Positions 1-64,000 of a stretch of DNA of 64,000 bases are shown here, piece after piece. The stretch is from Clostridia bacterium (GTDB lineage: Bacteria; Bacillota; Clostridia; Christensenellales; Aristaeellaceae), in NCBI GenBank assembly GCA_017464305.1, contig JAFUDS010000017.1, positions 1 to 64,000 on the forward strand, in the 5' to 3' direction. The notes beneath the pieces are model-generated. The model did no database searches. It saw only the letters and a list, made by a program, of their open reading frames with translations, and had not been told where the DNA came from. A program made the position numbers and the translations under genes. Numbering within the stretch: position 1 is the stretch's first letter; the number at the start of each line of letters is the position of its first letter.

Positions 1-1
1 G

Positions 2-778
2 AGCCTGAACGATGAGGTGAAAAACAATGTCGCGAAGAACCTACGCGACCTGGAGAAGGCCATCAGCGACCTGACAAAGAAGGCAGGCCCAGACCTGAAC
101 ACATTGGGCGACAAGGCAGATCAATGCGCCAAGAAGCTGAAGACATTTAGCACGGACGCGACAAACGCCATGAAAGACCTGGCGAAGAACATCGGAACAC
201 AGATGACCAGCGCGGCCAATGATTTCACGAAGGGCCTAAACACAATGCAACAGAACGCCACGACGGCCATGAGCAACATCACATCGACGATGAGCAAGAA
301 CACGAGCCAATTCTTGACGCAGCTGCAGAACCTATTCACCGGGGCGTTTAACAACATCGCCGTTTCGGCGAACAACGCCATGGTGAAGGCGTACAACGCC
401 ATTGTGGACGGAATCAACCAAATTGCAAAGATGATGGCCGGGGCGAAGCTCCAGATAGGGAATTACGTCATCCTGCCGCATTTCTACATGTCCGGAGAAT
501 TCAACGCGAAAACGGGCGCTGTGCCGAACGTGGGCGTGAAATGGTACGACAAGGGCGGCGTATTCGACCGGCCTACCATTATCGGCGTCGGCGAACGGCG
601 GCCAGAATTCGTCGGAGCGCTGGACGATCTGCGGGAAATCGTGCGGGACGAATCCAACACGGCGAATGTGACCATCAACGTATACGGCAGCGAGGGCCAG
701 GACATCTACGAGCTGGGAGACATCATCATGGAGAGAATCCAGGCGAACATTAACAGACGGGAGGCGGCTTTCGCGTGA
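2..778 (+). CDS. Phage tape measure protein, C-terminal part (5' end outside window)
   Basis: The frame is open to the left edge, so only the last 258 residues are seen and the GTG at 17 is probably internal. The visible part is helical and rich in Lys, Asn and Thr (residues 1-140), then a short hydrophobic stretch. The C-terminal segment contains GGVFDRPTIIGVGERRPEF, very like the GG-F-P-IGVGE-PE motif that ends many tape measure proteins. The family sets tail length and forms the tail lumen. The stop overlaps the GTG start of the distal tail gene by four bases, and that gene order supports the call. Confidence 0.85.
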   Translation, partial: SLNDEVKNNVAKNLRDLEKAISDLTKKAGPDLNTLGDKADQCAKKLKTFSTDATNAMKDLAKNIGTQMTSAANDFTKGLNTMQQNATTAMSNITSTMSKNTSQFLTQLQNLFTGAFNNIAVSANNAMVKAYNAIVDGINQIAKMMAGAKLQIGNYVILPHFYMSGEFNAKTGAVPNVGVKWYDKGGVFDRPTIIGVGERRPEFVGALDDLREIVRDESNTANVTINVYGSEGQDIYELGDIIMERIQANINRREAAFA

Positions 779-1512
779 GAGGCGTATTCAGCTGGAACGG
801 CGTAAGATCGGACGCCTTCGGAATTGATATCATAGAATACCCCAAAGACTCCAGGCCGAAACGGAAAATCGACAGATATTCCGTGCCGGGACGCAACGGG
901 GACATCATCCTGGCACAAAACGCCTGGGAAAACACGGAAAGAACCTATTCCATCCGGATCGGGGACGGAGATAAGCACTCCGCCTCCGACCTGGCGGGAG
1001 AAGTGGCCCAGTGGATATGCGCACCGAATGGATATTGCGAGCTGTGGGACGATTTCGACCAGGGATATTATCGAATGGCCTGCTTTACAGGGCCATTCGA
1101 CATAGAGGCGCTGTTGATGGGCCGATATGGCGAAACGGTCATATCCTTCGACTGCAAACCGCAGAGATATATAGTGTCCGGGAAGACACCCATCGAGATC
1201 GAGAGCAGAAAGACGATTCGAAACCAAACAGCATACGCGGCCAGGCCGCTGATCCGCATCGACAGATCGGCATCAGGGGGCGGAGGCGTGACCATCGGGG
1301 GAACGGAATTCACCATCGACAGCATTCCGGCGGAGGGCCTGTATATCGACTGCGAAGAAATGGAATGCTACGACGGTGCAGGGAACCGGCAGAATGGCGT
1401 CGTTAAATCCAGCTCCAGCGAATTCGCCACACTGGAGCCGGGGGACAATGTGATTGAGTTCAGCGGGAAGGTGAAAAAGGTAACAATTACGCCGAGATGG
1501 TTCGGAATATGA
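775..1512 (+). CDS. Distal tail protein (Dit-like, phage tail family protein)
   Basis: 245 residues starting at a GTG inside the stop of the tape measure gene (GTGA overlap). The N-terminal half has the features of Dit/SPP1 gp19.1 proteins: FSWNGVRSDAFGIDI, a PGRNGDI turn, a YSIRIGDGDKH segment and a CELWDDFDQGYYRMA strand pair. The C-terminal half (from about residue 145) is a beta-rich domain with YAARPLIRI, typical of the second Dit domain. Dit hexamers join the tail tube to the baseplate. Length and position between tape measure and tail-tip protein fit the family. Assignment is by motif memory and synteny. Confidence 0.85.
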   Translation: MRGVFSWNGVRSDAFGIDIIEYPKDSRPKRKIDRYSVPGRNGDIILAQNAWENTERTYSIRIGDGDKHSASDLAGEVAQWICAPNGYCELWDDFDQGYYRMACFTGPFDIEALLMGRYGETVISFDCKPQRYIVSGKTPIEIESRKTIRNQTAYAARPLIRIDRSASGGGGVTIGGTEFTIDSIPAEGLYIDCEEMECYDGAGNRQNGVVKSSSSEFATLEPGDNVIEFSGKVKKVTITPRWFGI

Positions 1513-1522
1513 GGTAAAGAGC

Positions 1523-4500
1523 ATGTATCCAATTCTATTCGACGCGGAGGCCACATCCTGGGAGTCTTTCGGGGTGGGCGTGCTATCCGGCGCGATCTCC
1601 TGCGAAGTGGAAGAAAACCGGAACGGATCCTACGAGCTGGAGATGAAATATCCCATCAGCGGAGCCTATTATCGGGAGATCGGGCTAAGATCGTTGATTG
1701 TGGCCAAACCAAACCATGGGGACGGGCCGCAGCCCTTCCGGGTTTACAAAATCAGTAAACCCATCGGCGGCGTGGTAACGATCAACGCGCAGCATATCAG
1801 CTACGATCTATCCGGATACGTGGCAGCGCCATTCAAGGCGGCGGGGATCCGGGACGCGATGGCGAAAATCACCAGCGCGGGAACGGTATATCCGTCACCG
1901 TGCACATTCTCGCTTTCGACAGATATCGACGATGATAAAACCACGGAATCGAGATATCCTCAGAGCATCCGCTCCATCCTGGGTAAGGGAGATGGCAACC
2001 TGCTGGAAACCTACGGCGGAGAATGGCATTTTGATGGGTACCGGTGCGAACTGAAAGCGGAAAGAGGCGAAGATCGAGGCGTTGCGATCCGATACGGGAA
2101 GAACATGATCGATCTGAAGCAGGAGGAAAACAACGCAGAGGTTTGCACGGCAGTCTATCCCTATTATTTCAGCGGGGAGGACAATGTACTCATTACACTG
2201 CCAGAAAAGGTGATGCAGGTAGGGGCAGCGCAGGGATATTCCCGAGTGCTACCTGTTGACCTGACATCATACTTTGACGGGACACCGACGGCGGAGGATC
2301 TGCGGACGGTGGCCCGGAGCTACATCGAAGTAAACAATGTCGGCGTGCCGAAAGTCAACCTGACAATCAAATTTGTAAACCAGGAGACGGAGCAGGATCG
2401 AGTCGATCTATGCGACACGGTACAGGTACAGTTTGATAAGCTGGGCGTATCGGCATATGCGAAGTGCATCCGGGCCAAATGGGACACGCTGAAAGAGAGA
2501 TACATCGAGGCGGAGCTGGGCACACCGAAAGATAACCTGGCAGCAACGATTGTGACCATCTCCAAGGCGACGAAAGACCTGGAAACGATCCGGACAGATC
2601 TAAACGCAACCGCCGGGGAGATCAGGACAGAGCTGGCGACAACGGATACCAATATCCGGCAGGAAATCGCATCAACCGCACAACAGATCACGAATGATTA
2701 CACCACCCTCAACACGGAAACCGGGGAAGAACTGAGAGGCGTTATCACCCAAACGGCAGAGCAGCTGACGAGCGATTATACCGCGCTGAATACCCAGACG
2801 GGCGAAGAATTGCGGGGAACGATCACCCAGACAGCGGAGAGTCTCACAAGCGACTACACCGCGCTAAACTCCCAAACCGGTCAAGAGCTGCGGGGCGTTA
2901 TCACCCAGACAGCGGAGAGTCTCACAAGCGACTACACCGCGCTAAACTCCCAAACCGGCCAGGAGCTGCGGGGCGTTATCACCCAAACGGCGGAAAGTCT
3001 CACAAGCGACTACACCAACAAACTGGATGAAACAGAAAGCCATATCACCCAAACGGCCAGCGAAATAAAGGCGGAGGTGAAAAATAACAAAGAGGAGCTG
3101 CAAAGCGCCATCGATGTGCAGGCTGGCAGAATCGGCCTGGTTGTGGAAGGGACAGGAAGCAACGCAAAGATCAAACCGGCGCAGATTGTGGCGGCCATCA
3201 ACGATGGAGCTAGCTCCATCAAACTGAGCGCAGATCATATCACGCTCGACGGAAAAGCTGTAGCAAGCTCGCTATCGTCGCAAGATATCAATTGCGCCTC
3301 AATTACGGCGGAAAGCTTGCGAGCGTTTTATGCCGGAAATGGAAACCTGCTCATAAACGAGATAGAAGATTATCTGCTCGACCGACAAACCGGGATACTT
3401 GACGGCGTTGTATATGACGCAAGTGTAAGCGGGAATACATTGACGCTCAAGCGGTACGGAAACGCCGATGTAACTTTTAGCAAGGCCGCCACACTCAGTG
3501 TCGCGTATGGCGGCGATAACCAGGGAGACACGGCCACCTACACCGTCACAGGGACACCGGCGGAGAATTTCGGCGGCGAAGGCAAAAACTCAGTCACGGG
3601 AGAATTCACCGTCCACCAAAGCAAAACGGCAGCATACATCCTGGACAAGAACGGCTCAATGCGAGCACGGATCGATAACCCGCAATACGGGAACGGATGG
3701 GCGGCGGCCCAGGGCGATGTATCCTGGCCAGGGACAAATACATCGAGCGCAATCGCCACCTTCAAAGCGCCAAGCGGCACGGTGGACGGGACACAGGTCA
3801 CAAAGAGTTATTATCTCGACATCGTGAGCAGTGGATACAGCTCGACAACGAAGGTATATCTGCGGAACCCGGACGATCAGGCGGTCGCCGCGCTGGACGT
3901 CGGCAAGGTGTATGACGCCGGGAAGACGGCAGGCGCGGGCAGCGTCAAGATGGCGCTAAACACCAACACGAGCAAGATTGTGCTATCCGAAACCGGAACG
4001 GCGACGGAGTACGCGGTGAGCGCACAGGCTGGGATAACGTACAATTCCAGCACCCACAAGTACACACCATCGGCCAGCGCCCTGGTAGGCGGCACGGTAA
4101 TGGCGAGCAACACCGGAAGCGCTAGCGGGACGGAAGCATACGATGCAGGGTGGAAGGCAGCGCATGATAAATTCAGCAGCGAAACGTCATATAGCACGGA
4201 CGATAAGCTGGAAGTGAATTATCCACCTACGACGGTGGACGGGAGCGCACTAACGAGGGAATACTACCTGACGCTCGATGATGATTACGCCTACATCCGA
4301 AACGGCAGCAGAACCGGGACAGTTGTGGCCCGCGTAACGAACACGAAGAAATCCGGGTCAGATATTACGGGACTATCAAGTTCGTGGGACGGCAACACGT
4401 TCAAGGTAAGCACGTCAACAAGCGGGACGCTGCAAAGCGCGGATTGCACGGTGACAATCTACCCGACGAGCGACAGAACGCTCGACTATGGAGAAACGCT

Positions 4501-5080
4501 CACAGTAAGCGCCAGAGGAAACAATGTAGCCAGGCAGAGCATAAAGATTACAGCTCCGGCGGACAGATATGCAGCAGGATACGATTGGGGCGCTCAAGTA
4601 GGAAGCTGGCTGGATTACAGCGGGAGCCCAAATATACAGAGTCAAGGCCAACTGGCATATGGATATAACATATATCTGTATTATGTTACGAGCGACTCAC
4701 AGAAGCACTATAGAGCGAGATGGGAAGTACCGCCGGATAGATGGGACAGTGCGCTATCGACGGTGGCGCTTGTCAGCGACCAAGCCGTTAGCGGAAATGC
4801 AGCTGTACTGGGATATGATGTCCCGCTGAGACTGGCAGCAACAAATTCGGCAGGCAAGATTATCTACTGGGGAGAATGGAGAACGCCGCCCGATAACTCT
4901 GGAAGCGGTGGCGGAGGCAGCGTTTCGATATCTATCGATGATATTTACGCGACAAATTACCCCCCGACGGGAACGACGGCAACCCAAATATCCAGATTGA
5001 TTAGACAAGGCGGGTATGATTTTATTACATTCAGAGTAAACGCTGGCGGGACAACAAAACGATACAATATCGAACTATAA
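1523..5080 (+). CDS. Tail-tip / prophage endopeptidase-type tail protein with coiled-coil repeats
   Basis: 1185 residues, ten bases after the distal tail gene. Residues 1-350 resemble the N-terminal domain of phage minor structural proteins (Tal/gp44-like hub): start MYPILFDAEATSW, then VEENRNGSYELEMKYPISG. Residues 350-520 are a long helical coiled coil with four nearly identical 26-residue units (DYTALNSQTGQELRG core). Residues 520-1185 are beta-rich, with repeated Tyr/Gly segments, and are probably a receptor- or polysaccharide-facing part that I cannot assign. A Gly/Ser linker (GSGGGGS) precedes the last 50 residues. The family forms the central hub under Dit; whether this copy has peptidase activity cannot be told. 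Confidence 0.8.
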   Translation: MYPILFDAEATSWESFGVGVLSGAISCEVEENRNGSYELEMKYPISGAYYREIGLRSLIVAKPNHGDGPQPFRVYKISKPIGGVVTINAQHISYDLSGYVAAPFKAAGIRDAMAKITSAGTVYPSPCTFSLSTDIDDDKTTESRYPQSIRSILGKGDGNLLETYGGEWHFDGYRCELKAERGEDRGVAIRYGKNMIDLKQEENNAEVCTAVYPYYFSGEDNVLITLPEKVMQVGAAQGYSRVLPVDLTSYFDGTPTAEDLRTVARSYIEVNNVGVPKVNLTIKFVNQETEQDRVDLCDTVQVQFDKLGVSAYAKCIRAKWDTLKERYIEAELGTPKDNLAATIVTISKATKDLETIRTDLNATAGEIRTELATTDTNIRQEIASTAQQITNDYTTLNTETGEELRGVITQTAEQLTSDYTALNTQTGEELRGTITQTAESLTSDYTALNSQTGQELRGVITQTAESLTSDYTALNSQTGQELRGVITQTAESLTSDYTNKLDETESHITQTASEIKAEVKNNKEELQSAIDVQAGRIGLVVEGTGSNAKIKPAQIVAAINDGASSIKLSADHITLDGKAVASSLSSQDINCASITAESLRAFYAGNGNLLINEIEDYLLDRQTGILDGVVYDASVSGNTLTLKRYGNADVTFSKAATLSVAYGGDNQGDTATYTVTGTPAENFGGEGKNSVTGEFTVHQSKTAAYILDKNGSMRARIDNPQYGNGWAAAQGDVSWPGTNTSSAIATFKAPSGTVDGTQVTKSYYLDIVSSGYSSTTKVYLRNPDDQAVAALDVGKVYDAGKTAGAGSVKMALNTNTSKIVLSETGTATEYAVSAQAGITYNSSTHKYTPSASALVGGTVMASNTGSASGTEAYDAGWKAAHDKFSSETSYSTDDKLEVNYPPTTVDGSALTREYYLTLDDDYAYIRNGSRTGTVVARVTNTKKSGSDITGLSSSWDGNTFKVSTSTSGTLQSADCTVTIYPTSDRTLDYGETLTVSARGNNVARQSIKITAPADRYAAGYDWGAQVGSWLDYSGSPNIQSQGQLAYGYNIYLYYVTSDSQKHYRARWEVPPDRWDSALSTVALVSDQAVSGNAAVLGYDVPLRLAATNSAGKIIYWGEWRTPPDNSGSGGGGSVSISIDDIYATNYPPTGTTATQISRLIRQGGYDFITFRVNAGGTTKRYNIEL
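2696..3007 (+). repeat. Four in-frame 78-bp tandem repeats in the tail-tip gene
   Basis: Units start at 2696, 2774, 2852 and 2930, each 78 bp (26 residues), and a degenerate fifth unit begins at 3008. Units 3 and 4 are almost identical in DNA; units 1 and 2 are more diverged. Each unit keeps the pattern DYT-LN-TG-ELRG-ITQTAE-LTS, consistent with a trimeric coiled-coil stalk. Near-identity of neighbours suggests recent duplication or homogenisation by recombination. Confidence 0.9.
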
Positions 5081-5094
5081 GGAGGAAAAACAAA

Positions 5095-5385
5095 ATGACA
5101 AACCAAGTAACTCTACAGACCACCATCGACCTGATCAACAAAGCCATGGTAAACACTCAGAACCTACAGCTGCAGCCGACGGAACACAACGTGAACCTCA
5201 TCGCGGAGAGCCTGAAAAGCCTCCGCAATGTGGCGGCGATTGTGAATGATCTGTTTGCTACGGTCAAGATGTACGAGGACAAGGCGAAGGGCGAGCCTCA
5301 GCTGATCATCGAGCAGGGAGAGCCGGAACCGACGGAGGAAGATCATATCATCCAGCTGCAAGCGGAAGTCAGGGACAAAATGTGA
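5095..5385 (+). CDS. Small phage structural-region protein, function unknown
   Basis: 96 residues with a perfect AGGAGG site (5082-5087) eight bases before the ATG. The protein is mostly helical (residues 5-65), ends in an acidic Glu/Pro-rich tail, and has no membrane segment or recognisable domain. It lies between the tail-tip gene and a BppU-like gene in the same transcription unit, so a minor tail or baseplate role is inferred from position only. Confidence 0.6.
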   Translation: MTNQVTLQTTIDLINKAMVNTQNLQLQPTEHNVNLIAESLKSLRNVAAIVNDLFATVKMYEDKAKGEPQLIIEQGEPEPTEEDHIIQLQAEVRDKM

Positions 5386-5398
5386 AAGGAAGGGCAAG

Positions 5399-6157
5399 AT
5401 GGCAGTATTCGAAAAGTGGCTAAAGAACGACTTGAAAAAGCCGGTAACGGTGGAGCGCCTGGGCGGAAACATCTTTTCCAGGGACATCGGCGCGAACCAG
5501 ATCGGCGTCATTATCACAGACGATGGCGCAGAGGCTTCCATCACCGGGGACGTTACCGGATACGTTATCCGGGCAGATGGCGAAACGGTGATTGTCAGCG
5601 GAACGCTCGACGGCAACCGGGCCAGCATCATCCTACCCGCGGAATGCTACGCCATTGTCGGGATCATCAGCATCGTTATCAAAGTCGGCTCCACAACAGT
5701 GGGCGCTTGCACGGGCCACGTATATCAGACGTCAACGGACGCGATTGTGGATCCTGGGCAGGTTATCCCATCCGTAGAGGAACTGCTGGAAAAGATATCC
5801 ATCCTCAACAGCGAGATCGGCGACGCCGAAGCCTGGGCTGTAGGCCAGCGGGGCGGGGTGGACGTCGGGGAAGATGATCCTGCATACCAGAACAACGCGA
5901 AGTATTACGCCCAGAAGACGGCGGAGGATCGAGCCTCCACCAGCGGGGCGAGCCAAGCGGTGCAGCAGTATGCCAACGCGGCGGCTCAGAGCGCTGCACA
6001 GGCTGCGGGGAGCGCCAATGCGGCAGGGATAGCCCAGGCGGCTGCGGAGAAGGCGGAGGCGGATGTATTGGCCGCCATCGTGGCAGCACAGGGGAATGAC
6101 CTGCTGCGGATGGATGAGAATGGAGACTTCTATATCCTGGAAGAAACGGACGAATAA
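5399..6157 (+). CDS. Baseplate upper protein-like (BppU-type N-terminal domain)
   Basis: 252 residues. Residues 1-110 form a beta-rich domain with DVTGYVIRADGETVIVSG and AECYAIVGIISIVIKVG, resembling the N-terminal domain of BppU/phage_BR0599-type baseplate proteins that anchor receptor-binding proteins. Residues 125-235 are helical and Ala/Gln-rich (AAAQSAAQAAGSANAAG), like a trimeric neck. The last residues (DLLRMDENGDFYILEETDE) occur as a short tip in several tail proteins. It sits directly before the DGR target gene, so it may carry that protein on the baseplate; this is inference. Confidence 0.6.
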   Translation: MAVFEKWLKNDLKKPVTVERLGGNIFSRDIGANQIGVIITDDGAEASITGDVTGYVIRADGETVIVSGTLDGNRASIILPAECYAIVGIISIVIKVGSTTVGACTGHVYQTSTDAIVDPGQVIPSVEELLEKISILNSEIGDAEAWAVGQRGGVDVGEDDPAYQNNAKYYAQKTAEDRASTSGASQAVQQYANAAAQSAAQAAGSANAAGIAQAAAEKAEADVLAAIVAAQGNDLLRMDENGDFYILEETDE

Positions 6158-6178
6158 AGAAGGGAGCGAGAAAACGAG

Positions 6179-7927
6179 ATGGGAACCAAGAAGAACTACG
6201 GTGTCAACAACCAGCTGGAGCGCATCGCCAACGCTCTGGAGGCCCAGACGGGGAGCGTATCTGCGGCGGTGCTGGACGCAGCTTTCAGTGGCAGCATCGA
6301 CGGAACGAACACGACGGCGCTATTCCGCCGGTGGTGGCGGCTGGCTTGCGATCTGATCACTCGCAACGAGGGCGAGATCGACCGCTACGCCCTCCTCACC
6401 CGCTGGTTCACGCTGATCGGCGAGGCCTGGGGAGACAAAATCTACACCCTGCGGGGGCCGGACTATCGGGTATCGAACGGGAATACGGCTTTGACCCCCA
6501 TGGCCGACTTGGCGGGGAAAGAGGCGGCTCCTCTTTGCACAGAGGTATCCGCCAACGAATTCCACTGGATGGACGAAGACCCGATGTACTGGTGGGTCCG
6601 GTTCAACGGCATCAGCAAGGCGGACGGGACGATGGACATCAAGGCGGTGGAAGGGATCGACGATGAATTCGACATCACGGGGAACCTGGCCCCGGTATAC
6701 ACCGGGAGCATCGGGCTATGGCACATCCGTTTCACCGACGGGAGCTACGAATACCACACCTGGGCGACACGGCAGGGCGGCGGGATGCATCCCTACGAGA
6801 GCGACGTGGCCCCGGACGGAACCCACCGGGCGATGCACTGGGAGGCGACCTTTGGCGGGAGCCTGACGAAGGATGGGAAGCTGACCAGCGGCAGCGGATA
6901 CGGCAGCGGATGGGAGCGGAACGAGAACACGCCCAACTGGCGGCGAGCCGCTACCACGGGCATTGCGGACGCGCGGAAATGGGGAAGCTACGAGGGCCTA
7001 TACAGCGACACGGAAAGATGCCACCTGCTGGATGAATGGCAATTCCGACACTACAACCTGGAGAACAGCGGCATCCTGGAAGGCTGCACGGGATACACTA
7101 CGCAATGCGTCGTGGCCGTGGCGGAGGAAAACGCGAAGCGGGTTGTGGTCACCACGGCAAACGGGGCGAACTTCCTGGTGGGGAGCTGCATCGAGGTCGG
7201 CACCCACGGCGACGGCGTAAACACCGACCGGAATACGGCGGGGAATTATGACATCATCGGCTGCGCCACGATCATCAGCATCGAGAACGTCACCATCGAC
7301 GGGACGGCATACTCTGCGCTGAACCTGGACATCGCCACGGGGGTGAACATTCCGGCAACGGCGTATGTAAGCACCATGCCATGGGTTCCGGGCAGCACGG
7401 AACGGCTCCCCGGCCGCAAGGACGGCAGCCTGTACAACGTGACGAACGGCAAGACCCCGGCGCGGATCGGCGGGATCGAGGTTATCGATGGGGCGTATGC
7501 CATCGGGCTTGACCCGCTATGGAACAGCGACTGGAACGCAGACCGCGACCCGAAGAGCATCTACAGCGTATACGTGGTGCGGGACGCGACGAAACAGGGC
7601 GGAAGCATTAGTGCGAGCCACACGCTGGTAGGAACCTTCACGGGGCCGAACTCTGGATGGCAATATCCGCGGCACTTCCAAACCCGCAAGGATGATATGC
7701 TGATGCCGGAAGGATTCCCCGGAAGCGGCAGCACGTACCTGAAGTCGGCCTTCAGTTTCTATGGCGGCTCCGGCGTTCGTGCGCCCTGGCTGTTTGCGCG
7801 TCTCGGCCTTGGGGCTCCTGCGGGCTTGGCCTGTGCTGGTGGCAGCAGTGCGCCCTCGGCCGCGAGCTGGGATGGCCGCCCCCGGCTTTCGGGTTCTGGG
7901 AAGACGCGGGGTGAATGGGCGGCGTAA
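6179..7927 (+). CDS. DGR target protein: phage receptor-binding/tail protein with variable C-terminus
   Basis: 582 residues. Residues 1-90 are helical (VNNQLERIANALEAQTG) and probably attach it to the tail. The rest is rich in Trp, Gly and Tyr, like C-type-lectin or formylglycine-enzyme folds used by DGR targets. The variable repeat encodes residues 523-571. Compared with the template, fourteen codons differ there: residues 526, 528, 530, 541, 543, 544, 547, 554, 556, 557, 558, 561, 563 and 565. The invariant frame between them includes GVRAPWLFA, AGLACA and GRP. By analogy with Bordetella phage Mtd it should bind the host surface and change specificity by mutagenic retrohoming. A C-run at 7879-7883 is one C longer than in the template and sets the final 14 residues; see findings. 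The ATG follows AGGGAG at 6161-6166. Confidence 0.9.
   Translation: MGTKKNYGVNNQLERIANALEAQTGSVSAAVLDAAFSGSIDGTNTTALFRRWWRLACDLITRNEGEIDRYALLTRWFTLIGEAWGDKIYTLRGPDYRVSNGNTALTPMADLAGKEAAPLCTEVSANEFHWMDEDPMYWWVRFNGISKADGTMDIKAVEGIDDEFDITGNLAPVYTGSIGLWHIRFTDGSYEYHTWATRQGGGMHPYESDVAPDGTHRAMHWEATFGGSLTKDGKLTSGSGYGSGWERNENTPNWRRAATTGIADARKWGSYEGLYSDTERCHLLDEWQFRHYNLENSGILEGCTGYTTQCVVAVAEENAKRVVVTTANGANFLVGSCIEVGTHGDGVNTDRNTAGNYDIIGCATIISIENVTIDGTAYSALNLDIATGVNIPATAYVSTMPWVPGSTERLPGRKDGSLYNVTNGKTPARIGGIEVIDGAYAIGLDPLWNSDWNADRDPKSIYSVYVVRDATKQGGSISASHTLVGTFTGPNSGWQYPRHFQTRKDDMLMPEGFPGSGSTYLKSAFSFYGGSGVRAPWLFARLGLGAPAGLACAGGSSAPSAASWDGRPRLSGSGKTRGEWAA
7744..7892 (+). repeat. DGR variable repeat (VR)
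   Basis: Aligned to the template repeat at a fixed offset of 470 bases from 7744 to 7880. Homology begins abruptly at GTCGGCCTTCA. In 137 aligned bases there are 20 differences and all are at template adenines: 13 A to G, 5 A to C and 2 A to T. No G, C or T of the template is changed. Six of 26 template adenines are unchanged. The 3' end is a GC-rich stretch (GGCCGCCCCC), as expected for the initiation-of-mutagenic-homing site. After a one-base length difference the match continues for nine bases with two more A-site differences. Confidence 0.97.
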
Positions 7928-7936
7928 GCCGACCAG

Positions 7937-7953
7937 AGGGGGAGCATCCCCCT
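7937..7953 (+). other. Hairpin just downstream of VR
   Basis: A perfect 7-bp stem (AGGGGGA / TCCCCCT) closes a GCA loop and is followed by TTTT. It starts ten bases after the target stop codon and 45 bases after VR. Hairpins or cruciforms just 3' of VR stimulate retrohoming in the Bordetella phage DGR; the T-run means it could equally be a weak intrinsic terminator of the target gene. Confidence 0.6.
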
Positions 7954-8138
7954 TTTGACCCAGGAAGAAGAACCAAAGGGGCCAAAGCAACCGAAACAAG
8001 CGAGCCGCCCAGTGGGCAGCCGCGACCATTGAGGATGCGGAAAGGCCCTACAAACTAAACCAACAACCACCATATCGGTGAAGCCACCGAAAAGGCAGCT
8101 GCGCCTAACAGCAGCATCCAACAACGCACGGAAACATG

Positions 8139-8650
8139 GGCATGGGAAGGACATGCCAAAGGCCCTCCGGGGACGGTAAACCGTCCCGGAGCGGCCCAAG
8201 GGTTTGATCGTGTGTCGGCCTTCAATTTCAATGGCAGCTCCGGCGTTCGTGCGCCCTGGCTGTTTGCGAATCTCAACAATGGGGCTAATGCGGGCTTGGC
8301 CTGTGCTAATGGCAACAATACGCCCTCGAACGCGAACTGGAATGGCCGCCCCGGAATTCGGCAAGGCGAAGGGAGAAACCAACTCCCTCGCCGGAAATAA
8401 GATGCCAATGGGCATCCAATACGCGATCAAATCCGCGAAATGAAAATCGGTTTATCCCAGCACTGAGAAATCAGGGGCGGCGGAAAAGCCACCGCCCGCG
8501 GCGAGTAGAAGAGAGCACGCGCCTGCGGCACCCCAAAACGGCGAAGAGCCAAAGACCGGGGAGAGCCGTCGAAAGGACGGGCTAACCGAAAACCGCTGAA
8601 GCCACACCGAAAGCGCACAACCCGGAAGGGAAGACATAAAGCCAAAGGGG
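8139..8650 (+). ncRNA. DGR template RNA region (TR with flanking structured spacer)
   Basis: The DNA between the target gene (7927) and the reverse transcriptase (8663) has no convincing ORF in the sense strand and holds the template repeat. Upstream of TR are two hairpins: GGCATG/CATGCC (8139-8157) and a long one at 8161-8196 with a TAAA loop. Downstream are a GC-rich hairpin near 8474-8497 (GGGCGGCGG against CCACCGCCC) and a CCGTC/GACGG hairpin near 8568-8582. DGR RNAs known from other phages extend from TR into the spacer before the RT gene and serve as both template and priming scaffold. The transcript ends are not defined and no promoter is obvious. 7954-8138 shows no gene. Confidence 0.7.
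8214..8361 (+). repeat. DGR template repeat (TR)
   Basis: Non-coding donor copy of VR. Read in the VR frame, all 26 adenines (to 8350) fall in fourteen codons: twelve AAC/AAT, one AGC and one ACG, at first and second codon positions. AAY codons can become almost any amino acid by adenine mutation without making stop codons, and such enrichment is a hallmark of DGR templates. Framework residues are encoded without adenine. The 3' boundary has GGCCGCCCC with one C fewer than VR, then GGAATTCGG. Confidence 0.97.
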
Positions 8651-8662
8651 AAAGGACAAGGA

Positions 8663-9997
8663 TTGAAGCAAAAGTATCGAGACCTGGACAGGAATCTATG
8701 CTACGAAGCGGTGGACAAATGCTTTAACGGCAAATGGAACCGGAACGATGTGCTGACGGACATCGAAGAATGGACGGGGTACAGCCGGAACCAAATCCGA
8801 GAATACAAGATCGACCACCCTGGGCATGAATTCCCCATCAAATTCGCGATTATGGACGAAAGAGCCGACGCGCTGATGGATATGATCCAGGAGATCGAGA
8901 TGGGCATTGACCCAGACTTCGACCTTGTAAAAATCCACAGGCGAGCGGACGCGGCAACTGGGAAGATGCGAGACATCGCATATCTGTGCATACGGATGCA
9001 GCTGTTAGGGCACTGCCTACAATTAGGGCTGGAACCGCTATTCCGGGCAAGAATCCTTCCTTGCCAGCACGCCAGCCTACCGGGAAGAGGGCCGACAAGG
9101 CTGGTACGCCAGGTGCGGCGACTATTGCGGAAACGGCACATCAAATACTTTCGGAAGACGGATTGCAAGAACGCCTACGGCAGCACGATGTACGCGGACG
9201 TGATCGAGATCATCCGGGAAGAGATACCGGACGCGACATGGATACTGCGGGGACTGGAAGTCATGGCCCGGTACGCCCCGGGTGGGCATCTGATCATTGG
9301 CGGATTTCTGGACGCATGGCTATTCAACCTGGTGATGAGCTACGCCATCAGGGAAGCATTGAACGCCGCCGGGAAACGGCGGGGACAGCGAATCCGCATG
9401 GTGGCGGGATGTGCGGACTACATGGACGATGTGGTTTTCATGAGCGGGAGCAAGAAGGGCCTGAAGGAAGGGACGAAGATATGCGGGGCATACCTTCTGG
9501 AAAGGTTCGACATCCAGAGCAAGAGCACGACGGGGATCATCCGGCTGCTGGAGCGGGAGGAGGAACGGAAACGGAAGGCCCGGGCCAGCCCTGCGGCGAG
9601 AGGATGCCCGGCCATCGACGTGGCGGGATACCGCATTAGCCGGACGCACTGCCGGATGAGAGGACGGAACGCGAAACGGACGAGGCGAAGCTACCTGCGA
9701 GCCTGGAGGGAATACCGGGAGACGGGAACCATCGGGCGGCAGCGGGCGGCGCAGATCATCAGCCGGAACGGGATCATCCAAGGGGCGGACAGCTACCGAT
9801 TCATAGAGAAATACCAGGTAGTTACGCTGCGGCGGATGGCCAGAAAGATCATGGGATACTGGGGACGAAAACAGGAACGAGAGAGAAAGGAGATTATGCA
9901 AGATGCTGTGGAGAAATACAGAAAGCACAGAGAAGCCCTCGAAGGTTACGATTGGAACCATGCCGGAGGGAAACCGATTCGTGCGGCTGGCGGATAA
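8663..9997 (+). CDS. DGR-type reverse transcriptase
   Basis: 444 residues, TTG start preceded by AAAGGA. Reverse-transcriptase motifs in order: GKMRDI (100-105) and HASLPGRG (136-143) in the fingers; motif A KTDCKNAYG with the first catalytic Asp at 167; motif B-like IIGGFLDAWLFNL (211-223); catalytic YMDD at 253-256; a thumb region after LLERFDIQSKST. Classic DGR enzymes carry an IGxxxSQ motif; here the equivalent place reads IGGFLDA, so the SQ pair is replaced. A helical N-terminal region of about 95 residues precedes the fingers. It makes cDNA from the TR RNA with errors at adenines and so diversifies the target gene. No Avd gene is seen nearby. DGR assignment rests mainly on the TR/VR pair beside it. 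Confidence 0.9.
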   Translation: MKQKYRDLDRNLCYEAVDKCFNGKWNRNDVLTDIEEWTGYSRNQIREYKIDHPGHEFPIKFAIMDERADALMDMIQEIEMGIDPDFDLVKIHRRADAATGKMRDIAYLCIRMQLLGHCLQLGLEPLFRARILPCQHASLPGRGPTRLVRQVRRLLRKRHIKYFRKTDCKNAYGSTMYADVIEIIREEIPDATWILRGLEVMARYAPGGHLIIGGFLDAWLFNLVMSYAIREALNAAGKRRGQRIRMVAGCADYMDDVVFMSGSKKGLKEGTKICGAYLLERFDIQSKSTTGIIRLLEREEERKRKARASPAARGCPAIDVAGYRISRTHCRMRGRNAKRTRRSYLRAWREYRETGTIGRQRAAQIISRNGIIQGADSYRFIEKYQVVTLRRMARKIMGYWGRKQERERKEIMQDAVEKYRKHREALEGYDWNHAGGKPIRAAGG

Positions 9998-10232
9998 CAT
10001 CCGGGAAGAGGTACGGAAAGAGGAGAGTGGCGAAGAAGGGCAGGGCACCGAGCAGAAGGTGTACGTGTACGACGAGGTGCAATTCGAGCTGGAAGCCGAA
10101 CGGGAAGAAACCGAGAAGGACATCAAGAAGGACTTTGAGGGCTGGTGGGAATACGGCAGCCAGGAGGAAGGCAGCGAGCCGACGCTGGAGGAACGAGTGG
10201 CGGCGATTGAGGACTTTTTGCTGGAGATGTAA
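9903..10232 (+). CDS. Small acidic phage protein, function unknown
   Basis: 109 residues. It starts at an ATG ten bases after AAGGAG and overlaps the last 95 bases of the reverse transcriptase in another frame. It is very acidic, with VYVYDEVQFELEAEREE in the middle and TLEERVAAIEDFLLEM at the end, a pattern common in small Clostridia-prophage proteins found between tail genes and the lysis cassette. It could be a tail accessory protein. It does not look like the basic four-helix Avd protein of other DGRs, although it sits where an accessory factor might. Confidence 0.65.
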   Translation: MLWRNTESTEKPSKVTIGTMPEGNRFVRLADNIREEVRKEESGEEGQGTEQKVYVYDEVQFELEAEREETEKDIKKDFEGWWEYGSQEEGSEPTLEERVAAIEDFLLEM

Positions 10233-10243
10233 GGGGAAGGCAG

Positions 10244-10434
10244 ATGCGGTGGCGGAATAGACGCGAGCCGGGACAACCGGCAGCGGGCAGGGAAAGCGAC
10301 GTGCCACGGAGCGGAACCTGTCAGTAGACGCTTATCAGTCTAAGGAAGATAGGTCAAAGGCGGCAGCCAATAAAAGGCGCAAGACCGGCCCTTCTATCAA
10401 TGCTTCCATGCGAGGTGGAAATCCTCGCCCGCAT
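10244..10434 (+). other. Possible structured RNA with tRNA-like ends, function unknown
   Basis: The 283-bp gap between two phage genes has no ORF of note. ATGCGG (10244-10249) can pair with CCGCAT (10429-10434). Directly beside the latter is a 6-bp hairpin, GCGAGG/CCTCGC (10410-10428), with a 7-base loop TGGAAAT, placed like a tRNA T-arm. After the 5' strand comes TG and GCG/CGC around GAATAGA, placed like a D-arm. The T-loop lacks TTC and the D-loop lacks GG, so it is not a normal tRNA. Between the arms are about 145 bases with small hairpins (10267-10281, 10326-10341). Low confidence. Confidence 0.3.
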
Positions 10435-10515
10435 ATTCCAAGGATTTTCCAACTTTCAACCAACTTCCAGTCAAGTAGGAAGGCGGAAAATGAATAAAAT
10501 AGGAGGTTTTGGTAT

Positions 10516-10647
10516 ATGTATAACATCATCAAAATGAAATACCAGGCGAAGAAGATCACAGCGGCGGAGGTTTGGGCGTATGCTGACGCGGGGAAGATCA
10601 CCGAGGCGGAGGCCGTCAAGATTTGCGGGCCACGACCGAAGGGGTGA
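10516..10647 (+). CDS. XkdX-like short phage protein
   Basis: 43 residues with a perfect AGGAGG at 10501-10506, nine bases before the ATG. The sequence MYNIIKMKYQAKKITAAEVW followed by a Gly-Lys-Ile-Thr-Glu-Ala-Glu segment matches the layout of XkdX-family proteins: a short hydrophobic start, a Trp, then GKIT-EE. These occur after receptor-binding genes in many Firmicutes phages; the function is not settled. Its stop overlaps the region of the next start. Confidence 0.7.
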   Translation: MYNIIKMKYQAKKITAAEVWAYADAGKITEAEAVKICGPRPKG

Positions 10648-10652
10648 GAAGG

Positions 10653-10814
10653 ATGGACGGCAACGAGATTATCCGGGCCATTCCAGAGCTGATGGACTAT
10701 GAGCTGATCGGCGTACTGCATGCGGTGGCTAATGAGGTAGAGGCCAGGATGCTGCGGCCACCCAGGGAAGTGGAATATCCGACGGACGGCGACGGGCATA
10801 GACTTCCATGGTAA
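10653..10814 (+). CDS. Small phage protein, function unknown
   Basis: 53 residues (MDGNEIIRAIPELMDYELIG at the start). The ATG at 10653 is chosen because GAAGGGG at 10638-10644 lies eight bases upstream; a GTG at 10644 in the same frame is possible. Helical N-terminal half, Pro-rich end. It lies between the XkdX-like gene and the endolysin. No family recognised. Confidence 0.5.
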   Translation: MDGNEIIRAIPELMDYELIGVLHAVANEVEARMLRPPREVEYPTDGDGHRLPW

Positions 10815-10846
10815 CGGCGGCGGGCCAAAAAAGAAGGTGATAGCGA

Positions 10847-11734
10847 ATGAGCAAGATATCAGCAGCGGATTTCGTCAACCGGGTGGAGCAGATCGCTGCG
10901 GAGGGTCCAGCCTATGAAAAGGGATACGATGGCAGCCGGGGGCTATGCGATTGCATCGGGTTGATCATCGGCGGCATCCGGCGGGCTGGGGGCGACTGGC
11001 AAGGGCTGCATGGCAGCAACTACGCCGCCCGGAAAGAAATGGAAAGCCTGGAGAAGATCGAGAAGATCAAAGACCTGGTCATCGGCGAAGTGGTATATAA
11101 GAGCTACGAGAAGGGCGAGCCAGGGTGGACGCTGGACAAATACACCAGGTATCTGGCGGGCGGGAAATATTACAACGGCGACCTACGGGATTATTACCAT
11201 GTGGGCGTCGTGGTAAGCGTGGAGCCGCTAAGAATCCGCCACATGACAACGCCACAGCCGAAGATGGACACCACCATCGGGAAATGGAAATGGCATGGGA
11301 GATTGAAGAAAATCGACTATGGCAGCACGGGCAGCAGCTCTACCAGCGGCGGCGGAGGAACATTGCCAAGAGAGGACAAAAAGGAGAAGATGAGCATGGA
11401 GGCGAGAGTGGTACTGGCCACCGGGGAAGGCGGCACGACGGTCAACCTGCGGGAAGGCCCGGGGACGAATCATGGCCGAATCAAAGCGGTGAACGTCGGC
11501 AGCACGGTGGAGATTGTCGAAGATCAGGGAGCCTGGTGTAAGATCATCGCGGACGGGAAAACCGGATGGATGATGGCGAATCATCTGGAATACATCGGGG
11601 AAGGAATTCAAAACGATGTGATTTCAGAGGAAAACCAGGAGAAGATCGACAAGGCCCTGAGCGCAATGGAGAATGCCCTGGTGACTATCTCCGAACAGAT
11701 CGAGATCATCGGCATGATCAATGGACGGGGGTGA
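10847..11734 (+). CDS. Phage endolysin: NlpC/P60-type peptidase with SH3 domain
   Basis: 295 residues. Residues 1-150 look like an NlpC/P60 (CHAP-like) amidase/peptidase: GLCDCIGLIIGGIRRAG carries the probable catalytic Cys and YYHVGVVVS the probable His. A Gly/Ser linker follows near residues 165-178. Residues 185-255 form a bacterial SH3 domain (VNLREGPGTNHGRI, GWMMANHLEY) that would bind cell wall. The last 40 residues are helical. It would cut peptidoglycan during lysis; the holin gene is 730 bases downstream. No signal peptide, in keeping with holin-dependent release. Confidence 0.85.
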   Translation: MSKISAADFVNRVEQIAAEGPAYEKGYDGSRGLCDCIGLIIGGIRRAGGDWQGLHGSNYAARKEMESLEKIEKIKDLVIGEVVYKSYEKGEPGWTLDKYTRYLAGGKYYNGDLRDYYHVGVVVSVEPLRIRHMTTPQPKMDTTIGKWKWHGRLKKIDYGSTGSSSTSGGGGTLPREDKKEKMSMEARVVLATGEGGTTVNLREGPGTNHGRIKAVNVGSTVEIVEDQGAWCKIIADGKTGWMMANHLEYIGEGIQNDVISEENQEKIDKALSAMENALVTISEQIEIIGMINGRG

Positions 11735-11740
11735 GCAAAC

Positions 11741-12202
11741 ATGCAGTGGTATCAATGGTTGACAGTGTTGGGCCTGCCGTCGATGATTTCCGGAATATTC
11801 ATGCTGATGATCAACCGGAACCTAAACAAGAGGGACGAAAAGAGAAAAGAAGAGGAAAACGCCAGGGAGCAGGCCAGGGCAAAAGAAGAAGAGAAAAAAC
11901 GCAAACGCGACGAAACCATGGAAGAACAGCAAAAGATCATGGAAGAGCAGAACAAAGCCATCATGTTGGGGCTGCAAGCTGTTTTGAGAGATCGACTGCT
12001 GCAAGGATATCGGCATTATGAAGAAAAAGGCTGGGCTGATTATGAAGACCGACAAAACCTGGAAAACATATACACACAGTACCATGCGCTGGGGGCAAAC
12101 GGCGTGATGGACGATTTCAAAAAACGTTTCGACGCATTGCCGGATTATCCGCCGCTGGCAAGAAAACACATGCCGGTAGATCCGCAGGAGCATATATCAT
12201 GA
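11741..12202 (+). CDS. Phage membrane protein with coiled coil, lysis region
   Basis: 153 residues. One membrane segment at residues 6-24 (LTVLGLPSMISGIFMLMI), then a highly charged Lys/Glu coiled coil (28-75), then a domain with GYRHYEEKGWADYEDRQNLE. Proteins of this layout often sit beside holins in Clostridia prophages. It could help lysis as an accessory holin or regulator; this is inferred from position. The stop overlaps the next gene by four bases (ATGA). Confidence 0.65.
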   Translation: MQWYQWLTVLGLPSMISGIFMLMINRNLNKRDEKRKEEENAREQARAKEEEKKRKRDETMEEQQKIMEEQNKAIMLGLQAVLRDRLLQGYRHYEEKGWADYEDRQNLENIYTQYHALGANGVMDDFKKRFDALPDYPPLARKHMPVDPQEHIS

Positions 12203-12450
12203 GAGATAATGAACGCAGGCACAAACGAATCGCAAGACAATGGCAAAAGCTAAAGCACAGAGCGAAGATTTGCCCTGATTGCGGGAATAGAGCTGCCGCG
12301 TTAAATGATCACTTCATGAAGCGATTCAGCCGATTCTGTCTCGAATGCGACGAATGTCACTATTGCGCAGGCCACGCCAGCACAATCAGAGGTGCTATCC
12401 GGAAATGGAATCGAGACAACGGAAGCTATAGCACATTGACACCAAAGTAG
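12199..12450 (+). CDS. Small zinc-finger-like phage protein
   Basis: 83 residues, very basic at the N-terminus, with CPDCGN (25-30) and CLECDECHYCAGH (48-60), so up to six Cys plus His for metal binding. Overlaps the preceding gene by ATGA, so probably translationally coupled. It resembles small phage zinc-ribbon proteins; whether it binds nucleic acid is unknown. Confidence 0.6.
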   Translation: MRDNERRHKRIARQWQKLKHRAKICPDCGNRAAALNDHFMKRFSRFCLECDECHYCAGHASTIRGAIRKWNRDNGSYSTLTPK

Positions 12451-12463
12451 AGGAGGAAGAAAT

Positions 12464-12700
12464 ATGTGGAATTGGAAAGAATGGACAAAAGCGGCGATTA
12501 TCCGGGCGCTGAAGACCTTCGCCCAGACGGCAGCGGCGAGCATCACTGTGGGAGCGGCTGCGGAGGAGGTACAGTGGCTGCGTATTCTCTCTGTGAGCGG
12601 GGTCGCCTTTGTCCTCAGTCTTTTGACAAGCCTGGGCGGCCTGCCGGAGGTGCGGAGAACGGAACCGCCCGACGCTGATAAAACTGATACTAACGAATGA
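12464..12700 (+). CDS. Phage holin (r1t-like)
   Basis: 78 residues with two hydrophobic stretches. The pattern KAAIIRALKTFAQTAAASIT, then an acidic AAEEVQWLRILSVSG turn, then FVLSLLTSLGGLPEV matches the phage r1t holin family. A charged C-terminal tail follows. Holins form membrane holes that release endolysin. It is the last gene before the prophage end, and an AGGAGG-like site precedes the ATG. Confidence 0.88.
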   Translation: MWNWKEWTKAAIIRALKTFAQTAAASITVGAAAEEVQWLRILSVSGVAFVLSLLTSLGGLPEVRRTEPPDADKTDTNE

Positions 12701-12707
12701 TAAAGAA

Positions 12708-12738
12708 AATCCCCGGGGAGAATTCCCTGGGGATTTTT
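12708..12738 (+). terminator. Terminator after the holin gene
   Basis: AATCCCC (12708-12714) pairs with GGGGATT (12729-12735), with further pairing inside, and a T-run follows. It closes the late phage transcription unit. Confidence 0.8.
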
Positions 12739-12832
12739 CCTTTACACCGCGATGGTGTAAACCACAACCCGCTTATTTGAGCGTGGTACATGGGGCAGAC
12801 CATCCGCAAAGGTTCGGATGAGTCTGGTTTGG

Positions 12833-12906
12833 TGAGCCCGGCGGGATTCGAACCCACGACCTTTTGATTCGTAGTCAAACACTCTATCCAGCTGAGCTAC
12901 GAGCCC
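12833..12906 (-). tRNA. tRNA-Arg (anticodon ACG)
   Basis: Minus-strand cloverleaf: acceptor GGGCTCG with a matching 3' strand, D-arm GCTCAGCTGGATAGAG, anticodon stem TTTGA/TCAAA around CTACGAA (anticodon ACG), T-loop GTTCGAA. CCA is encoded at 12832-12830. The 3' end faces the prophage, which makes it the probable phage attachment site. ACG is modified to ICG by TadA in bacteria. Confidence 0.96.
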
Positions 12907-12931
12907 ACAGCCATCTCTCGACAGCCCTGAT

Positions 12932-12960
12932 ATGATACCACAAGACAACCAGAATGTCAA
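12932..12960 (-). promoter_or_regulatory. Promoter of tRNA-Arg
   Basis: On the minus strand TTGACA (12960-12955), a 17-base spacer and TATCAT (12937-12932) lie 25 bases before the tRNA. Confidence 0.8.
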
Positions 12961-13029
12961 TTCCTTTTTTTCAAGAAAAGTGTGAAGAAAATCCGACAAT
13001 AAGTTAACAAAATCGTCGTTTGTTGTGGA

Positions 13030-13058
13030 TTGTAAAACGGGGAAGGATTCGATAAAAT
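13030..13058 (+). promoter_or_regulatory. Possible promoter of the 5'-nucleotidase gene
   Basis: TTGTAA (13030-13035), 17-base spacer, TAAAAT (13053-13058), about 50 bases before the chosen ATG. A moderate match to the housekeeping consensus. Confidence 0.5.
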
Positions 13059-13110
13059 GAGGGTGTCAACCGTTCCTATTTCTTATTTTGAGGAAGGAGT
13101 CGTGGTAACC

Positions 13111-14781
13111 ATGAAAAGGATTATTTCTCTGATTCTGGCCCTGTGCATGGCGCTGAGCCTTTCCTTCGCTTTCGCGGAGGAGGGCGGGGTGGCGGCGGAT
13201 ATTCGCACGGCCACAGCCAGCGACTACACGGGCAAGACCGTGATCCTGCACTCCAACGATGTGCACGGACAGATTGATGGCTATGCCTGGATTGCCGGCC
13301 TGCGGACCTATTTTGAAAGCCTGGGCGCTAAGGTGATTCTGGCGGACGCTGGCGATTTCAGCCAGGGCACGGTGTATGTCAGCTCCAGCAAGGGCGCTGC
13401 CGCCATCGATATGATGAACGCCGCGAAGTACGACGTCATCACCCTGGGAAATCATGAATTTGACTTCGGCTATCCCCAGCTGATGGACAACCTGAGCAAG
13501 GCGGAGTTCACCGCGCTGTGCGCGAACATCACGCTGGATGAAACAGGCGAGTCCATCCTGCCCGGCACCAAGGTCATCGAGACGGAAAGCGGCCTGAAGA
13601 TTGGCTTCTTCGGTCTGGATACGCCTGAAACCGTGACCAAGGTGAACCCCGGTCTGATCAATATGATCACCTTCTCTACCTTCGATAAGCTGTACGAAGC
13701 GGGCCAGAGCGCCGTGGATGCGCTGAAGAGCGAGAACGCGGATCTGGTCATCGGCTTGGTACATCTGGGCGTGGATGAAGAGAGCCGGGCCAACGGCTAT
13801 CGTTCCATCGATCTGCTGGGTAAGGTAAGCGGCATCGATCTGCTGATCGATGGTCACAGCCACACTGTGATGACCGCTGGCCCCGACGGAGAACCCATCC
13901 AGTCCACGGGCACCAAGTTTGCCTACGTGGGCGTGGTGGTGATCGACGACGAAAGCAAGACCATCGAGGATCATTTCCTGCTGCCCACCTATCTGGGAAG
14001 CAAGCTGTATGCCATGAACGGCGTGGATGGCGACGTGCTGGCTGTGGCGGAGAAGATCACTGCGGAAGTGGACGCGGAATACAGCGCCGTGTTCGCGACC
14101 TCTGAGGTGGTGCTGAATGGCGAAAAGGCCCCCGGCAACCGCACCGAGGAAACCAACCTGGGCGACCTGATTACGGACGCCATGGTTTGGTCCGTCGTGA
14201 AGGAAGGCGGCATCGAGCAGGTGGAGCCCAACGCGGTGGTTGGCATCACCAATGGCGGCGGCATCCGTGCGGCGATCAACGTGGGCGATGTTTCCAAGAA
14301 GGACATCAACACCGTGCTGCCCTTCGGCAACACCGTGGCTGTGATCTATGTGACGGGCAGCGAGCTGCTGGAAGCGCTGGAAGCTTCCACCTTCTGCACG
14401 CCGGAATCCATCGGCGGCTATCCGCAGACCTCCGGAATCACCTGGACCCTGGATACCACCAAGGCCTATGATCAGGGCGAGGTTTATGTGCTGGATGGCA
14501 AGGAGAGCAGCTATTATGCTCCCGCTTCCATCAACCGTGTAACCATCACAGCCATCAATGGGGAAGCGTTTGACGAGAATGCGACCTACGCTGTGGTGAC
14601 CAACAACTTCTGCGCGGCAGGCGGCGATACCTATAATGTGTTTGGCCGGTCCACCTCTTCCTTCGACACCGGCATCCCCATGGACGAAGCTGTGATGGCT
14701 TATGTGGAGGATGTGCTGGCCGGGAAGATTTCCGCGGATACCTACGCGGAGCCTCAGGGGCGTGAAACGCAGATCAAGTAA
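13111..14781 (+). CDS. Secreted 5'-nucleotidase / metallophosphoesterase
   Basis: 556 residues. The ATG at 13111 is chosen because AGGAAGGAG lies about ten bases upstream and the product then begins with a classic signal peptide (MKRIISLILALCMALSLSFA). The N-terminal metallophosphatase domain has HSNDVHGQ, DAGDFSQG and TLGNHEFDFG, which hold the two metal ions. The C-terminal 5'-nucleotidase domain has NGGGIRA, LPFGNTVAV and NNFCAAGGD. The UshA/YfkN family removes phosphate from nucleotides outside the membrane for salvage. No LPXTG anchor or other wall-binding tail is visible. It stands alone between its own promoter and terminator. Confidence 0.93.
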   Translation: MKRIISLILALCMALSLSFAFAEEGGVAADIRTATASDYTGKTVILHSNDVHGQIDGYAWIAGLRTYFESLGAKVILADAGDFSQGTVYVSSSKGAAAIDMMNAAKYDVITLGNHEFDFGYPQLMDNLSKAEFTALCANITLDETGESILPGTKVIETESGLKIGFFGLDTPETVTKVNPGLINMITFSTFDKLYEAGQSAVDALKSENADLVIGLVHLGVDEESRANGYRSIDLLGKVSGIDLLIDGHSHTVMTAGPDGEPIQSTGTKFAYVGVVVIDDESKTIEDHFLLPTYLGSKLYAMNGVDGDVLAVAEKITAEVDAEYSAVFATSEVVLNGEKAPGNRTEETNLGDLITDAMVWSVVKEGGIEQVEPNAVVGITNGGGIRAAINVGDVSKKDINTVLPFGNTVAVIYVTGSELLEALEASTFCTPESIGGYPQTSGITWTLDTTKAYDQGEVYVLDGKESSYYAPASINRVTITAINGEAFDENATYAVVTNNFCAAGGDTYNVFGRSTSSFDTGIPMDEAVMAYVEDVLAGKISADTYAEPQGRETQIK

Positions 14782-14801
14782 TATTTGATCGAATAGCACC
14801 C

Positions 14802-14838
14802 GCGGACTGCCATTGGATTGATGGCAGTCCGCTTTTTT
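14802..14838 (+). terminator. Terminator after the 5'-nucleotidase gene
   Basis: Perfect 12-bp stem GCGGACTGCCAT / ATGGCAGTCCGC (14802-14832) with a 7-base loop and six T residues. Confidence 0.95.
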
Positions 14839-14871
14839 AGAAGCCAATGGCCCCAAAAGGAGGCGAAAAAA

Positions 14872-15600
14872 ATGCAATCGGAAAAGATTCAGCAATTGCA
14901 GGAGATCATAGATCAATCTAAAAGAATTGTATTCTTTGGCGGCGCGGGAGTTTCCACCGCCAGCGGGATTCCAGATTTTCGATCCGCGACGGGAATATAT
15001 TCCGAACAGTTTGGACAGCTTTCTCCGGAAACGATTCTAAGCAGGACATTTTTCGACCTGCATCCGGAAATCTTCTTTGACTTTTATCGCAAGCACCTGT
15101 TGTACCCGGATGCCCAGCCCAACGCGGCGCATCGGAAGCTTTACGAATGGGAACAGCAGGACAAGCTGAAGGGCATCGTGACCCAGAACATCGACGGCCT
15201 GCACAAGGCGGCGGGGAATATCCGGGTCTATGAGCTGCACGGAACCATCCATGAAAACTACTGCATGGAGTGCAACGCGGCATATCCCATGGAATATATC
15301 CTTGAATCAGAGGGGATTCCCCGGTGCAAGGACTGTGGCGGCGTTATCAAGCCTAAGGTGGTGCTTTATGAGGAGCCGTTGGAAAAGTACGTTTGCATTG
15401 GCGCGGTTCGCGAGATCGCCAACGCGGACACCCTGATCGTCGCGGGCACGTCCCTGGCGGTGCAGCCGGCGGCTTCCTTCATTGACAATTTCCGGGGAAA
15501 GAATTTGGTGATCCTGAACAAGGAGGCTATCCCCGGAGAAGAAAGAGCAACGCTGGTGATCCACGATGATTTGGCCGCGGTGATGGCGCAGCTGCATTAA
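14872..15600 (+). CDS. NAD-dependent protein deacylase (Sir2 family)
   Basis: 242 residues. The start at 14872 follows AAAGGAGG, and the terminator of the previous gene overlaps the longer alternative. Sirtuin motifs in order: GGAGVSTASGIPDFRS for NAD, TQNIDGLH, the catalytic His in YELHGTI, a zinc site CMEC...CKDC, then AGTSLAVQPAASF. The family removes acetyl or other acyl groups from lysine using NAD. Length and zinc-site spacing fit bacterial CobB-type enzymes. A single gene with its own terminator. Confidence 0.93.
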   Translation: MQSEKIQQLQEIIDQSKRIVFFGGAGVSTASGIPDFRSATGIYSEQFGQLSPETILSRTFFDLHPEIFFDFYRKHLLYPDAQPNAAHRKLYEWEQQDKLKGIVTQNIDGLHKAAGNIRVYELHGTIHENYCMECNAAYPMEYILESEGIPRCKDCGGVIKPKVVLYEEPLEKYVCIGAVREIANADTLIVAGTSLAVQPAASFIDNFRGKNLVILNKEAIPGEERATLVIHDDLAAVMAQLH

Positions 15601-15665
15601 GGGAACGATATCGCGCCCGCTTCGCGCGGGGCTTACTGTTCACTGAAAGAAAGATACTCAATCAG

Positions 15666-15709
15666 CCGAAATGGGGCGAAACATGGTTTCGTTCGATTTC
15701 GGTTTTTTT
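15666..15709 (+). terminator. Terminator after the sirtuin gene
   Basis: CCGAAAT/ATTTCGG outer stem with an inner GCGAAAC/GTTTCGT stem, followed by seven T residues. Confidence 0.85.
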
Positions 15710-15710
15710 A

Positions 15711-15739
15711 TTGACGGGGAGGATGGTTTTCTGTATAAT
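15711..15739 (+). promoter_or_regulatory. Promoter of the dCMP deaminase operon
   Basis: TTGACG (15711-15716), a 17-base spacer and a perfect TATAAT (15734-15739), directly after the preceding terminator. Likely drives the genes from 15816. Confidence 0.88.
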
Positions 15740-15815
15740 AAATTATTCAAAGCGGTGAAGTATTTTCCATATTCGACAGGTCTGGAGCATGGAGAAGTGA
15801 AAGGCGGGGAGCATC

Positions 15816-16280
15816 ATGGATAAATGGGATCATCGGTTTATGAAGATGACCTATACCATCGCGGAATGGTCCAGCTGCTTCCGCAAGGGGCGGAGCATTG
15901 GCTGCGTTATCGTGCGGGACAAGCGGATCATGACCACGGGATATAACGGCGCGCCGGCGGGGATCAAGACCTGCCGGGAGCGGGGGGAATGCCTGCGGGA
16001 TAAGCTGGGCATCGCCAGCGGCACGCGGATGGAAACCTGCTACGCTGTCCACGCGGAGCAGAACGCCATCGTCCAGGCGGCGAAGCTGGGGGTCAATATC
16101 GACGGGGCGACCCTGTACTGCACCCATCAACCCTGCAGCATGTGCTGCAAGATGATCATCAACAGCGGGATTCAGCGGGTGGTCTATAAAGAGGGATATC
16201 CGGATCCCTTTACACTGGAGCTGTTTGACGAGGCGGGCGTGCAGTTAGAGAAGTATGAGGACGAGGGAAACGAAGCATGA
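15816..16280 (+). CDS. Deoxycytidylate deaminase family protein
   Basis: 154 residues. Zinc deaminase motifs: HAEQNAI with the catalytic Glu and zinc-binding His, and PCSMCCKM with two zinc-binding Cys. An inserted Cys-rich segment (TCRERGECLR) fits dCMP deaminase/ComEB rather than cytidine or tRNA adenosine deaminase. It converts dCMP to dUMP for thymidylate synthesis. The stop overlaps the next start (ATGA), so the two are co-translated. Confidence 0.88.
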   Translation: MDKWDHRFMKMTYTIAEWSSCFRKGRSIGCVIVRDKRIMTTGYNGAPAGIKTCRERGECLRDKLGIASGTRMETCYAVHAEQNAIVQAAKLGVNIDGATLYCTHQPCSMCCKMIINSGIQRVVYKEGYPDPFTLELFDEAGVQLEKYEDEGNEA

Positions 16281-17053
16281 AATACCATATTGACACCATC
16301 CCCATCTGGGACGCGGCGAAGCTGGAGGGGGAATGCCTCCTCTGCGCCCTGGAGCGGCGGACGGAGCTGGGGGAGGCGGAAAGATATCTGGGGGCCTCCG
16401 TCATGGAGCCGGACACCCGCATCCAGGTGAACTCCCGGGGCTTTTGCCGGAAGCATCACGCCATGCTCTTCACCATGAGCAATCGGCTGGGGCATGCCCT
16501 GATGCTGGAAAGCCACATGATCGAGAACCGGGAGCGGCTGGAGAAAAGCTGGAAGGCCTTGGAAAAGGCGGGGCAGGCATTGGCCAGCGCTGGGCTGGGG
16601 GATAAGATCAACGGCAAGGCCCGCAGTGCCAAGGAAGCGGTGGTCCAGGAGGCGAAGAAGATCCAGGAGATGGCCGGGACCTGCGTCATGTGCGACACGA
16701 TAAACGACAACATGCTGCGCTATCTGCATACCTTCTTCCACCTGTACCAGAACGATGGCGAATTCCGGCGGAAGTTCCTCTCTGGCAAAGGGCTCTGCAT
16801 CCCCCACACGGGGCAGCTGCTGGAGGTAGCGGCGGAGGAGCTGAACACCAAGGAGCTGGGCGAGTTCGTTCAGGCCCTGGCCAAGATGGAAGGGGAGAAT
16901 CTGGACCGGATTCAGGAGGACATTTCCTGGTTCATCAAGAAATTCGATTACCGATTCGAAAAAGAGGACTGGAAAAACAGCAAGGACGCGGTGGAGCGGA
17001 CGGTGAACAAGACCCGAGGCTGGTGCGTCGGGAAAGAGCCCAATGAAACATAA
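16277..17053 (+). CDS. DUF6062 family protein, Cys-rich, function unknown
   Basis: 258 residues, start overlapping the deaminase stop. The N-terminus MKYHIDTIPIWDAAKLEGEC and paired cysteines (GECLLCALE, FCRKHHAML, TCVMCDTIND, LCIPHTGQLL) match my memory of DUF6062. The repeated C-x2-C ... C-x2-H pattern suggests two zinc sites. The middle is helical and charged. No signal peptide or membrane segment. It is coupled to a nucleotide-metabolism gene, but no activity is known for the family. Confidence 0.75.
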   Translation: MKYHIDTIPIWDAAKLEGECLLCALERRTELGEAERYLGASVMEPDTRIQVNSRGFCRKHHAMLFTMSNRLGHALMLESHMIENRERLEKSWKALEKAGQALASAGLGDKINGKARSAKEAVVQEAKKIQEMAGTCVMCDTINDNMLRYLHTFFHLYQNDGEFRRKFLSGKGLCIPHTGQLLEVAAEELNTKELGEFVQALAKMEGENLDRIQEDISWFIKKFDYRFEKEDWKNSKDAVERTVNKTRGWCVGKEPNET

Positions 17054-17128
17054 TCCGGAGCCCGGCGGGGGGAGATCCTTTCGCCCGCCGGGTCCGACGC
17101 GATAATACGTTTGGAGGAGACGGGGAAC

Positions 17129-17497
17129 ATGACCATCGGAGAAGTGAAAGACATTCTGGAAGCAAAGGTGCTGATTGGCGGGGAGCGGATGGACGAGCCG
17201 GTGGACACGGCCTGCGGGTCCGACCTGATGAGCGATGTGCTGGCCTTCGTGAAGGACAAGACGGTGCTGATTACCGGGCTCATCAATCCCCATGTGGTCC
17301 GCACCAGCGAGATGCTGGACATTACCTGCATCGTATTCTCCCGGGGAAAGCTGCCCAGCGAGGAGATCCTGGAGGAAGCGGAGGAAAGCGGCATCACAGT
17401 GCTGAGCACGGAGATGACCACCTATACCGCCTGCGGCGAGCTGTATGTGCACGGGCTGCCGGGCACCAAGAAGCGCGCGGGCGCGGAGGGAGCGTGA
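17129..17497 (+). CDS. DRTGG-domain protein
   Basis: 122 residues. The start at 17129 follows GGAGGAG. MTIGEVKDILEAKVLIGGE and the SDLMSDVLAFVKDKTVLITG core are typical of DRTGG (CBS-adjacent) regulatory domains found beside [FeFe]-hydrogenase genes in Clostridia. First gene of a five-gene unit (DRTGG, ATPase, hydrogenase-like, DRTGG, PHP). Probably binds a ligand or partner; no catalytic residues are apparent. Confidence 0.75.
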   Translation: MTIGEVKDILEAKVLIGGERMDEPVDTACGSDLMSDVLAFVKDKTVLITGLINPHVVRTSEMLDITCIVFSRGKLPSEEILEEAEESGITVLSTEMTTYTACGELYVHGLPGTKKRAGAEGA

Positions 17498-17501
17498 GAA
17501 C

Positions 17502-17927
17502 ATGGGCGTGCTGATCGAAAAGACATTCCCGGTGGAGGCTGGCGCCTATGAAACGGCAGGGGAGGCGTCCACCACCATTAAGCGGACGCTGAAGCAGCTG
17601 GGCGTTGGGGCGGAGGTACTGCGGCATGTCAGCGTCGCCTGCTACGAGGTGGAGCTGAACCTGGTGATCCACTCCCTGGGCGGCGAGCTGATTTTGCAGG
17701 TGGAGCCGGAGAAGGTGACCCTGATCTCCAAGGATGTAGGGCCCGGTATTCCGGACATCGAAAAAGCCATGACGGAGGGATACTCCACAGCCAATGAGGA
17801 GGCCCGGACCCTGGGCTTTGGCGCTGGCATGGGCCTGCCCAACATGAAGCGGAACGCCACGGAGTTCGACATCCAGAGCGAAGTGGGCGTCGGAACCACG
17901 ATTACCATGAGTTTTGCACTGAAATAA
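17502..17927 (+). CDS. RsbW-like ATP-binding protein (serine kinase / anti-sigma type)
   Basis: 141 residues. The start at 17502 follows GGAG and lies four bases after the previous stop. GHKL ATPase boxes are visible: N-box EVELNLVIHS, G1 box DVGPGIPDI, G2 box GFGAGMGLPNM, then GVGTTITM. There is no histidine-kinase dimerisation domain, so it belongs with anti-sigma-factor/serine-kinase ATPases. In this gene order it probably passes the redox state sensed by the next protein; that is inferred from operon context. Confidence 0.8.
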   Translation: MGVLIEKTFPVEAGAYETAGEASTTIKRTLKQLGVGAEVLRHVSVACYEVELNLVIHSLGGELILQVEPEKVTLISKDVGPGIPDIEKAMTEGYSTANEEARTLGFGAGMGLPNMKRNATEFDIQSEVGVGTTITMSFALK

Positions 17928-17937
17928 GGTGTGATAG

Positions 17938-19230
17938 ATGGAACAGAAGAGATTTCATTCGGTGCGGCTGGAACGGGACAAATGCCGCGCCTGTACCAAT
18001 TGCCTGAAGCGATGTCCCACGGAAGCCATCCGGGTTCGGGGCGGCAGCGCCCACATTATCGACGAGCGCTGCATTGACTGCGGAGAATGCATCCGGGTGT
18101 GTGATTATCACGCCAAGGTGGCGGTGACGGATCCCCTGAGCGTCATCGAGGGATGGAAGTACAAGATCGCCCTGCCAGCCCCCAGCCTCTACGGACAGTT
18201 CAAGAATCTGCAGCACATTTCCCAGCTGCTGGCCGCCCTAAAGGAACTGGGGTTTGACGATGTGTTCGAGGTGGCCCGTGGCGCGGATGTGGTCAGCCGG
18301 GCCATTCGAGAACGGCTGAAGAAGCCGGACCTGCCCCGGCCGGTGATTTCTTCCGCCTGCCCGGCCATTGTTCGACTGATCCAGGTTCGCTTTCCGGACC
18401 TGATCGACCACATCGTGGACATCCGCCAGCCCATGGAGGTGGCGGCCATGATCGCCAAGAAGGAATTCGCCCGGAAGCATCAGGTGGAGGAAAAGGAAAT
18501 TGGCTGCTTTTTCCTGACCCCCTGCCCGGCGAAGATGACGGCCATTCAAAACCCAATCGGCCACGAGAAAAGTGCCGTGGATGGTGCTATCAGCGTCATG
18601 GATATCTACGGTCCCCTCAGCGCCGCGCTGCGGAAAGCGCCGGTGGTGGAGGAGCTGCAAACCTCCTCGGATTTCGGAGTGGGCTGGGCCCGCAGCGGCG
18701 GGGAATGCGACGCAGTGTGCCCGACGGAGAGCATGGCGGTGGACGGCATCGCCAACTGCATCCGCGTGCTGGAGGAAATTGAAGATAATCGGCTGAATGG
18801 GCTGGAATTCTTCGAGGGCGCCGCCTGCACGGGAGGCTGCGTCGGCGGGCCGCTGAATTTCGAAAACACCTACGTGGCCCGGAACTGGATTCGCCGGCTG
18901 GTGGATATCCGGAACGCGGAGCTGAACGTAGAGGCGGGCATGATGACCAAGTACAACCTGTACGACAGCCGCCGTATCCTGCCGAATTCCGCCATGAAGC
19001 TGGATGACGACCTGGTAGAAGCCATGCGGAAGATGGAGCGGATTGAGGAAATCTACGCCACCCTGCCGGGATACGACTGCGGCAGCTGCGGCAGCCCCAC
19101 CTGCCGGACCTTCGCGGAGGATATCGTCCAGGGCAACGCCCGGGAGATGGATTGCATTCATCGCATGAAGGATCAGCTGCGGGTCATGGCCCAACAGATG
19201 GTGGATATTGCGGAAACAACAAGAGAGTAA
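17938..19230 (+). CDS. [FeFe]-hydrogenase-like protein, probable redox/H2 sensor
   Basis: 430 residues. Two [4Fe-4S] ferredoxin motifs (Cys 16/19/22/26 and 45/48/51/55) precede a hydrogenase large-subunit core. The four H-cluster ligands appear kept: Cys141 in SSACPAI, Cys196 in TPCPAKM, Cys297 and Cys301 in ACTGGCVGG. The Cys that relays protons in catalytic enzymes (first Cys of TSCCP) is Ala140 here, as reported for sensory hydrogenase HydS. The C-terminus adds another Fe-S domain (Cys 381, 384, 389, 406). No HydB/HydC-like partner is near, only regulatory-type proteins. It is therefore called a sensor rather than a bulk H2 producer. Confidence 0.85.
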   Translation: MEQKRFHSVRLERDKCRACTNCLKRCPTEAIRVRGGSAHIIDERCIDCGECIRVCDYHAKVAVTDPLSVIEGWKYKIALPAPSLYGQFKNLQHISQLLAALKELGFDDVFEVARGADVVSRAIRERLKKPDLPRPVISSACPAIVRLIQVRFPDLIDHIVDIRQPMEVAAMIAKKEFARKHQVEEKEIGCFFLTPCPAKMTAIQNPIGHEKSAVDGAISVMDIYGPLSAALRKAPVVEELQTSSDFGVGWARSGGECDAVCPTESMAVDGIANCIRVLEEIEDNRLNGLEFFEGAACTGGCVGGPLNFENTYVARNWIRRLVDIRNAELNVEAGMMTKYNLYDSRRILPNSAMKLDDDLVEAMRKMERIEEIYATLPGYDCGSCGSPTCRTFAEDIVQGNAREMDCIHRMKDQLRVMAQQMVDIAETTRE

Positions 19231-19244
19231 GGAGAAATACAACC

Positions 19245-19598
19245 ATGACTGTCAAAGAACTGATTGAACTGACCGGCGCGAAGGACATGACGCCGGACGC
19301 GCCGAAGGATACGGAAGTGACCTGTGGATACACCTGTGATTTGCTGAGCTGGGTTATGGCCCACGGGAAAGCGGGCATGGCCTGGATTACGGTGCAGACC
19401 CATATGAACGTCATCGCGGTGGCGAGCCTGATGGAGATGGCGGCAGTCATCATCCCGGAGGATATCGAGATGGAGGAGGCCACCCTGGCCAAGGCGAAGG
19501 ACGAGGATATCTGCGTCCTGCAGAGCAGCAAGACCGCCTATGAGCTGTGCGCCCTGATGGCGCAGGCCGGGCTGCCGGGGACGCCCCGGGAGGGATAA
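19245..19598 (+). CDS. Second DRTGG-domain protein of the hydrogenase-like operon
   Basis: 117 residues, ATG at 19245 after TAAGGAG. MTVKELIELTGAKDMTP and CGYTCDLLSWVMAHGKAGMA resemble the first DRTGG protein at 17129, and both end with a short segment about a Cys/Ser-Thr choice. Likely a paralogous regulatory subunit. Its stop lies six bases before the PHP gene start. Confidence 0.72.
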   Translation: MTVKELIELTGAKDMTPDAPKDTEVTCGYTCDLLSWVMAHGKAGMAWITVQTHMNVIAVASLMEMAAVIIPEDIEMEEATLAKAKDEDICVLQSSKTAYELCALMAQAGLPGTPREG

Positions 19599-19603
19599 GG
19601 GCC

Positions 19604-20293
19604 ATGTGGGTGGATTTGCACATGCATTCCTGCCTCAGCCCCTGCGCGGACGATGACATGACGCCGGCCAACATCTGCGGCATGGCCCATCTGAAGGGCC
19701 TGGACGCCATCGCGGTGACGGACCATAACACGGGGCGAAATCTGCCCTATGTGAAGGAAGCAGCGGATTATTACGGGCTGATCTTTCTGCCAGGAATGGA
19801 AATTACCACCAAGGAAGAGGTGCACCTGCTGGGCTATTTCCGGGAGGTGGACGTGGCGGTGGAGGTGGGGGAAATCTTCTGCAACCACCTGCCGCCTATG
19901 AAGAACAAACCGGACTTTTTTGGCAATCAGCTGGTGATGAACACGGACGATGAGGTGCAGGACATCGAGGATCGGCTGCTGATCGGCGCCACGGACTTGA
20001 CCCTGCAGGAATGCACCGCCATCATCCGGGAGCATGGCGGGGCAGCGGTGCCGGCTCATATCAATCGGGGTCATGGGCTGCTGGTGAACCTGGGGCTTTT
20101 CCCGGAGGATGTGGATTTCCCTGTGGTGGAGGTGCGACCGGAATTGCCGGTAAACGAGAAGCTGATCGCGGGGAAGCGACGGCTCTGGTCCTCGGACGCC
20201 CACCATCTGGGAGATATCCTGGAGGCGGTCAGCGATTTGCCGGTGGATCGATTCAGCCTGGGTGGATTGTTTGACGCGGTGAGCGGAAAGTGA
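19604..20293 (+). CDS. PHP-domain phosphoesterase
   Basis: 229 residues. The ATG at 19604 gives the canonical start MWVDLHMHSCLSPCADDDMT. PHP metal ligands are visible: DLHMHS, TDHNTG, GMEITT, PAHINRGH and SSDAHHLG. The family includes trinuclear-metal phosphatases acting on nucleotides or histidinol phosphate; the substrate is unknown. Last gene of the hydrogenase-like unit, a conserved partner in Clostridia. Confidence 0.85.
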   Translation: MWVDLHMHSCLSPCADDDMTPANICGMAHLKGLDAIAVTDHNTGRNLPYVKEAADYYGLIFLPGMEITTKEEVHLLGYFREVDVAVEVGEIFCNHLPPMKNKPDFFGNQLVMNTDDEVQDIEDRLLIGATDLTLQECTAIIREHGGAAVPAHINRGHGLLVNLGLFPEDVDFPVVEVRPELPVNEKLIAGKRRLWSSDAHHLGDILEAVSDLPVDRFSLGGLFDAVSGK

Positions 20294-20331
20294 TAAGATA
20301 ATCAATCGGGTAAACCAAGGAGGAATGTGGA

Positions 20332-21204
20332 TTGCAGAGTATGACGGGCTGCGGCAGCGGCCGGGCCAGCCGGGAGGGCTGGGAGGTAACGGCGGATCTG
20401 AAAACGGTGAATCACCGGTTTCTGGACATCAGCCTGCGGCTGCCGCGGAATCTGAATTTTTTAGAGCAAGTGACGCGGGAAAAGCTTTCCAGCGGCTTGA
20501 AGCGGGGGCATGTGGACGTCTTTCTCAACGTGCGGAACACGGAGGAGGGTGCCCAGGAGGTGCAGACGGATCTGCACCTGGCCCGGGGATACATGCAGGC
20601 CGCGAAGCAGATCGGCGAGGCCATGGAAAGCGGCCAGCGCCTGGAGCTGCGGGATCTGATGGCCCTGGAAGGGGTGGTCACCCTGTCGGAGCGGGAGATG
20701 GATCAGGACATCGTTCAAAGCCTCTGCGGCGAAGCCCTGGAGGAAGCCATCGACCAGCTGACCGCTATGCGGGCCCGGGAAGGGGAGCACCTGCGGGAGG
20801 ATCTGCGGGTTCATCTGGCCGCTGCGGCGGAGCTGCGGGAACGGATCTTGGAGCGGGCGCCCCTGGTGGTTTCGGAATATAAGACCAAGCTGGAGGCCCG
20901 GCTGGCTCAGTTGGGTGCCAATGGGGTGGATCCCCAGCGGCTGGCCCAGGAGGTAGCCCTGATGGCGGATCGATGTGCCATCGACGAGGAGCTTTCCCGG
21001 CTGGAGAGCCATCTGCGCCAGATGAATCAATACCTGGACACGGAAGGCGAAATCGGCAAGAAGATGGATTTCCTCATTCAGGAGATGAACCGGGAGGCCA
21101 ACACCATCGGCTCCAAGGCCCAGGACGCGGAGATCGCCCAGCGAGTGGTGGATCTGAAGAGCGAAATCGAGAAACTGCGGGAACAGATTCAGAACGTGGA
21201 GTAA
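20332..21204 (+). CDS. yicC: YicC family endoribonuclease
   Basis: 290 residues. The TTG start at 20332 is set by AAGGAGG eight bases upstream and gives the family start MQSMTGCGSG. The N-terminal YicC domain (KTVNHRFLDISLRLPRNL) and C-terminal DUF1732 domain (MDFLIQEMNREANTIGSKA, conserved end) are complete. YicC-type proteins are endoribonucleases taking part in RNA turnover. It heads the yicC-remA-gmk-rpoZ-coaBC cluster common in Firmicutes. Confidence 0.93.
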   Translation: MQSMTGCGSGRASREGWEVTADLKTVNHRFLDISLRLPRNLNFLEQVTREKLSSGLKRGHVDVFLNVRNTEEGAQEVQTDLHLARGYMQAAKQIGEAMESGQRLELRDLMALEGVVTLSEREMDQDIVQSLCGEALEEAIDQLTAMRAREGEHLREDLRVHLAAAAELRERILERAPLVVSEYKTKLEARLAQLGANGVDPQRLAQEVALMADRCAIDEELSRLESHLRQMNQYLDTEGEIGKKMDFLIQEMNREANTIGSKAQDAEIAQRVVDLKSEIEKLREQIQNVE

Positions 21205-21207
21205 GGC

Positions 21208-21462
21208 ATGCATCTGGTAAATATTGGATACGGGAATTTGGCCCAGGCGGAGCGGATCATCTCCGTGGTGGCCCCGGAGGCGGCCCCCATCCGGCGGATG
21301 GTTCAGGATGCCCGGGACCGGGGCGAGGTGATCGACGCTACCTGCGGCCACAAGACCAAGGCGGTGCTGGTGATGGATTCCGGTCATCTGGTGCTGTCCC
21401 CCCTGCTGCCGGAGACCATTGCCGGAAGAACAAACCCTCGAAAGGAGCTTTCACAGGCATGA
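21208..21462 (+). CDS. remA: RemA-like DNA-binding regulator
   Basis: 84 residues. The pattern LVNIGYGNLAQAERIISVV, then DATCGHKTKAVLVMDSGH, is that of RemA (formerly DUF370). RemA activates matrix and osmoprotection genes in Bacillus and forms DNA-wrapping oligomers. Three bases after yicC; its stop overlaps the gmk start by ATGA. Confidence 0.92.
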   Translation: MHLVNIGYGNLAQAERIISVVAPEAAPIRRMVQDARDRGEVIDATCGHKTKAVLVMDSGHLVLSPLLPETIAGRTNPRKELSQA

Positions 21463-22064
21463 AGGAAGTCAGGAAAGGAATGCTGCTGGTGATTTCCGGG
21501 CCTTCGGGCGCGGGAAAGGGAACCCTGGTGGATAAGCTGTTGAACAAGGATCCCAGCTTCTGTTTCTCCGTCAGCGTGACAACGCGGGGGAAGCGAAAAA
21601 ATGAAATCGAGGATGTGCATTATCACTTTATTTCTGAGGAAGAATATGATAAACTGCTGGCGGAGGATGCTTTCCTGGAGCATGCCAGCGTCCACAACCA
21701 TCGCTATGGCACGCTGAAAAGCGAGGTCTATGAGCGGATGGAGCGGGGGCAGAACGTGCTGCTGGATATTGACCCCCAGGGGGCCCGCACGGTGATGGAG
21801 AAGGAGCCCAACTGTGTCAGCGTGTTCATTCTTCCCCCCAGCTATGCCGAGCTGAAGGTTCGGTTGCACACCCGGAACACGGAGCAGCCGGAGGAGATTC
21901 AGCGCCGGCTGAACAACGCCCGGGGAGAGATCGCTCAGATGAACCGGTATCGGTATCTGATCGTCAACGACGATCTGGATCTGGCCTATGATCAGCTGGC
22001 TGCCATCGTCCGGGCGGAGAAGCAAAATTCTGTCCGCTACTTCCCGGAGATCGAGGAAAGCTAG
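21459..22064 (+). CDS. gmk: Guanylate kinase
   Basis: 201 residues. Start at 21459 overlaps the remA stop and follows AAAGGAG. P-loop SGPSGAGKGTL, GMP-binding TTRGKRKNEIEDVHYHF, DIDPQGA, and RRLNNARGEI near the end are all standard. Converts GMP and ATP to GDP and ADP. Length matches the family. Confidence 0.96.
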   Translation: MKEVRKGMLLVISGPSGAGKGTLVDKLLNKDPSFCFSVSVTTRGKRKNEIEDVHYHFISEEEYDKLLAEDAFLEHASVHNHRYGTLKSEVYERMERGQNVLLDIDPQGARTVMEKEPNCVSVFILPPSYAELKVRLHTRNTEQPEEIQRRLNNARGEIAQMNRYRYLIVNDDLDLAYDQLAAIVRAEKQNSVRYFPEIEES

Positions 22065-22136
22065 GAGAGAAAAGGGCCCTGGAGCGAAACATCCCTTCGC
22101 ATACATGGTGCACTAATACTTAGGAGGAAACCGAAG

Positions 22137-22346
22137 ATGTCCATTGTAGACCCGAATGTACTGGAGCTTTTGAACCACACCGACAGCCGCTACACCCTGG
22201 TGGTAGAAGCCAGCAAGCGCGCCCGGGAGATCGTCAGCGGATCCGTTCCCGCCATCAACGCGGAAGGGATGAAGCCTTTGAAGGCTGCCGTGGAGGAAAT
22301 CAATCGCGGGCTGCTGAGCTACGATCGGCCAGTGGAAGAGGAGTAA
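22137..22346 (+). CDS. rpoZ: RNA polymerase omega subunit
   Basis: 69 residues with TAGGAGG before the ATG. SRYTLVVEASKRAREI is the omega signature and AVEEINRGLL the conserved second helix. Omega assists assembly of RNA polymerase. It lies between gmk and coaBC as in most Firmicutes; the coaBC ATG directly follows its stop. Confidence 0.93.
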   Translation: MSIVDPNVLELLNHTDSRYTLVVEASKRAREIVSGSVPAINAEGMKPLKAAVEEINRGLLSYDRPVEEE

Positions 22347-23555
22347 ATGAATATGGATCTGACCGGCAGAGAAATTGTGCTGGGCGTAACGGGAGGCATT
22401 GCCGCGTATAAAAGCGCGGACTTGGTCTCCCGTTTGCGGCATTTAGGCGCGAAGGTTAGCGTCATCATGACGAAAAACGCTACGGAATTTGTCGCACCCT
22501 TAACCTTTCAAACCTTGAGCGCTAACCAGGTGACGGTGGATACCTTCCAGGCCCCGGAATATTGGAATGTGGAGCATGTGGCTCTGGCCAAGCGGGCGGA
22601 GGTTTTTGTCATCGCGCCAGCCACGGCAAACATTCTGGCTAAGATGGCCCATGGCATCGCGGATGACATGCTGAGCACTACCGTGCTGGCCACGAAGGCC
22701 CCGGTTTTGGTGGCTCCGGCCATGAATACGGGCATGTGGACAGCGGAAGCCACCCAGGATAACGTGGCCCTGCTGCGCCGGCGGGGCGTTCACTTTGTGG
22801 GCCCGGGAAACGGCATCCTGGCCTGTGGAGACACGGGAGATGGGCGCATGAGCGAGCCTGTGGACATCGTGGCGGCCATCGATGGCATCCTGCACCCCCG
22901 GAGGGATCTGGCGGGGAAAAAGGTGCTGGTGACTGCGGGAGCCACCCGGGAACGGCTGGATCCCGTCCGCTTTTTAACCAATGATTCCAGCGGCAAGATG
23001 GGTTTTGCCCTGGTGGAGGCAGCCCGGGATCGGGGGGCGGAGGTCACCCTGGTGAAAGGTATCACCACCGCTGCAGTGCCGGAGGGAGTCCGGGTGTTGC
23101 CCATCGAAAGCACGGAGGATTTGCTTACAGTCATGGAGGCGGAAGCCCCTGCCCAGGACATCGTGATTCAGGCAGCGGCGCCGGCGGATTATCGTCCGGA
23201 GGAGGTTTCACCCCGGAAGATCAAGAAGCAGAAGGGCGAGGAATTCCTGCTGCGGTTGGTGGAAACCCCGGACGTGGCCAAGGCCATCGGGGCAAAAAAG
23301 CGGGAAGGGCAGATCTTTGTAGGCTTTGCAGCTGAGACAGATCATTTGATCGAGCACGCAGAAGCCAAGTTGGAGAAGAAGGGCCTGGACATGATCGTGG
23401 CTAACGATGTGACCCAGCCCGGAGCAGGCTTCGGGGTGGATACCAACATCGCCACCCTGATTACCCGGGAAGGAAAAAGAGAATGCCCCCTGCAAACCAA
23501 GCGGGAGCTGGCGGAAGAGATTCTGGATCAGGTGCTGAAGATGCAGAAACCATGA
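22347..23555 (+). CDS. coaBC: Bifunctional phosphopantothenoylcysteine decarboxylase/synthase
   Basis: 402 residues. The N-terminal CoaC flavoprotein has GVTGGIAAYKSADL, the substrate loop MNTGMW and ACGDTGDGRMSEP. The C-terminal CoaB has KVLVTAGATRERLDPVRFL and SSGKMGFALVEAA, with FVGFAAETD near the end. It makes 4'-phosphopantetheine for coenzyme A. Full length, no gaps seen. Confidence 0.95.
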   Translation: MNMDLTGREIVLGVTGGIAAYKSADLVSRLRHLGAKVSVIMTKNATEFVAPLTFQTLSANQVTVDTFQAPEYWNVEHVALAKRAEVFVIAPATANILAKMAHGIADDMLSTTVLATKAPVLVAPAMNTGMWTAEATQDNVALLRRRGVHFVGPGNGILACGDTGDGRMSEPVDIVAAIDGILHPRRDLAGKKVLVTAGATRERLDPVRFLTNDSSGKMGFALVEAARDRGAEVTLVKGITTAAVPEGVRVLPIESTEDLLTVMEAEAPAQDIVIQAAAPADYRPEEVSPRKIKKQKGEEFLLRLVETPDVAKAIGAKKREGQIFVGFAAETDHLIEHAEAKLEKKGLDMIVANDVTQPGAGFGVDTNIATLITREGKRECPLQTKRELAEEILDQVLKMQKP

Positions 23556-23596
23556 TGGGTTGCAGGAAGCGGATAAGCGTAGACACAAACTGCGTT

Positions 23597-23615
23597 TATA
23601 CTCAAATAGAGTATA
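23597..23615. promoter_or_regulatory. Inverted repeat upstream of the Uma2-like gene
   Basis: TATACTC (23597-23603) and GAGTATA (23609-23615) flank AAATA. No T-run follows, so it is more likely an operator or RNA hairpin than a terminator. Nothing further is assigned in the 141 bases between coaBC and the next gene. Confidence 0.4.
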
Positions 23616-23696
23616 GTTCTAAAACGAGTTGATGGATTTCAGCAGGCAAGAATAAGATTCGATGGGCCTTTGAAGGGGGAGAGGAGTCCATTCAAG

Positions 23697-24284
23697 ATGC
23701 AAGAGCATGAAGAATATATGAATGCTAAGAACAAGTATTCCGCCTCTGATGTTGCCAAGATGCATGAGCACGCTGAACTGATTGATGGCTTTCTGGTGAT
23801 CGAAGATCGAACTACCGTTACTCATAGTCGGCTGGTTACGGCGGTGGCCGCGGCGCTGCGGGAATATATCGCAGCGAAAGGCGGGTCTTGCGAAGTGTTC
23901 ACGGAAAATGTGGCTCTGTTCTGTAATGAACTGACAGACCATGAAAGGGATTTCTACCTTCCGGATGTGATGGCCGTTTGCGATCCCAATGGTGTGGATG
24001 ATCGAGGCGTGCATGTCGCGCCCCGCTTTGTGGCGGAGGTCACCTCAGAAAGCACCCGTCGGCATGATTATGGAGAGAAGATGCTGACATACCGAAACAT
24101 CGGTGTGGAAGAATACTGGGTGATCGATCCTCAACGCAACTGTGTTACTACCTATCTGCTGTCCAAGCAATACGCGCCGGAAGTGTACCTGTATCCTGAC
24201 GCTGTGACGTCCGAGGTATATCCTGAACTAAAAATAGATTTTCGGTCATTTTGGAAACAGGAAACGAAGAGCATGAGGTCATAA
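23697..24284 (+). CDS. Uma2 family protein (PD-(D/E)XK nuclease fold)
   Basis: 195 residues. The ATG at 23697 follows a purine-rich GGGGGAGAGGAG. Uma2/DUF820 features: early acidic residue ELIDGFLVIED, THSRLVTAVAAALREYI, the catalytic Asp segment DFYLPDVMAV, RFVAEVTSEST, and YRNIGVEEYWVIDPQ. The fold resembles restriction endonucleases but natural substrates are unknown. Often present in many copies in genomes, with hints of mobile behaviour. A single-gene unit. Confidence 0.88.
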   Translation: MQEHEEYMNAKNKYSASDVAKMHEHAELIDGFLVIEDRTTVTHSRLVTAVAAALREYIAAKGGSCEVFTENVALFCNELTDHERDFYLPDVMAVCDPNGVDDRGVHVAPRFVAEVTSESTRRHDYGEKMLTYRNIGVEEYWVIDPQRNCVTTYLLSKQYAPEVYLYPDAVTSEVYPELKIDFRSFWKQETKSMRS

Positions 24285-24300
24285 AGCGGTTTCGTCAATC

Positions 24301-24331
24301 AAAAAGCCTTGGAAATCATGATTTCCAAGGC
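24301..24331 (-). terminator. Terminator of tRNA-Leu (minus strand)
   Basis: Perfect 26-base palindrome (GCCTTGGAAATC arm) from 24306 to 24331; on the minus strand it is followed by five T residues. Confidence 0.9.
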
Positions 24332-24333
24332 AG

Positions 24334-24416
24334 TGCGGATGGCGGGACTCGAACCCGCACGGCTGTTAGGCCAGGGGATTTTAAGTCCCCGGTGTCTGCC
24401 ATTCCACCACATCCGC
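24334..24416 (-). tRNA. tRNA-Leu (anticodon TAA)
   Basis: Minus strand: acceptor GCGGATG with its 3' partner, D-arm with GGTGGAATGGCAGAC, anticodon stem GGGGA/TCCCC around CTTAAAA (anticodon TAA), long variable arm, T-loop GTTCGAG. CCA is not encoded. Confidence 0.96.
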
Positions 24417-24428
24417 TCGACGAGGGTT

Positions 24429-24457
24429 AGTATATCACTTTGACAAACGATGCGCAA
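24429..24457 (-). promoter_or_regulatory. Promoter of tRNA-Leu
   Basis: Minus strand TTGCGC (24457-24452), 17-base spacer, TATACT (24434-24429), 13 bases before the tRNA. Confidence 0.65.
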
Positions 24458-24551
24458 GGGCTCAATTTTTCGAGATTGCTTGGGTGTGCGGTTTGCCATG
24501 GGCCCATAGAGAAAAACTTTTGCCAGACATAGGGAAAATTTTTCACCAGAC

Positions 24552-24580
24552 TGTACAAACGCGAAAAGGTATGTTATAAT
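24552..24580 (+). promoter_or_regulatory. Promoter of the zinc-ribbon gene, with long leader
   Basis: TGTACA (24552-24557), 17-base spacer, TATAAT (24575-24580). The start codon is about 140 bases away, so the transcript has a long leader of unknown function. Confidence 0.65.
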
Positions 24581-24723
24581 TTAAACGTACCCCAGCACTG
24601 GTCCACTACTGGAAACGCTTCCCTCATGGTTGTTCACCCAACGCCATCGTATGGAAAGAGCTCAGTTCAAAGTCCAATGGCGCGGGTCGAATAACATTTT
24701 TAATCAGGGAGGATTTGATTACC

Positions 24724-25011
24724 ATGTACGAGGACAAGACTCTGACCTGCCGTGACTGCGGCAACGAATTCGTTTTCTCTGCCAGCGAGCAGGCTTTCTT
24801 CGCGGAGAAGGGCTTCCAGAATGAGCCCAGCCGCTGCCCCGCTTGCCGCGCCGCCCGCCGCGCTCAGAACGGCGGCAATGGCCCCCGGCAGATGTTCGAA
24901 GTCATCTGCGATGGCTGCGGAAAGACCACGCAGGTGCCCTTCCAGCCCCGGGGAGATCGGCCCGTGTACTGCCGTGAGTGCTTCGAAGCCCAGCGTCAGG
25001 ATCGGTATTGA
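24724..25011 (+). CDS. Zinc-ribbon / CxxC-repeat protein
   Basis: 95 residues. ATG at 24724 after GGGAGG. Two zinc sites: CRDCGNEF ... CPACRAARR (first), and CDGCGK ... CRECFE (second), the C-x2-C-x17-C-x2-C layout of short bacterial zinc-ribbon proteins. A helix after the first Cys pair reads SASEQAFFAEKGF. Strong promoter, long leader and a terminator suggest a highly expressed single gene. The role is unknown; similar proteins are abundant in Clostridia. Confidence 0.8.
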   Translation: MYEDKTLTCRDCGNEFVFSASEQAFFAEKGFQNEPSRCPACRAARRAQNGGNGPRQMFEVICDGCGKTTQVPFQPRGDRPVYCRECFEAQRQDRY

Positions 25012-25028
25012 TTTCCGAAAAACAAGGA

Positions 25029-25065
25029 AAGAGGACGGCCAGATTTGGTCGCCCTCTTCTTTTTT
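25029..25065 (+). terminator. Terminator after the zinc-ribbon gene
   Basis: AAGAGG/CCTCTT arms (25029-25034 and 25053-25058) with further pairing inside (CCAGATTTGG), then a T-run. Confidence 0.85.
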
Positions 25066-25277
25066 ACCTTTCGTAACAAAGCGGAAATATTTCCACCAGA
25101 TGATGCGGAGGGGAAGGGGGAAGGACCACAAGAAAAGGGGAGAGAGCCATCGAATATTACGATTATTACGAAAAGTTAATACTTTTGACCACAATATGTA
25201 GTGTAATCGTATTGACGATGACACCAATTCAGACTATCATATTGGTTGGATTTTTCGAGAGAGGGGGCGAAAGGCTG

Positions 25278-25811
25278 ATGATTGCCAGATATGGCTACAA
25301 GCCTATTTTTCAGTACAAGTTTCGCCCCTTTGGCCAGAATGGGGATCTGCCGGCGGACGGGGGGTTCACCGTGCTCTTCTACGAAAATGGCATTCTCTCT
25401 TTCTCTACCTACGACAGCCATGGCCTTTTCATGGATGAGCTGTGCTTCACGCTACCTGGCCGGGTGATGCAGTGCTTCTACGGTCTGTTGCGGAATGCGT
25501 CCTCCTGGCTGCCTTCCACGCCAAACCATCTGCAGGGGCAGGAGGAAAGCCTGTATGGATCCTCCTTTGCCTTCGACGGGTATGATCCGATCCGTGTTTT
25601 CGGGATGAATAGCCTGCTGTGCGAGCCCTGTGGCAGCGCGGGTGGCTTCTTCGCGCGGCATCTCTATGTGCTGTTCGAGGATGTGAGCAATCTTTTTGCC
25701 GAATACGGCATCAACATGACGCTGGATGGCTTTTCCTGGAGCAACGATCGCATCCATCCCTTCCGGAAAAATCAGATGTACGCCTCTGCGCCGCAGCAGG
25801 GCGTGGTATAA
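25278..25811 (+). CDS. Protein of unknown function
   Basis: 177 residues. The ATG at 25278 is preferred because AAAGG and GAGAGGGGG lie just upstream; an upstream in-frame ATG at 25185 lacks a ribosome site. The product is aromatic- and Gly-rich, with FQYKFRPFGQNGDLPADGG early and YGINMTLDGFSWSNDRIHPF near the end, and a Cys pair LLCEPCGS. No signal peptide, membrane helix or known motif. I do not recognise a family. Confidence 0.6.
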   Translation: MIARYGYKPIFQYKFRPFGQNGDLPADGGFTVLFYENGILSFSTYDSHGLFMDELCFTLPGRVMQCFYGLLRNASSWLPSTPNHLQGQEESLYGSSFAFDGYDPIRVFGMNSLLCEPCGSAGGFFARHLYVLFEDVSNLFAEYGINMTLDGFSWSNDRIHPFRKNQMYASAPQQGVV

Positions 25812-25919
25812 AAACAATTTATTCGCACGAAAGTGCGTTTTTTCTTTCCCTCGGATAGCGGGGGCCTTGGGTTTGGGAATCCACTTACTTCAATAAATAT
25901 CATCATTCGGAGGTGCATC

Positions 25920-27584
25920 ATGAGCAGCAGTATTCAAGCCCAATATGAAGCGTGGCTGGCGTGTCCGGCCATGTCCCAGGAGCTGTTGGAAGACCTGAAG
26001 GGAATGGACGAGGCAGCGAAGAACGATAGCTTTTATCGGGAATTAGCCTTCGGTACCGGCGGCCTTCGGGGCGTTCTGGGGGCGGGGACCAATCGCATGA
26101 ATTTCTTCACCGTGGCCCGGGCTACTCGGGGGCTGGGGACCTATCTGAAGGAAAGCTATGAGCATCCCTCCGTGGCGCTGAGCTGCGACAGCCGGATCCA
26201 TTCTCGGGATTTTGTGGAGCTGACGGCGGCCACATTGGCGGAGATGGGCATTCGGGTATTCCTTTATCCCAAGCTGCAGCCCACCCCCATGCTCTCCTTC
26301 GCCGTTCGGCACCTGGGATGCTCCGCGGGCGTCATGGTGACGGCGAGCCACAATCCAGCGAAATTCAACGGATACAAGGTATATGGCGATGACGGCTGCC
26401 AGATTACGCTGGAGGCGGCGGACCGGATTACCGGGTATATCCAGCAACAGCCCATGCTGGCGGACAAACTGCCGGAGCTGGCGCCCTGGCTGGAAAAGGG
26501 AGTTGTCACCTATATTACGGAAGAGACCATCGAAGCCTATTATCAGCAGATTCTGACGCTGCAGGTAAAGCCTAGCAAGACGCCGCTCCACGTGGTTTAT
26601 TCCCCGCTGAACGGGGCGGGAAATGTGCCCGTGCGTGAGATTATGCGTCGGATGGGGAATATCCAGGTGGACGTGGTGGCGGAGCAGGAAAACCCGGATG
26701 GACATTTCCCCACCTGTCCCTATCCAAACCCTGAGATTCGGGAAGCCATGAACCTGGCGATTCAAAAATGTGTGGAAACGGGGGCGGATTTCTGCTTCGC
26801 CACCGATCCGGACTCGGACCGGATGGGCGCGGGCGTCCGGGTTGGCAACGACGTTACCTTGATCAGCGGCAACGAAATGGGCGTGCTGATGCTGGATTAT
26901 CTGAGCCGGAACAAGGCGCAGAAGAACGATTTGCCGCCGGTGGCGGTCAAGACGATCGTCAGCACGAACATGGCGGACGCTCTGTGTGAAAAGCGGGGAA
27001 TCGAGCTCAAGAGCGTGCTGACAGGGTTTAAATTCATCTGTGAACAGATCCATTTCCTGGACGAGAAGGGCCAGACGGATCGATTCCTGTTTGGCTTTGA
27101 AGAAAGCTATGGGTACCTTTCCGGCACCTTTGTGCGGGATAAGGACGCTGTGAATGCGGCGCTGCTGCTGTGCGAAATGGCGGCGAATTTGAAGGCGGAA
27201 GGAAAGACCCTCTTGGACCGGCTGCAGGAGCTGCGGGAGGAATTCGGATACTTTGCGCAGAAGACCCTGACCTTCCAATACGAGGGCCAGGATGGCGCCA
27301 ACCGGATGCAGCAGATTATGGCGGAGCTGCGCAAGCCGCTGGCGGAATTTGCGGATCCCGCGGTGCAGACGGCCCGGCGGGTGGATTACCTGATGGACGA
27401 AACCGGGCTGCCCAAGAGCGATGTGATTGAATTCAACCTGGAAAACGGGCAGAAATTCATCGTTCGCCCCTCCGGAACGGAGCCGAAGCTAAAGGCGTAC
27501 CTCTTCAGCCGGGGGAAGGATCAGGAGGCTGCGGGCGTAGCCCTGGCGGAGCTGGAGCCCCAGGTGGCAAAGCTGTGCCAATAA
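25920..27584 (+). CDS. Phosphoglucomutase / phosphomannomutase family enzyme
   Basis: 554 residues. ATG at 25920 after CGGAGG. Alpha-D-phosphohexomutase motifs: TGGLRGVLGAGTNRMN, phosphoserine loop TASHNPAKFNGYKVYG, metal site DPDSDRMG, sugar-binding GFEESYGYL and phosphate-binding RPSGTEPKLKAY. Length and motif set match PgcA-type phosphoglucomutases (glucose-1-P to glucose-6-P) more than GlmM. Single gene ended by a terminator. Confidence 0.93.
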   Translation: MSSSIQAQYEAWLACPAMSQELLEDLKGMDEAAKNDSFYRELAFGTGGLRGVLGAGTNRMNFFTVARATRGLGTYLKESYEHPSVALSCDSRIHSRDFVELTAATLAEMGIRVFLYPKLQPTPMLSFAVRHLGCSAGVMVTASHNPAKFNGYKVYGDDGCQITLEAADRITGYIQQQPMLADKLPELAPWLEKGVVTYITEETIEAYYQQILTLQVKPSKTPLHVVYSPLNGAGNVPVREIMRRMGNIQVDVVAEQENPDGHFPTCPYPNPEIREAMNLAIQKCVETGADFCFATDPDSDRMGAGVRVGNDVTLISGNEMGVLMLDYLSRNKAQKNDLPPVAVKTIVSTNMADALCEKRGIELKSVLTGFKFICEQIHFLDEKGQTDRFLFGFEESYGYLSGTFVRDKDAVNAALLLCEMAANLKAEGKTLLDRLQELREEFGYFAQKTLTFQYEGQDGANRMQQIMAELRKPLAEFADPAVQTARRVDYLMDETGLPKSDVIEFNLENGQKFIVRPSGTEPKLKAYLFSRGKDQEAAGVALAELEPQVAKLCQ

Positions 27585-27651
27585 GGAAGGTGCGATTTCG
27601 CCTTCCTGGGCGAATGACGCATCACACGGAAAACAAGAATAGCCCAAAGGG

Positions 27652-27683
27652 GATGGCGTAGAATGAGGCGCCATCTTCTTTTT
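27652..27683 (+). terminator. Terminator after the phosphohexomutase gene
   Basis: GATGGCG (27652-27658) pairs with CGCCATC (27669-27675), followed by TTCTTTTT. Confidence 0.85.
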
Positions 27684-27686
27684 GGC

Positions 27687-27715
27687 TTGCGTGGGGAGGG
27701 CTTCTGTTGTAAAAT
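27687..27715 (+). promoter_or_regulatory. Promoter of the Lrp-aminotransferase operon
   Basis: TTGCGT (27687-27692), 17-base spacer, TAAAAT (27710-27715), directly after the terminator and 43 bases before the Lrp-type start. Confidence 0.65.
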
Positions 27716-27757
27716 AGCGGGTGTTATATTTCATTTTTCATGGAAGGAATGGAAGCA

Positions 27758-28249
27758 ATGACGAAACTGGAATCTTGCTTGCTGGATTTGCTGAAGGAGG
27801 ATTGCCGGCTGCCTCTGGAAAAGCTGGCGATAATGTCCGGGACCTCGCTGGAAGAGGTGGCGGCGACGATTGAAAACCTGGAAAAACGGCGGGTCATTTT
27901 ACGCTACGCTCCGGTGATCAACTGGGATTTGACCGACCGGGAGCGGGTCGAGGCTATGATCGAGGTCAAGGTGACCCCCCAGCGGGATATGGGCTTTGAC
28001 GCCGTGGCGGCGCGGATTTACCGCTTCGACGAAGTGAAGAGCGTCTACCTGATGAGCGGCGCCTATGATCTGCTGGTGCTGGTAGAGGCGCGGACCCTGC
28101 GGGAGCTGGCCTCCTTCGTCTCTGCCAAGCTGAGCACCCTGGAGCTGGTGACGGGGACGGCAACCAGCTTCGTGCTGAAGAGATACAAGGAAGAAGGGGT
28201 TATCTTCGAAGGGGAAGAATCTGATCACAGGCTGGTGGTCAGCCCATGA
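27758..28249 (+). CDS. Lrp/AsnC family transcriptional regulator
   Basis: 163 residues. ATG at 27758 is preferred over 27740 because GGAAGG falls at the right distance. N-terminal helix-turn-helix (LPLEKLAIMSGTSLEEVAAT) and a C-terminal RAM ligand-binding domain (VKSVYLMSGAYDLLVLVEA). Lrp-type proteins sense amino acids. Its stop overlaps the aminotransferase start (ATGA), so the regulator and an amino-acid enzyme are coupled; the aminotransferase substrate may be the effector. Confidence 0.88.
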   Translation: MTKLESCLLDLLKEDCRLPLEKLAIMSGTSLEEVAATIENLEKRRVILRYAPVINWDLTDRERVEAMIEVKVTPQRDMGFDAVAARIYRFDEVKSVYLMSGAYDLLVLVEARTLRELASFVSAKLSTLELVTGTATSFVLKRYKEEGVIFEGEESDHRLVVSP

Positions 28250-29433
28250 CATATGATCGCTTCTTAAACCCGGAGGTTGTGGCGGTGCCGCCCAGCGGCA
28301 TTCGGCGCTTTTTCGACCTGGCCTCCACCATGAAGGATACCATCTCCCTGGGGGTAGGCGAGCCGGATTTTAAAACCCCCTATCACATCCGGAATATGGC
28401 CATCAATTCCCTGATCGATGGCGAAACCCAATACACGCCGAACCGGGGGCTGCTTTCCCTGCGGAAGGAGATTAACCGATACCTCTCCGGGCGGTTCCAA
28501 TTGGAATATGACCCAGAGACGGAGATCCTGGTGACGGTCGGCGCCAGCGAAGCCATTGACCTGGCGCTGCGGGCCATGGTTCGGCCGGGAGATGAGGTGC
28601 TGGTGCCGGAACCCAGCTACGTTTCCTATTCCCCCAGCGTCATCTTCGCGGGAGGGACGCCGGTGGGCGTGGTGACCCGGGAAGAGGATGACTTCCGGCT
28701 GAAGCCGGAATACCTGGAAGCCGCCATCACGAAGAAAACAAGGCTGCTGATTTTGCCCTATCCCAATAATCCCACTGGGGGCATTATGGAGCAGGCGGAT
28801 CTGGCGGCGATTGCGCCCATCATCGAGAAGCACGATCTGATGGTCATTTCGGACGAGATTTACGCAGAGCTGATCTACGATGGAAAACAGCATACTTCCT
28901 TTGCTATCCAGGCGGGAATGATGCCGCGGACCATTACGATCAACGGGTTTTCCAAGGCCTTCGCCATGACTGGATGGCGGGTGGGCTATGCCTGCGGGCC
29001 GAAGGAAATCATCAACGTAATGAACAAAATCCACCAATACGGCATTATGTGCGCACCGCGCATGGGGCAGGTGGCGGCGGAGGAAGCATTGCGGCTGGGA
29101 AGAGAAAATGGATATGAGGATGTGCTCACCATGCGGGAGAGCTATGACCGGCGGCGCCGGCTGATGGTAGACAGCTTCCGCAGCATGGGGCTCCACTGCT
29201 TCGAGCCCTATGGCGCCTTTTATGTTTTCCCCTCCATTCGCTCCACGGGGCTGACCAGCGAGGAATTCTGCGCCAAGCTGCTGCGGGAAAAGAGCATCGC
29301 GGCTGTACCCGGGAATGCCTTTGGCCCCTGCGGGGAGGGGAATATCCGCTGCTGCTATGCCACGGCGCTGGACAAGCTCAACATCGCGCTGGACAGAATT
29401 GCGGAATTCGTACAGGAAGTGAAAGGAAACTGA
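28246..29433 (+). CDS. PLP-dependent aminotransferase (class I/II)
   Basis: 395 residues. Fold-type I features: TVGASEAIDLALRAM, PYPNNPTGG, SDEIYAELIYDG with the PLP-contacting Asp/Tyr, and the PLP lysine in NGFSKAFAMTGWRVGYA. The last third has RCCYATALDKL with the carboxylate-binding Arg. Closest to aspartate/aromatic aminotransferases of the PatA/AraT type; substrate uncertain. Coupled to an Lrp-type regulator upstream, and the next gene starts three bases after its stop. Confidence 0.9.
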   Translation: MTYDRFLNPEVVAVPPSGIRRFFDLASTMKDTISLGVGEPDFKTPYHIRNMAINSLIDGETQYTPNRGLLSLRKEINRYLSGRFQLEYDPETEILVTVGASEAIDLALRAMVRPGDEVLVPEPSYVSYSPSVIFAGGTPVGVVTREEDDFRLKPEYLEAAITKKTRLLILPYPNNPTGGIMEQADLAAIAPIIEKHDLMVISDEIYAELIYDGKQHTSFAIQAGMMPRTITINGFSKAFAMTGWRVGYACGPKEIINVMNKIHQYGIMCAPRMGQVAAEEALRLGRENGYEDVLTMRESYDRRRRLMVDSFRSMGLHCFEPYGAFYVFPSIRSTGLTSEEFCAKLLREKSIAAVPGNAFGPCGEGNIRCCYATALDKLNIALDRIAEFVQEVKGN

Positions 29434-29435
29434 GC

Positions 29436-30548
29436 ATGAAAAAATGGTTATCCCTGCTGCTGGCGGCGGGTCTGCTGATGATAAGTGCTTCCGGTGTGGC
29501 GGAATACGCGGATGAGGACGATGAGGATCTGCTGATTGAGGACATCATCGAAGAAGTGGTCACGGAGAAGAAGGAGATTTTGGACACGGACGGCAGCTCC
29601 ATTATTACCATTACCTGCACGGGGGATTTTACCATCGGCGGGGATTCCCGGAAGAAGAAGAACATCTTTGAGGACGAATTGAAGGAGCAGGGCGGGGATA
29701 TCAATTTCACGATGCAGAATATGCGGGAATATTTCCTGGAGGACGACATGACCCTGGTTAATTTCGAGGGGACATTGACGGAATCCACTTATGTGCCCGC
29801 GAATAAAAGAGAAAACCAATTCCTTTTCAGCGCGCCGCCGGCTTATGTATCCATGCTGTCGGACAACGGCATTGAAGCCGTTTCCCTGGAAAACAACCAC
29901 ATCATGGATCATGGGCAAGAGGTATACGAGGAAACCCAGCAGACCCTGGAGGAGGCGGGCATCGTATGGTCCAACTCCGAGCATATGGGCATCTTCGAGG
30001 TGAAGGGGATTCAGATTGCCATGCTGAGTTACCTGTGCATCGACCGGTACGATCAGCTATGGGATAAGGTGCCGGCGGATATCGCGGAAGCCAAGGAGAG
30101 ATATCCCCTGGTGATCGTTTCCTTCCACTGGGGCAATGAGCTGGATTATTCGCCCACGAACAATCAAATTCGCATGGGTCGGCTGGCGGTGGATGCGGGG
30201 GCGGACCTGGTGATTGGCCACCATTCCCACCGCATGAATCCCATCGAGGAATACAACGGCGTGTATATCTGCTACAGCCTGGGAAACTTCTGCTTCTCAG
30301 GCAATTCCAAGCCTTCGGACATGAGCTCTTTCGTTTTCCAGATTCGTTTCCGGGTAAAGGACGGAGTATGCACCTCCCGAGGATTCCGGATTATTCCGAT
30401 TCGAATTTCCTCCCGGAGCAATCGAAATGACTTTATCCCCACGCCCTACACCACCGGGTCGAACATCGACTCCGTGCTGACCGTGCTGCAGAACAACGGG
30501 CGAAAGCTGGAATACGCGATAAAGGATTATCCCCTGGATTGGAAATAA
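29436..30548 (+). CDS. Secreted CapA-family protein
   Basis: 370 residues with a signal peptide (KKWLSLLLAAGLLMISA) and an acidic stretch after it. CapA/PgsA metallophosphatase-like motifs follow: TCTGDFTIGG, LVNFEGTLT, SLENNHIMDHG, VSFHWGNE and IGHHSHRMNP. The family was named for poly-gamma-glutamate capsule synthesis, but no capB/capC genes lie nearby, so another role in the envelope is possible. Follows the aminotransferase by two bases. Confidence 0.85.
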   Translation: MKKWLSLLLAAGLLMISASGVAEYADEDDEDLLIEDIIEEVVTEKKEILDTDGSSIITITCTGDFTIGGDSRKKKNIFEDELKEQGGDINFTMQNMREYFLEDDMTLVNFEGTLTESTYVPANKRENQFLFSAPPAYVSMLSDNGIEAVSLENNHIMDHGQEVYEETQQTLEEAGIVWSNSEHMGIFEVKGIQIAMLSYLCIDRYDQLWDKVPADIAEAKERYPLVIVSFHWGNELDYSPTNNQIRMGRLAVDAGADLVIGHHSHRMNPIEEYNGVYICYSLGNFCFSGNSKPSDMSSFVFQIRFRVKDGVCTSRGFRIIPIRISSRSNRNDFIPTPYTTGSNIDSVLTVLQNNGRKLEYAIKDYPLDWK

Positions 30549-30637
30549 ATATAAGTATCTGCGGGGGGGGAGAAAAGCATCCCTTCGCAGGACAAATCAT
30601 TTGCAATAAAGAAGCATTGGATGGAGGAAAAAGAAAA

Positions 30638-31555
30638 ATGAGCAATCCCTTTCTGGATATTTACCCGGAGGTAGCGGAAGCCCTACAGGCGGGGAAACCG
30701 GTGGTGGCCCTGGAATCTACCATCATCAGCCATGGCATGCCTTATCCGCAGAACGTGGAAACGGCGCTGAATGTAGAGAAAATCATCCGGGAAAGCGGCG
30801 CGGTGCCGGCGACAATCGCCATCATTGGCGGGCGGCTCAAGGCGGGGCTGAGCCCGGAGGAAATTGAATATTTTGGCAAAAAGGGCCGGGAGATTGCCAA
30901 GGTCAGCCGGCGGGATATCGCAGCCATCTGCGCCCGGGGCGAGGATGGCGCCACCACGGTGACCACGACGATGATGATCGCCCACATGGCGGGCATCCAG
31001 TTCTTCGCCACCGGCGGCATTGGCGGCGTGCATCGCGGCGCGGAGAAGACCATGGATATCTCCGCGGACCTGGAGGAGCTGGGCAACACGCCAGTGACGG
31101 TGGTCTGCGCGGGAGCGAAGGCGATTTTGGACCTGGGGTTGACACTGGAATATCTGGAGACCCGGGGCGTGCCCGTCATCGGCTTTGGCACAGAAGAGCT
31201 GCCTGCCTTCTATTCCCGGCACTCCGGGCTGAAGGTGGACTATCGCATGGACAGCGCGAAGGAGATCGCTGCCGCATTCCATGCCCAGCAGGCTATGGGA
31301 TTGAAGGGCGGCATGCTGGTGACCAATCCTATTCCGGAGGAATACGCCATGGACGACGCGGTGATCAATCAGGCGATTGATCAGGCCGTGGCGGAATCTG
31401 TAGAACAAGGGATCAAGGGAAAGGAGATTACCCCCTTCCTGCTGGCACGGGTGGCGGAATTGACGGGAGGCGACAGCCTGGATTCCAACATCCAATTGGT
31501 TTACAACAATGCCAGACTGGCCAGCGAGATCGCGAAAGAATATGCAAAAATCTAA
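30638..31555 (+). CDS. psuG: Pseudouridine-5'-phosphate glycosidase
   Basis: 305 residues. ATG at 30638 after GGAGGAAAAAG. Signature VALESTIISHGMPYP, then RRDIAA, DGATTVTTTMMIAHMAGI, FATGGIGGVHRGA and PAFYSRHSG are all PsuG hallmarks; Lys and Asp/Glu catalytic residues lie in these blocks. Splits pseudouridine 5'-phosphate to uracil and ribose 5-phosphate. A pseudouridine kinase gene is not next to it. Overlaps queH by 14 bases, so two RNA-nucleoside enzymes are coupled. Confidence 0.95.
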   Translation: MSNPFLDIYPEVAEALQAGKPVVALESTIISHGMPYPQNVETALNVEKIIRESGAVPATIAIIGGRLKAGLSPEEIEYFGKKGREIAKVSRRDIAAICARGEDGATTVTTTMMIAHMAGIQFFATGGIGGVHRGAEKTMDISADLEELGNTPVTVVCAGAKAILDLGLTLEYLETRGVPVIGFGTEELPAFYSRHSGLKVDYRMDSAKEIAAAFHAQQAMGLKGGMLVTNPIPEEYAMDDAVINQAIDQAVAESVEQGIKGKEITPFLLARVAELTGGDSLDSNIQLVYNNARLASEIAKEYAKI

Positions 31556-32159
31556 GCTTTTATTGCACTGCTGCTGCGCGCCCTGCTCCTCAGCCACGCT
31601 GGAACGGGTGCAGGAGGAATTCGACGTGGACATCTACTACTACAACCCGAATATCGAGCCGGAGGAGGAATTTCTGCGGCGGGCGGGGGAAGAGGAGCGG
31701 TTTGTCCGCGAATTCCGACCGGACGGCGGGGTGCAGGTCATCGTCGCGGAATACGAGCACGAAGCCTTCGAAGAAATCGCCCGAGGCCGGGAAGAAATGC
31801 CGGAGCGGAGCGAAAGATGCTATCTATGCTATGAAATGCGGATGCGCAAAACCGCGGAATACGCGAAGCGGCATGGATATGATTGCTTTACCACCTCCCT
31901 CTCCATCAGCCCGTACAAATCCTCCCGATGGATCAATGAAATTGGGGAACGATTGGCGGAGACATATGGGATTGCTTTTCTGCACAGCGATTTTAAAAAG
32001 CAGAATGGATATAAACGGTCCATCGAGCTTTCCGCGGAATATCAGCTCTATCGCCAGGATTGGTGCGGATGCGTTTACTCCTTTCAGGAGCGGGAAAGGA
32101 AGCTAAAGGAACGGGCGGAGAGGGAAGAACACAGTTCAAACGCATGCGCACTGGGGTGA
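31542..32159 (+). CDS. queH: Epoxyqueuosine reductase QueH
   Basis: 205 residues. Starts inside the end of psuG at 31542. LLLHCCCAPCSS with clustered Cys, SERCYLCYEMRM, KSSRWINEIGE and QDWCGCVYS are the conserved metal and Fe-S ligands of QueH (DUF208). It catalyses the last step of queuosine formation in tRNA. The other queuosine genes are not in the window. The C-terminal tail is charged. Confidence 0.93.
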   Translation: MQKSKLLLHCCCAPCSSATLERVQEEFDVDIYYYNPNIEPEEEFLRRAGEEERFVREFRPDGGVQVIVAEYEHEAFEEIARGREEMPERSERCYLCYEMRMRKTAEYAKRHGYDCFTTSLSISPYKSSRWINEIGERLAETYGIAFLHSDFKKQNGYKRSIELSAEYQLYRQDWCGCVYSFQERERKLKERAEREEHSSNACALG

Positions 32160-32209
32160 AGATCCGCCCGAAGGGCGAAGCAGAGTGTCAAGTCAAAAGA
32201 AAGGGATCC

Positions 32210-33805
32210 ATGAGAATTAAAACAAAAATAGGGATACTGGTGCTTTGCCTATGCCTGCTGATGGGATCAGGGGCCTGGACAGAGGCGACCATTGTTTGGA
32301 TGGAAAGCATTACTGACTCAAAGCCGATGGAAACACAAACGGCGAAACCGGCAGAAGTAAAGATCGTGGAGACGAAAATCGTCCAAACGATAAAGGCTGA
32401 ACCGGAAGAGGAGGAGACAGAAGCAGAAGAAATCAGCCCAGATGAAACGGAAGAAGAAACAACGATCAACGAGCCAGAAGAGATAGAACCGCAAGCGACG
32501 GAGACGCAAGCCATCGAAGCGAAGGTGATCAAAACCGTAGTTCGTAAAAAGAAAGCGGAGGAAACGGAAGCGGACGCGGCGCCGGAAGAGGCGGAAACAG
32601 CAGTGGACGCGGCGCCCGAAGAGGCAGAAACAGAAGAGGCGGCCCCAACCGCGGAACAGAAGGCCATTGCGACCTACACCCCCCATTGGGAAGGCGCGAA
32701 GGCCCGGGACATCAGCGAGCACTGCCTTTACAACGGAAGAGAGGGCGGGCCCCATCATCCGCTGAATGACGGCGCCTACAATTATCCCTATGAGACTGCG
32801 CCACGATCCGGCGTGCACTACATCGAGATCACCGTAGCGGAAGGGGAGCCCATGGGGGCCCTGTACATCCAGTGGGAAGGGGAGCCGGTGCCGCTGGCGG
32901 TCCAGGTTCCCGACGGGGAGGAATGGGAAACCGTCGTTACCAGCGAAGGAGAATTCTACGCGGAATACATCAGCTTTCATCCCTGCAGGGAGTGCAGAAT
33001 CGTAGGGCGGGACAACCCTGGAACGCCGATGAGCATCTGCGAAATGCGGGTGCTGACGGAGGGAAAGCCGGCGGAGAACATTCAGCTATGGCAGAAGCCG
33101 GATGGGAAAATCGACCTGATGCTGATCGCCGGACATCCGGATGACGAGCTGCTGTGGTTCGGCGGGGCATTGCCCTATTACGCAGGAGAATTGAAGAAGA
33201 ACACCCTGGTAATCACCTGCGCCATGAGCGTCAGGATGCGCCGGCTGGAGCTCTGCGATGCGCTGTGGGCCTGCGGGGTACGGATTCATCCGATCTATCT
33301 GCATCTGCGGGATTTTTCAGACACGGACGTGAAAAAGGTATTGCATACCTGGCGTGCGGAGGAGGAGGTTCTAGGGAAGCTGGTCGGATACATCCGACAG
33401 TTTCAGCCGGACGTGCTGCTGCTGCATGACGTGAACGGTGAATATGGCCATGGCATCCATCGCGCGGCTTCCTGGCTGGGGCGGGAATGCATCCCCTTGG
33501 CGGCGGACCCGGAGGCGGAGCCGGAATCCGCCGCGGAATATGGTACCTGGGAGGTCAAGAAAACTTACATCCATCTTTGGCCGGAAAACCAGATCACCAT
33601 GGACTGGAAGAAACCTCTGTCAGCCTTCGGTGGACTGACCGGGCTGGAGGCCGCGCAACAGGCGCTGGATTTCCACAAGAGCCAGGTGGTTCACGGTTGG
33701 GAGATTGAAGAGGGCGGGGAATACGATAATTCCCTCTTCGGGCTCTATCATTCCACCGTCGGAGCGGACGTCATCGGCGATGATTTTTTTGAAAACATAG
33801 AATAA
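32210..33805 (+). CDS. Secreted PIG-L family deacetylase with acidic linker
   Basis: 531 residues. The ATG at 32210 gives a signal peptide (MRIKTKIGILVLCLCLLMG). Residues 35-150 are a low-complexity Glu/Thr/Ala region with repeats such as DAAPEEAETAVDAAPEEAET. A beta-sandwich-like stretch follows (about 165-290). The catalytic PIG-L/LmbE domain has AGHPDDELLWFGG and HDVNGEYGHGIHR, which bind zinc. The family deacetylates N-acetylglucosaminyl compounds. The acidic spacer suggests an extended surface protein, but no anchor motif is visible. Starts 50 bases after queH and ends at a strong terminator. Confidence 0.85.
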   Translation: MRIKTKIGILVLCLCLLMGSGAWTEATIVWMESITDSKPMETQTAKPAEVKIVETKIVQTIKAEPEEEETEAEEISPDETEEETTINEPEEIEPQATETQAIEAKVIKTVVRKKKAEETEADAAPEEAETAVDAAPEEAETEEAAPTAEQKAIATYTPHWEGAKARDISEHCLYNGREGGPHHPLNDGAYNYPYETAPRSGVHYIEITVAEGEPMGALYIQWEGEPVPLAVQVPDGEEWETVVTSEGEFYAEYISFHPCRECRIVGRDNPGTPMSICEMRVLTEGKPAENIQLWQKPDGKIDLMLIAGHPDDELLWFGGALPYYAGELKKNTLVITCAMSVRMRRLELCDALWACGVRIHPIYLHLRDFSDTDVKKVLHTWRAEEEVLGKLVGYIRQFQPDVLLLHDVNGEYGHGIHRAASWLGRECIPLAADPEAEPESAAEYGTWEVKKTYIHLWPENQITMDWKKPLSAFGGLTGLEAAQQALDFHKSQVVHGWEIEEGGEYDNSLFGLYHSTVGADVIGDDFFENIE

Positions 33806-33808
33806 CAG

Positions 33809-33843
33809 AACGCCCCCTGCGAGATGCTCTCGCAGGGGGCGTT
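33809..33843. terminator. Bidirectional terminator between converging genes
   Basis: Near-perfect palindrome AACGCCCCCTGCGAG / CTCGCAGGGGGCGTT. It separates the plus-strand PIG-L gene from minus-strand gltX and can serve both. Confidence 0.85.
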
Positions 33844-33857
33844 GCGCTGAAGACTGA

Positions 33858-35306
33858 TTATCCTAAGCGATTCAGGCCGATCTGCAGGCGGCGAAGGGTT
33901 TCCTCCCGCCCTAACAGGCCGGCGATTTCAAAGGCGCCGCCGGGGGTGTTCGCCACGCCGGCGATGGCAATACGCAGGGGCCAGAGGACGGCACCATTCT
34001 TGAGCCCGGCTTCCTGAATGGCGGCCATAACCGCGTCATGAATCGCGGCTTCGCTCCAATCGGATAAGCCTTCCAGCACGGGCTGCACCAGATGCAGCGC
34101 ATCCCGGGCTACGTCGGGATTGGTCTTCATCTTCTTATGGGTATACAGCTCCAGATCATAATCCGGCAATTCCGCCAGGAAGGAGATCATCTCCGGCAGC
34201 TGCTGGAAGACCTCCGTGCGGGACTGGGTCAGCTCCGCCAGCCGGGCATAGTCGATGCCTTTGCCTGCCAGCACCTGATCGAACCAAGGGGTGGCCATGG
34301 CCAGATATTTCTCGGGGGCGAGATTACGGATATATTCCGCATTGAACCAGGTCAGCTTGGCGACGTCGAAAATGCCGGGGGATTTGTTCAGCCGGTGAAT
34401 ATCAAAGGCCTCCACCAGCTCCTCCAGGGAGAACACCTCCCGCTCGTCCCCAGGATTCCAGCCCACCAGGGCCAAGTAGTTAATCAGAGCCTCCGGCAGA
34501 TAGCCCTTGTCCACGAAATCGGAATAATACGCGTCCCCATCCCGCTTGGACAGCTTGTGCTGCGCGTCCCGCATGACGGTGGTCAGATGCACATAGGTAG
34601 GCACCTCCCAGCCGAAGGCTTCGTAAAGGAAGTTATACCGAGGGGTGGAGGACAGATACTCCATGCCACGCATGACATGGGTGATGCCCATCAGATGATC
34701 ATCAATCACGTTGGCAAAGTTATAGGTGGGCATGCCATCCTGCTTAATCAGCACCATATCGTCCATGGCCTCGGCATTGGGGAAGGTCATGTCTCCAAAG
34801 ACGGTATCATGATAGCTGGTTTCCCCTTCGGTGGGGGCGTTCATGCGAATGGTCCAGGGAAGGCCGGCATCCAGCTTGCGCTGAATCTCCGCCTTGGAAA
34901 GATGAAGGCAATGCTTGTCGTACTTCCAGGTGCCGCCGGCGGCCTCCACAGCGGCCCGGCGGGCGTCAATTTCTTCCTTGGAGCAGAAGCAGTAATAGGC
35001 ATGGCCGGACTCCACCAGCTGCTGGGCGTAGGGCAGATACAGATCCTTCCGCTCGCTTTGAACATAGGGACCGCAGGGGCCGCCTACGTCCGGGCCTTCA
35101 TCCCAGGTAAGGCCGCAGCCTTTCAGGGTTTCATAGATGACCTCTGTGGCCCCGGGAACAAAGCGCTCCTGATCCGTATCCTCAATGCGGAGGATGAACT
35201 GGCCGCCGTTTTTGCGGGCATAGAGATAATTATACAGCGCGGTGCGCAGGCCGCCCAGATGCATAAAGCCGGTGGGGCTGGGGGCGAATCTGGTTCTGAC
35301 GTTCAT
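33858..35306 (-). CDS. gltX: Glutamyl-tRNA synthetase
   Basis: 482 residues on the minus strand. Class I synthetase motifs: APSPTGFMHLGGLRTALYNY (HIGH-like) and KLSKRDGD (KMSKS-like); then FVDKGYLPEALINYLALVGW. Charges tRNA-Glu (and in many bacteria tRNA-Gln). Lies 34 bases after glnS in the same direction, so both glutamate and glutamine synthetases share one transcript. Full length for the family. Confidence 0.96.
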   Translation of the reverse strand: MNVRTRFAPSPTGFMHLGGLRTALYNYLYARKNGGQFILRIEDTDQERFVPGATEVIYETLKGCGLTWDEGPDVGGPCGPYVQSERKDLYLPYAQQLVESGHAYYCFCSKEEIDARRAAVEAAGGTWKYDKHCLHLSKAEIQRKLDAGLPWTIRMNAPTEGETSYHDTVFGDMTFPNAEAMDDMVLIKQDGMPTYNFANVIDDHLMGITHVMRGMEYLSSTPRYNFLYEAFGWEVPTYVHLTTVMRDAQHKLSKRDGDAYYSDFVDKGYLPEALINYLALVGWNPGDEREVFSLEELVEAFDIHRLNKSPGIFDVAKLTWFNAEYIRNLAPEKYLAMATPWFDQVLAGKGIDYARLAELTQSRTEVFQQLPEMISFLAELPDYDLELYTHKKMKTNPDVARDALHLVQPVLEGLSDWSEAAIHDAVMAAIQEAGLKNGAVLWPLRIAIAGVANTPGGAFEIAGLLGREETLRRLQIGLNRLG

Positions 35307-35340
35307 GATTTCTGGAAACTCCCTTCCTGAAAGATGTGAT

Positions 35341-37116
35341 TTACTTTTTCACCTGTTTGGCAAAGGTATCCCGAAGACCAACGGTGCGGTTGAAGACGGG
35401 CAGCTGATCTGTAGAATCCGGATCCTTGCAGAAATATCCAATCCGCATGAACTGCCAGGTCGTTCCGGGATCCCCCTCCTTCACGCAGGGTTCAGCCCAG
35501 CCATGGAGCACCTCCAGGCTGTGGGGACTCAGCCGGCGGATGAACTCCTTCAGCTTCCGATCCGTGCTGTTTTCCGCCGCGGCTTCTTCCGCCTCTTCCT
35601 CCGGGAGGTCAGCTGCCTCCTCCGTGATCTCGGTCTCCTCCGGCGCGGCAATATCTTCCTTCGCTTCCGCGCTGTCGGCGGTCAGCAGCGGCTCATACAG
35701 TCGGCCTTCGATGGCGACAGAATCCGCGGCATGGACCCAATGCAGCGTAGCACCCTTGATCTTCCGATCGGCACCGGGAGTTCCGCTCTCGGTGGAAAAA
35801 TCAACGGTACAGTACACAGCGGTAATATTTCCTTCCGCATCCTTCTCGCAGCCATCGCACCGGACAATGTAGGCCCCTTTCAGGCGCACCTCGTTGCCGG
35901 GATACATCCGCTTATACCCCTTGACGGGCTCCTCCAGGAAGTCCTCCGCCTCGATATACAGCTCCCGGCCGAAGGTGACGGTATGCGTCCCCATCTCCGG
36001 ATGCTTCGGATGATTTTCCATGGTCAGGGATTTTACTTCCCCTTCCGGCCAGTTGGTCAGGACCACCTTCACCGGATGAAGCACCGCCATAGCCCGGGCG
36101 GAGCGCTCATCCAGATCAGCCCGGACGCAGCTTTCCAGCAGGGCAAAATCCACCAGGGAATCCGCCTTGCTCATCCCGATCCGATCCACGAAATCCCGAA
36201 TGGCCTGGCCAGTGTATCCCCGGCGGCGCATGGCCGTCAGGGTGGGCATCCGCGGATCATCCCATCCCCGGACATATCCGCCTTCCACCAGGGCCCGGAG
36301 ATAGCGCTTGCTCATGACGGTCTGGGTCATGTTCAGCCGGGCGAACTCAATTTGCCGCGGGCGAGCAGGAAGCATATTCGCGCTTTTTTCCACCACCCAG
36401 TCATACAGGGGACGGTGAATCTCATATTCCAGAGAACACATGGAATGGCTGATGCCCTCCAGGGCGTCGCCAATGGGGTGGGCAAAGTCATACATGGGAT
36501 AGATGCACCATTTATTGCCCGTGCGCCAATGCTCCTTATACAGGATGCGATACATGGCGGGATCCCGCATCACTACGTTGGGCGAGGCCATGTCAATCTT
36601 GGCCCGCAGGGTTTTGCTGCCCTCCGGAAATTCCCCCGCCCGCATGCGGCGGAACAGATCCAGGCTTTCCTCCCAGGGCCGATCCCGCCAGGGGCTGTTT
36701 TTCCCGGGCTCGGTTAAGGTTCCCCGATATGCCCGCATCTCTTCCTTGCTGAGCTCATCCACATAGGCCAGGCCGCGGCGAATCCAGTCCTCGGCGATTT
36801 CATAGCATTTGTCATAATAATCCGAGGCATAAAACTCGCCGCCGGTCCAGTGAAAACCGAGCCAATGGATATCCTTCTTGATGTTTTCCACATATTCGGT
36901 ATCCTCTTTGGCAGGGTTCGTGTCGTCGAAGCGGAGGTTGCATTTTCCGCCGAACTTTTCCGCCGTCAGGAAGTCCATGATCAGGGCTTTGCAATGACCA
37001 ATATGCATATAGCCATTGGGCTCGGGAGGAAAACGGGTATGAATCTCCTGATATCGGCCTTCCGAAAGATCCTGCTCGATGGCATCCCAAATAAAATTAC
37101 TGCGATCAGCTTCCAT
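35341..37116 (-). CDS. glnS: Glutaminyl-tRNA synthetase with acidic insertion
   Basis: 591 residues, minus strand. HIGH-like PPEPNGYMHIGHCKALIMDF and the KMSKS-like loop VMSKRYLRALV are present, with PVFNRTVGLRD near the end as in GlnRS. In the C-terminal anticodon-binding region there is a Glu/Ala-rich insertion of about 40 residues (LTADSAEAKEDIAAPEETEI and on), encoded near 35565-35690. Direct glutaminylation by GlnRS is less common in Firmicutes, most of which use GatCAB, so an acquired gene is possible. A promoter with TTGCGT and TATAAT lies just upstream. Confidence 0.95.
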   Translation of the reverse strand: MEADRSNFIWDAIEQDLSEGRYQEIHTRFPPEPNGYMHIGHCKALIMDFLTAEKFGGKCNLRFDDTNPAKEDTEYVENIKKDIHWLGFHWTGGEFYASDYYDKCYEIAEDWIRRGLAYVDELSKEEMRAYRGTLTEPGKNSPWRDRPWEESLDLFRRMRAGEFPEGSKTLRAKIDMASPNVVMRDPAMYRILYKEHWRTGNKWCIYPMYDFAHPIGDALEGISHSMCSLEYEIHRPLYDWVVEKSANMLPARPRQIEFARLNMTQTVMSKRYLRALVEGGYVRGWDDPRMPTLTAMRRRGYTGQAIRDFVDRIGMSKADSLVDFALLESCVRADLDERSARAMAVLHPVKVVLTNWPEGEVKSLTMENHPKHPEMGTHTVTFGRELYIEAEDFLEEPVKGYKRMYPGNEVRLKGAYIVRCDGCEKDAEGNITAVYCTVDFSTESGTPGADRKIKGATLHWVHAADSVAIEGRLYEPLLTADSAEAKEDIAAPEETEITEEAADLPEEEAEEAAAENSTDRKLKEFIRRLSPHSLEVLHGWAEPCVKEGDPGTTWQFMRIGYFCKDPDSTDQLPVFNRTVGLRDTFAKQVKK

Positions 37117-37166
37117 AAAAATACTGCCTCCCTTTCGCCCTTTCTGCGCAAAACGCGCACCCCGAT

Positions 37167-37195
37167 ATTATACGGAAAAGTAAGAGGGGACGCAA
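37167..37195 (-). promoter_or_regulatory. Promoter of glnS-gltX
   Basis: Minus strand TTGCGT (37195-37190), 17-base spacer, TATAAT (37172-37167), 50 bases before the glnS start. The leader is too short for a T-box. Confidence 0.75.
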
Positions 37196-37227
37196 GAAAA
37201 AAATTGGGGATTGGATGTTTGAAATTG

Positions 37228-37269
37228 TTACATTTGCCTCTTTTCAAATGTAAGAAAAGGGAGTATAAT
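37228..37269 (+). promoter_or_regulatory. Promoter of ireB overlapped by an inverted repeat
   Basis: TTACATTTG (37228-37236) and CAAATGTAA (37245-37253) form a perfect 9-bp inverted repeat with 8 bases between. TATAAT (37264-37269) follows, with a weak -35 TTTTCA at 37241-37246 that lies between and partly over the arms. This is the layout of a repressor operator. Confidence 0.6.
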
Positions 37270-37310
37270 CATCACAAGATTGTTTTCAGCAAGGAATGGG
37301 GGGATCCGCC

Positions 37311-37565
37311 GTGCAGGATAGATTCGAAACAATGAAGTTTCAGCCCATTGAGGAATCGGGGAACGAGGCGCAGGACATTCTGCTGTACGTTTACCAGGCG
37401 CTGCAGGCCAAGGGGTATGATCCGATCACGCAGCTGGTCGGCTACATCATCTCCGGGGATCCGACGTACATCACCAGCTACAATTCCGCGCGGAGCATGA
37501 TTTGCCGCCTGGAGCGGGACGAAATTATCGAGGAGCTGGTTCGCTCCTACTTGGAGACCCATTAA
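37311..37565 (+). CDS. ireB: IreB family regulatory phosphoprotein
   Basis: 84 residues. GTG start at 37311 fits the purine-rich GGGGGG site; the ATG at 37296 has no room for one. [40 protein letters not shown] and [13 protein letters not shown] are the family signature (UPF0297). In Enterococcus IreB is a target of the kinase IreK and affects cephalosporin resistance. It is usually next to alaS and ruvX, but here it stands alone with its own promoter. Confidence 0.92.
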
Positions 37566-37635
37566 AGGCATGTTTAGAGAGGGTGTCGGCGACGACATCC
37601 TTTTTCCTTAAAAACCGAAGGAGGCGGAGAGCTTG

Positions 37636-39687
37636 ATGAAGAAAAGAGCCGGATACGGGCTGATCTTGACGGTGGCGCTGGTGCTGATTGCCTTCAGCGC
37701 TTTGGCGGCGGACGTGTTCCGCTTTACGGAGAAGAGCATCAATCTTTTCGAAGGGGAAACAGCCCAGGTTCAGCTGCAGATGGAGGGCGCGCCGGGGGAG
37801 GGCGGAACCCTGACCTATTCCAGCGCCAATGCCAAGACAGCAAAGGTGGACGCGGACGGCACCATTACAGCCCTGAAGAAGGGCCAGACCACCGTAAAGG
37901 CCACCTTGAAGGCGGAGAAAAAATCCTGGAGCGCTACGGTGACGGTAAACGTGATTCGCCGGGTGACGAATGTTACGCTGAACACCACCAGGCTGCAGGT
38001 TTACCGCCCGACAGACGTTCTCCTGCAGGGGCTCCTGCGGGAGGAAACGGAAAATGACGTCATTCTGCTTCCAGCGGGGCGGAGCTTCGACCTGCGCTCC
38101 ACTGTTACCCCTTCTGACGCCAACAGCAAAAAGGTGGTTTATGAATCCTCCGACGAAGGGGTGCTCAAGATTTCCCAGGGAACGGCAAAAGCTGCCCAGG
38201 CCGGGGAATGCGACCTGACCATCTACAGCGCTCAGAATCCGGAGATTATGGAGCAATACCACGTGCTGGTGACTCAGCCTGTGACCAAGCTGACCCTCAG
38301 CTCCTCGGCGGGAAAGACGGTGAACGTCGGAGAAAGCACGACGCTGAAGGCCGCGGTGGAGCCTGCCAACGCCAGCATTCAAAGCGTGGAATGGACCTCG
38401 AAAAATCCTCAGGTGGCCACGGTGGACGAAAATGGCGTCGTTACACCGGTGAAGCGGGGCACTGTGACCATTGAGGCCAAGGCAGTAGATGGATCGGGCA
38501 AAACGGCGAGCATTGGCCTGACCATTGCCCAGGGGGTGACCAGGATCACCTTCCAGGAGGATGGTCTCAACCTGGCCACGGGGCAAACTGGATACTTACA
38601 CGCCGTAGCTCTGCCGACCAACGCCAATGAAAAGGCGATCGCCTGGTCCTCCAGTGACCCGGGGATTGCTACGGTTTCCTCGGGCGGCCAGGTGAAGGGA
38701 ATCAAGCGGGGCGAATGCTACATCACCGCTACCAGCAAAAGCAATCCAGAAATCTCCAACTCGATTAAGGTGCAGGTGATTCAGCGGGTTACGCAGATCA
38801 CCTTCCCGGGCGGTCCGGTATCCTTACCGATTCAATCCGCCGTGCAGCTGAGCTGGCAGGTGTTGCCGGAGGACGCCTCGATTCAAGAGGTAACCTTCAG
38901 CTCCTCTAACCCCAAGGTAGCCACGGTGGACGGAAACGGCTTTGTGCGTGGAATCACCCGGGGGTCTGCCAACATCACCGCCACGGCCACGGATGGCTCC
39001 AATCGCCGGGGACAGGTGCGAGTGACGGTGACCCAGCCGGTGGAGGGCGTCTCCATTCAATATCAGGTGTACCATGTTCAGCTGGAGCGGTCGCTGAACG
39101 CCAAGGCGATTATTCAGCCCTCCAACGCGAACAACCAGAATGTGCACTTTACCGTGGATGACGAGTACATCGCCTCGGTGTCCGATTCGAAGAATATTGG
39201 TCGGCTCCGGGGGCTGCATAGCGGCGTGACCACCCTGAGAGGCGTAACGGAGGACGGGGGATATTCCGCCCAAGCGGAGGTTCGAGTGGCGGACTTTAAC
39301 CGCGCCATCGTGGTGGATGATTTGTACATGGAAGGGGATAATATCCGCATCAGCCTACGGAACCGCAGCGATTTCACCGTGGATCGGGTGTATTTTACCA
39401 TCGAGACCTTCGACCAGGATGGCAATCCCCTGGTTTGCAACTCCGACGGGGTGAGCAATTCCTTCCAGGGCAGCTATCGGCTGGAGCTGGGGCCGGACGA
39501 GCGGTCCGAGCACTATCGTTTCGAGTTTGGCGACTATGTGCAGCCGACCACCAGCATCAGCACGGTTTCCATCTACGTGACGGGCTGGCGGGATCTGGAG
39601 GGATATACCCGCAGCATCCCGGAGGATTCCTATCCGTCCCAAAGCTATCACCGGTTCGTGCCCAAGCCGGTGCAGACGGAGCCCTGA
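37636..39687 (+). CDS. Secreted protein with Ig-like (Big_2) repeats
   Basis: 683 residues with a signal peptide ([20 protein letters not shown]). About six bacterial Ig-like repeats run from residue 25 to 545, each with the pattern ITL--G---L----P--A----W-SS-P-VATV---G-V--I--G---ITA. The C-terminal 130 residues form a different beta-rich domain ([20 protein letters not shown]). No LPXTG or SLH motif is seen. Big_2 proteins often act in surface adhesion or wall association. Single gene between the ireB region and a terminator. Confidence 0.85.
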
Positions 39688-39710
39688 TTATTTACGGAAG
39701 AAGCAAAGCG

Positions 39711-39760
39711 GCCCTCGTGAAGCCGATCCATCGGTCGGCCAGGCGCGAGGGCTGTTTTTT
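39711..39760 (+). terminator. Terminator after the Ig-like protein gene
   Basis: GCCCTCG (39711-39717) pairs with CGAGGGC (39746-39752) around an inner hairpin (GCCGATC/GGTCGGC), followed by TGTTTTTT. Confidence 0.85.
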
Positions 39761-39781
39761 GAGGAGAAGGAGAGAAGCTTA

Positions 39782-41689
39782 ATGGCAGACCTGGTTGTGA
39801 TCGGCGCGGGACACGCGGGATGTGAAGCGGCGCTGGCGGCGGCGCGCATGGGAATCGATACGCTGCTGCTGACCTTGAACATGGACGGCGTCGCCCTGAT
39901 GGCTTGCAATCCAGTCATTGGCGGATCCGCCAAGGGCCACCTGGTACGGGAGATCGACGCTTTGGGCGGAGAGATGGCCCTGGCCATTGACGATACCTTT
40001 TTGCAGAGCCGAATGCTGAACACGGGCAAGGGGCCCGCGGTGCATGCCCTGCGGGCCCAGGCGGACAAGCAGGCCTATCAAAACCGGATGCGAAAGGCCC
40101 TGATAACGCAGCCGAGACTGCGAATCCGCCAGGGGGAGGTCGTATCCATCGAGGTAGAAAAGGATCGAGTGGTGGGCGTGACCACAGCTACGGGGATGCG
40201 CATCCCCTGCAGTGCGGTGGTGGTGGCCACCGGCGTGTACTTGAAGGGCCGCATCATTATCGGGGAGCATAGCCATGAGGGCGGGCCCCAGGGGCTGATG
40301 AATGCCAGCGGACTGTCGGAAGGCCTGCGGCAGCTGGGGTTCGAGCTGCGCAGATTTAAAACAGGCACCCCGGCCCGGGTGGCCCAGGATTCCATCGATT
40401 TTGAGGAGATGGAAATTCAGAAGGGGGACGAGCCGGTAACGCCCTTTTCCTTCCTGAACCAGGGGAAAAAGCTGGAAAATACCTACGCGTGCTATCTGAC
40501 CTGGACCAACGAGGAGACCCATCGCATTATTCGGGAAAACCTGCATCGGGCGCCGCTCTACAGCGGGCAGATTCATGGCATTGGACCCAGATACTGTCCC
40601 TCCATCGAGGATAAGATCGTTCGCTTTGCGGATAAGGATCGACATCAGCTGTTCCTGGAGCCGGAGGGGAAGAATAGCCTGGAATGGTATGTGCAGGGGA
40701 TGAGCTCCTCTCTGCCGGAGGATGTGCAATGGCAGATGTATCGATCTATTCCGGGATTGCGCAGATGCGAGCTGACCAGGCTGGCCTATGCCATCGAGTA
40801 CGACTGTATCGACAGTCGGGAGCTGCGCCCTACGCTGGAGAGCCTGCGCATCGGCGGGCTGTTCTTTGCCGGCCAGATCAACGGCACCAGCGGCTATGAG
40901 GAGGCTGCCGCCCAGGGGCTGCTGGCGGGCATGAATGCCGCCCTGAAGCTACAAGAGAAGCCGCAGATCATTTTGACTCGGGATCAGGCTTATCTGGGCG
41001 TGCTGACGGATGATTTGACCACCAAGGGCACGGACGAACCCTATCGCATGATGACCTCCCGGGCGGAGCATCGGCTCTTCCTGCGGCAGGATAACGCGGA
41101 TCTACGGCTGACGGAGATTGGCGCAGTGGCCGGGCTAGTCACCCCGGAGCGGCTGGAAAGAACCAGACAGAAGCAGGCGGAGACGGAGGAAGCGCTGTGC
41201 AGGCTGCGCGCCACCAGGTTTGCCCCTGGGGAGAAAATGGGCCAGTGGCTTCGCAGGCATGGCCAGCCGGAAACCACAGGCTCCCTGAGCGGGGAGGAGC
41301 TGCTGCGCCGGCCCCAGATCCATTTGGCGGACCTGGCGGAGCTGGAGGAAAGCTGGGGGCAGATTTCCGCCCCTGTGGCGGAACTGGCGGAGATATCCAT
41401 CAAATATGCCGGATATCTGGAAAAGCAGGAGACGCTGATCAAAAAGGCGCGCCAGGCGGAAGAGACACGTCTGGCGGAGGATATTCCCTATGGGTCCATC
41501 GAGGGCTTGCGGCTGGAGGCCCGGCAGAAGTTGGAAAAGCAAAAGCCTGTTTCGCTGGGCGCCGCGGGACGGATTCCAGGGGTGAATCCCGCGGACGTGG
41601 CTGTGCTGTCCATCTGGCTGGGAAAGGAGAAAAGAGCACAGCACGAGATCGTGGTTCCGAAGGTTTCGCATTCCGCAGAGCGGGAATGA
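39782..41689 (+). CDS. mnmG: tRNA uridine-5-carboxymethylaminomethyl modification enzyme MnmG
   Basis: 635 residues. FAD-binding [56 protein letters not shown], and [21 protein letters not shown] are full MnmG/GidA motifs; the C-terminal helical domain has [11 protein letters not shown]. With MnmE it modifies U34 of several tRNAs. mnmE and rsmG are not adjacent here, unlike the usual order. Confidence 0.96.
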
Positions 41690-41753
41690 TTATACTTGCA
41701 CACCACGATATATCGTGGACGCGTTTCAAAAAAGAAAGGAATCAAGAAAGAGA

Positions 41754-42119
41754 ATGAAGAGGAGCTTTGGTTGGCTTCGCGGTGTTTTTATCGGCGTGAT
41801 GCTGCTGTTCTGCCTTACGATGACGGGTTATGTCCTTTTCCGCGCAGGGATGGATTTTGAATTAGAGGATGTGGCCAGAAGCCTGGAGACCAGCCAGGGC
41901 CGGGAGCGGAAGCAACAATACGAATATGATCAGGTTGTGGCGGAGCTGCCAGTAGTACAGGCTCAGCTGGCGGAAGTTGAACCCATGGCGGAGGAGGCTG
42001 CGCAGACGGTGAAGCAGCTGAAGGAAGAAAGAAAACAGCTGCGGGCAGAAAAGAAGGAGCTGGAGCAGACAACGGGAGATAGTCCAGCGGAGACAGAGCA
42101 GGGGGCGGTGGAACCATGA
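41754..42119 (+). CDS. Small membrane protein with coiled coil (FtsL/DivIC-like layout)
   Basis: 121 residues. One N-terminal membrane segment (GVFIGVMLLFCLTMTGYVLF), then a coiled coil rich in Glu/Gln/Lys (residues 38-105). Stop overlaps the next start by ATGA. This topology resembles FtsL, FtsB and DivIC, but no specific motif is seen. It pairs with a similar protein directly downstream. Confidence 0.6.
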   Translation: MKRSFGWLRGVFIGVMLLFCLTMTGYVLFRAGMDFELEDVARSLETSQGRERKQQYEYDQVVAELPVVQAQLAEVEPMAEEAAQTVKQLKEERKQLRAEKKELEQTTGDSPAETEQGAVEP

Positions 42120-42424
42120 AACGGGGAATGAAAATCACCCTGGTGGCTGCGACGGCAGTGGCGCTGCTGTTGATGGGGGCAAAAGGAAGCGTATTTTTTC
42201 AGGATCGAGCGCGGCTCCGGGATTTGAAGCAGCAATTGGCGCTCAGCCGGGCAACCTGGGAGGAGATTGCTGCCCGGAAGGAAGAATTGCAAGCGGAATT
42301 GAAAACCGCCCAGGAGGACCTGAAGGAAGCAGAATTGACCTTGCAGGAATCCAATGCCCGGGCGGAGGAATTGCGGCAGGAGATTTCCGAATTGCAGGAG
42401 GAGATCGCTGCGCTGAAAAAATAA
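42116..42424 (+). CDS. Small membrane protein with coiled coil, second of a pair
   Basis: 102 residues. Short basic start, one membrane segment (LVAATAVALLLMGAKGSVFF), then an unbroken coiled coil (LKQQLALSRATWEEIAARKE onward). ATGA overlap with the gene before suggests the two are made in equal amounts and may form a heteromeric coiled coil at the membrane. Function unknown. Confidence 0.6.
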   Translation: MKRGMKITLVAATAVALLLMGAKGSVFFQDRARLRDLKQQLALSRATWEEIAARKEELQAELKTAQEDLKEAELTLQESNARAEELRQEISELQEEIAALKK

Positions 42425-42560
42425 AGAAAAACGCTGATGAAAGCTTCCCCTGGTCGCGGGGGAGATAGAAAAACTTTTGTGGATCAACAAAGCAAATAAA
42501 ATGCATTTACGCTGATATTCATTAAACTGCGTTTCGAAAGAATAACGCGATGGGTTCGAT

Positions 42561-43937
42561 TTAGGCGGCTGGTGTATTGGGAATAAGGAACCGCTGGCGA
42601 ACCATCCGCAGGGAGCGGAAATAGCAGGGGAAGAGGAAAAGATCCGCCATGATCCAGGCGGCTGGATTGGCCAAGCTGGCTCCAGTGAAGCCCAGGCGGG
42701 GCACCAGCAATAAGGCAACCAGCGTGCGTGCAGCCATCTCGAAAGCTCCGGCCCCCATGGCCACCCGGGTATAGCCCATGCCCTGAATGGACAGCCGGAC
42801 AATGTTGACAAAGAGCAGGGGAATGTAGAAGGCAGCATTCGTGCGAATAAACTGAGAGGCCAGCGCCATGACGTCGGGCTCCTTGGAGGCGTCTACAAAC
42901 AAGCCCAGCAGCTGCCGATCCGCCACTAAAATGACGCTGGTGGCCAGCAGACAATAGATGACGCCGATGATGGAGCTATCCTTCAGGCCCTCCGAAATGC
43001 GATCTATTTTACCCGCGCCCAAATTCTGACCGGAATAGGTCGCCATGGTGGAGGAGAGGGCGTCGAAGAAGCAGGCGAAGAACATGCTGAGTTTTCCGCC
43101 AGCAGCGACTGCAGCCACGGCGGTGACGCCCAAACCATTGACGCTCCATTGCACGATGACGCTGCCAATGGCCGTGATGGAGAACTGCAGCCCCATGGGC
43201 GCGCCGATGAGCAGCAGGCTTTTCATCAGTCGGAAATCCGGCGTCCATTCTTCCTTACTCATCCGCAGAATGGGGAAGCGCATTTTCATCACGAGCAGGC
43301 AGCCAATGCCGCTGACCAATTGGCTGATCAGGGTAGCGACGGCGGCGCCGGCCACCCCCATGCCGACGGAGACGATGAGCAAAATATCCAGCGCCACATT
43401 GACCAAAGAGGCTAAGATCAGGAAATAGACAGGGGTTCGGCTGTCGCCCAGGGAGCGGAGAACGCCGCTGGCCATGTTATAAAGAATGGTAATGGGAATT
43501 CCCAGGAAAATGATACGAATATAGGAAACCGAATCGGCGATGATTTCCTCCGGCGTGTTCATTAAGCGCAGCATAGCGGGACAGAAAATGCCCGTGAGGA
43601 TGGCCATCAGGATGCTGACGGCCGCGCTGAGGTAGGTCGAAGCGGCCACATATTTGCGAACCTGATGTTCATCCTTGGCGCCGAAGGCCTGGGCGATGGG
43701 AATGGCGAAGCCAGAGCAAGCGCCCTGGCAGAAGCCCAGCACTAGAAAATTGATGGAGCCCGTTCCTCCCACAGCAGCCAGCTTAGAAGCACCCAGATAT
43801 TTGCCGACAATAGCCGTGTCCACAAAGCTGTAAAACTGTTGGAACAGGAAACCAAAGAGCAAAGGGGCCGCGAAGGAGAGGATCAGCCGCATGGGCGATC
43901 CGACGGTTAAATCTCGGGTACGGTTTTTCTGTGTCAT
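42561..43937 (-). CDS. MATE family efflux transporter
   Basis: 458 residues, minus strand, with twelve predicted membrane helices in two homologous halves. PLLFGFLFQQFYSFVDTAIVG and GTGSINFLVLGFCQGACSG near the start, and GAPMGLQFSITAIGS at the start of the second half, are MATE signatures. Exports drugs or metabolites in exchange for Na+ or H+. Substrate not predictable. It is a single gene facing the small coiled-coil genes. 43938-44112 holds nothing else recognised. Confidence 0.92.
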   Translation of the reverse strand: MTQKNRTRDLTVGSPMRLILSFAAPLLFGFLFQQFYSFVDTAIVGKYLGASKLAAVGGTGSINFLVLGFCQGACSGFAIPIAQAFGAKDEHQVRKYVAASTYLSAAVSILMAILTGIFCPAMLRLMNTPEEIIADSVSYIRIIFLGIPITILYNMASGVLRSLGDSRTPVYFLILASLVNVALDILLIVSVGMGVAGAAVATLISQLVSGIGCLLVMKMRFPILRMSKEEWTPDFRLMKSLLLIGAPMGLQFSITAIGSVIVQWSVNGLGVTAVAAVAAGGKLSMFFACFFDALSSTMATYSGQNLGAGKIDRISEGLKDSSIIGVIYCLLATSVILVADRQLLGLFVDASKEPDVMALASQFIRTNAAFYIPLLFVNIVRLSIQGMGYTRVAMGAGAFEMAARTLVALLLVPRLGFTGASLANPAAWIMADLFLFPCYFRSLRMVRQRFLIPNTPAA

Positions 43938-44112
43938 CTTTTCCCTCAGCCTGTTTCTGAAGCGCCCATAGGCGCCGGACAGAATAAATTCCCGCAGCCC
44001 TGATTTCTCAAGGATGCGGGGCCTGTTTTACCACAAATCCATGATGGATACAAGACGAAACTTTTGGCGGTAATTCCACCGCTTTTGACAAGGTGAAATC
44101 GCAAAAAAAGGA

Positions 44113-44141
44113 TTGACAAGCAGGGGAGAGCGTGCTATAAT
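44113..44141 (+). promoter_or_regulatory. Promoter of tRNA-Pro
   Basis: Perfect consensus: TTGACA (44113-44118), 17-base spacer, TATAAT (44136-44141), 52 bases before the tRNA. Confidence 0.92.
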
Positions 44142-44193
44142 CCTATCCGCTGTCAGAGATGGTTCGTCCATGAAGACAGCAGTTCACCGGTAA

Positions 44194-44267
44194 CTGGGTG
44201 TGGCGCAGTTTGGTAGCGTGCTTGAATGGGGTTCAAGAGGCCGGAAGTTCGAATCTTCTCACCCAGA
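44194..44267 (+). tRNA. tRNA-Pro (anticodon GGG)
   Basis: Acceptor CTGGGTG with CACCCAG, D-arm GCGCAGTTTGGTAGCG, anticodon stem CTTGA/TCAAG around ATGGGGT (anticodon GGG), T-loop GTTCGAA. CCA is not encoded. Confidence 0.95.
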
Positions 44268-44276
44268 CGTAAAACG

Positions 44277-44310
44277 AGCGGTTCAGACGTAAGTCCGAAT
44301 CGCTTCTTTT
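44277..44310 (+). terminator. Terminator of tRNA-Pro
   Basis: A 12-position stem with one mismatch and one G-T pair, AGCGGTTCAGAC / GTCCGAATCGCT around GTAA, followed by TCTTTTCT. Confidence 0.82.
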
Positions 44311-44642
44311 CTATGTTTTTCGATGGTTTCATAGGTTTTCTTTAAAATTTCGCTGCTCGTCTAAAAGTGCATATAACGTAATCACGAGCATTTACCGCAC
44401 TTGCCGGACGGTCAAAATCGGTCTGAATCGGTCAAAAATCGGTCAGACCATTTTCTTAATTCGCGAACTTTCTTTTATGCAATGTTGAAATAATGAAAGA
44501 AGTATCGTCTAATATGTGTAGGCACCAAGCTGGAGCTTCGGGAAGATTCCAGAGGCGAAGCTGGTTCCGGACGAGACTGGCGGAATTGGCATGACATGAA
44601 GTTCGCTTGTCTGCTGGTCGAATCGAAGGAGGTGGGGCAATC
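44311..44642. other. AT-richer gap with short CGGTC repeats
   Basis: No gene is seen between the tRNA-Pro terminator and the sigma factor. At about 44405-44450 the word CGGTC recurs every 11-13 bases (GGTCAAAATCGGTCTGAATC and on). Base composition looks lower in GC than its neighbours. The sigma-operon promoter should lie at the right side but no clear one stands out. Confidence 0.5.
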
Positions 44643-45155
44643 ATGGGAACTGTCAAGGGCCCTGACAGTTATGAGGAGCGAATCGAGCAAATGATTCTTC
44701 GGCATCAGCTTTCCCTGCTGCGGCTCTGTTATGCTTATCTGCATGATGAGGAGCTGGCGAAGGATGCGGTGCAGGAGACCTTCATCAAAGCGTATCGAAA
44801 TCTGGACCGATTCAGAGATGAGTCATCGGAAAGAACCTGGCTCAGCAGGATCGCGATCAACGTATGCAAGGATCTGCATCGGACAAGCTGGTTCCGACAT
44901 GTGGACCGATCCATCACGCCGGACATGCTTCCGGAGCCGATTTGTACCGTGGAAGCAAAGGATGAAACACTGACCGTCGAAATCATGAAGCTGCCGCAGA
45001 AGCTGAAGGAAGTTGCGCTGCTGTGCTGGCTTCAGGGAATGACTTACGAAGAGGCCGCCGAGGTGCTGAAGATCAGTCTTCAGGCCGTCGGCAGCCGATT
45101 GAATCGCGCAAGACGAAAACTGCGCGCCGCGATGGAAGGAAGTGACAATGAATGA
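44643..45155 (+). CDS. ECF-type RNA polymerase sigma factor
   Basis: 170 residues. ATG at 44643 after AGGAGGTGGGG. Sigma region 2 (RLCYAYLHDEELAKDAVQET, FIKAYRNLDRFRDES, ERTWLSRIAINVCKD) and region 4 (LPQKLKEVALLCWLQGMTYE, EAAEVLKISLQAVGSRLNRA) are clear. Extracytoplasmic-function sigma factors direct polymerase to stress or envelope genes. The stop overlaps the next gene (ATGA), whose product is a membrane protein that may control it. Confidence 0.93.
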   Translation: MGTVKGPDSYEERIEQMILRHQLSLLRLCYAYLHDEELAKDAVQETFIKAYRNLDRFRDESSERTWLSRIAINVCKDLHRTSWFRHVDRSITPDMLPEPICTVEAKDETLTVEIMKLPQKLKEVALLCWLQGMTYEEAAEVLKISLQAVGSRLNRARRKLRAAMEGSDNE

Positions 45156-46966
45156 ACCTGCATGAAGAACAGGAAAAAGTTCAGAAGGCAATGAATATAA
45201 CCCTTTCCGGTTTGCAGGAGGATCCATGGCTCGCGCAGCGGGTTCTTGCGAACGCGAAAGGAGAAGAACCTGTGAAAAAGAAATTATCATTGGCTTTGGT
45301 ATTGTGCATTGCTTCGGGACTTGCCCTGCTGGGTACAGCGTATGCGCTGTTTTCATCCCAGGTCGCAGCCTTTTTCGGCCAACACTGGAACAAGGATCTG
45401 GGGGAATGGCTGCAGGGCGGCAAGATGGCACAAATTGGGGAAACGGTCGTGCTGGATGGCGTAGAATTCACCCTGGATGAAGTGATCTACAGAGATCGTG
45501 GAATCTACGGCGTTGGGACGGCACGGGTGCAGGACGAAAAGAACGTGTTGCTGCCTATGGATTTGGTGGATGGATGGGATTTGGAGGAGGTATCCCAGGG
45601 CGAGGAGGCACAGGCGCTGATTAAGATGGTACAAACCTCCGGCGGCAAGATGCTATCCGTTGACTGCTATCCCACGAAGATTGGGGTCGATGAAGGCTCC
45701 TTGATTCCAACGGGAGATACGGGTGTTTACAATCTGCGAAATGAGGATGGTTCCATCACATTCTCCTTTGAAACCGGAGGATATGCCCTGGAGGAGGGGA
45801 CAACCTATCAGGTAGAGTTTACAATCGATGTAGATGAATGGACAGTGGATGGTCGGGTTGCTGACGACAAAATGAACCCTCAGGCCTGGACGGTTAGTTT
45901 TGAGCCAGTGATGATGAACGCTGCGACAGAGGAGAAGATCGAGGAGGTCTCAGTTGATGCCATTCAAAAGGATGGGTACGAGATCCTGGTTCCTGCGGAA
46001 TATCAGGAAAACGGAACCCTGCCGGTTTATCAGGCAATTGAGTATGACTTTAGCAAAGCCCTGAATCCTGAATGGCTCAATCAGAGCGGCATCGCGGAGC
46101 AACACTCCGACACCTGGATCACCTTCAATGATCACGCGGAACTGCAGCTCGCAGCCGAGGGAGCATGGTACATGGAATATACCGAGGAACTGTTTGACTA
46201 TAACTCTCGGGAGAGAGAAAACGAAAACCCAGACATTGAGCCGGATCTGCGGCCAAAGCAAGCGATGTCCTATGGGATTGCCAGCATTGCAGCAAGCGTG
46301 TATGGCGGAAATTCGGATATATTTCCTGGTGACATTACGCTGGAGCAAGATCAGCTTATGCTGATCTCCCTGGAGGAGGCGAAGAAAACAGCGGAAGAAT
46401 TGTTCGATCAACTTGATCTGAAGGGATTTGAGCTGGCCTGGGCGCTGGACATGAACCTGGATCGCATCCGCACCCTGGGAGAAGCTTACAATCGCCTTAT
46501 GTTCGAAGGAACTGGGTACAGCAATGCTCCCAGGCAAGACTACGATACCGCTACAGCCGAAGAGGAAGGATATTATCTGGTTTATACTCCGCTGGGCGTG
46601 ACCCAACCCAGCCTGGGAAATCAGGAGCTGCATCTGTTCGTTAGCAGCCATGGGATTACCTTTGCCAGTCTGCGCTGTCAGTATAATCAGGGCGATTTGG
46701 TGAACACGCCTGATCATCTGATCTCCGTCGAGGAGGCTGTCACCACGCTGTATCAGGAAGTCGCTAACGCGAGAAACAGTTTGCCGGTGGGTTCTATCGA
46801 GCGCGTAGCGCTGACTTACATGCCAGTACGAGCGGTAAACAAAGCGGACGGCATGGTGTTTGTGCCCTCCTGGCAGATACGCTATCGTGAAGAAGACCGT
46901 GAGTATACGACCTGGGCGGAGGTCAACGCACTCAATGGAAATCTGATTGACGCCAGCTTCAGATAA
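45152..46966 (+). CDS. Membrane partner of the ECF sigma factor, possible anti-sigma
   Basis: 604 residues with a short cytoplasmic N-terminus (MNLHEEQEKVQKAMNITLSG), one membrane segment at about 43-66 (LSLALVLCIASGLALLGTAY), and a large outside region. The position and topology are those of anti-sigma factors, but no zinc-binding HxxxCxxC motif is seen and the external part is far larger than usual. Residues 80-260 look like a DUF4179-type beta domain; the rest is unassigned. It could sense envelope stress. Ended by a terminator. Confidence 0.7.
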   Translation: MNLHEEQEKVQKAMNITLSGLQEDPWLAQRVLANAKGEEPVKKKLSLALVLCIASGLALLGTAYALFSSQVAAFFGQHWNKDLGEWLQGGKMAQIGETVVLDGVEFTLDEVIYRDRGIYGVGTARVQDEKNVLLPMDLVDGWDLEEVSQGEEAQALIKMVQTSGGKMLSVDCYPTKIGVDEGSLIPTGDTGVYNLRNEDGSITFSFETGGYALEEGTTYQVEFTIDVDEWTVDGRVADDKMNPQAWTVSFEPVMMNAATEEKIEEVSVDAIQKDGYEILVPAEYQENGTLPVYQAIEYDFSKALNPEWLNQSGIAEQHSDTWITFNDHAELQLAAEGAWYMEYTEELFDYNSRERENENPDIEPDLRPKQAMSYGIASIAASVYGGNSDIFPGDITLEQDQLMLISLEEAKKTAEELFDQLDLKGFELAWALDMNLDRIRTLGEAYNRLMFEGTGYSNAPRQDYDTATAEEEGYYLVYTPLGVTQPSLGNQELHLFVSSHGITFASLRCQYNQGDLVNTPDHLISVEEAVTTLYQEVANARNSLPVGSIERVALTYMPVRAVNKADGMVFVPSWQIRYREEDREYTTWAEVNALNGNLIDASFR

Positions 46967-46977
46967 GCAACAACCGA

Positions 46978-47018
46978 AACAACTCCCGCAGGATCATCCT
47001 CCTGTGGGAGTTGTTCTT
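46978..47018 (+). terminator. Terminator after the sigma operon
   Basis: Long stem AACAACTCCCGCAGGA (46978-46993) against TCCTGTGGGAGTTGTT (47000-47015), then a T/C-rich run. Confidence 0.88.
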
Positions 47019-47043
47019 TCCTGTTTGTTTATTTACTCTCGAT

Positions 47044-47108
47044 TTGCATTTCTCAGCTAAAAAGATTATAATCTTATGTTGTATTGATACATTATATAAC
47101 AATACAAC
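47044..47108 (+). promoter_or_regulatory. Promoter and palindromic operator of the GntR gene
   Basis: TTGCAT (47044-47049), 17-base spacer, TATAAT (47067-47072). A perfect inverted repeat GTTGTATTG (47078-47086) / CAATACAAC (47100-47108) with 13 bases between covers the expected start site. This suits autoregulation by the GntR-type product. Confidence 0.78.
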
Positions 47109-47129
47109 GATAGAACAGGGGGAAGGAAC

Positions 47130-47846
47130 ATGCCGGGAAGGATGCTGCGGGCGGAAAGCGCCAGCCCGCTGTACGCGCAAATGATGGAGCAGATTCGGCT
47201 GGATATCCTGCGAGGGGTTTATCCCGTAGGAGATCGGATTCCGCCGGAGCATGAGCTGGAAGCGCGATACAGCGTCAGCCGGGTAACGGTGCGGCGGGCG
47301 CTGCAGGAGCTGACATCGGCTGGTCTGCTGGAGCGGAAGCAGGGGAAGGGTACCTTTGTGGCCCAGCCGAAGCCCGCCACGGCTCATCGGGAGGTACAGA
47401 GCTTCCATCATGCCTGCCGGGAGATGGGCAAAAAGCCTTCCGTGGGCGAGGTGCAGTGCCGACAGATTGCGGCGACGGAACGGGAAAGAGAAATTTTGTC
47501 ACTGCTGCCAGAGGCCGGAATGATTGAAATTCTGCGGGTGCTGAAGGCGGACGAGGAGCCAGTGATCCTGGAAATCAACCACTTTTCCTCCGCATATGGA
47601 TGGCTGGAGGGCGCGAACCTGAAAGGGAGCCTTTATCGGGCCTTGCAGGAATATGGCATCAACGCGGAGAAAAGTATATACGATCTTTCGCTGCGGAACG
47701 CTTCTGCCCAGGAGGCGGCGCTGCTCCAGATTCCAGAGGGGACGACCCTGATGGCGGTGGAGCAGGTGGTGTATGATCAAAAGGATCGGCCGCTGTATAT
47801 TGGACTGCAACTGATCCGAGGGGAACGATTTACCCTGAAAATATAA
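47130..47846 (+). CDS. GntR family regulator with UTRA domain
   Basis: 238 residues. N-terminal winged helix of the HutC subfamily: ASPLYAQMMEQIRLDILRGV, PEHELEARYSVSRVTVRRAL, ERKQGKGTFVAQP. C-terminal UTRA ligand domain from about residue 95, with LMAVEQVVYDQKDRPLYIGL near the end. HutC/NagR-type proteins sense sugar phosphates or related metabolites. No transport or sugar gene follows directly, so the target is unclear. The operator upstream suggests it controls itself. Confidence 0.9.
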   Translation: MPGRMLRAESASPLYAQMMEQIRLDILRGVYPVGDRIPPEHELEARYSVSRVTVRRALQELTSAGLLERKQGKGTFVAQPKPATAHREVQSFHHACREMGKKPSVGEVQCRQIAATEREREILSLLPEAGMIEILRVLKADEEPVILEINHFSSAYGWLEGANLKGSLYRALQEYGINAEKSIYDLSLRNASAQEAALLQIPEGTTLMAVEQVVYDQKDRPLYIGLQLIRGERFTLKI

Positions 47847-47944
47847 CCTTTTGAATACGCGTAGCTGGCCTAAATAAGAGAGGTGTCTCCTTTATCCGAA
47901 AAACGATGGATCAGCGGGGCCGCCAAGAGGAGGAACAACGAAAA

Positions 47945-48397
47945 GTGAGCGAAGATACGTCCTTGATGACGAAACCGAAAAAGCTTTGGAACGACGCGCT
48001 GCGCATGGTGAAGGGGGAGGACAGCACCCAGCTGATCGAAGCCTTCACCGCGGAGATGACGCTGGTGGCGGAGGGCCTATGTGAGGACCAGAACAAGCTG
48101 CGGGGCGAAGTGAACCAGATTGTGAACACGGAGGATCGCCGGCTGCAGAAGCTGGAAAGCCGAATTCAGGAGCTGGAGGCCACCCTGGGAGAGCAGGAGC
48201 AGGAACAGGATCGAGTGGTTACGGAGCTGCGGAACCGCCTGGCCACCCTGGAGAAGCAGCAAAACGCCAGAATCAAGGAAGAGAAGAGCCGGAAGGAAAA
48301 GAAGGAAAGAAACCGGATTCGGGAAATGACCATCCTGATCGTCGTGGCGGCGGTGGCTGCCATCGCGGTGATCCTGGTCTGGAAGCTGGTCAAGTAA
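47945..48397 (+). CDS. Tail-anchored coiled-coil membrane protein, function unknown
   Basis: 150 residues. The GTG at 47945 follows GAGGAGG at eleven bases; an in-frame ATG at 47906 lacks a site. Residues 1-50 are mixed, 50-130 a long charged coiled coil (LQKLESRIQELEATLGEQEQ), and the end is a single membrane helix (LIVVAAVAAIAVILVWKLV) with a two-residue tail. So the bulk faces the cytoplasm. Followed by another unknown protein and dapF in one unit. Confidence 0.65.
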   Translation: MSEDTSLMTKPKKLWNDALRMVKGEDSTQLIEAFTAEMTLVAEGLCEDQNKLRGEVNQIVNTEDRRLQKLESRIQELEATLGEQEQEQDRVVTELRNRLATLEKQQNARIKEEKSRKEKKERNRIREMTILIVVAAVAAIAVILVWKLVK

Positions 48398-48418
48398 ACG
48401 GAGAGGAGGATCAGAGCC

Positions 48419-48943
48419 ATGAAGACATATGAAGAAATCGTAAAGGAATACAAGAAGCGGCAGCGGGACACGGTGGTGGACACCCTGGCCACGGGCCTGA
48501 CCTATATGGACGAGATCGCGGTAGACACCGGTCTGCTGGAGGAGACGGGGTTGCTGACGGAGCTGATGGAAAACGTGGCAGGGGTGCTGCCCTTCGCCAT
48601 CATTACCGTCAGCGAGGGCAGCAAGATTTTGCTGAAGAAAAAGCCGGGAAAAACGGGTCTGAAGGATGGGGCTTTCCGCATGGCAAAGACCGGGGCAGCC
48701 ATGGGCGTGGGCGCGGCGGTGGTTGGTGCGGCCGGGTTCTGGGCGGCCATTCCCGTCACCATGGGAGTACGGGCCATCTTTGATCAATACCGCAGCAAAG
48801 CGCTGACGGGGCATCGGGTTCAGAGCCGCATTCAACGGCTGCAGGAGCTGAACAAGTTTATCCGGGACGAGGAGCCCGAGCGGAGCGAAGAGCTGCCCCT
48901 GCGGGAGCATATTGCCTTTGCGGCGGAAGGGTTTGTCGAATGA
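48419..48943 (+). CDS. Protein of unknown function with hydrophobic centre
   Basis: 174 residues. Helical start (YEEIVKEYKKRQRDTVVDTL), two hydrophobic stretches (about 53-65 and 93-115, GAAMGVGAAVVGAAGFWAAI), then a charged end. The Gly/Ala-rich hydrophobic stretch could be a membrane hairpin. Its stop overlaps dapF by ATGA. I do not recognise a family; it may work with the coiled-coil protein before it. Confidence 0.6.
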   Translation: MKTYEEIVKEYKKRQRDTVVDTLATGLTYMDEIAVDTGLLEETGLLTELMENVAGVLPFAIITVSEGSKILLKKKPGKTGLKDGAFRMAKTGAAMGVGAAVVGAAGFWAAIPVTMGVRAIFDQYRSKALTGHRVQSRIQRLQELNKFIRDEEPERSEELPLREHIAFAAEGFVE

Positions 48944-49791
48944 GATTTACAAAGATGCAGGGCATCGGGAATGATTATGTCTACGTAGACTGCACCGGGG
49001 AGAACCCCATCGCCGATCCCGCGGACCTGTCCCGAAAAATCAGCGACCGGCATTTCGGTATCGGCAGCGATGGGCTGGTGATGATTCTGAAGAGCGACCG
49101 GGCGGATTTCCGCATGCGGATGTTCAACGCGGACGGCAGCGAGGCGGAAATGTGCGGAAACGCCAGCCGATGCGTAGGAAAATACGTGTATGAGCGGGGG
49201 TTGACGGATCAAACGGAGCTCACCTTAGAAACCGGGGCGGGGATCAAGCAGCTTTCGCTGCGGGTAGAAGAGGGAAAGGTACGCAGCGTCACGGTGGACA
49301 TGGGAGCTCCTGCCTTATCCGCGGCGCAGATTCCTGTTCAGCTGGAAACAATTGAGGAAACAGACCAAGTGATCGCTCAGCCCCTGATGGTGGCGGGCCG
49401 GGAATTCCCAATCACCTGCGTCAGCATGGGCAACCCCCACTGCGTCGTTTTTCTGGAGGAGGTAGAGCATTGGCCGATTGAGCAATGGGGCCCTTCCTTT
49501 GAATTCCATCCCGCCTTCCCGCAGCGGACCAATACGGAATTCGCCCAGATCATCGATCGGGAGCATATCCGCATGCGGGTTTGGGAGCGGGGCAGCGGGG
49601 AAACCTGGGCTTGCGGCACCGGCGCCTGCGGAACGCTGGTGGCGGCGGCGCTGAATGGCCTGACGGAACGGCGGGCCACCCTGCGGCTCAACGGCGGGGA
49701 ATTACAGATCGAATGGCAAGAAGATACGGGCCATGTGCTGATGACCGGCCCGGCGGAATTCGTGTTCGATGGAGAGATTGACATAGACTAA
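48940..49791 (+). CDS. dapF: Diaminopimelate epimerase
   Basis: 283 residues. FTKMQGIGNDYVYVD at the start, the two catalytic cysteines in EMCGNASRCVG and WACGTGACGT, and VSMGNPHCVVF are DapF signatures. Converts LL- to meso-diaminopimelate for lysine and peptidoglycan. Overlaps the preceding gene by four bases and ends at a terminator. Confidence 0.95.
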   Translation: MRFTKMQGIGNDYVYVDCTGENPIADPADLSRKISDRHFGIGSDGLVMILKSDRADFRMRMFNADGSEAEMCGNASRCVGKYVYERGLTDQTELTLETGAGIKQLSLRVEEGKVRSVTVDMGAPALSAAQIPVQLETIEETDQVIAQPLMVAGREFPITCVSMGNPHCVVFLEEVEHWPIEQWGPSFEFHPAFPQRTNTEFAQIIDREHIRMRVWERGSGETWACGTGACGTLVAAALNGLTERRATLRLNGGELQIEWQEDTGHVLMTGPAEFVFDGEIDID

Positions 49792-49816
49792 AAAAACGCC
49801 CGATGGGCGTTTTTTT
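49792..49816 (+). terminator. Terminator after dapF
   Basis: ACGCCC / GGGCGT stem with a GAT loop, A-run before and seven T residues after, so it could work in both directions. Confidence 0.88.
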
Positions 49817-49913
49817 CATGGGGAGAATTTGCTCAACCTCAGGCGGCCTCGTTTGGTTGGTTTACAACAGCGTTTTCGCTGCCCAGTTCCGCAGAAGAAC
49901 GGGCGATACTTTC

Positions 49914-50822
49914 TTATTCATCCTCTTCATCAACCACCGTCCAGGTGGCAGGATCCTGATCCTTCTTCCAATCCACCTCATCCTGCAGCTTTCGCTGGGT
50001 TTCCATGTTAGCGATAGCGCTGCCCCGAAGCCCATGGGCATTCTGGAAGGATCGGACAGCGCTGGCGGTGGCGTTGCCGAAATCCCCGGTGACGAAGCGG
50101 GATTCCAGATAGCCCAGATAGGCCAGGGATTCCTGCAGCTGGCGGACCTTTTCGCCGGAATTGCCGAAGCGCATGGTGATATCCGCCAGGTCGTGCACCG
50201 TGCCATAGCCTAAAATCTGCGTATCATAGAGGGAATATACATTCCGGGCGACGCCCACGGGGTTGTTGCCCTCAATCACATGGATCCAGGTTTTTCCTGC
50301 CGCGTCCCGGGCGACATATTCTACCAGGGCTACATGATCCGTATCGGTGCCGGAGGTCCAGGTAAAGAAGACATAATCCCCCGGCTGGGGAGTATAATCC
50401 CCCGTGCGAATGAAGGAATCCTGCCCCTTCAGCCATTCATAGCCCCAGCCATCCACCTCCCCCTTGCGGACGACGAAACGTCCCGCCTTAATGAACCAGG
50501 CGCGGCCGGTGTTTTGGCCAGAATAGAGGGGATAAACCCGATTCAGCAGATGGGTGCCGTGGCGCTGATCCACCTGGTCCACACACCAGCAGAGAAACTC
50601 AGCGCACCATTGGGCATAGGGGTCTCCCGCCCATTCCCCGTATTTGCTCCAGCCATGATCCCCTTCCCGGTAGCCAACCTCCTCCGCCGCGACCTCCAGC
50701 AGCCACTGGACATAGTCCGGCACCAGGGACGAGGGCTCCAGGCGGGTTTCCTCCCCTAAGGCGGGGACGAAAAGGGACAGCAGCAAAAGCAAGGCAAGAC
50801 AGAAGGAACCAAAGCGCTTCAT
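49914..50822 (-). CDS. Secreted CHAP-domain protein with peptidoglycan-binding domain
   Basis: 302 residues, minus strand. Signal peptide (MKRFGSFCLALLLLLSLFVP). Residues 45-190 look like a CHAP amidase: AQWCAEFLCWCVDQ with the likely Cys and DHVALVEYV with the His. Residues 215-275 are a PG_binding_1 domain (VRQLQESLAYLGYLESRFVT GDFG pattern). The end is acidic. Likely a cell-wall hydrolase; its start lies 16 bases after the ispE stop in the same direction. Confidence 0.85.
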   Translation of the reverse strand: MKRFGSFCLALLLLLSLFVPALGEETRLEPSSLVPDYVQWLLEVAAEEVGYREGDHGWSKYGEWAGDPYAQWCAEFLCWCVDQVDQRHGTHLLNRVYPLYSGQNTGRAWFIKAGRFVVRKGEVDGWGYEWLKGQDSFIRTGDYTPQPGDYVFFTWTSGTDTDHVALVEYVARDAAGKTWIHVIEGNNPVGVARNVYSLYDTQILGYGTVHDLADITMRFGNSGEKVRQLQESLAYLGYLESRFVTGDFGNATASAVRSFQNAHGLRGSAIANMETQRKLQDEVDWKKDQDPATWTVVDEEDE

Positions 50823-50838
50823 GAGGATGAACCTCCTT

Positions 50839-51708
50839 TTATTCTTCCAGCAGGACGATACTTTCCGGGCAAGTTCGGGCCAGGAAGGTGGCAGGCCAGA
50901 GAACCGCCAGGGAGGAAAAGGCGGCCCGGGCCTTGGCAGGGGTCCGGAAGACCCCGAAGACGGCGCTGCCGCTGCCGGTCATGAGGGCGATTACCGCCCC
51001 GGCTTCCTTCAGCTTCGAGATGGCCTTGCCGATCTCCGGGCGCATGCGCACGGAGACGGGCTGCAGTACGTTCCCCAGGGCCCGGCGAAGGGGAAGCAAA
51101 TCGCCGCTGGCCAGGGCCTCTGCGGCGGCGGCAGTGTCCGGATGGAGCACCCGATCGGAAGCATGATAGGCCTGAAAAACCTCCCGGGTAGAAAGGCCTC
51201 GGCAGGGCTGCGTCACCACCAGGGAATAATACCGGCCGCAGGGCAGATTTTCCATTTGTTCCCCGATGCCCTGGGTGCGGGTCAGCCCGCCTCGCAGGCA
51301 AAAGGGAATATCGGCCCCCAGCTGTAGCCCCAGGGCCTCCAGCTCAGAGAGGGGCAGATCGGTATGCCACAGCTGGTTCAGCCCCCAGAGCACTGCGGCA
51401 GCGTCGGCGCTGCCGCCGCCCAGGCCTGCCCCCACGGGGACGCGCTTGAAGACGTTGATCTGGACGCCGCCGGGATAGCCGGTATGCTCCTGCAGGAGCC
51501 GGGCAGCCCGCATGGCCAGATGGCGATCATCCGCCTTCAGCAGCGGAATGCCCCCCGTGGTCAGGGAAAAATCCTCCGCGGGAAGCAGGGTAATGGTATC
51601 GCATAGGGAGATGGGCTGCATCAGCATATCCATCAGATGATATCCATCCTGGCGGAGGCCAGTGATATCCAGGGACCAATTGATCTTCGCCCGGGCTTCC
51701 AGCCGCAC
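50839..51708 (-). CDS. ispE: 4-diphosphocytidyl-2-C-methyl-D-erythritol kinase
   Basis: 289 residues on the minus strand. The GTG at 51708, preceded by AAGGTGG, gives the normal start (VRLEARAKINWSLDITG). GHMP kinase ATP loop PVGAGLGGGSADAAA and the late MTGSGSAVFG motif are present. Fourth step of the MEP route to isoprenoids. The frame stays open another 170 codons upstream but that part has no homology-like content and overlaps the divergent gene. Confidence 0.94.
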   Translation of the reverse strand: MRLEARAKINWSLDITGLRQDGYHLMDMLMQPISLCDTITLLPAEDFSLTTGGIPLLKADDRHLAMRAARLLQEHTGYPGGVQINVFKRVPVGAGLGGGSADAAAVLWGLNQLWHTDLPLSELEALGLQLGADIPFCLRGGLTRTQGIGEQMENLPCGRYYSLVVTQPCRGLSTREVFQAYHASDRVLHPDTAAAAEALASGDLLPLRRALGNVLQPVSVRMRPEIGKAISKLKEAGAVIALMTGSGSAVFGVFRTPAKARAAFSSLAVLWPATFLARTCPESIVLLEE

Positions 51709-51840
51709 AGGGAATCCACCTTCTTTCTTCTTCGCTTCGATTATTCTACTCAAAGACGGAAAAAGATGCAAGGGATTCTTGCCAAGCGAAGGAAAAGAAG
51801 GTAAACTGAAGTGATTTCTATGCGAAGGAGCGACGAAGGA

Positions 51841-52293
51841 ATGGAGACGGAAGTCAAAGAGATTCCCGTGTTGATCAATCTGGCCTCCCTGGCCAGCTAT
51901 AATGGCATGACGGACGATCCAATTCAGGTGCTGACCTCGGGGGTCCTGATTCCCCAGGAAACCTTTTATCTGCTGCAATACACGGAAACCCAGGAGGACG
52001 AAAGCACGGGAGAGGTGGTCGAATCCCAGATTCAGCTGGCGCTGAAGAAGGACCAGGTGACCATGAACCGTCTGGGGGATTTCAATAACTCCATGCTGTT
52101 CAAGAAAAATCGCCGGTTTGAGACCACCTATCACACCCCCTATGGGGATATGCCCATGGCCATCCATACCCATGATCTGCGCTGCGAAATGGGGCTGGAG
52201 ACGGGAAAGGTGCACTTGAAATATGAACTAAGCATGCAGGGGGCCTATACCTCCACCAATGAGCTGCACTTGGAATATTTTGCGAAAGGATAA
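51841..52293 (+). CDS. DUF1934 (YwiB-like) beta-barrel protein
   Basis: 150 residues. ATG at 51841 has AAGGAG ten bases upstream; ATG 51820 has none. The beta-rich pattern with LTSGVLIPQETFYLLQYTET and METTYHTPYGDMP-like FETTYHTPYGDMPMAIHTHD matches DUF1934/YwiB, calycin-like small barrel proteins of unknown role found in Firmicutes. Divergent from ispE; followed by the GH2 gene after ten bases. Confidence 0.82.
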   Translation: METEVKEIPVLINLASLASYNGMTDDPIQVLTSGVLIPQETFYLLQYTETQEDESTGEVVESQIQLALKKDQVTMNRLGDFNNSMLFKKNRRFETTYHTPYGDMPMAIHTHDLRCEMGLETGKVHLKYELSMQGAYTSTNELHLEYFAKG

Positions 52294-52303
52294 GGACGAA
52301 GCG

Positions 52304-55300
52304 ATGGATCGATGGGAAGGATACGGCGCCTGGCTGTTTAACGATGGATGGGAATTCACAAAGCTGCCCCTGGGCAGCAGCCGGGAGGAGGCCCTGGCGG
52401 CGGAATGGAAAAGGGTGCAGCTGCCCCACGACTGGCTGATCTGGCAGGCGGGAGATCTGTACGAGAGCGCCGACGCCTGGTATCGCCGGCGGATTGCGGG
52501 GGAGGATATCCAGGCGGAGACGGTGCTGCTGTGCTTCGACGGGGTATATATGGACTGCGATGTGCTGCTGAACGGAAAGGTGCTGTGCAGCCATCCCTAT
52601 GGCTATACCGCCTTCCAGGTGGATTTGAGCGGCGAGCTGCAGCCGGGGGAGAACGAGATCCTGGTGCATATTCGGCACCAGAGCCCCAACACCCGGTGGT
52701 ATTCCGGCAGCGGCATCTATCGGGAAGTGACGCTGCGGAAGCTGCCCGCCAGCTACATCCGGCCGGACAGCCTGTGCACCTTCACGGAGCAAACCGCCCT
52801 GGGCTGGACCCTGCGGGCGGAGATGGAGACCGCAGGCGAGGGGGAGGTTTTCGGCCTGCTGCGGGATCCGGAGGGAAAGGAGCTGGGAAGCGTTTCCGCT
52901 TTCGCCCGGGAGGGCAAGGCGGCCTTGTGCTGGGAGATTCCTGGCGGAGAGGCCTGGAGCCCAGCCCATCCGGCGCTGTACACCCTGGAATACGGCATGG
53001 GCTCCCAGCGGGAGCGGACACGGATCGGATTGCGGACCCTGCGGTTCGACCCGGAAAGCGGCTTCTGGATCAATGGGGAGAACATCAAGATGAAGGGTGT
53101 CTGCCTGCATCATGATTTAGGCGCCCTGGGCGCCGCCTTCCATGTCAAGGCGGCTCGGCGGCAGCTGCGCATCATGCAGGAGATGGGAGTCAACGCCCTG
53201 CGCACCAGCCATAATCCTCCGGCCCGGCAGATGCTGGACCTGTGCGACGAGATGGGCATTCTTGTGGTGGACGAGATTCTGGATATGTGGGAGCGGCCCA
53301 AGACCACCTATGACTATGCCCGCTTCTTCCCGGAGCATGAGGTGGAGGATGTGGCCAGCTGGGTTCGACGGGATCGGAACCACGCCAGCGTCATCATGTG
53401 GTCCATCGGCAACGAGATTTACGATATGTTCGCCGATGACCGGGGCCGGGAGGTGGCCTGCCTGCTGCGGGACCAGGTTCGCGCCCATGACCCGGCGGGC
53501 CACGGGGCGGTGACCTTCGGCAGCAATTATATGCCCTGGGAGGGCGCCCAGCGCTGCGCGGAGGAGATCAAGATTCCTGGATACAACTATGCCGAAAAGT
53601 TCTATGACGCGCATCACGCCGCCCATCCGGACTGGGTGATCTATGGCAGCGAGACCGCCAGCGTGCTTAGCAGCCGGGGAATCTACCATTTCCCCCTGGC
53701 GAAAAATATCCTCAGCGACGCGGATCTGCAGTGCTCCGCTCTGGGAAACAGCACCAGCAGCTGGGGCGCCCAGGATCTGAAGAAGATGATCGTAGAGGAT
53801 TTGAACAATCCCTACAGCATGGGGCAGTTCGTCTGGAGCGGCATCGACTATATCGGCGAGCCGACCCCTTATCACACCCGCAGCTGCTATTTCGGCCAGG
53901 TGGATACCGCCGGCTTCCCCAAGGACGCCTTCTACCTGTTCCAAAGCCTGTGGACGGAGGAGCCCATGATTCACATCGGGGTCTCCTGGGATTGGAACGC
54001 AGGCCAGATGATCGACGTACCCGTGATGAGCAGCTGCGACCAGGTGGAGCTGTTTTTGAACGGCCAGAGCCTGGGAGTGCAGACCCTGGAGAAGAGAAAC
54101 CCGGAGAAATGCATCGGCTGCTGGCGGCTTCCCTTTGAAAAAGGGGAGTTGCGGGCGGTGGGATATGACCGGGACGGAAAGGTGATCTGCCAGGACGCGC
54201 GGATTACCTCCGGGGACACGGCGGCGCTGCGCCTAACCGCGGAGGATGATCGTTTGCTGGCGGATGGCCAGGACATGACCTTCGTGACGGTGGAAGCCCT
54301 GGACGGGGCAGGGAACCTGGTGGCTAACGCCCGGGATCGACTGCTGGTGGAGGTCAGCGGCGGTGGAATCTTGCTGGGGCTGGATAACGGCGATGCCTCC
54401 GATACGGACGAATACAAGGGCGCGACCAAGCGGCTTTTCGGCGGGAAAGCTCTGATCATGGTGGGAAGCAACGGCAAGGCGGAACCGGTCCGGATCGCTG
54501 TGCGTACCACCAGCGGCGTAACCGCGGAGCTGGAATTGGGCGTGGAACGGCCCGCTGGGGAGGTTTTGTCCATCACGCTGCAGGAAATCCCTGCGGCGAC
54601 GGAGGCGCGGGAGATCCCGGTACGCCGGGTGGAGATCATCGCCAAGGACAGCTGCCATCTGACGCCGGAGAATTTGGAAGCCCGCTTCAGCTGGAAGGTT
54701 TGGCCAGAAAACGCGGATCCCGTGGAGATCGCCTGGCAGGTCACCAACGAAACTGGGATTCTCAGCCCCTGCGCGGAGGTGATGCTGGAAGAGGATCAGG
54801 TGCGGGTGGTTGCCCGGGGCGATGGAAAGGTCATGCTGCGGGCGCTGTACGGCAATGCCGTGGATCACCATCCGGAACAGATCAGCCAGATGGAGCTGGA
54901 GATCAGCGGGCTGGGCAGCGTGGAGCTGGATCCCTACCAGATGATCACCGCCGGACTCCATGACCTGAGCGACGGAGACATCGGCGCGGGGAACGAGCAG
55001 GGGATTGCCTTTGCCCGGGACAGCGGCGACAGCATGGTGGGCTTCCGGCAGGTGAACTTCGGCCCGGCGGGCAGCGACCGCATCATCCTGTCCATCTTCA
55101 CCCTGGACGGGAATCCCTACGATATCTGGATGTACGACGGAGATCCTCGGGAGGGTGGACGGCTGATCGATACCCTGCGGTATCAGAAGCCCAGCATCTG
55201 GAACGTATACCAGGAAGAAAGCTACACCCTGCCAGAGCGGCTGTGCGGGGTGCACACCCTGTGCTTCATCGCGGAGAAGAAATTCCACTTCAAGGGCTTC

Positions 55301-55684
55301 TATTTTGAAAAACAGAGCCGGGCCTTTAGTTGGCAACAGGCCGGACAGGCGGATGCCCTGTACGGCGACAGCTTCCGCCGGGAGGGGGACGCGGTATTTG
55401 ACATTGGGAATAACGTAAGCCTGACCTGGGAGAACATGGATTTCGGCGACCTGCGGGAGGCGGGGATTGTCATTGAAGGGCGGACACCCCTGGAGATGAA
55501 CGCCATCACCCTGCGGATGGAAAACGAGGCGGGGGAGAGCCGCACAGAGGTGGTCAAGTTCCGGGGCGGCGATCAGGGCCAGCAGAGCTTCCGGGTGGCA
55601 GTGCCGGGAGGGAACACAAAGGTTAGCTTTGTCTTCCTGCCAGGAAGTCAGTTCGACTTTGTAGGATTTACGTTTGAAGTATAA
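52304..55684 (+). CDS. Glycoside hydrolase family 2 protein (beta-galactosidase-like)
   Basis: 1126 residues, no signal peptide. ATG at 52304 follows AAGGA. GH2 sugar-binding domain (PHDWLIWQAGDLYESADAWY), Ig-like domain, then TIM barrel with RTSHNPPARQMLDLCDEMG. Acid/base Glu371 in WSIGNEIYD and nucleophile Glu450 in YGSETAS are both present. Past about residue 600 are Ig-like domains and two related beta-sandwich modules near 880-1126 (each ending FKGFYFE or FVGFTFEV), probably carbohydrate-binding. Substrate could be a beta-galactoside or other beta-glycoside; cytoplasmic location suggests imported oligosaccharides. Confidence 0.9.
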   Translation: MDRWEGYGAWLFNDGWEFTKLPLGSSREEALAAEWKRVQLPHDWLIWQAGDLYESADAWYRRRIAGEDIQAETVLLCFDGVYMDCDVLLNGKVLCSHPYGYTAFQVDLSGELQPGENEILVHIRHQSPNTRWYSGSGIYREVTLRKLPASYIRPDSLCTFTEQTALGWTLRAEMETAGEGEVFGLLRDPEGKELGSVSAFAREGKAALCWEIPGGEAWSPAHPALYTLEYGMGSQRERTRIGLRTLRFDPESGFWINGENIKMKGVCLHHDLGALGAAFHVKAARRQLRIMQEMGVNALRTSHNPPARQMLDLCDEMGILVVDEILDMWERPKTTYDYARFFPEHEVEDVASWVRRDRNHASVIMWSIGNEIYDMFADDRGREVACLLRDQVRAHDPAGHGAVTFGSNYMPWEGAQRCAEEIKIPGYNYAEKFYDAHHAAHPDWVIYGSETASVLSSRGIYHFPLAKNILSDADLQCSALGNSTSSWGAQDLKKMIVEDLNNPYSMGQFVWSGIDYIGEPTPYHTRSCYFGQVDTAGFPKDAFYLFQSLWTEEPMIHIGVSWDWNAGQMIDVPVMSSCDQVELFLNGQSLGVQTLEKRNPEKCIGCWRLPFEKGELRAVGYDRDGKVICQDARITSGDTAALRLTAEDDRLLADGQDMTFVTVEALDGAGNLVANARDRLLVEVSGGGILLGLDNGDASDTDEYKGATKRLFGGKALIMVGSNGKAEPVRIAVRTTSGVTAELELGVERPAGEVLSITLQEIPAATEAREIPVRRVEIIAKDSCHLTPENLEARFSWKVWPENADPVEIAWQVTNETGILSPCAEVMLEEDQVRVVARGDGKVMLRALYGNAVDHHPEQISQMELEISGLGSVELDPYQMITAGLHDLSDGDIGAGNEQGIAFARDSGDSMVGFRQVNFGPAGSDRIILSIFTLDGNPYDIWMYDGDPREGGRLIDTLRYQKPSIWNVYQEESYTLPERLCGVHTLCFIAEKKFHFKGFYFEKQSRAFSWQQAGQADALYGDSFRREGDAVFDIGNNVSLTWENMDFGDLREAGIVIEGRTPLEMNAITLRMENEAGESRTEVVKFRGGDQGQQSFRVAVPGGNTKVSFVFLPGSQFDFVGFTFEV

Positions 55685-55693
55685 GGATATTAC

Positions 55694-55742
55694 TCCCTTT
55701 GATCAAAGGGAATTGGACAGAAGCAGGAAATCACGATATAAT
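55694..55742 (+). promoter_or_regulatory. Palindrome and promoter before the glycosyltransferase gene
   Basis: An 18-base perfect palindrome TCCCTTTGATCAAAGGGA (55694-55711), then TTGGAC (55713-55718), an 18-base spacer and TATAAT (55737-55742). The palindrome may end the GH2 transcript or be an operator; there is no T-run. Confidence 0.65.
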
Positions 55743-55772
55743 GAGCCATCACCTTGAACGAGGAGGACTCGC

Positions 55773-56915
55773 ATGATTATTGGCGAGCTGACCGAGACCT
55801 ATCCCCCCATGCTGGACGGGGTGGGGCGAGTTTGCTGGGCATATTGCAACGAGTTAGAAGCGCAGGGACACACGGCCTACTATATCGCGCCGGAGGATCC
55901 TGCCCATTCCCGCATCGACGGCTTGAACACAATTTTATATAAAGGGCTGCAGATCCCCGGGCAGAATTATCGCTTAGGTGTGCCGGACTGGAGCATTGAC
56001 TTCCGAAGGGAAATTACGAAAATTCCCTTTGACGTACTGCACATCCATTCCCCCTTTCTGAGTGCAAGGGTGGCATTGGAGATTCAGAAGGAGCATCCCC
56101 AGATTCCCATCGTTGCCACGTTCCACAGCAAGTATTATGACGACGCCTTTAAAATCACCCACAGCAAGGCCATTTCCAGCGGCATTGTGAACCTGGTACT
56201 TTCCGTGTACAACAAATGCGACGCGGTGTGGGCGGTGAACAACGAGACGGCGGAGGTGCTGCGGGCTTACGGCTATCAGGGAGTCATTGATGTGGCCCCC
56301 AACGGCACCAACGTTTATGATATCGACTATGAAAAGGCCTACGAGACCCGGGCTCGGCTGGGGATTCCAGAAGGGAAACCGGTGTTGCTCTTCGTGGGCC
56401 AGATCAGCCGGAAAAAGAATATCCATTCCGTGCTACAGGCGGCAGCCCTGTTGAAGAAGGAAGGGCTGGATTTTACCCTGCTGTTGGCGGGGGAAGGGCC
56501 GGATCGCAGCAATCTGGAAAAGCTGGCCGGGGATCTGGATATTCGGGATCGGACGGGCTTCCTGGGCTTTATCCGCAACGGGGATGAGCTGCACAGCCTG
56601 TATGCCCTGGCGGATCTGTTTGTTTTCCCCTCCATCTATGATAATGCCCCCATGGTGGTGCGGGAGGCGGCGGTGAACGAGACGCCTTCCGTGTTGGTGC
56701 GGGGCAGCTGCAGCGCGGAGGGCATTGAGGACGGGGTGAACGGCTTCCTGTGTGAAAACACCCCGGAGGACATCGCCCGGGCCATTCGGGAGGGCTTGCC
56801 CAAATCCCAGGAAGCGGGCGTCGCGGCCCGTAACACGATCCCCAAACCCTGGAATGAGATTATTACAGACGTGGTACATAAATACGAGGAATTGATCGAG
56901 CGGAAGAGAGCATAG
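55773..56915 (+). CDS. Family 4-type glycosyltransferase
   Basis: 380 residues. GT-B fold with MIIGELTETYPPMLDGVGRV, a donor-binding half with LLFVGQISRKKNIHSVLQAA, GEGPDRSNLEKLA, LADLFVFPSIYDNAPMVVRE (the E-x7-E type site). Resembles glycolipid or 1,2-diacylglycerol glucosyltransferases. The stop lies one base before a flippase-like membrane gene, which suggests glycolipid or lipoteichoic acid anchor synthesis. AGGAGG precedes the ATG. Confidence 0.88.
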   Translation: MIIGELTETYPPMLDGVGRVCWAYCNELEAQGHTAYYIAPEDPAHSRIDGLNTILYKGLQIPGQNYRLGVPDWSIDFRREITKIPFDVLHIHSPFLSARVALEIQKEHPQIPIVATFHSKYYDDAFKITHSKAISSGIVNLVLSVYNKCDAVWAVNNETAEVLRAYGYQGVIDVAPNGTNVYDIDYEKAYETRARLGIPEGKPVLLFVGQISRKKNIHSVLQAAALLKKEGLDFTLLLAGEGPDRSNLEKLAGDLDIRDRTGFLGFIRNGDELHSLYALADLFVFPSIYDNAPMVVREAAVNETPSVLVRGSCSAEGIEDGVNGFLCENTPEDIARAIREGLPKSQEAGVAARNTIPKPWNEIITDVVHKYEELIERKRA

Positions 56916-56916
56916 G

Positions 56917-57957
56917 ATGAAGATCAACCTGAAAAAGCTGCTGAGCCTGGGGCTGGTGGTGGCCAGTATCGTGCTGGTCATTGTCATCGCCTTCAGCAAC
57001 AGCGAACTGGAGAACGCGTGGGAGGCGCTGAGAAGCCTGGATCCCCTGTGGACCCTGGGAATTTTCGGCTGCTGGTTTGCCTATATGTTCTTCGATGCGC
57101 TGAGTGGGTGGATCTATCTTCGCCGGGAAGGATTCCATTTGAGCCTGGGCCGGGCGGTGAATGCCTGCCTGATTGGCTTTTATTACAGCAATATTACCCC
57201 TTCCAGTGCCGGTGGGCAGCCCATGCAGGTAAACAGCCTGCGGAAGGCCGGCATCCCGGTCGGGTACGGCACCATGACGGCAACCATTCGCTTCGTTTGC
57301 AATCAGTTTGCCATCAGCGTCATGTGCATGGCCTTCTGGCTCATGAATCGTGATTTCGTCTTCCAGCAGCTGGGGGATAAGGTATGGCTGGCCCGGGTGG
57401 GCTGGGTCATCAATTTCGCCGGGGTACCGCTGTGCCTGATGGCTGCCTTCCAGCGGAACCTGATTCAGCGGATCGCCAATGGGGTGATCCATTTGGGCCA
57501 CCGGATGCATCTGGTGAAGAACGAGGAAGCCGCCATCGCTACCACTACCAATGTGCTGGACACCTATCATACCGCCCTGCTGGATCTGGTCAAGCGCCCG
57601 GGGCAAATCATGGTGCAGGTGTTGTGCTCCGCCCTGAGCCTGTCGGGGCTCATTGGCGCGATTTATTTCGTATATCACGCCTTTGGCTTCTCCGGAACTC
57701 CCTGGTATCAGTTGATCACCATCAGCTTCCTGCTGTACATCAGCGCCTGCTATACGCCCCTGCCAGGGGCCAGCGGCGCCCAGGAGGGCGGGTTTCTGCT
57801 GTTCTATGAAGGCATTATTCCCGGGGATCGCATCGGCTTGGCGCTGCTGGTCTGGCGGTTCTTCACCTATTACATGTTCCTGATCGTCGGTGTAGGTACG
57901 GTGATCGGTGAAAAAATATTAGTTTCTATAGAGAACAGAAGAAAGCTGCAGAGATAG
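56917..57957 (+). CDS. Flippase-like membrane protein (lysylphosphatidylglycerol synthetase TM family)
   Basis: 346 residues with about seven membrane helices. IGFYYSNITPSSAGGQPMQV and TPLPGASGAQEGGFLLFY are the signatures of the UPF0104/LPG_synthase_TM family, whose N-terminal half in MprF flips lipids. The soluble tRNA-using domain is absent. Coupled to the glycosyltransferase upstream, so it may flip its glycolipid product; this is inferred. Confidence 0.85.
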   Translation: MKINLKKLLSLGLVVASIVLVIVIAFSNSELENAWEALRSLDPLWTLGIFGCWFAYMFFDALSGWIYLRREGFHLSLGRAVNACLIGFYYSNITPSSAGGQPMQVNSLRKAGIPVGYGTMTATIRFVCNQFAISVMCMAFWLMNRDFVFQQLGDKVWLARVGWVINFAGVPLCLMAAFQRNLIQRIANGVIHLGHRMHLVKNEEAAIATTTNVLDTYHTALLDLVKRPGQIMVQVLCSALSLSGLIGAIYFVYHAFGFSGTPWYQLITISFLLYISACYTPLPGASGAQEGGFLLFYEGIIPGDRIGLALLVWRFFTYYMFLIVGVGTVIGEKILVSIENRRKLQR

Positions 57958-57964
57958 ATTAAAA

Positions 57965-59026
57965 TCACCTGGCGGATAAGCTCTTACGCATGATGGCGAA
58001 GGAGCGGACGGGGCGGAAACCGGTCCGCTCATAAACCTTGCGGGCGTGATTTTCCGCGCCGGTAAAGATGGTGCTGAACTGGGCGCCCTGGGCAATAAAT
58101 TCCTGCATCAGGGCGTTAAATAGCACGGTGGCGATGCCTTTTCTCTCATAAAGGGGATCCGTGCAGATGCCTGTGAACCATCCGCGGCCGCTGCGCTGCA
58201 CGGCGACGGGGCCGGCCTGGGCCACAATCGCTCTGGCAGGATGACAAACCGCTACCAGCAGGGAGCGTGGGCCAGCGGGCTCCAGCCCATCCACCCAGAA
58301 CTGGGGATCGGGATTGGGACAATGGGCTAAATGGCAGGCAATCTCCGACCGGAGCACGGCGCGCCAATACTCGCTGCCTACCCGATCACACATCCCATCA
58401 TAATCATATCCCAACGCCGCGTCATAGGGCCCGACCTGGATGCCTTCCGCCTCCAGCCGGGCTCTTTTCTCTGCCAGGCCGTCCAGGGGACAGTAATCAT
58501 TCAAATTCAGATACAGCGCCACCTCATGGACCACGGGATGATAACCCAGGCTTTGTAAAAATGGATAACCGGCGCAGGATTCATCCATGCCCGGAACGCT
58601 GTTATGATCATGGCCCGGGGTTCCGGGAATGCGCCAGGGCAAATCTACCGGGCCGGCGCCGCCACAGGAGATAAGCTCCTTTCCGCGGGCCTGGAAGGCG
58701 GCCTCCAGCTGGTCCAGCAAGCCGCGGCCCACACCCTGACCCCGATATTCCCTGGATACGAAAAGTGCCAGGAGATAGCCCGGCGTGGATTGGGCCGTTT
58801 CCTTTGGCAGGAAGGATTTCTTTTCCATGCCCAGCACGAAGCCCTGCAGGACGTCCTCCTCCTCAGCCACAAAATACAGGGAGGGGTCCGCGTTCGGATG
58901 GCGCAGGAATTTCTGGGAAAAGAGATCCTCCGTCATGGGGGAAAAGACCACTTCCCCCGCGTCCACGGCGTCGTTCCAAAGCCGAATTACGGCAGACAGA
59001 TCATTTTGGGAAAAGCTTCTGATCAA
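57965..59026 (-). CDS. Protein with two GNAT acetyltransferase domains
   Basis: 353 residues, minus strand. TTG start at 59026 is fixed by AGGAGG eight bases upstream. N-terminal GNAT has the acetyl-CoA loop VSREYRGQGVGRGLL; the C-terminal GNAT has TDPLYERKGIATVLFN. Such tandem proteins often have one active half. Substrate unknown; no neighbour gives a hint. Converges on the flippase-like gene with a seven-base gap. Confidence 0.85.
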   Translation of the reverse strand: MIRSFSQNDLSAVIRLWNDAVDAGEVVFSPMTEDLFSQKFLRHPNADPSLYFVAEEEDVLQGFVLGMEKKSFLPKETAQSTPGYLLALFVSREYRGQGVGRGLLDQLEAAFQARGKELISCGGAGPVDLPWRIPGTPGHDHNSVPGMDESCAGYPFLQSLGYHPVVHEVALYLNLNDYCPLDGLAEKRARLEAEGIQVGPYDAALGYDYDGMCDRVGSEYWRAVLRSEIACHLAHCPNPDPQFWVDGLEPAGPRSLLVAVCHPARAIVAQAGPVAVQRSGRGWFTGICTDPLYERKGIATVLFNALMQEFIAQGAQFSTIFTGAENHARKVYERTGFRPVRSFAIMRKSLSAR

Positions 59027-59227
59027 TGGGAATCCCTCCTAACATTTAAGTGGAGCTGCGATGGGAGAAAATGATTAATAACAGGAGCCGGCTGAAAAAG
59101 GACAGCGCGTGCTTTCTGTAGATGATCGATTCGCGTTCCAACCGTATCGTGCTTCCATGAAGAGATTTTACACGGATTATGTTCCGCTGGCAAATGGTTT
59201 TTGCAAGAAATGTTCTTCACATTGACC

Positions 59228-59257
59228 TTGACAATCGCTGCGTTTCTTTGATACAAT
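59228..59257 (+). promoter_or_regulatory. Promoter of the ABC transporter operon
   Basis: TTGACA (59228-59233), 18-base spacer, TACAAT (59252-59257). Of the 325-base gap around it, 59027-59227 shows nothing else recognised. Confidence 0.75.
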
Positions 59258-59351
59258 GCCGCCTACACACGCTTGCATGGCATAGCTCCTGTAAGCCTCT
59301 GCGATTAAAAAATGAAACGGTATGATCGAGAGGGAAAGGAGTGTTTTGTCA

Positions 59352-60317
59352 TTGGCTTTTATTGAAGTCGAAAACCTGAACAAGCAATTCATCATTCGCA
59401 AAAAAAGAGAAAAGGGGCAGCTGATGCGCCCCAAGGAGGAGATCTCCGCCCTGCGGGAGGTCAGCTTCCAGGTGAACCAAGGAGAACTGGTAGGCTACAT
59501 CGGGCCGAACGGCGCGGGCAAATCCACCACGGTCAAGATTCTCTCCGGAATTCTGACGCCGGACAGCGGCCGGGCATCCGTGGACGGGCTGGTCCCCTGG
59601 GCGGACCGGAAAGCCCATGTGCGGCGGATCGGCGTGGTATTCGGCCAGCGGAGCCAGCTGTGGTGGGACGTGCCCATCGCGGACAGCTTCGCCCTGCTGA
59701 AGGAGATCTACCACGTGCCGGAGGCGGCATACCAGGCCCGGATGGGGGAGTTGACGGAGGCGCTGCAGCTGGGGGACCTGATGCGGACCCCTCTGCGACT
59801 GCTGAGCCTGGGGCAGCGGATGCGGGCGGAGCTCTGCGGATCCCTGCTGCACAGCCCTTCGCTGCTATTCCTGGACGAGCCCACCATCGGGCTGGACGCA
59901 GTCAGCAAGCTGACCCTGCGGGAATTCCTGCAATGGGAAAACCGGCAGCGGGGCACCACCATCCTCCTGACCACCCACGACATGGAAGATATCACCGCCC
60001 TATGCAGCCGGGTCATGGTGCTGGGGCATGGGCGGAAGCTCTACGACGGGGAGCTGACGGAGCTGCTGGCCAGATACGACACGGAGCGGATCATTACGGC
60101 GAGATACGAGGAGGAAATCTCCGGGACAGCATGGCCGGAGGGATGCCAGGTCCGGCGAAATGGAGAAAACTGGATCATCACCTACGCGCCGGAAAAAATA
60201 CCCACGGCGGAGATGATGGCCCGGATGCAGCAGGCAGGGCATCTGCGGGAATGCACCGTACAGCCCCAGAACGTGGACCGGCTGATCGCCCGAATGTACC
60301 AGGAAATGGAGCTGTGA
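59352..60317 (+). CDS. ABC transporter ATP-binding protein (ABC-2 type)
   Basis: 321 residues. The TTG at 59352 has AAAGGAG ten bases upstream; ATG 59322 has none. Walker A YIGPNGAGKSTT, Q-loop FGQRSQLWW, signature LSLGQRMRAEL, Walker B LLFLDEPTIGLD and switch His in LTTHDMED are all present. The C-terminal 80 residues are a regulatory tail. With the two following membrane proteins it forms an exporter of the DUF990 subclass; substrate unknown. Confidence 0.92.
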   Translation: MAFIEVENLNKQFIIRKKREKGQLMRPKEEISALREVSFQVNQGELVGYIGPNGAGKSTTVKILSGILTPDSGRASVDGLVPWADRKAHVRRIGVVFGQRSQLWWDVPIADSFALLKEIYHVPEAAYQARMGELTEALQLGDLMRTPLRLLSLGQRMRAELCGSLLHSPSLLFLDEPTIGLDAVSKLTLREFLQWENRQRGTTILLTTHDMEDITALCSRVMVLGHGRKLYDGELTELLARYDTERIITARYEEEISGTAWPEGCQVRRNGENWIITYAPEKIPTAEMMARMQQAGHLRECTVQPQNVDRLIARMYQEMEL

Positions 60318-60321
60318 GACG

Positions 60322-61134
60322 ATGATGAACAGAATGCGCAGCTTCCGAACCTATGGGGCCATTTTTCGCATGCGCCGGCGTATGGAAACCCAGTACCGCG
60401 GGGCGGTGCTGGGAGGCGTCATCTGCCAGGTTTTCTTCGGACTGGTGCTGATCGCCGTCTATCGGGCGCTGTACGCGGGCAATCCTCAGCACATGGCCTT
60501 ATCCGCCATTACCACCTATGTATGGCTGCAGCAGGCGTTTTTCCGCATGCTGCTGGCCTCTGACCCGGACCTGATGGAGAAAATACGCACCGGCGCTATT
60601 GCCTACGACTTGTGCCGGCCCCTGTCTCTGTACGGATACTATTACGCCCGCATCCTGGCGCAGAAATGGATGGGCAGCCTGCTGCGGGCCCTGCCCATGA
60701 TCCTGCTGGCCATTCTGTTGCCCCCGGGATGGGAACTGGCGGCACCGGCCTCCTGGGCTGCGATGGGATGCGCCGCAGCGGCGCTGCTGATCGGGCTCTG
60801 CTGCGTATCCGCGATGGAGAATATCACCATGGCCTTCACCATGCGGACCCTGGACCCGCGCGGGGTGCAGGCGATGATGAACTTGCTGATGATGACCTTT
60901 TCGGGCAATATACTCCCCCTGACCCTCTTCCCGGACCGGTGGCAGCGGGTCATCACCCTGATGCCCTACGCCCAGCTGCTGGACGCGCCCATCCGGCTGT
61001 ACACCGGCGAATACGCCCTGGGAGAGGCCGGCCGCATCCTGGCCATTCAGGCCGGATGGACCGTGATCCTGATCGGCATAGGGGCTTATCTATGGCGGCG
61101 AAATCAGCGCCGACTGATCATTCAGGGAGGGTAA
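60322..61134 (+). CDS. ABC-2 type permease, first subunit (DUF990-like)
   Basis: 270 residues with about six membrane helices. RMRRRMETQYRGAVLGGVIC at the start and DLCRPLSLYGYYYARILAQK in the middle are like ABC-2/DUF990 permeases. Four bases after the ATPase stop. Together with the next gene it would form a heterodimeric membrane channel. Confidence 0.85.
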   Translation: MMNRMRSFRTYGAIFRMRRRMETQYRGAVLGGVICQVFFGLVLIAVYRALYAGNPQHMALSAITTYVWLQQAFFRMLLASDPDLMEKIRTGAIAYDLCRPLSLYGYYYARILAQKWMGSLLRALPMILLAILLPPGWELAAPASWAAMGCAAAALLIGLCCVSAMENITMAFTMRTLDPRGVQAMMNLLMMTFSGNILPLTLFPDRWQRVITLMPYAQLLDAPIRLYTGEYALGEAGRILAIQAGWTVILIGIGAYLWRRNQRRLIIQGG

Positions 61135-61144
61135 AGGAAAAAAG

Positions 61145-61945
61145 ATGGATACCTTGCGATTATACCGAAAATCCATGGCCATGCTGCTGAAAAGCCAGAT
61201 GCAATACCCGGCCTCCTTCCTGATGCAGACCCTGGCCCAGCTGGTGATGGAGAGCGGGGAGCTGATGGCGGTGATCCTGCTGGTGGACCGATTCGACCAT
61301 CTTAATCAATGGACGGCGGGAAATTTATACTTTTTTTTCGGGCTGATGTCCATGACCTTCTACCTGACGGAATGCTTCGCCCGGGGGATCACGGGGGCTT
61401 TCTCCGGCATGGTACGCTCCGGGCAGCTGGACACCCTGCTGCTGCGGCCCCGGGGCGTGCTGACCCAGGTGCTGTGTTCGGCGGTGGATCCCCGGCGGAT
61501 TACCTGCATCGCCGTGGGAGCCTTCAGCTTCGGGTTGGGCAGCCGCCTGTCCGGCGTAGCCTGGACAGCGGGGAAGGCGCTGATTATCTTGGAAAGCGTT
61601 TTCTGCGGATTCTGGCTGATCATGGGCCTGTTCATGATCGAGGCGATTTTATGCATCCACAGCGTGAAATCCATCGAGCTGGCCAACGCTCTGACCTACG
61701 GGGGACGCAGCGCCTGCGAATACCCCATCGACACCTTTCCCCGGCCCCTGCGGCTGCTGTTCACGGTCATCGCACCCTTTGCCCTGGTGATGCACGTGCC
61801 CGCCGCCTGGGTGCTGGGAAAGCCGCTGTTCGGCTGGCCCGGATGGACCGCGGCCGTGACGCCGACGGCGGGGATCATCCTGTTCGGCATCATGTATCTG
61901 CTGTTTCAACGGGCCATGCGATTTTACCGCTCCACCGGCAGCTGA
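61145..61945 (+). CDS. ABC-2 type permease, second subunit (DUF990-like)
   Basis: 266 residues with about six membrane helices. LLKSQMQYPASFLMQTLAQL and SGQLDTLLLRPRGVLTQVL parallel the first permease, so the two are homologous. AAAGG precedes the ATG. Ends the operon; the HU promoter follows at 61999. Confidence 0.85.
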   Translation: MDTLRLYRKSMAMLLKSQMQYPASFLMQTLAQLVMESGELMAVILLVDRFDHLNQWTAGNLYFFFGLMSMTFYLTECFARGITGAFSGMVRSGQLDTLLLRPRGVLTQVLCSAVDPRRITCIAVGAFSFGLGSRLSGVAWTAGKALIILESVFCGFWLIMGLFMIEAILCIHSVKSIELANALTYGGRSACEYPIDTFPRPLRLLFTVIAPFALVMHVPAAWVLGKPLFGWPGWTAAVTPTAGIILFGIMYLLFQRAMRFYRSTGS

Positions 61946-61998
61946 AGGAAACTTTCCATATTTTTGATAAATCTATGGTAGAAAAAGGCGGGGCCTGG

Positions 61999-62027
61999 TG
62001 GACGGATGAAGCTATGTATGCTATAAT
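61999..62027 (+). promoter_or_regulatory. Promoter of the HU gene
   Basis: TGGACG (61999-62004), 17-base spacer, TATAAT (62022-62027), 41 bases before the HU start. Confidence 0.65.
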
Positions 62028-62068
62028 TCCTCTACATTCAACGCCCACAGGGCAGAAAGGAAATTACG

Positions 62069-62347
62069 ATGAACAAGACTGAGCTGATCGAAGTAGTATC
62101 CTCCAAAGCGGAGATCACCAAGGCGGAGGCCCAGAAGGTTGTGAATACTACCCTGGACGCGATTATTGACGGAATTGTGGCGGATGGCAAGGTGATTCTG
62201 CCCGGCTTCGGCTCCTTTGAGACACGGCAGAGGACTGCCCGCGTTGGCCGGAACCCGCGGACGGGCGAGCAGATCAAGATCAAGGCAACCAAGGCGCCTG
62301 CGTTCAAGCCTGGCAAGGGAATGAAGGACGCTGTGACGAAGAAATAA
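62069..62347 (+). CDS. hup: HU family DNA-binding protein
   Basis: 92 residues, GAAAGGA before the ATG. MNKTELIEVVSSKAEITKAE, then GFGSFETRQRTARVGRNPRT, then KIKATKAPAFKPGKGMKDAV: a complete HU with the DNA-inserting arm. HU compacts and bends DNA. A single-gene unit with two following hairpins. Confidence 0.95.
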   Translation: MNKTELIEVVSSKAEITKAEAQKVVNTTLDAIIDGIVADGKVILPGFGSFETRQRTARVGRNPRTGEQIKIKATKAPAFKPGKGMKDAVTKK

Positions 62348-62414
62348 CGCCAGCCTTATCCTTGGCGTTTGTACCCGCGAGAAGCCGTCCAAGTGAATCC
62401 TTGGGCGGTTTTCT
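62346..62414 (+). terminator. Two hairpins after the HU gene, second a terminator
   Basis: ACGCCA/TGGCGT (62346-62367) is followed by TTGT. A second stem CCGTCCAAG/CTTGGGCGG (62384-62407) is followed by TTTTCTT and is the better terminator. Confidence 0.78.
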
Positions 62415-62480
62415 TGCGCTTGCGGTTGATGATATTTCGAACCCGTCCGTATTGTATTGTCTGGATTGAAGGAGGAAGAA

Positions 62481-63374
62481 ATGATCGCTTATTATCACCT
62501 TCCCGGATTGTTCGAATTCTATGAGCTGTATCGGGTCTTCCTTCCCCTGTATCGTCAGCACAGAGAATACTTCTACGATTGGTGCGAAATCGGCTCTATT
62601 TACGGCGCACCTGCTGATGCCCTCTGGGGAGGCGGACGGGTAGGATTTGGGGAAGCAGAACCGGAAAAGGTGGCGGCGCTGACGCGGGAATTCGGGATTT
62701 CCGCCCGGCTGACCTTCAGCAATTCCCTGATCACGGAAGATTGCCTTTCTGACAGAAAATGCAATGAGCTATGCAGATTGTTCGAAAATAACGGTACGGC
62801 AGAGAATGGAGTAATCATTCATTCGGACCTGCTGCTTGCGTATCTTCGCCGGAGGTATCCCGGATTCTACTTCGTTTCATCAACGACCAAGGTGCTGACA
62901 GCATTTGACCAGATGGAGGCGGAGCTCAATCGGGATGAATTCCGATACGTAGTACCGGATTTCAGGCTGAACAAGGACTTTGAAGACCTTTTCAGGCTCT
63001 CGGAAGCACAGAAGCGGAAGGTTGAATTCCTTTGCAACGAATGCTGCTGGGTAGGATGTACAGAGCGGAAAGCATGCTACGAGAATGTCAGCCGGAAGGC
63101 GCTGGGAGAGACCATAGAGGATCACATCTGTGTTTCGCCAAAGGCTGGCGAAGGCTATCGATTTTCAGAAGCAATGAAGGGCCCGGCATTTATCGGAATT
63201 GAAGATATTCAGAAGATCTATTTGCCAAATCACTTCTCCCATTTCAAAATTGAGGGGAGAAGTCTGGGCAGCGCCGTCATCCTGGAATTCCTTCTCTACT
63301 ACATGACGAAGCCTGAGCATCAGCTGAAGGTACGGGAGGAGATCTACCTGGACAATATGTTGGATCTGTTTTGA
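62481..63374 (+). CDS. Uncharacterised protein with U32-peptidase-like features
   Basis: 297 residues. ATG at 62481 after AAGGAGG. A helical/beta-alternating pattern with NECCWVGCTERKACYENVSR (clustered Cys, possibly for a metal or Fe-S) and a later HFKIEGRSLG motif, which resembles the FKIEGR motif of U32 peptidase / hydroxylase proteins. SSTTKVLTAFDQMEAELNRD may be a barrel strand and loop. It might belong to a distant TIM-barrel group; not named with confidence. No signal peptide. Confidence 0.55.
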   Translation: MIAYYHLPGLFEFYELYRVFLPLYRQHREYFYDWCEIGSIYGAPADALWGGGRVGFGEAEPEKVAALTREFGISARLTFSNSLITEDCLSDRKCNELCRLFENNGTAENGVIIHSDLLLAYLRRRYPGFYFVSSTTKVLTAFDQMEAELNRDEFRYVVPDFRLNKDFEDLFRLSEAQKRKVEFLCNECCWVGCTERKACYENVSRKALGETIEDHICVSPKAGEGYRFSEAMKGPAFIGIEDIQKIYLPNHFSHFKIEGRSLGSAVILEFLLYYMTKPEHQLKVREEIYLDNMLDLF

Positions 63375-63581
63375 GACGTGGATGACCATAGATGCTGGGC
63401 GTGAAATTGGCAATCTTTTACACAGTTAACAAGACCAAAATCACAAGAAATCAAAAAACGGACTCGTTAAACGATCCTTTTCCAGCAGAGAAAGCGACAA
63501 CGTTTTAGATTGTTATCCCTGAAAACACAGGAGCGTATGCGGAAATACTGATAGCAAGGATATCGGGAGCGGAGGATTTGA

Positions 63582-64000
63582 ATGATTTTCAGAAAGTTCT
63601 TGAAACAGGATGCGCAGGCCGTATCGGACTTGATCACGCTCACATTGAGAACGAGCAACAGCAAGGATTACTCTCCGGAGTATCTGGAGAATGATATTCA
63701 ACGCTTACAGCCTGATGACATTGCAGGACGGGCTGAGGGGCAACATTTCTATGTGGCGGAGGAAGACGGAGAGATCATAGGCTGCGGAGCGATCGGTTCC
63801 TATTGGGGGAAGGAAGATGAAAGCAGTCTGTTCACGATTTTTGTACATCCAGACTATCAGGGGAGGGGCATTGGGAGGAAAATAATCGAAACCCTGGAGC
63901 AGGACGAGCTCGCGCTGCGGGCCAAGAGAATAGAAATTCCTGCCTCTATCACGGCGCTGCCCTTCTATCTTAAAATGGGATACACCTACAAAAACGGAAA
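63582..64000 (+). CDS. GNAT acetyltransferase, 3' end outside window
   Basis: ATG at 63582 with GGAGG eight bases upstream; the reading frame runs to the window edge (139 residues seen). MIFRKFLKQDAQAVSDLITL, GEIIGCGAIGSYWG, FVHPDYQGRGIGRKIIETLE (acetyl-CoA loop) and FYLKMGYTYKNGK show a single-domain GNAT. The missing part is only a few residues. 63375-63581 upstream has no gene. Confidence 0.88.
   Translation, partial: MIFRKFLKQDAQAVSDLITLTLRTSNSKDYSPEYLENDIQRLQPDDIAGRAEGQHFYVAEEDGEIIGCGAIGSYWGKEDESSLFTIFVHPDYQGRGIGRKIIETLEQDELALRAKRIEIPASITALPFYLKMGYTYKNG

Follow-up and report, generated by a model that had tools for sequence, protein, structure and literature searches.

Diversity-generating retroelements (DGRs) are known from BPP-1, in which a phage tail protein is varied at its C-terminus, a non-coding template repeat (TR) lies near the reverse transcriptase (RT) gene and the variable repeat (VR) departs from TR at adenines only, the gene order presumably being mtd-avd-TR-brt. 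To our knowledge, the basis of this adenine-specific infidelity has yet to be explained. The GC-rich end of the BPP-1 VR is followed by a hairpin (Guo 2011), and the (I/V/L)GxxxSQ hallmark of RT motif 4 is present in 90% of the 155 DGRs of DiGReF, where the SQ dipeptide was put forward as the source of the adenine errors and its variants (SP, SH, NQ, PA, AQ and VQ, in 15/155 elements) were ascribed to possible errors or recent loss (PMC3521204). RTs devoid of SQ have been taken as probable inactivations or sequencing errors (PMC4244168), Avd accompanies 62% of DGR RTs and is not a requirement (PMC8934634), and the DGR clades 1-6 defined by Roux et al. 2021 include virus-borne elements of gut Firmicutes that target structural proteins (PMC8144416).

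The window, that is, the whole 64,000-nucleotide stretch of DNA analysed here, almost certainly holds a complete DGR in the prophage of a Clostridia-type gut bacterium, which by analogy with BPP-1 would share its mechanism and whose RT falls, by sequence, in a clade with an acidic motif in place of SQ. This kind of element is already known; its RT is atypical. As the sequence-only reading had proposed, all parts of a complete DGR are present on the forward (+) strand: a target gene (6179..7927) with VR at its 3' end, a non-coding TR (8214..8352) that the ORF list places between genes, and an adjacent RT ORF (8663..9997) downstream of TR. The locus resembles BPP-1 in its target, in the position of its TR and in the adenine-only differences of its VR, and it resembles the clades of Roux et al. 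in being virus-borne, in its gut Firmicutes setting and in its structural-protein target.

Comparison of TR with VR (7744..7882) over 139 bp revealed 20 mismatches, each at a template adenine, with 6 adenines and 113/113 non-adenine bases the same in both copies. A recount over the 137 bp aligned earlier (7744-7880 against 8214-8350) reproduced the figures previously given: all 20 mismatches fall on template adenines (13 to G, 5 to C and 2 to T), 6/26 adenines and each of the 111 non-adenine bases are the same in both copies, and the adenines sit in 12 AAY (8 AAT and 4 AAC), one AGC and one ACG codon, with 14/14 of these codons altered in VR. The end first assigned to the element, 8361, had to be corrected, as it lies 9 bp past the point where homology stops (8352). 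Under a hypergeometric null, the probability that all 20 mismatches fall on 26 of 137 sites is 4e-19. On scanning same-strand pairs across the whole 64 kb (offsets 60-6000 bp), the TR/VR pair was the only run of at least 40 bp with at least three mismatches, all at template adenines; no equivalent C-only or T-only run was found, and the single G-only run is the same pair read in reverse.

The target gene, placed within the tail module by the neighbouring ORFs of the window, encodes a tail/receptor-binding-type protein of 582 aa with VR at its C-terminus. It matches PHROG 5302 (tail protein, E 2e-8), in agreement with the earlier assignment of VR to the end of a phage tail gene, and PHROG 17147 (function unknown, E 5e-95); a sequence search for a C-type lectin fold in the variable domain yielded no credible PDB match. 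Just 3' of VR, the conserved GCGGGGTGAATGG (7906..7918), which encodes the ...RGEW end of the target, is the same in 16/19 loci (the exceptions being L031, L043 and L050), and an inverted repeat able to form a hairpin or cruciform occupies 7916..7935. The window hairpin has a 7-bp stem with one mismatch, in keeping with the GC-rich 7-10 bp stems of DGRs, and its GTAA loop contains the target stop codon (7925-7927). The post-VR stem was significant (shuffled p ≤ 0.05, 300 shuffles per locus) in 17/19 loci, and not in L046 (p = 0.60) or L047 (p = 0.08). The loop is GTAA in 12/19 loci, including the window, and differs in the other 7, whereas the GRNA tetraloop of BPP-1 (Guo 2011) occurs in none of the 19 hairpins. 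A second GC-rich hairpin followed by T's (7937..7953) is terminator-like and may serve as such. The window VR ends in GGCCGCCCCCGGCTTT and its TR in GGCCGCCCCGGAATT, a difference of the IMH versus IMH* kind seen directly as sequence; CGGCTTT is the VR end in 12/19 loci and the TR end in 6/19, and the two ends are alike in L016 and L021. At the level of sequence, the GC-rich VR end matches the IMH of DGRs and constitutes a putative IMH.

Across clade loci with a pair (27 loci plus L052, L111, L113, L116 and L117), 522/870 template adenines are changed versus 13/3633 non-adenine bases, the latter being a low estimate because pairs were sought as A-only runs, although extension did permit non-adenine mismatches. 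L113, of the ES type, has four non-adenine mismatches and only 14 adenines; L118 is the same as L113 and so was not counted, and the contigs of L029 and L048 stop short of the pair. Additional, less convincing A-only runs in L016, L021 and L046 were dropped as probable internal repeats of the tail gene, and L121 presents another run of this sort. In L042 there is no pair, VR and TR appearing collapsed to one copy. The expectation that VR varies in relatives over a constant TR was borne out in a related phage type, in which ten contigs share an identical TR and the nine compared carry eight distinct VRs: variation affects 26/29 adenine columns versus 1/117 others, as measured on nine contigs of this related type only. 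This pattern supports the identification of the locus as a DGR. Five bases distinguish the TR of the window from that of its 93% relative L013, which stems from a roe deer omasum sample. At these bases each VR follows its own TR, matching it at four and carrying an adenine change at the fifth, which indicates that copying continued after the phages split. As judged from sequence, these comparisons show adenine-only transfer from TR to VR, a VR that keeps pace with changes in its own TR and, in the related type, variation nearly limited to adenine sites, together with conservation of the hairpin and of an RNA element behind TR.

The RT (444 aa, TTG start) matches PHROG 1423 RT (E 3e-25), RVT_1 (E 6e-5, under the Pfam gathering score) and, as its sole PDB match at E ≤ 1, entry 8ub7 (E 5e-5), which we take to be the BPP-1 RT. 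It carries the catalytic YMDD (9419..9430), and its motif 4, IGGFLDA, departs from the (I/V/L)GxxxSQ hallmark of DGRs. A gapped PDB alignment had suggested AW for SQ; this reading was rejected, since ungapped alignment with IGSYLSQYLANFYMS shows DA (D217, A218; 9311..9316) in place of the SQ of BPP-1 and most DGR RTs. The 25 loci obtained by a pattern search that included the DA motif, none of which holds the alternative pattern, are no guide to how general the motif is, and motif-blind and target-protein scans were therefore made. The motif-blind scan, queried with about the first 200 RT residues only, identified DA in 27/27 relatives at ≥36% identity, 25 of them on contigs of the DA-pattern search, plus L021 and the new L052. 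Viral contigs searched with the RT alone gave no matches, whereas alignment-based searches did find relatives; viral contigs likewise gave no exact match to a 30-base stretch of the repeat.

On trees of DGR RTs alone, with near-copies and short rows left out, the DA rows and two EA/ES RTs grouped in a single clade (100/99) once the motif columns had been deleted; a second tree was built without L005 and L080, which had long branches in the first. The 23 clade rows present DA, EA or ES throughout, with IGGYxDA as the clade motif and EA/ES in an early branch. The DiGReF variants likewise combine a changed SQ dipeptide with retained adenine exchanges, but DA/EA/ES characterizes every member of a deep clade (identities of about 35-95%) in which VR variation is seen at the population level. 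No description of this clade was found in the consulted portions of the literature searched (including PMC3521204, PMC8144416, PMC6642488, PMC4244168, PMC3240598, PMC12875486 and PMC8934634), and the word "motif" is absent from the main text of Roux et al. 2021, as consulted (PMC8144416).

Unlike BPP-1, the window presents no detected Avd-like gene among the ORFs of the cassette and the ten neighbouring ORFs; relatives were judged by ORF lists only. A small acidic ORF that overlaps the RT end (9903..10232) is conserved beside the cassette and, used as query, retrieved 10 viral contigs, all carrying the same RT type. It was considered as an Avd replacement and rejected, because L110, with a mere RT remnant, still has it, and it belongs more likely to the tail module. 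L110, in which the target is kept and the RT is reduced to its C-terminal part, and L042 resemble natural cases of loss and collapse, respectively.

Alignment of loci (without L021 and L032, which have long inserts) identified a covarying structured RNA element after TR (8442..8598), with 20 pairs in 4 helices. Changes on both sides were observed for 18/20 pairs, and 88.4% of cells are paired versus 31.5-54.3% when the model is slid. In the loci independent of the model (L021, L032, L111, L113, L116 and L117) the match sits between TR and RT. The element has no Rfam match; among SQ-type loci it is matched weakly in L022 and L079 and not in L024-L026, and L076 (ST), which adjoins the clade, has an A-only pair and no match to the model. 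It is probably the RT-binding or priming part of the template RNA.

The SQ-type RTs of four human faecal phages (L022, L024, L025 and L026) and of L079, with IGS[YF]LSQ as motif 4 and identities to the window RT of 22-27% and 30%, respectively, are likewise associated with TR/VR changes at adenines (L025 has 2/72 non-adenine mismatches) and with an AAY spectrum similar to that of DA loci. In AAY codons, the first and second adenines are changed in 66% and 53% of cases across 27 DA loci, versus 74% and 54% across ten SQ loci, and G/T/C shares show no difference (p = 0.67 and 0.91). At adenines outside AAY, the G share is 0.81 in DA versus 0.62 in SQ loci (p = 0.02, uncorrected), and seven mixed SP/SA/NQ/SC/ST loci differ from DA at AAY (p = 0.005 and 0.05); selection on the target could be the source of both differences. 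Since adenine-specific change is kept in a clade devoid of SQ, the errors of DGR RTs at adenines do not seem to stem from this dipeptide. Present in 90% of the DiGReF elements, SQ in motif 4 is a signature and not a strict definition of DGRs.

If the element works as BPP-1 does, a transcript would span the TR region and the downstream structured RNA, the RT would copy the TR RNA with misincorporation opposite adenines only, and the resulting cDNA would take the place of VR in the tail gene, whose 3'-terminal part VR forms. The GC-rich end of VR and the hairpin behind it would define the 3' boundary of this replacement. The predicted outcome is a supply of new tail-tip variants, probably for receptor binding. 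The published view of SQ-less RTs as probably inactivated or misread (PMC4244168) would instead fit an inactive relic of a single old retrohoming event, the RT having been dead since, and related cassettes do decay, as seen in the L110 remnant and in L021, where the RT ORF is frameshifted. Yet the window RT is open across 444 aa with YMDD, the RTs of the window, L013 and C12 (a contig of the same genome bin with a second, partial cassette) are open at 93-95% identity, VR tracks the TR of its own element wherever the window and L013 TRs differ (5 bases), and many different VRs occur on one TR in the related phage type, all of which makes a relic very unlikely.

Two further explanations are less probable still. 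Duplication or gene conversion followed by base editing, such as adenine deamination, with no reverse transcription, would be in line with the A to G changes (13/20), but 7/20 are to C or T, as are 94 and 122, respectively, of 441 pooled changes; an RT ORF lies beside the clade pairs (although the RT was the route by which most of these loci were found), and conservation extends to the hairpin and the RNA element, so that this scenario retains next to no credibility. That assemblers may stumble at VR/TR is suggested by contig C12, which starts just past the VR end, and by L042, which resembles a VR/TR collapse, and the genome bin of the window is 69% complete; a mixture of VR and TR reads or a strain chimaera would not, however, confine all differences to template adenines, nor would a chimaera recur in about 30 other contigs, and we consider an artefact of this sort exceedingly improbable.

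An RT lineage that lacks SQ and still shows adenine-only change provides a natural experiment against SQ as the cause of such change. It also implies that DGR finders and RT classifiers should apply no SQ filter and that SQ-less RTs should not be treated as broken, while cassettes of this type can be sought through the RNA element conserved behind TR. We tentatively propose, with rather more doubt than conviction, that the acidic-motif clade has adopted another template grip, with D/E-A/S for S-Q, no Avd and an RNA scaffold of its own downstream of TR. If this were true, SQ would mark ancestry without being the cause of mutagenesis, and the series of SQ, SC/ST, EA/ES and DA along the tree would constitute a natural substitution experiment.

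The sequence-only reading had proposed a complete diversity-generating retroelement (DGR), and recomputation of its repeat pair gave identical figures: across 137 bp the template repeat (TR) and the variable repeat (VR) differ at 20 positions, every one of them a template adenine, while six adenines and all remaining bases are unchanged, and the adenine codons comprise 12 AAY, one AGC and one ACG, all 14 of which are altered in the VR (7744-7882). The full repeat measures 139 bp. When same-strand pairs offset by 60-6000 bp were sought over the whole 64 kb (runs of at least 40 bp with at least three mismatches, all at one base), no second adenine-only run and no C-only or T-only runs were returned, and the single G-only run is part of the TR/VR pair read backwards. 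The TR has four C at 8349-8352, where the VR (7879-7883) and the TR of C12, another contig of the same genome bin, have five. Bases beyond this C-run seem uncopied, and transfer may have its 3' boundary here.

The VR forms the end of a target gene (6179-7927) matching PHROG 17147 and a PHROG tail family. It is followed by a hairpin region, the TR (8214-8352), a structured RNA (8442-8598), the reverse transcriptase (RT) gene (8663-9997) and a small acidic ORF (9903-10232) that overlaps the RT end. The RT matches PHROGs clearly (3e-25) and Pfam weakly (E 6e-5, under the gathering score), and its sole PDB match is 8ub7. Upstream of the cassette lie the tape-measure end, Dit, a tail endopeptidase gene and two unmatched ORFs; the endopeptidase gene contains a tandem repeat at 2718-3016 (78-bp unit, 3.8 copies). 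Downstream, an SH3-domain protein that matches an amidase weakly precedes a holin. Because these phage genes are followed by a tRNA (12833-12906) and then by a large ORF, starting at 13057, that by eye reads like a host nucleotidase, the cassette region probably marks the right-hand end of a prophage. Similarity to L013 (= L015), a 93% identical locus in a Clostridia bacterium MAG from roe deer omasum, ends within this tRNA, as would happen at an attachment site.

At E ≤ 0.001, searches detected RT relatives in 4 of 100 near genomes; across the order they occurred in 9 of 396. The source genome is counted in both figures, and seven of the other eight in the order show 24-32% identity; at 1e-20, the source genome alone was recovered from a phylum sample of 398. 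The 6368-bp contig C12 carries a second cassette, with an RT 95% identical and a TR differing at 2 of 139 bases, and starts immediately past its VR end, as if the assembly had broken at the variable repeat. Alignment searches of viral contigs yielded 25 loci at first, 37 with the N-terminal part of the RT only and 31 with the target protein as query.

Motif 4 of the window RT reads IGGFLDAWLFN, as against IGSYLSQYLANFY in gut-phage DGR RTs, in an ungapped alignment. The form (I/V/L)GxxxSQ was reported in 90% of 155 DGR elements, the remainder having SP, SH, NQ, PA, AQ or VQ; in the same paper, SQ is proposed to be vital for adenine errors, yet perhaps not absolutely necessary, and its variants are considered possible sequencing errors or recent inactivations (PMC3521204). 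PMC4244168 regards RTs without SQ as probable inactivations or errors. Among the 37 loci of the N-terminal scan, which is blind to the motif, DA was present in each of the 27 with at least 36% identity, and SQ, SP, SC or ST in the ten more distant ones. The target-based scan, in which motif 4 was examined in 11 of 31 loci (most others being contigs already seen), added EA (L111), ES (L113 and its identical twin L118) and two DA loci (L116, L117). On a tree of 37 RTs, all of them from DGRs, built with the motif 4 columns removed, the acidic (DA, EA and ES) rows form a single clade (100/99) enclosing a single DA clade (97/96), and SC/ST form the next branch (99/98 for acidic and SC/ST together). 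The ST locus L076 has an adenine-only pair too (14/25). In L021, the RT ORF is frameshifted in a run of T directly past motif 4, at about 8935, through either error or inactivation.

Across 27 clade loci with a pair, the window included and L040 and L041 counted separately although they are two sites of a single record and share one VR, 441 of 742 adenines were changed versus 6 of 3025 other bases; with L052, L111, L113, L116 and L117 added, the counts were 522 of 870 and 13 of 3633, the non-adenine rate being a low estimate because pairs were detected through adenine-only runs and afterwards extended over non-adenine mismatches. No pair was found in L029 and L048 (cut), L042 or L110 (cassette gone). 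At 5690-5840 of L042 the target gene continues directly into TR-like sequence and the second copy is absent, a VR/TR collapse through deletion or assembly. The ES-type L113 (6745-6890) has only 14 adenines in its TR and four non-adenine mismatches, and may be a decaying DGR.

The prediction that VRs would vary at adenine-matched sites over a constant TR was borne out on nine contigs of a related phage type, not the window's own phage. A 146-bp TR is identical, with zero differences, in ten viral contigs (L034-L041, L044, L051). The VR is variable in 26 of 29 adenine columns versus 1 of 117 other columns in nine of these contigs (L039 excluded for an indel; eight distinct VRs; the L038 VR cut short), while the stretch 3' of the TR is 0.8-6.4% different from that of L037. 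Some end-of-repeat adenine differences are fixed rather than fresh mutations: among L037 and related contigs, the first adenine and the last two are altered identically in every VR covering them, the misaligned L039 row excepted. Of the adenine sites that the window and L013 share, 17 of 26 differ between their VRs, as do 3 of the 111 non-adenine sites in common, all three of which are TR differences; the two TRs differ at five bases, where each VR follows its own TR (four equal, the fifth an adenine change).

The AAY error spectrum is alike in DA and SQ loci (27 and 10, respectively), with the proviso that loci are not independent and that target selection also shapes the numbers. The first A was changed in 66% versus 74% of cases (G/T/C shares 0.42/0.39/0.19 versus 0.40/0.36/0.24) and the second in 53% versus 54% (0.54/0.21/0.26 versus 0.51/0.24/0.25), with P = 0.67 and 0.91 for shares and P = 0.14 and 0.94 for fraction changed at first and second A. 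Two results count against this likeness: the G share at adenines outside AAY is 0.81 in DA versus 0.62 in SQ loci (P = 0.02, uncorrected), and at AAY the DA loci are unlike a mixture of seven SP/SA/NQ/SC/ST loci (P = 0.005 and 0.05).

The VR is followed by GCGGGGTGAATGG, which 16 of 19 loci share exactly, and next by an inverted repeat whose stem sequences vary yet pair in 17 of 19 loci at shuffled P ≤ 0.05 (exceptions L046 and L047). The loop is GTAA in 12 of 19 loci, and that of the window holds the target's stop codon TAA; BPP-1 requires a hairpin of this kind whose loop is GRNA (PMC3240598). The RNA element between TR and RT comprises 20 pairs in four helices. Over 17 loci, both-side changes occur in 18 of the 20 pairs and 88.4% of cells are paired, compared with 31.5-54.3% when slid, and 0 of 500 shuffles attained the observed value. 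The element has no Rfam match. Its model, run on 26 sources, matched between TR and RT in 12: the window, the near-copy C12, six loci outside the model (L021, L032, L111, L113, L116, L117) and, more weakly, L042 and the non-DA L079, L023 and L022 (E 0.002 to 0.07). The 14 sources with no match between TR and RT include L029, L110 and the pair-bearing L076, L024, L025, L026 and L077. By analogy with BPP-1, the element would be the portion of the template RNA responsible for RT binding and priming.

No match to the family of the DGR accessory protein Avd was obtained for the window cassette ORFs (Pfam, PHROGs, PADLOC) or ten neighbouring ORFs (Pfam, PHROGs); the VR-TR interval in the window leaves scant room for such a gene, and no Avd was seen in the ORF lists of relatives. 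ORF lists show the small acidic ORF, whose net charge ranges from -9 to -23, in 16 of 17 loci (L031 being the exception), and in the window it weakly matches PHROG 37768, of unknown function. Used as query, it retrieved 10 viral contigs carrying the same RT type as the window, and in L049 it sits between VR and TR. It is retained in L110 (5001-7140), where a target gene (5001-6680) is accompanied by a C-terminal RT remnant alone (6738-6971, the last ~75 residues), partly overlapping the acidic ORF; here the cassette has probably been lost naturally. We lean towards a tail-module protein as the product of this ORF.

The identity of the element as a DGR is as certain as sequence permits. The known kind is broadened by an RT clade that retains the adenine-only outcome without the most familiar sequence signature of these enzymes.
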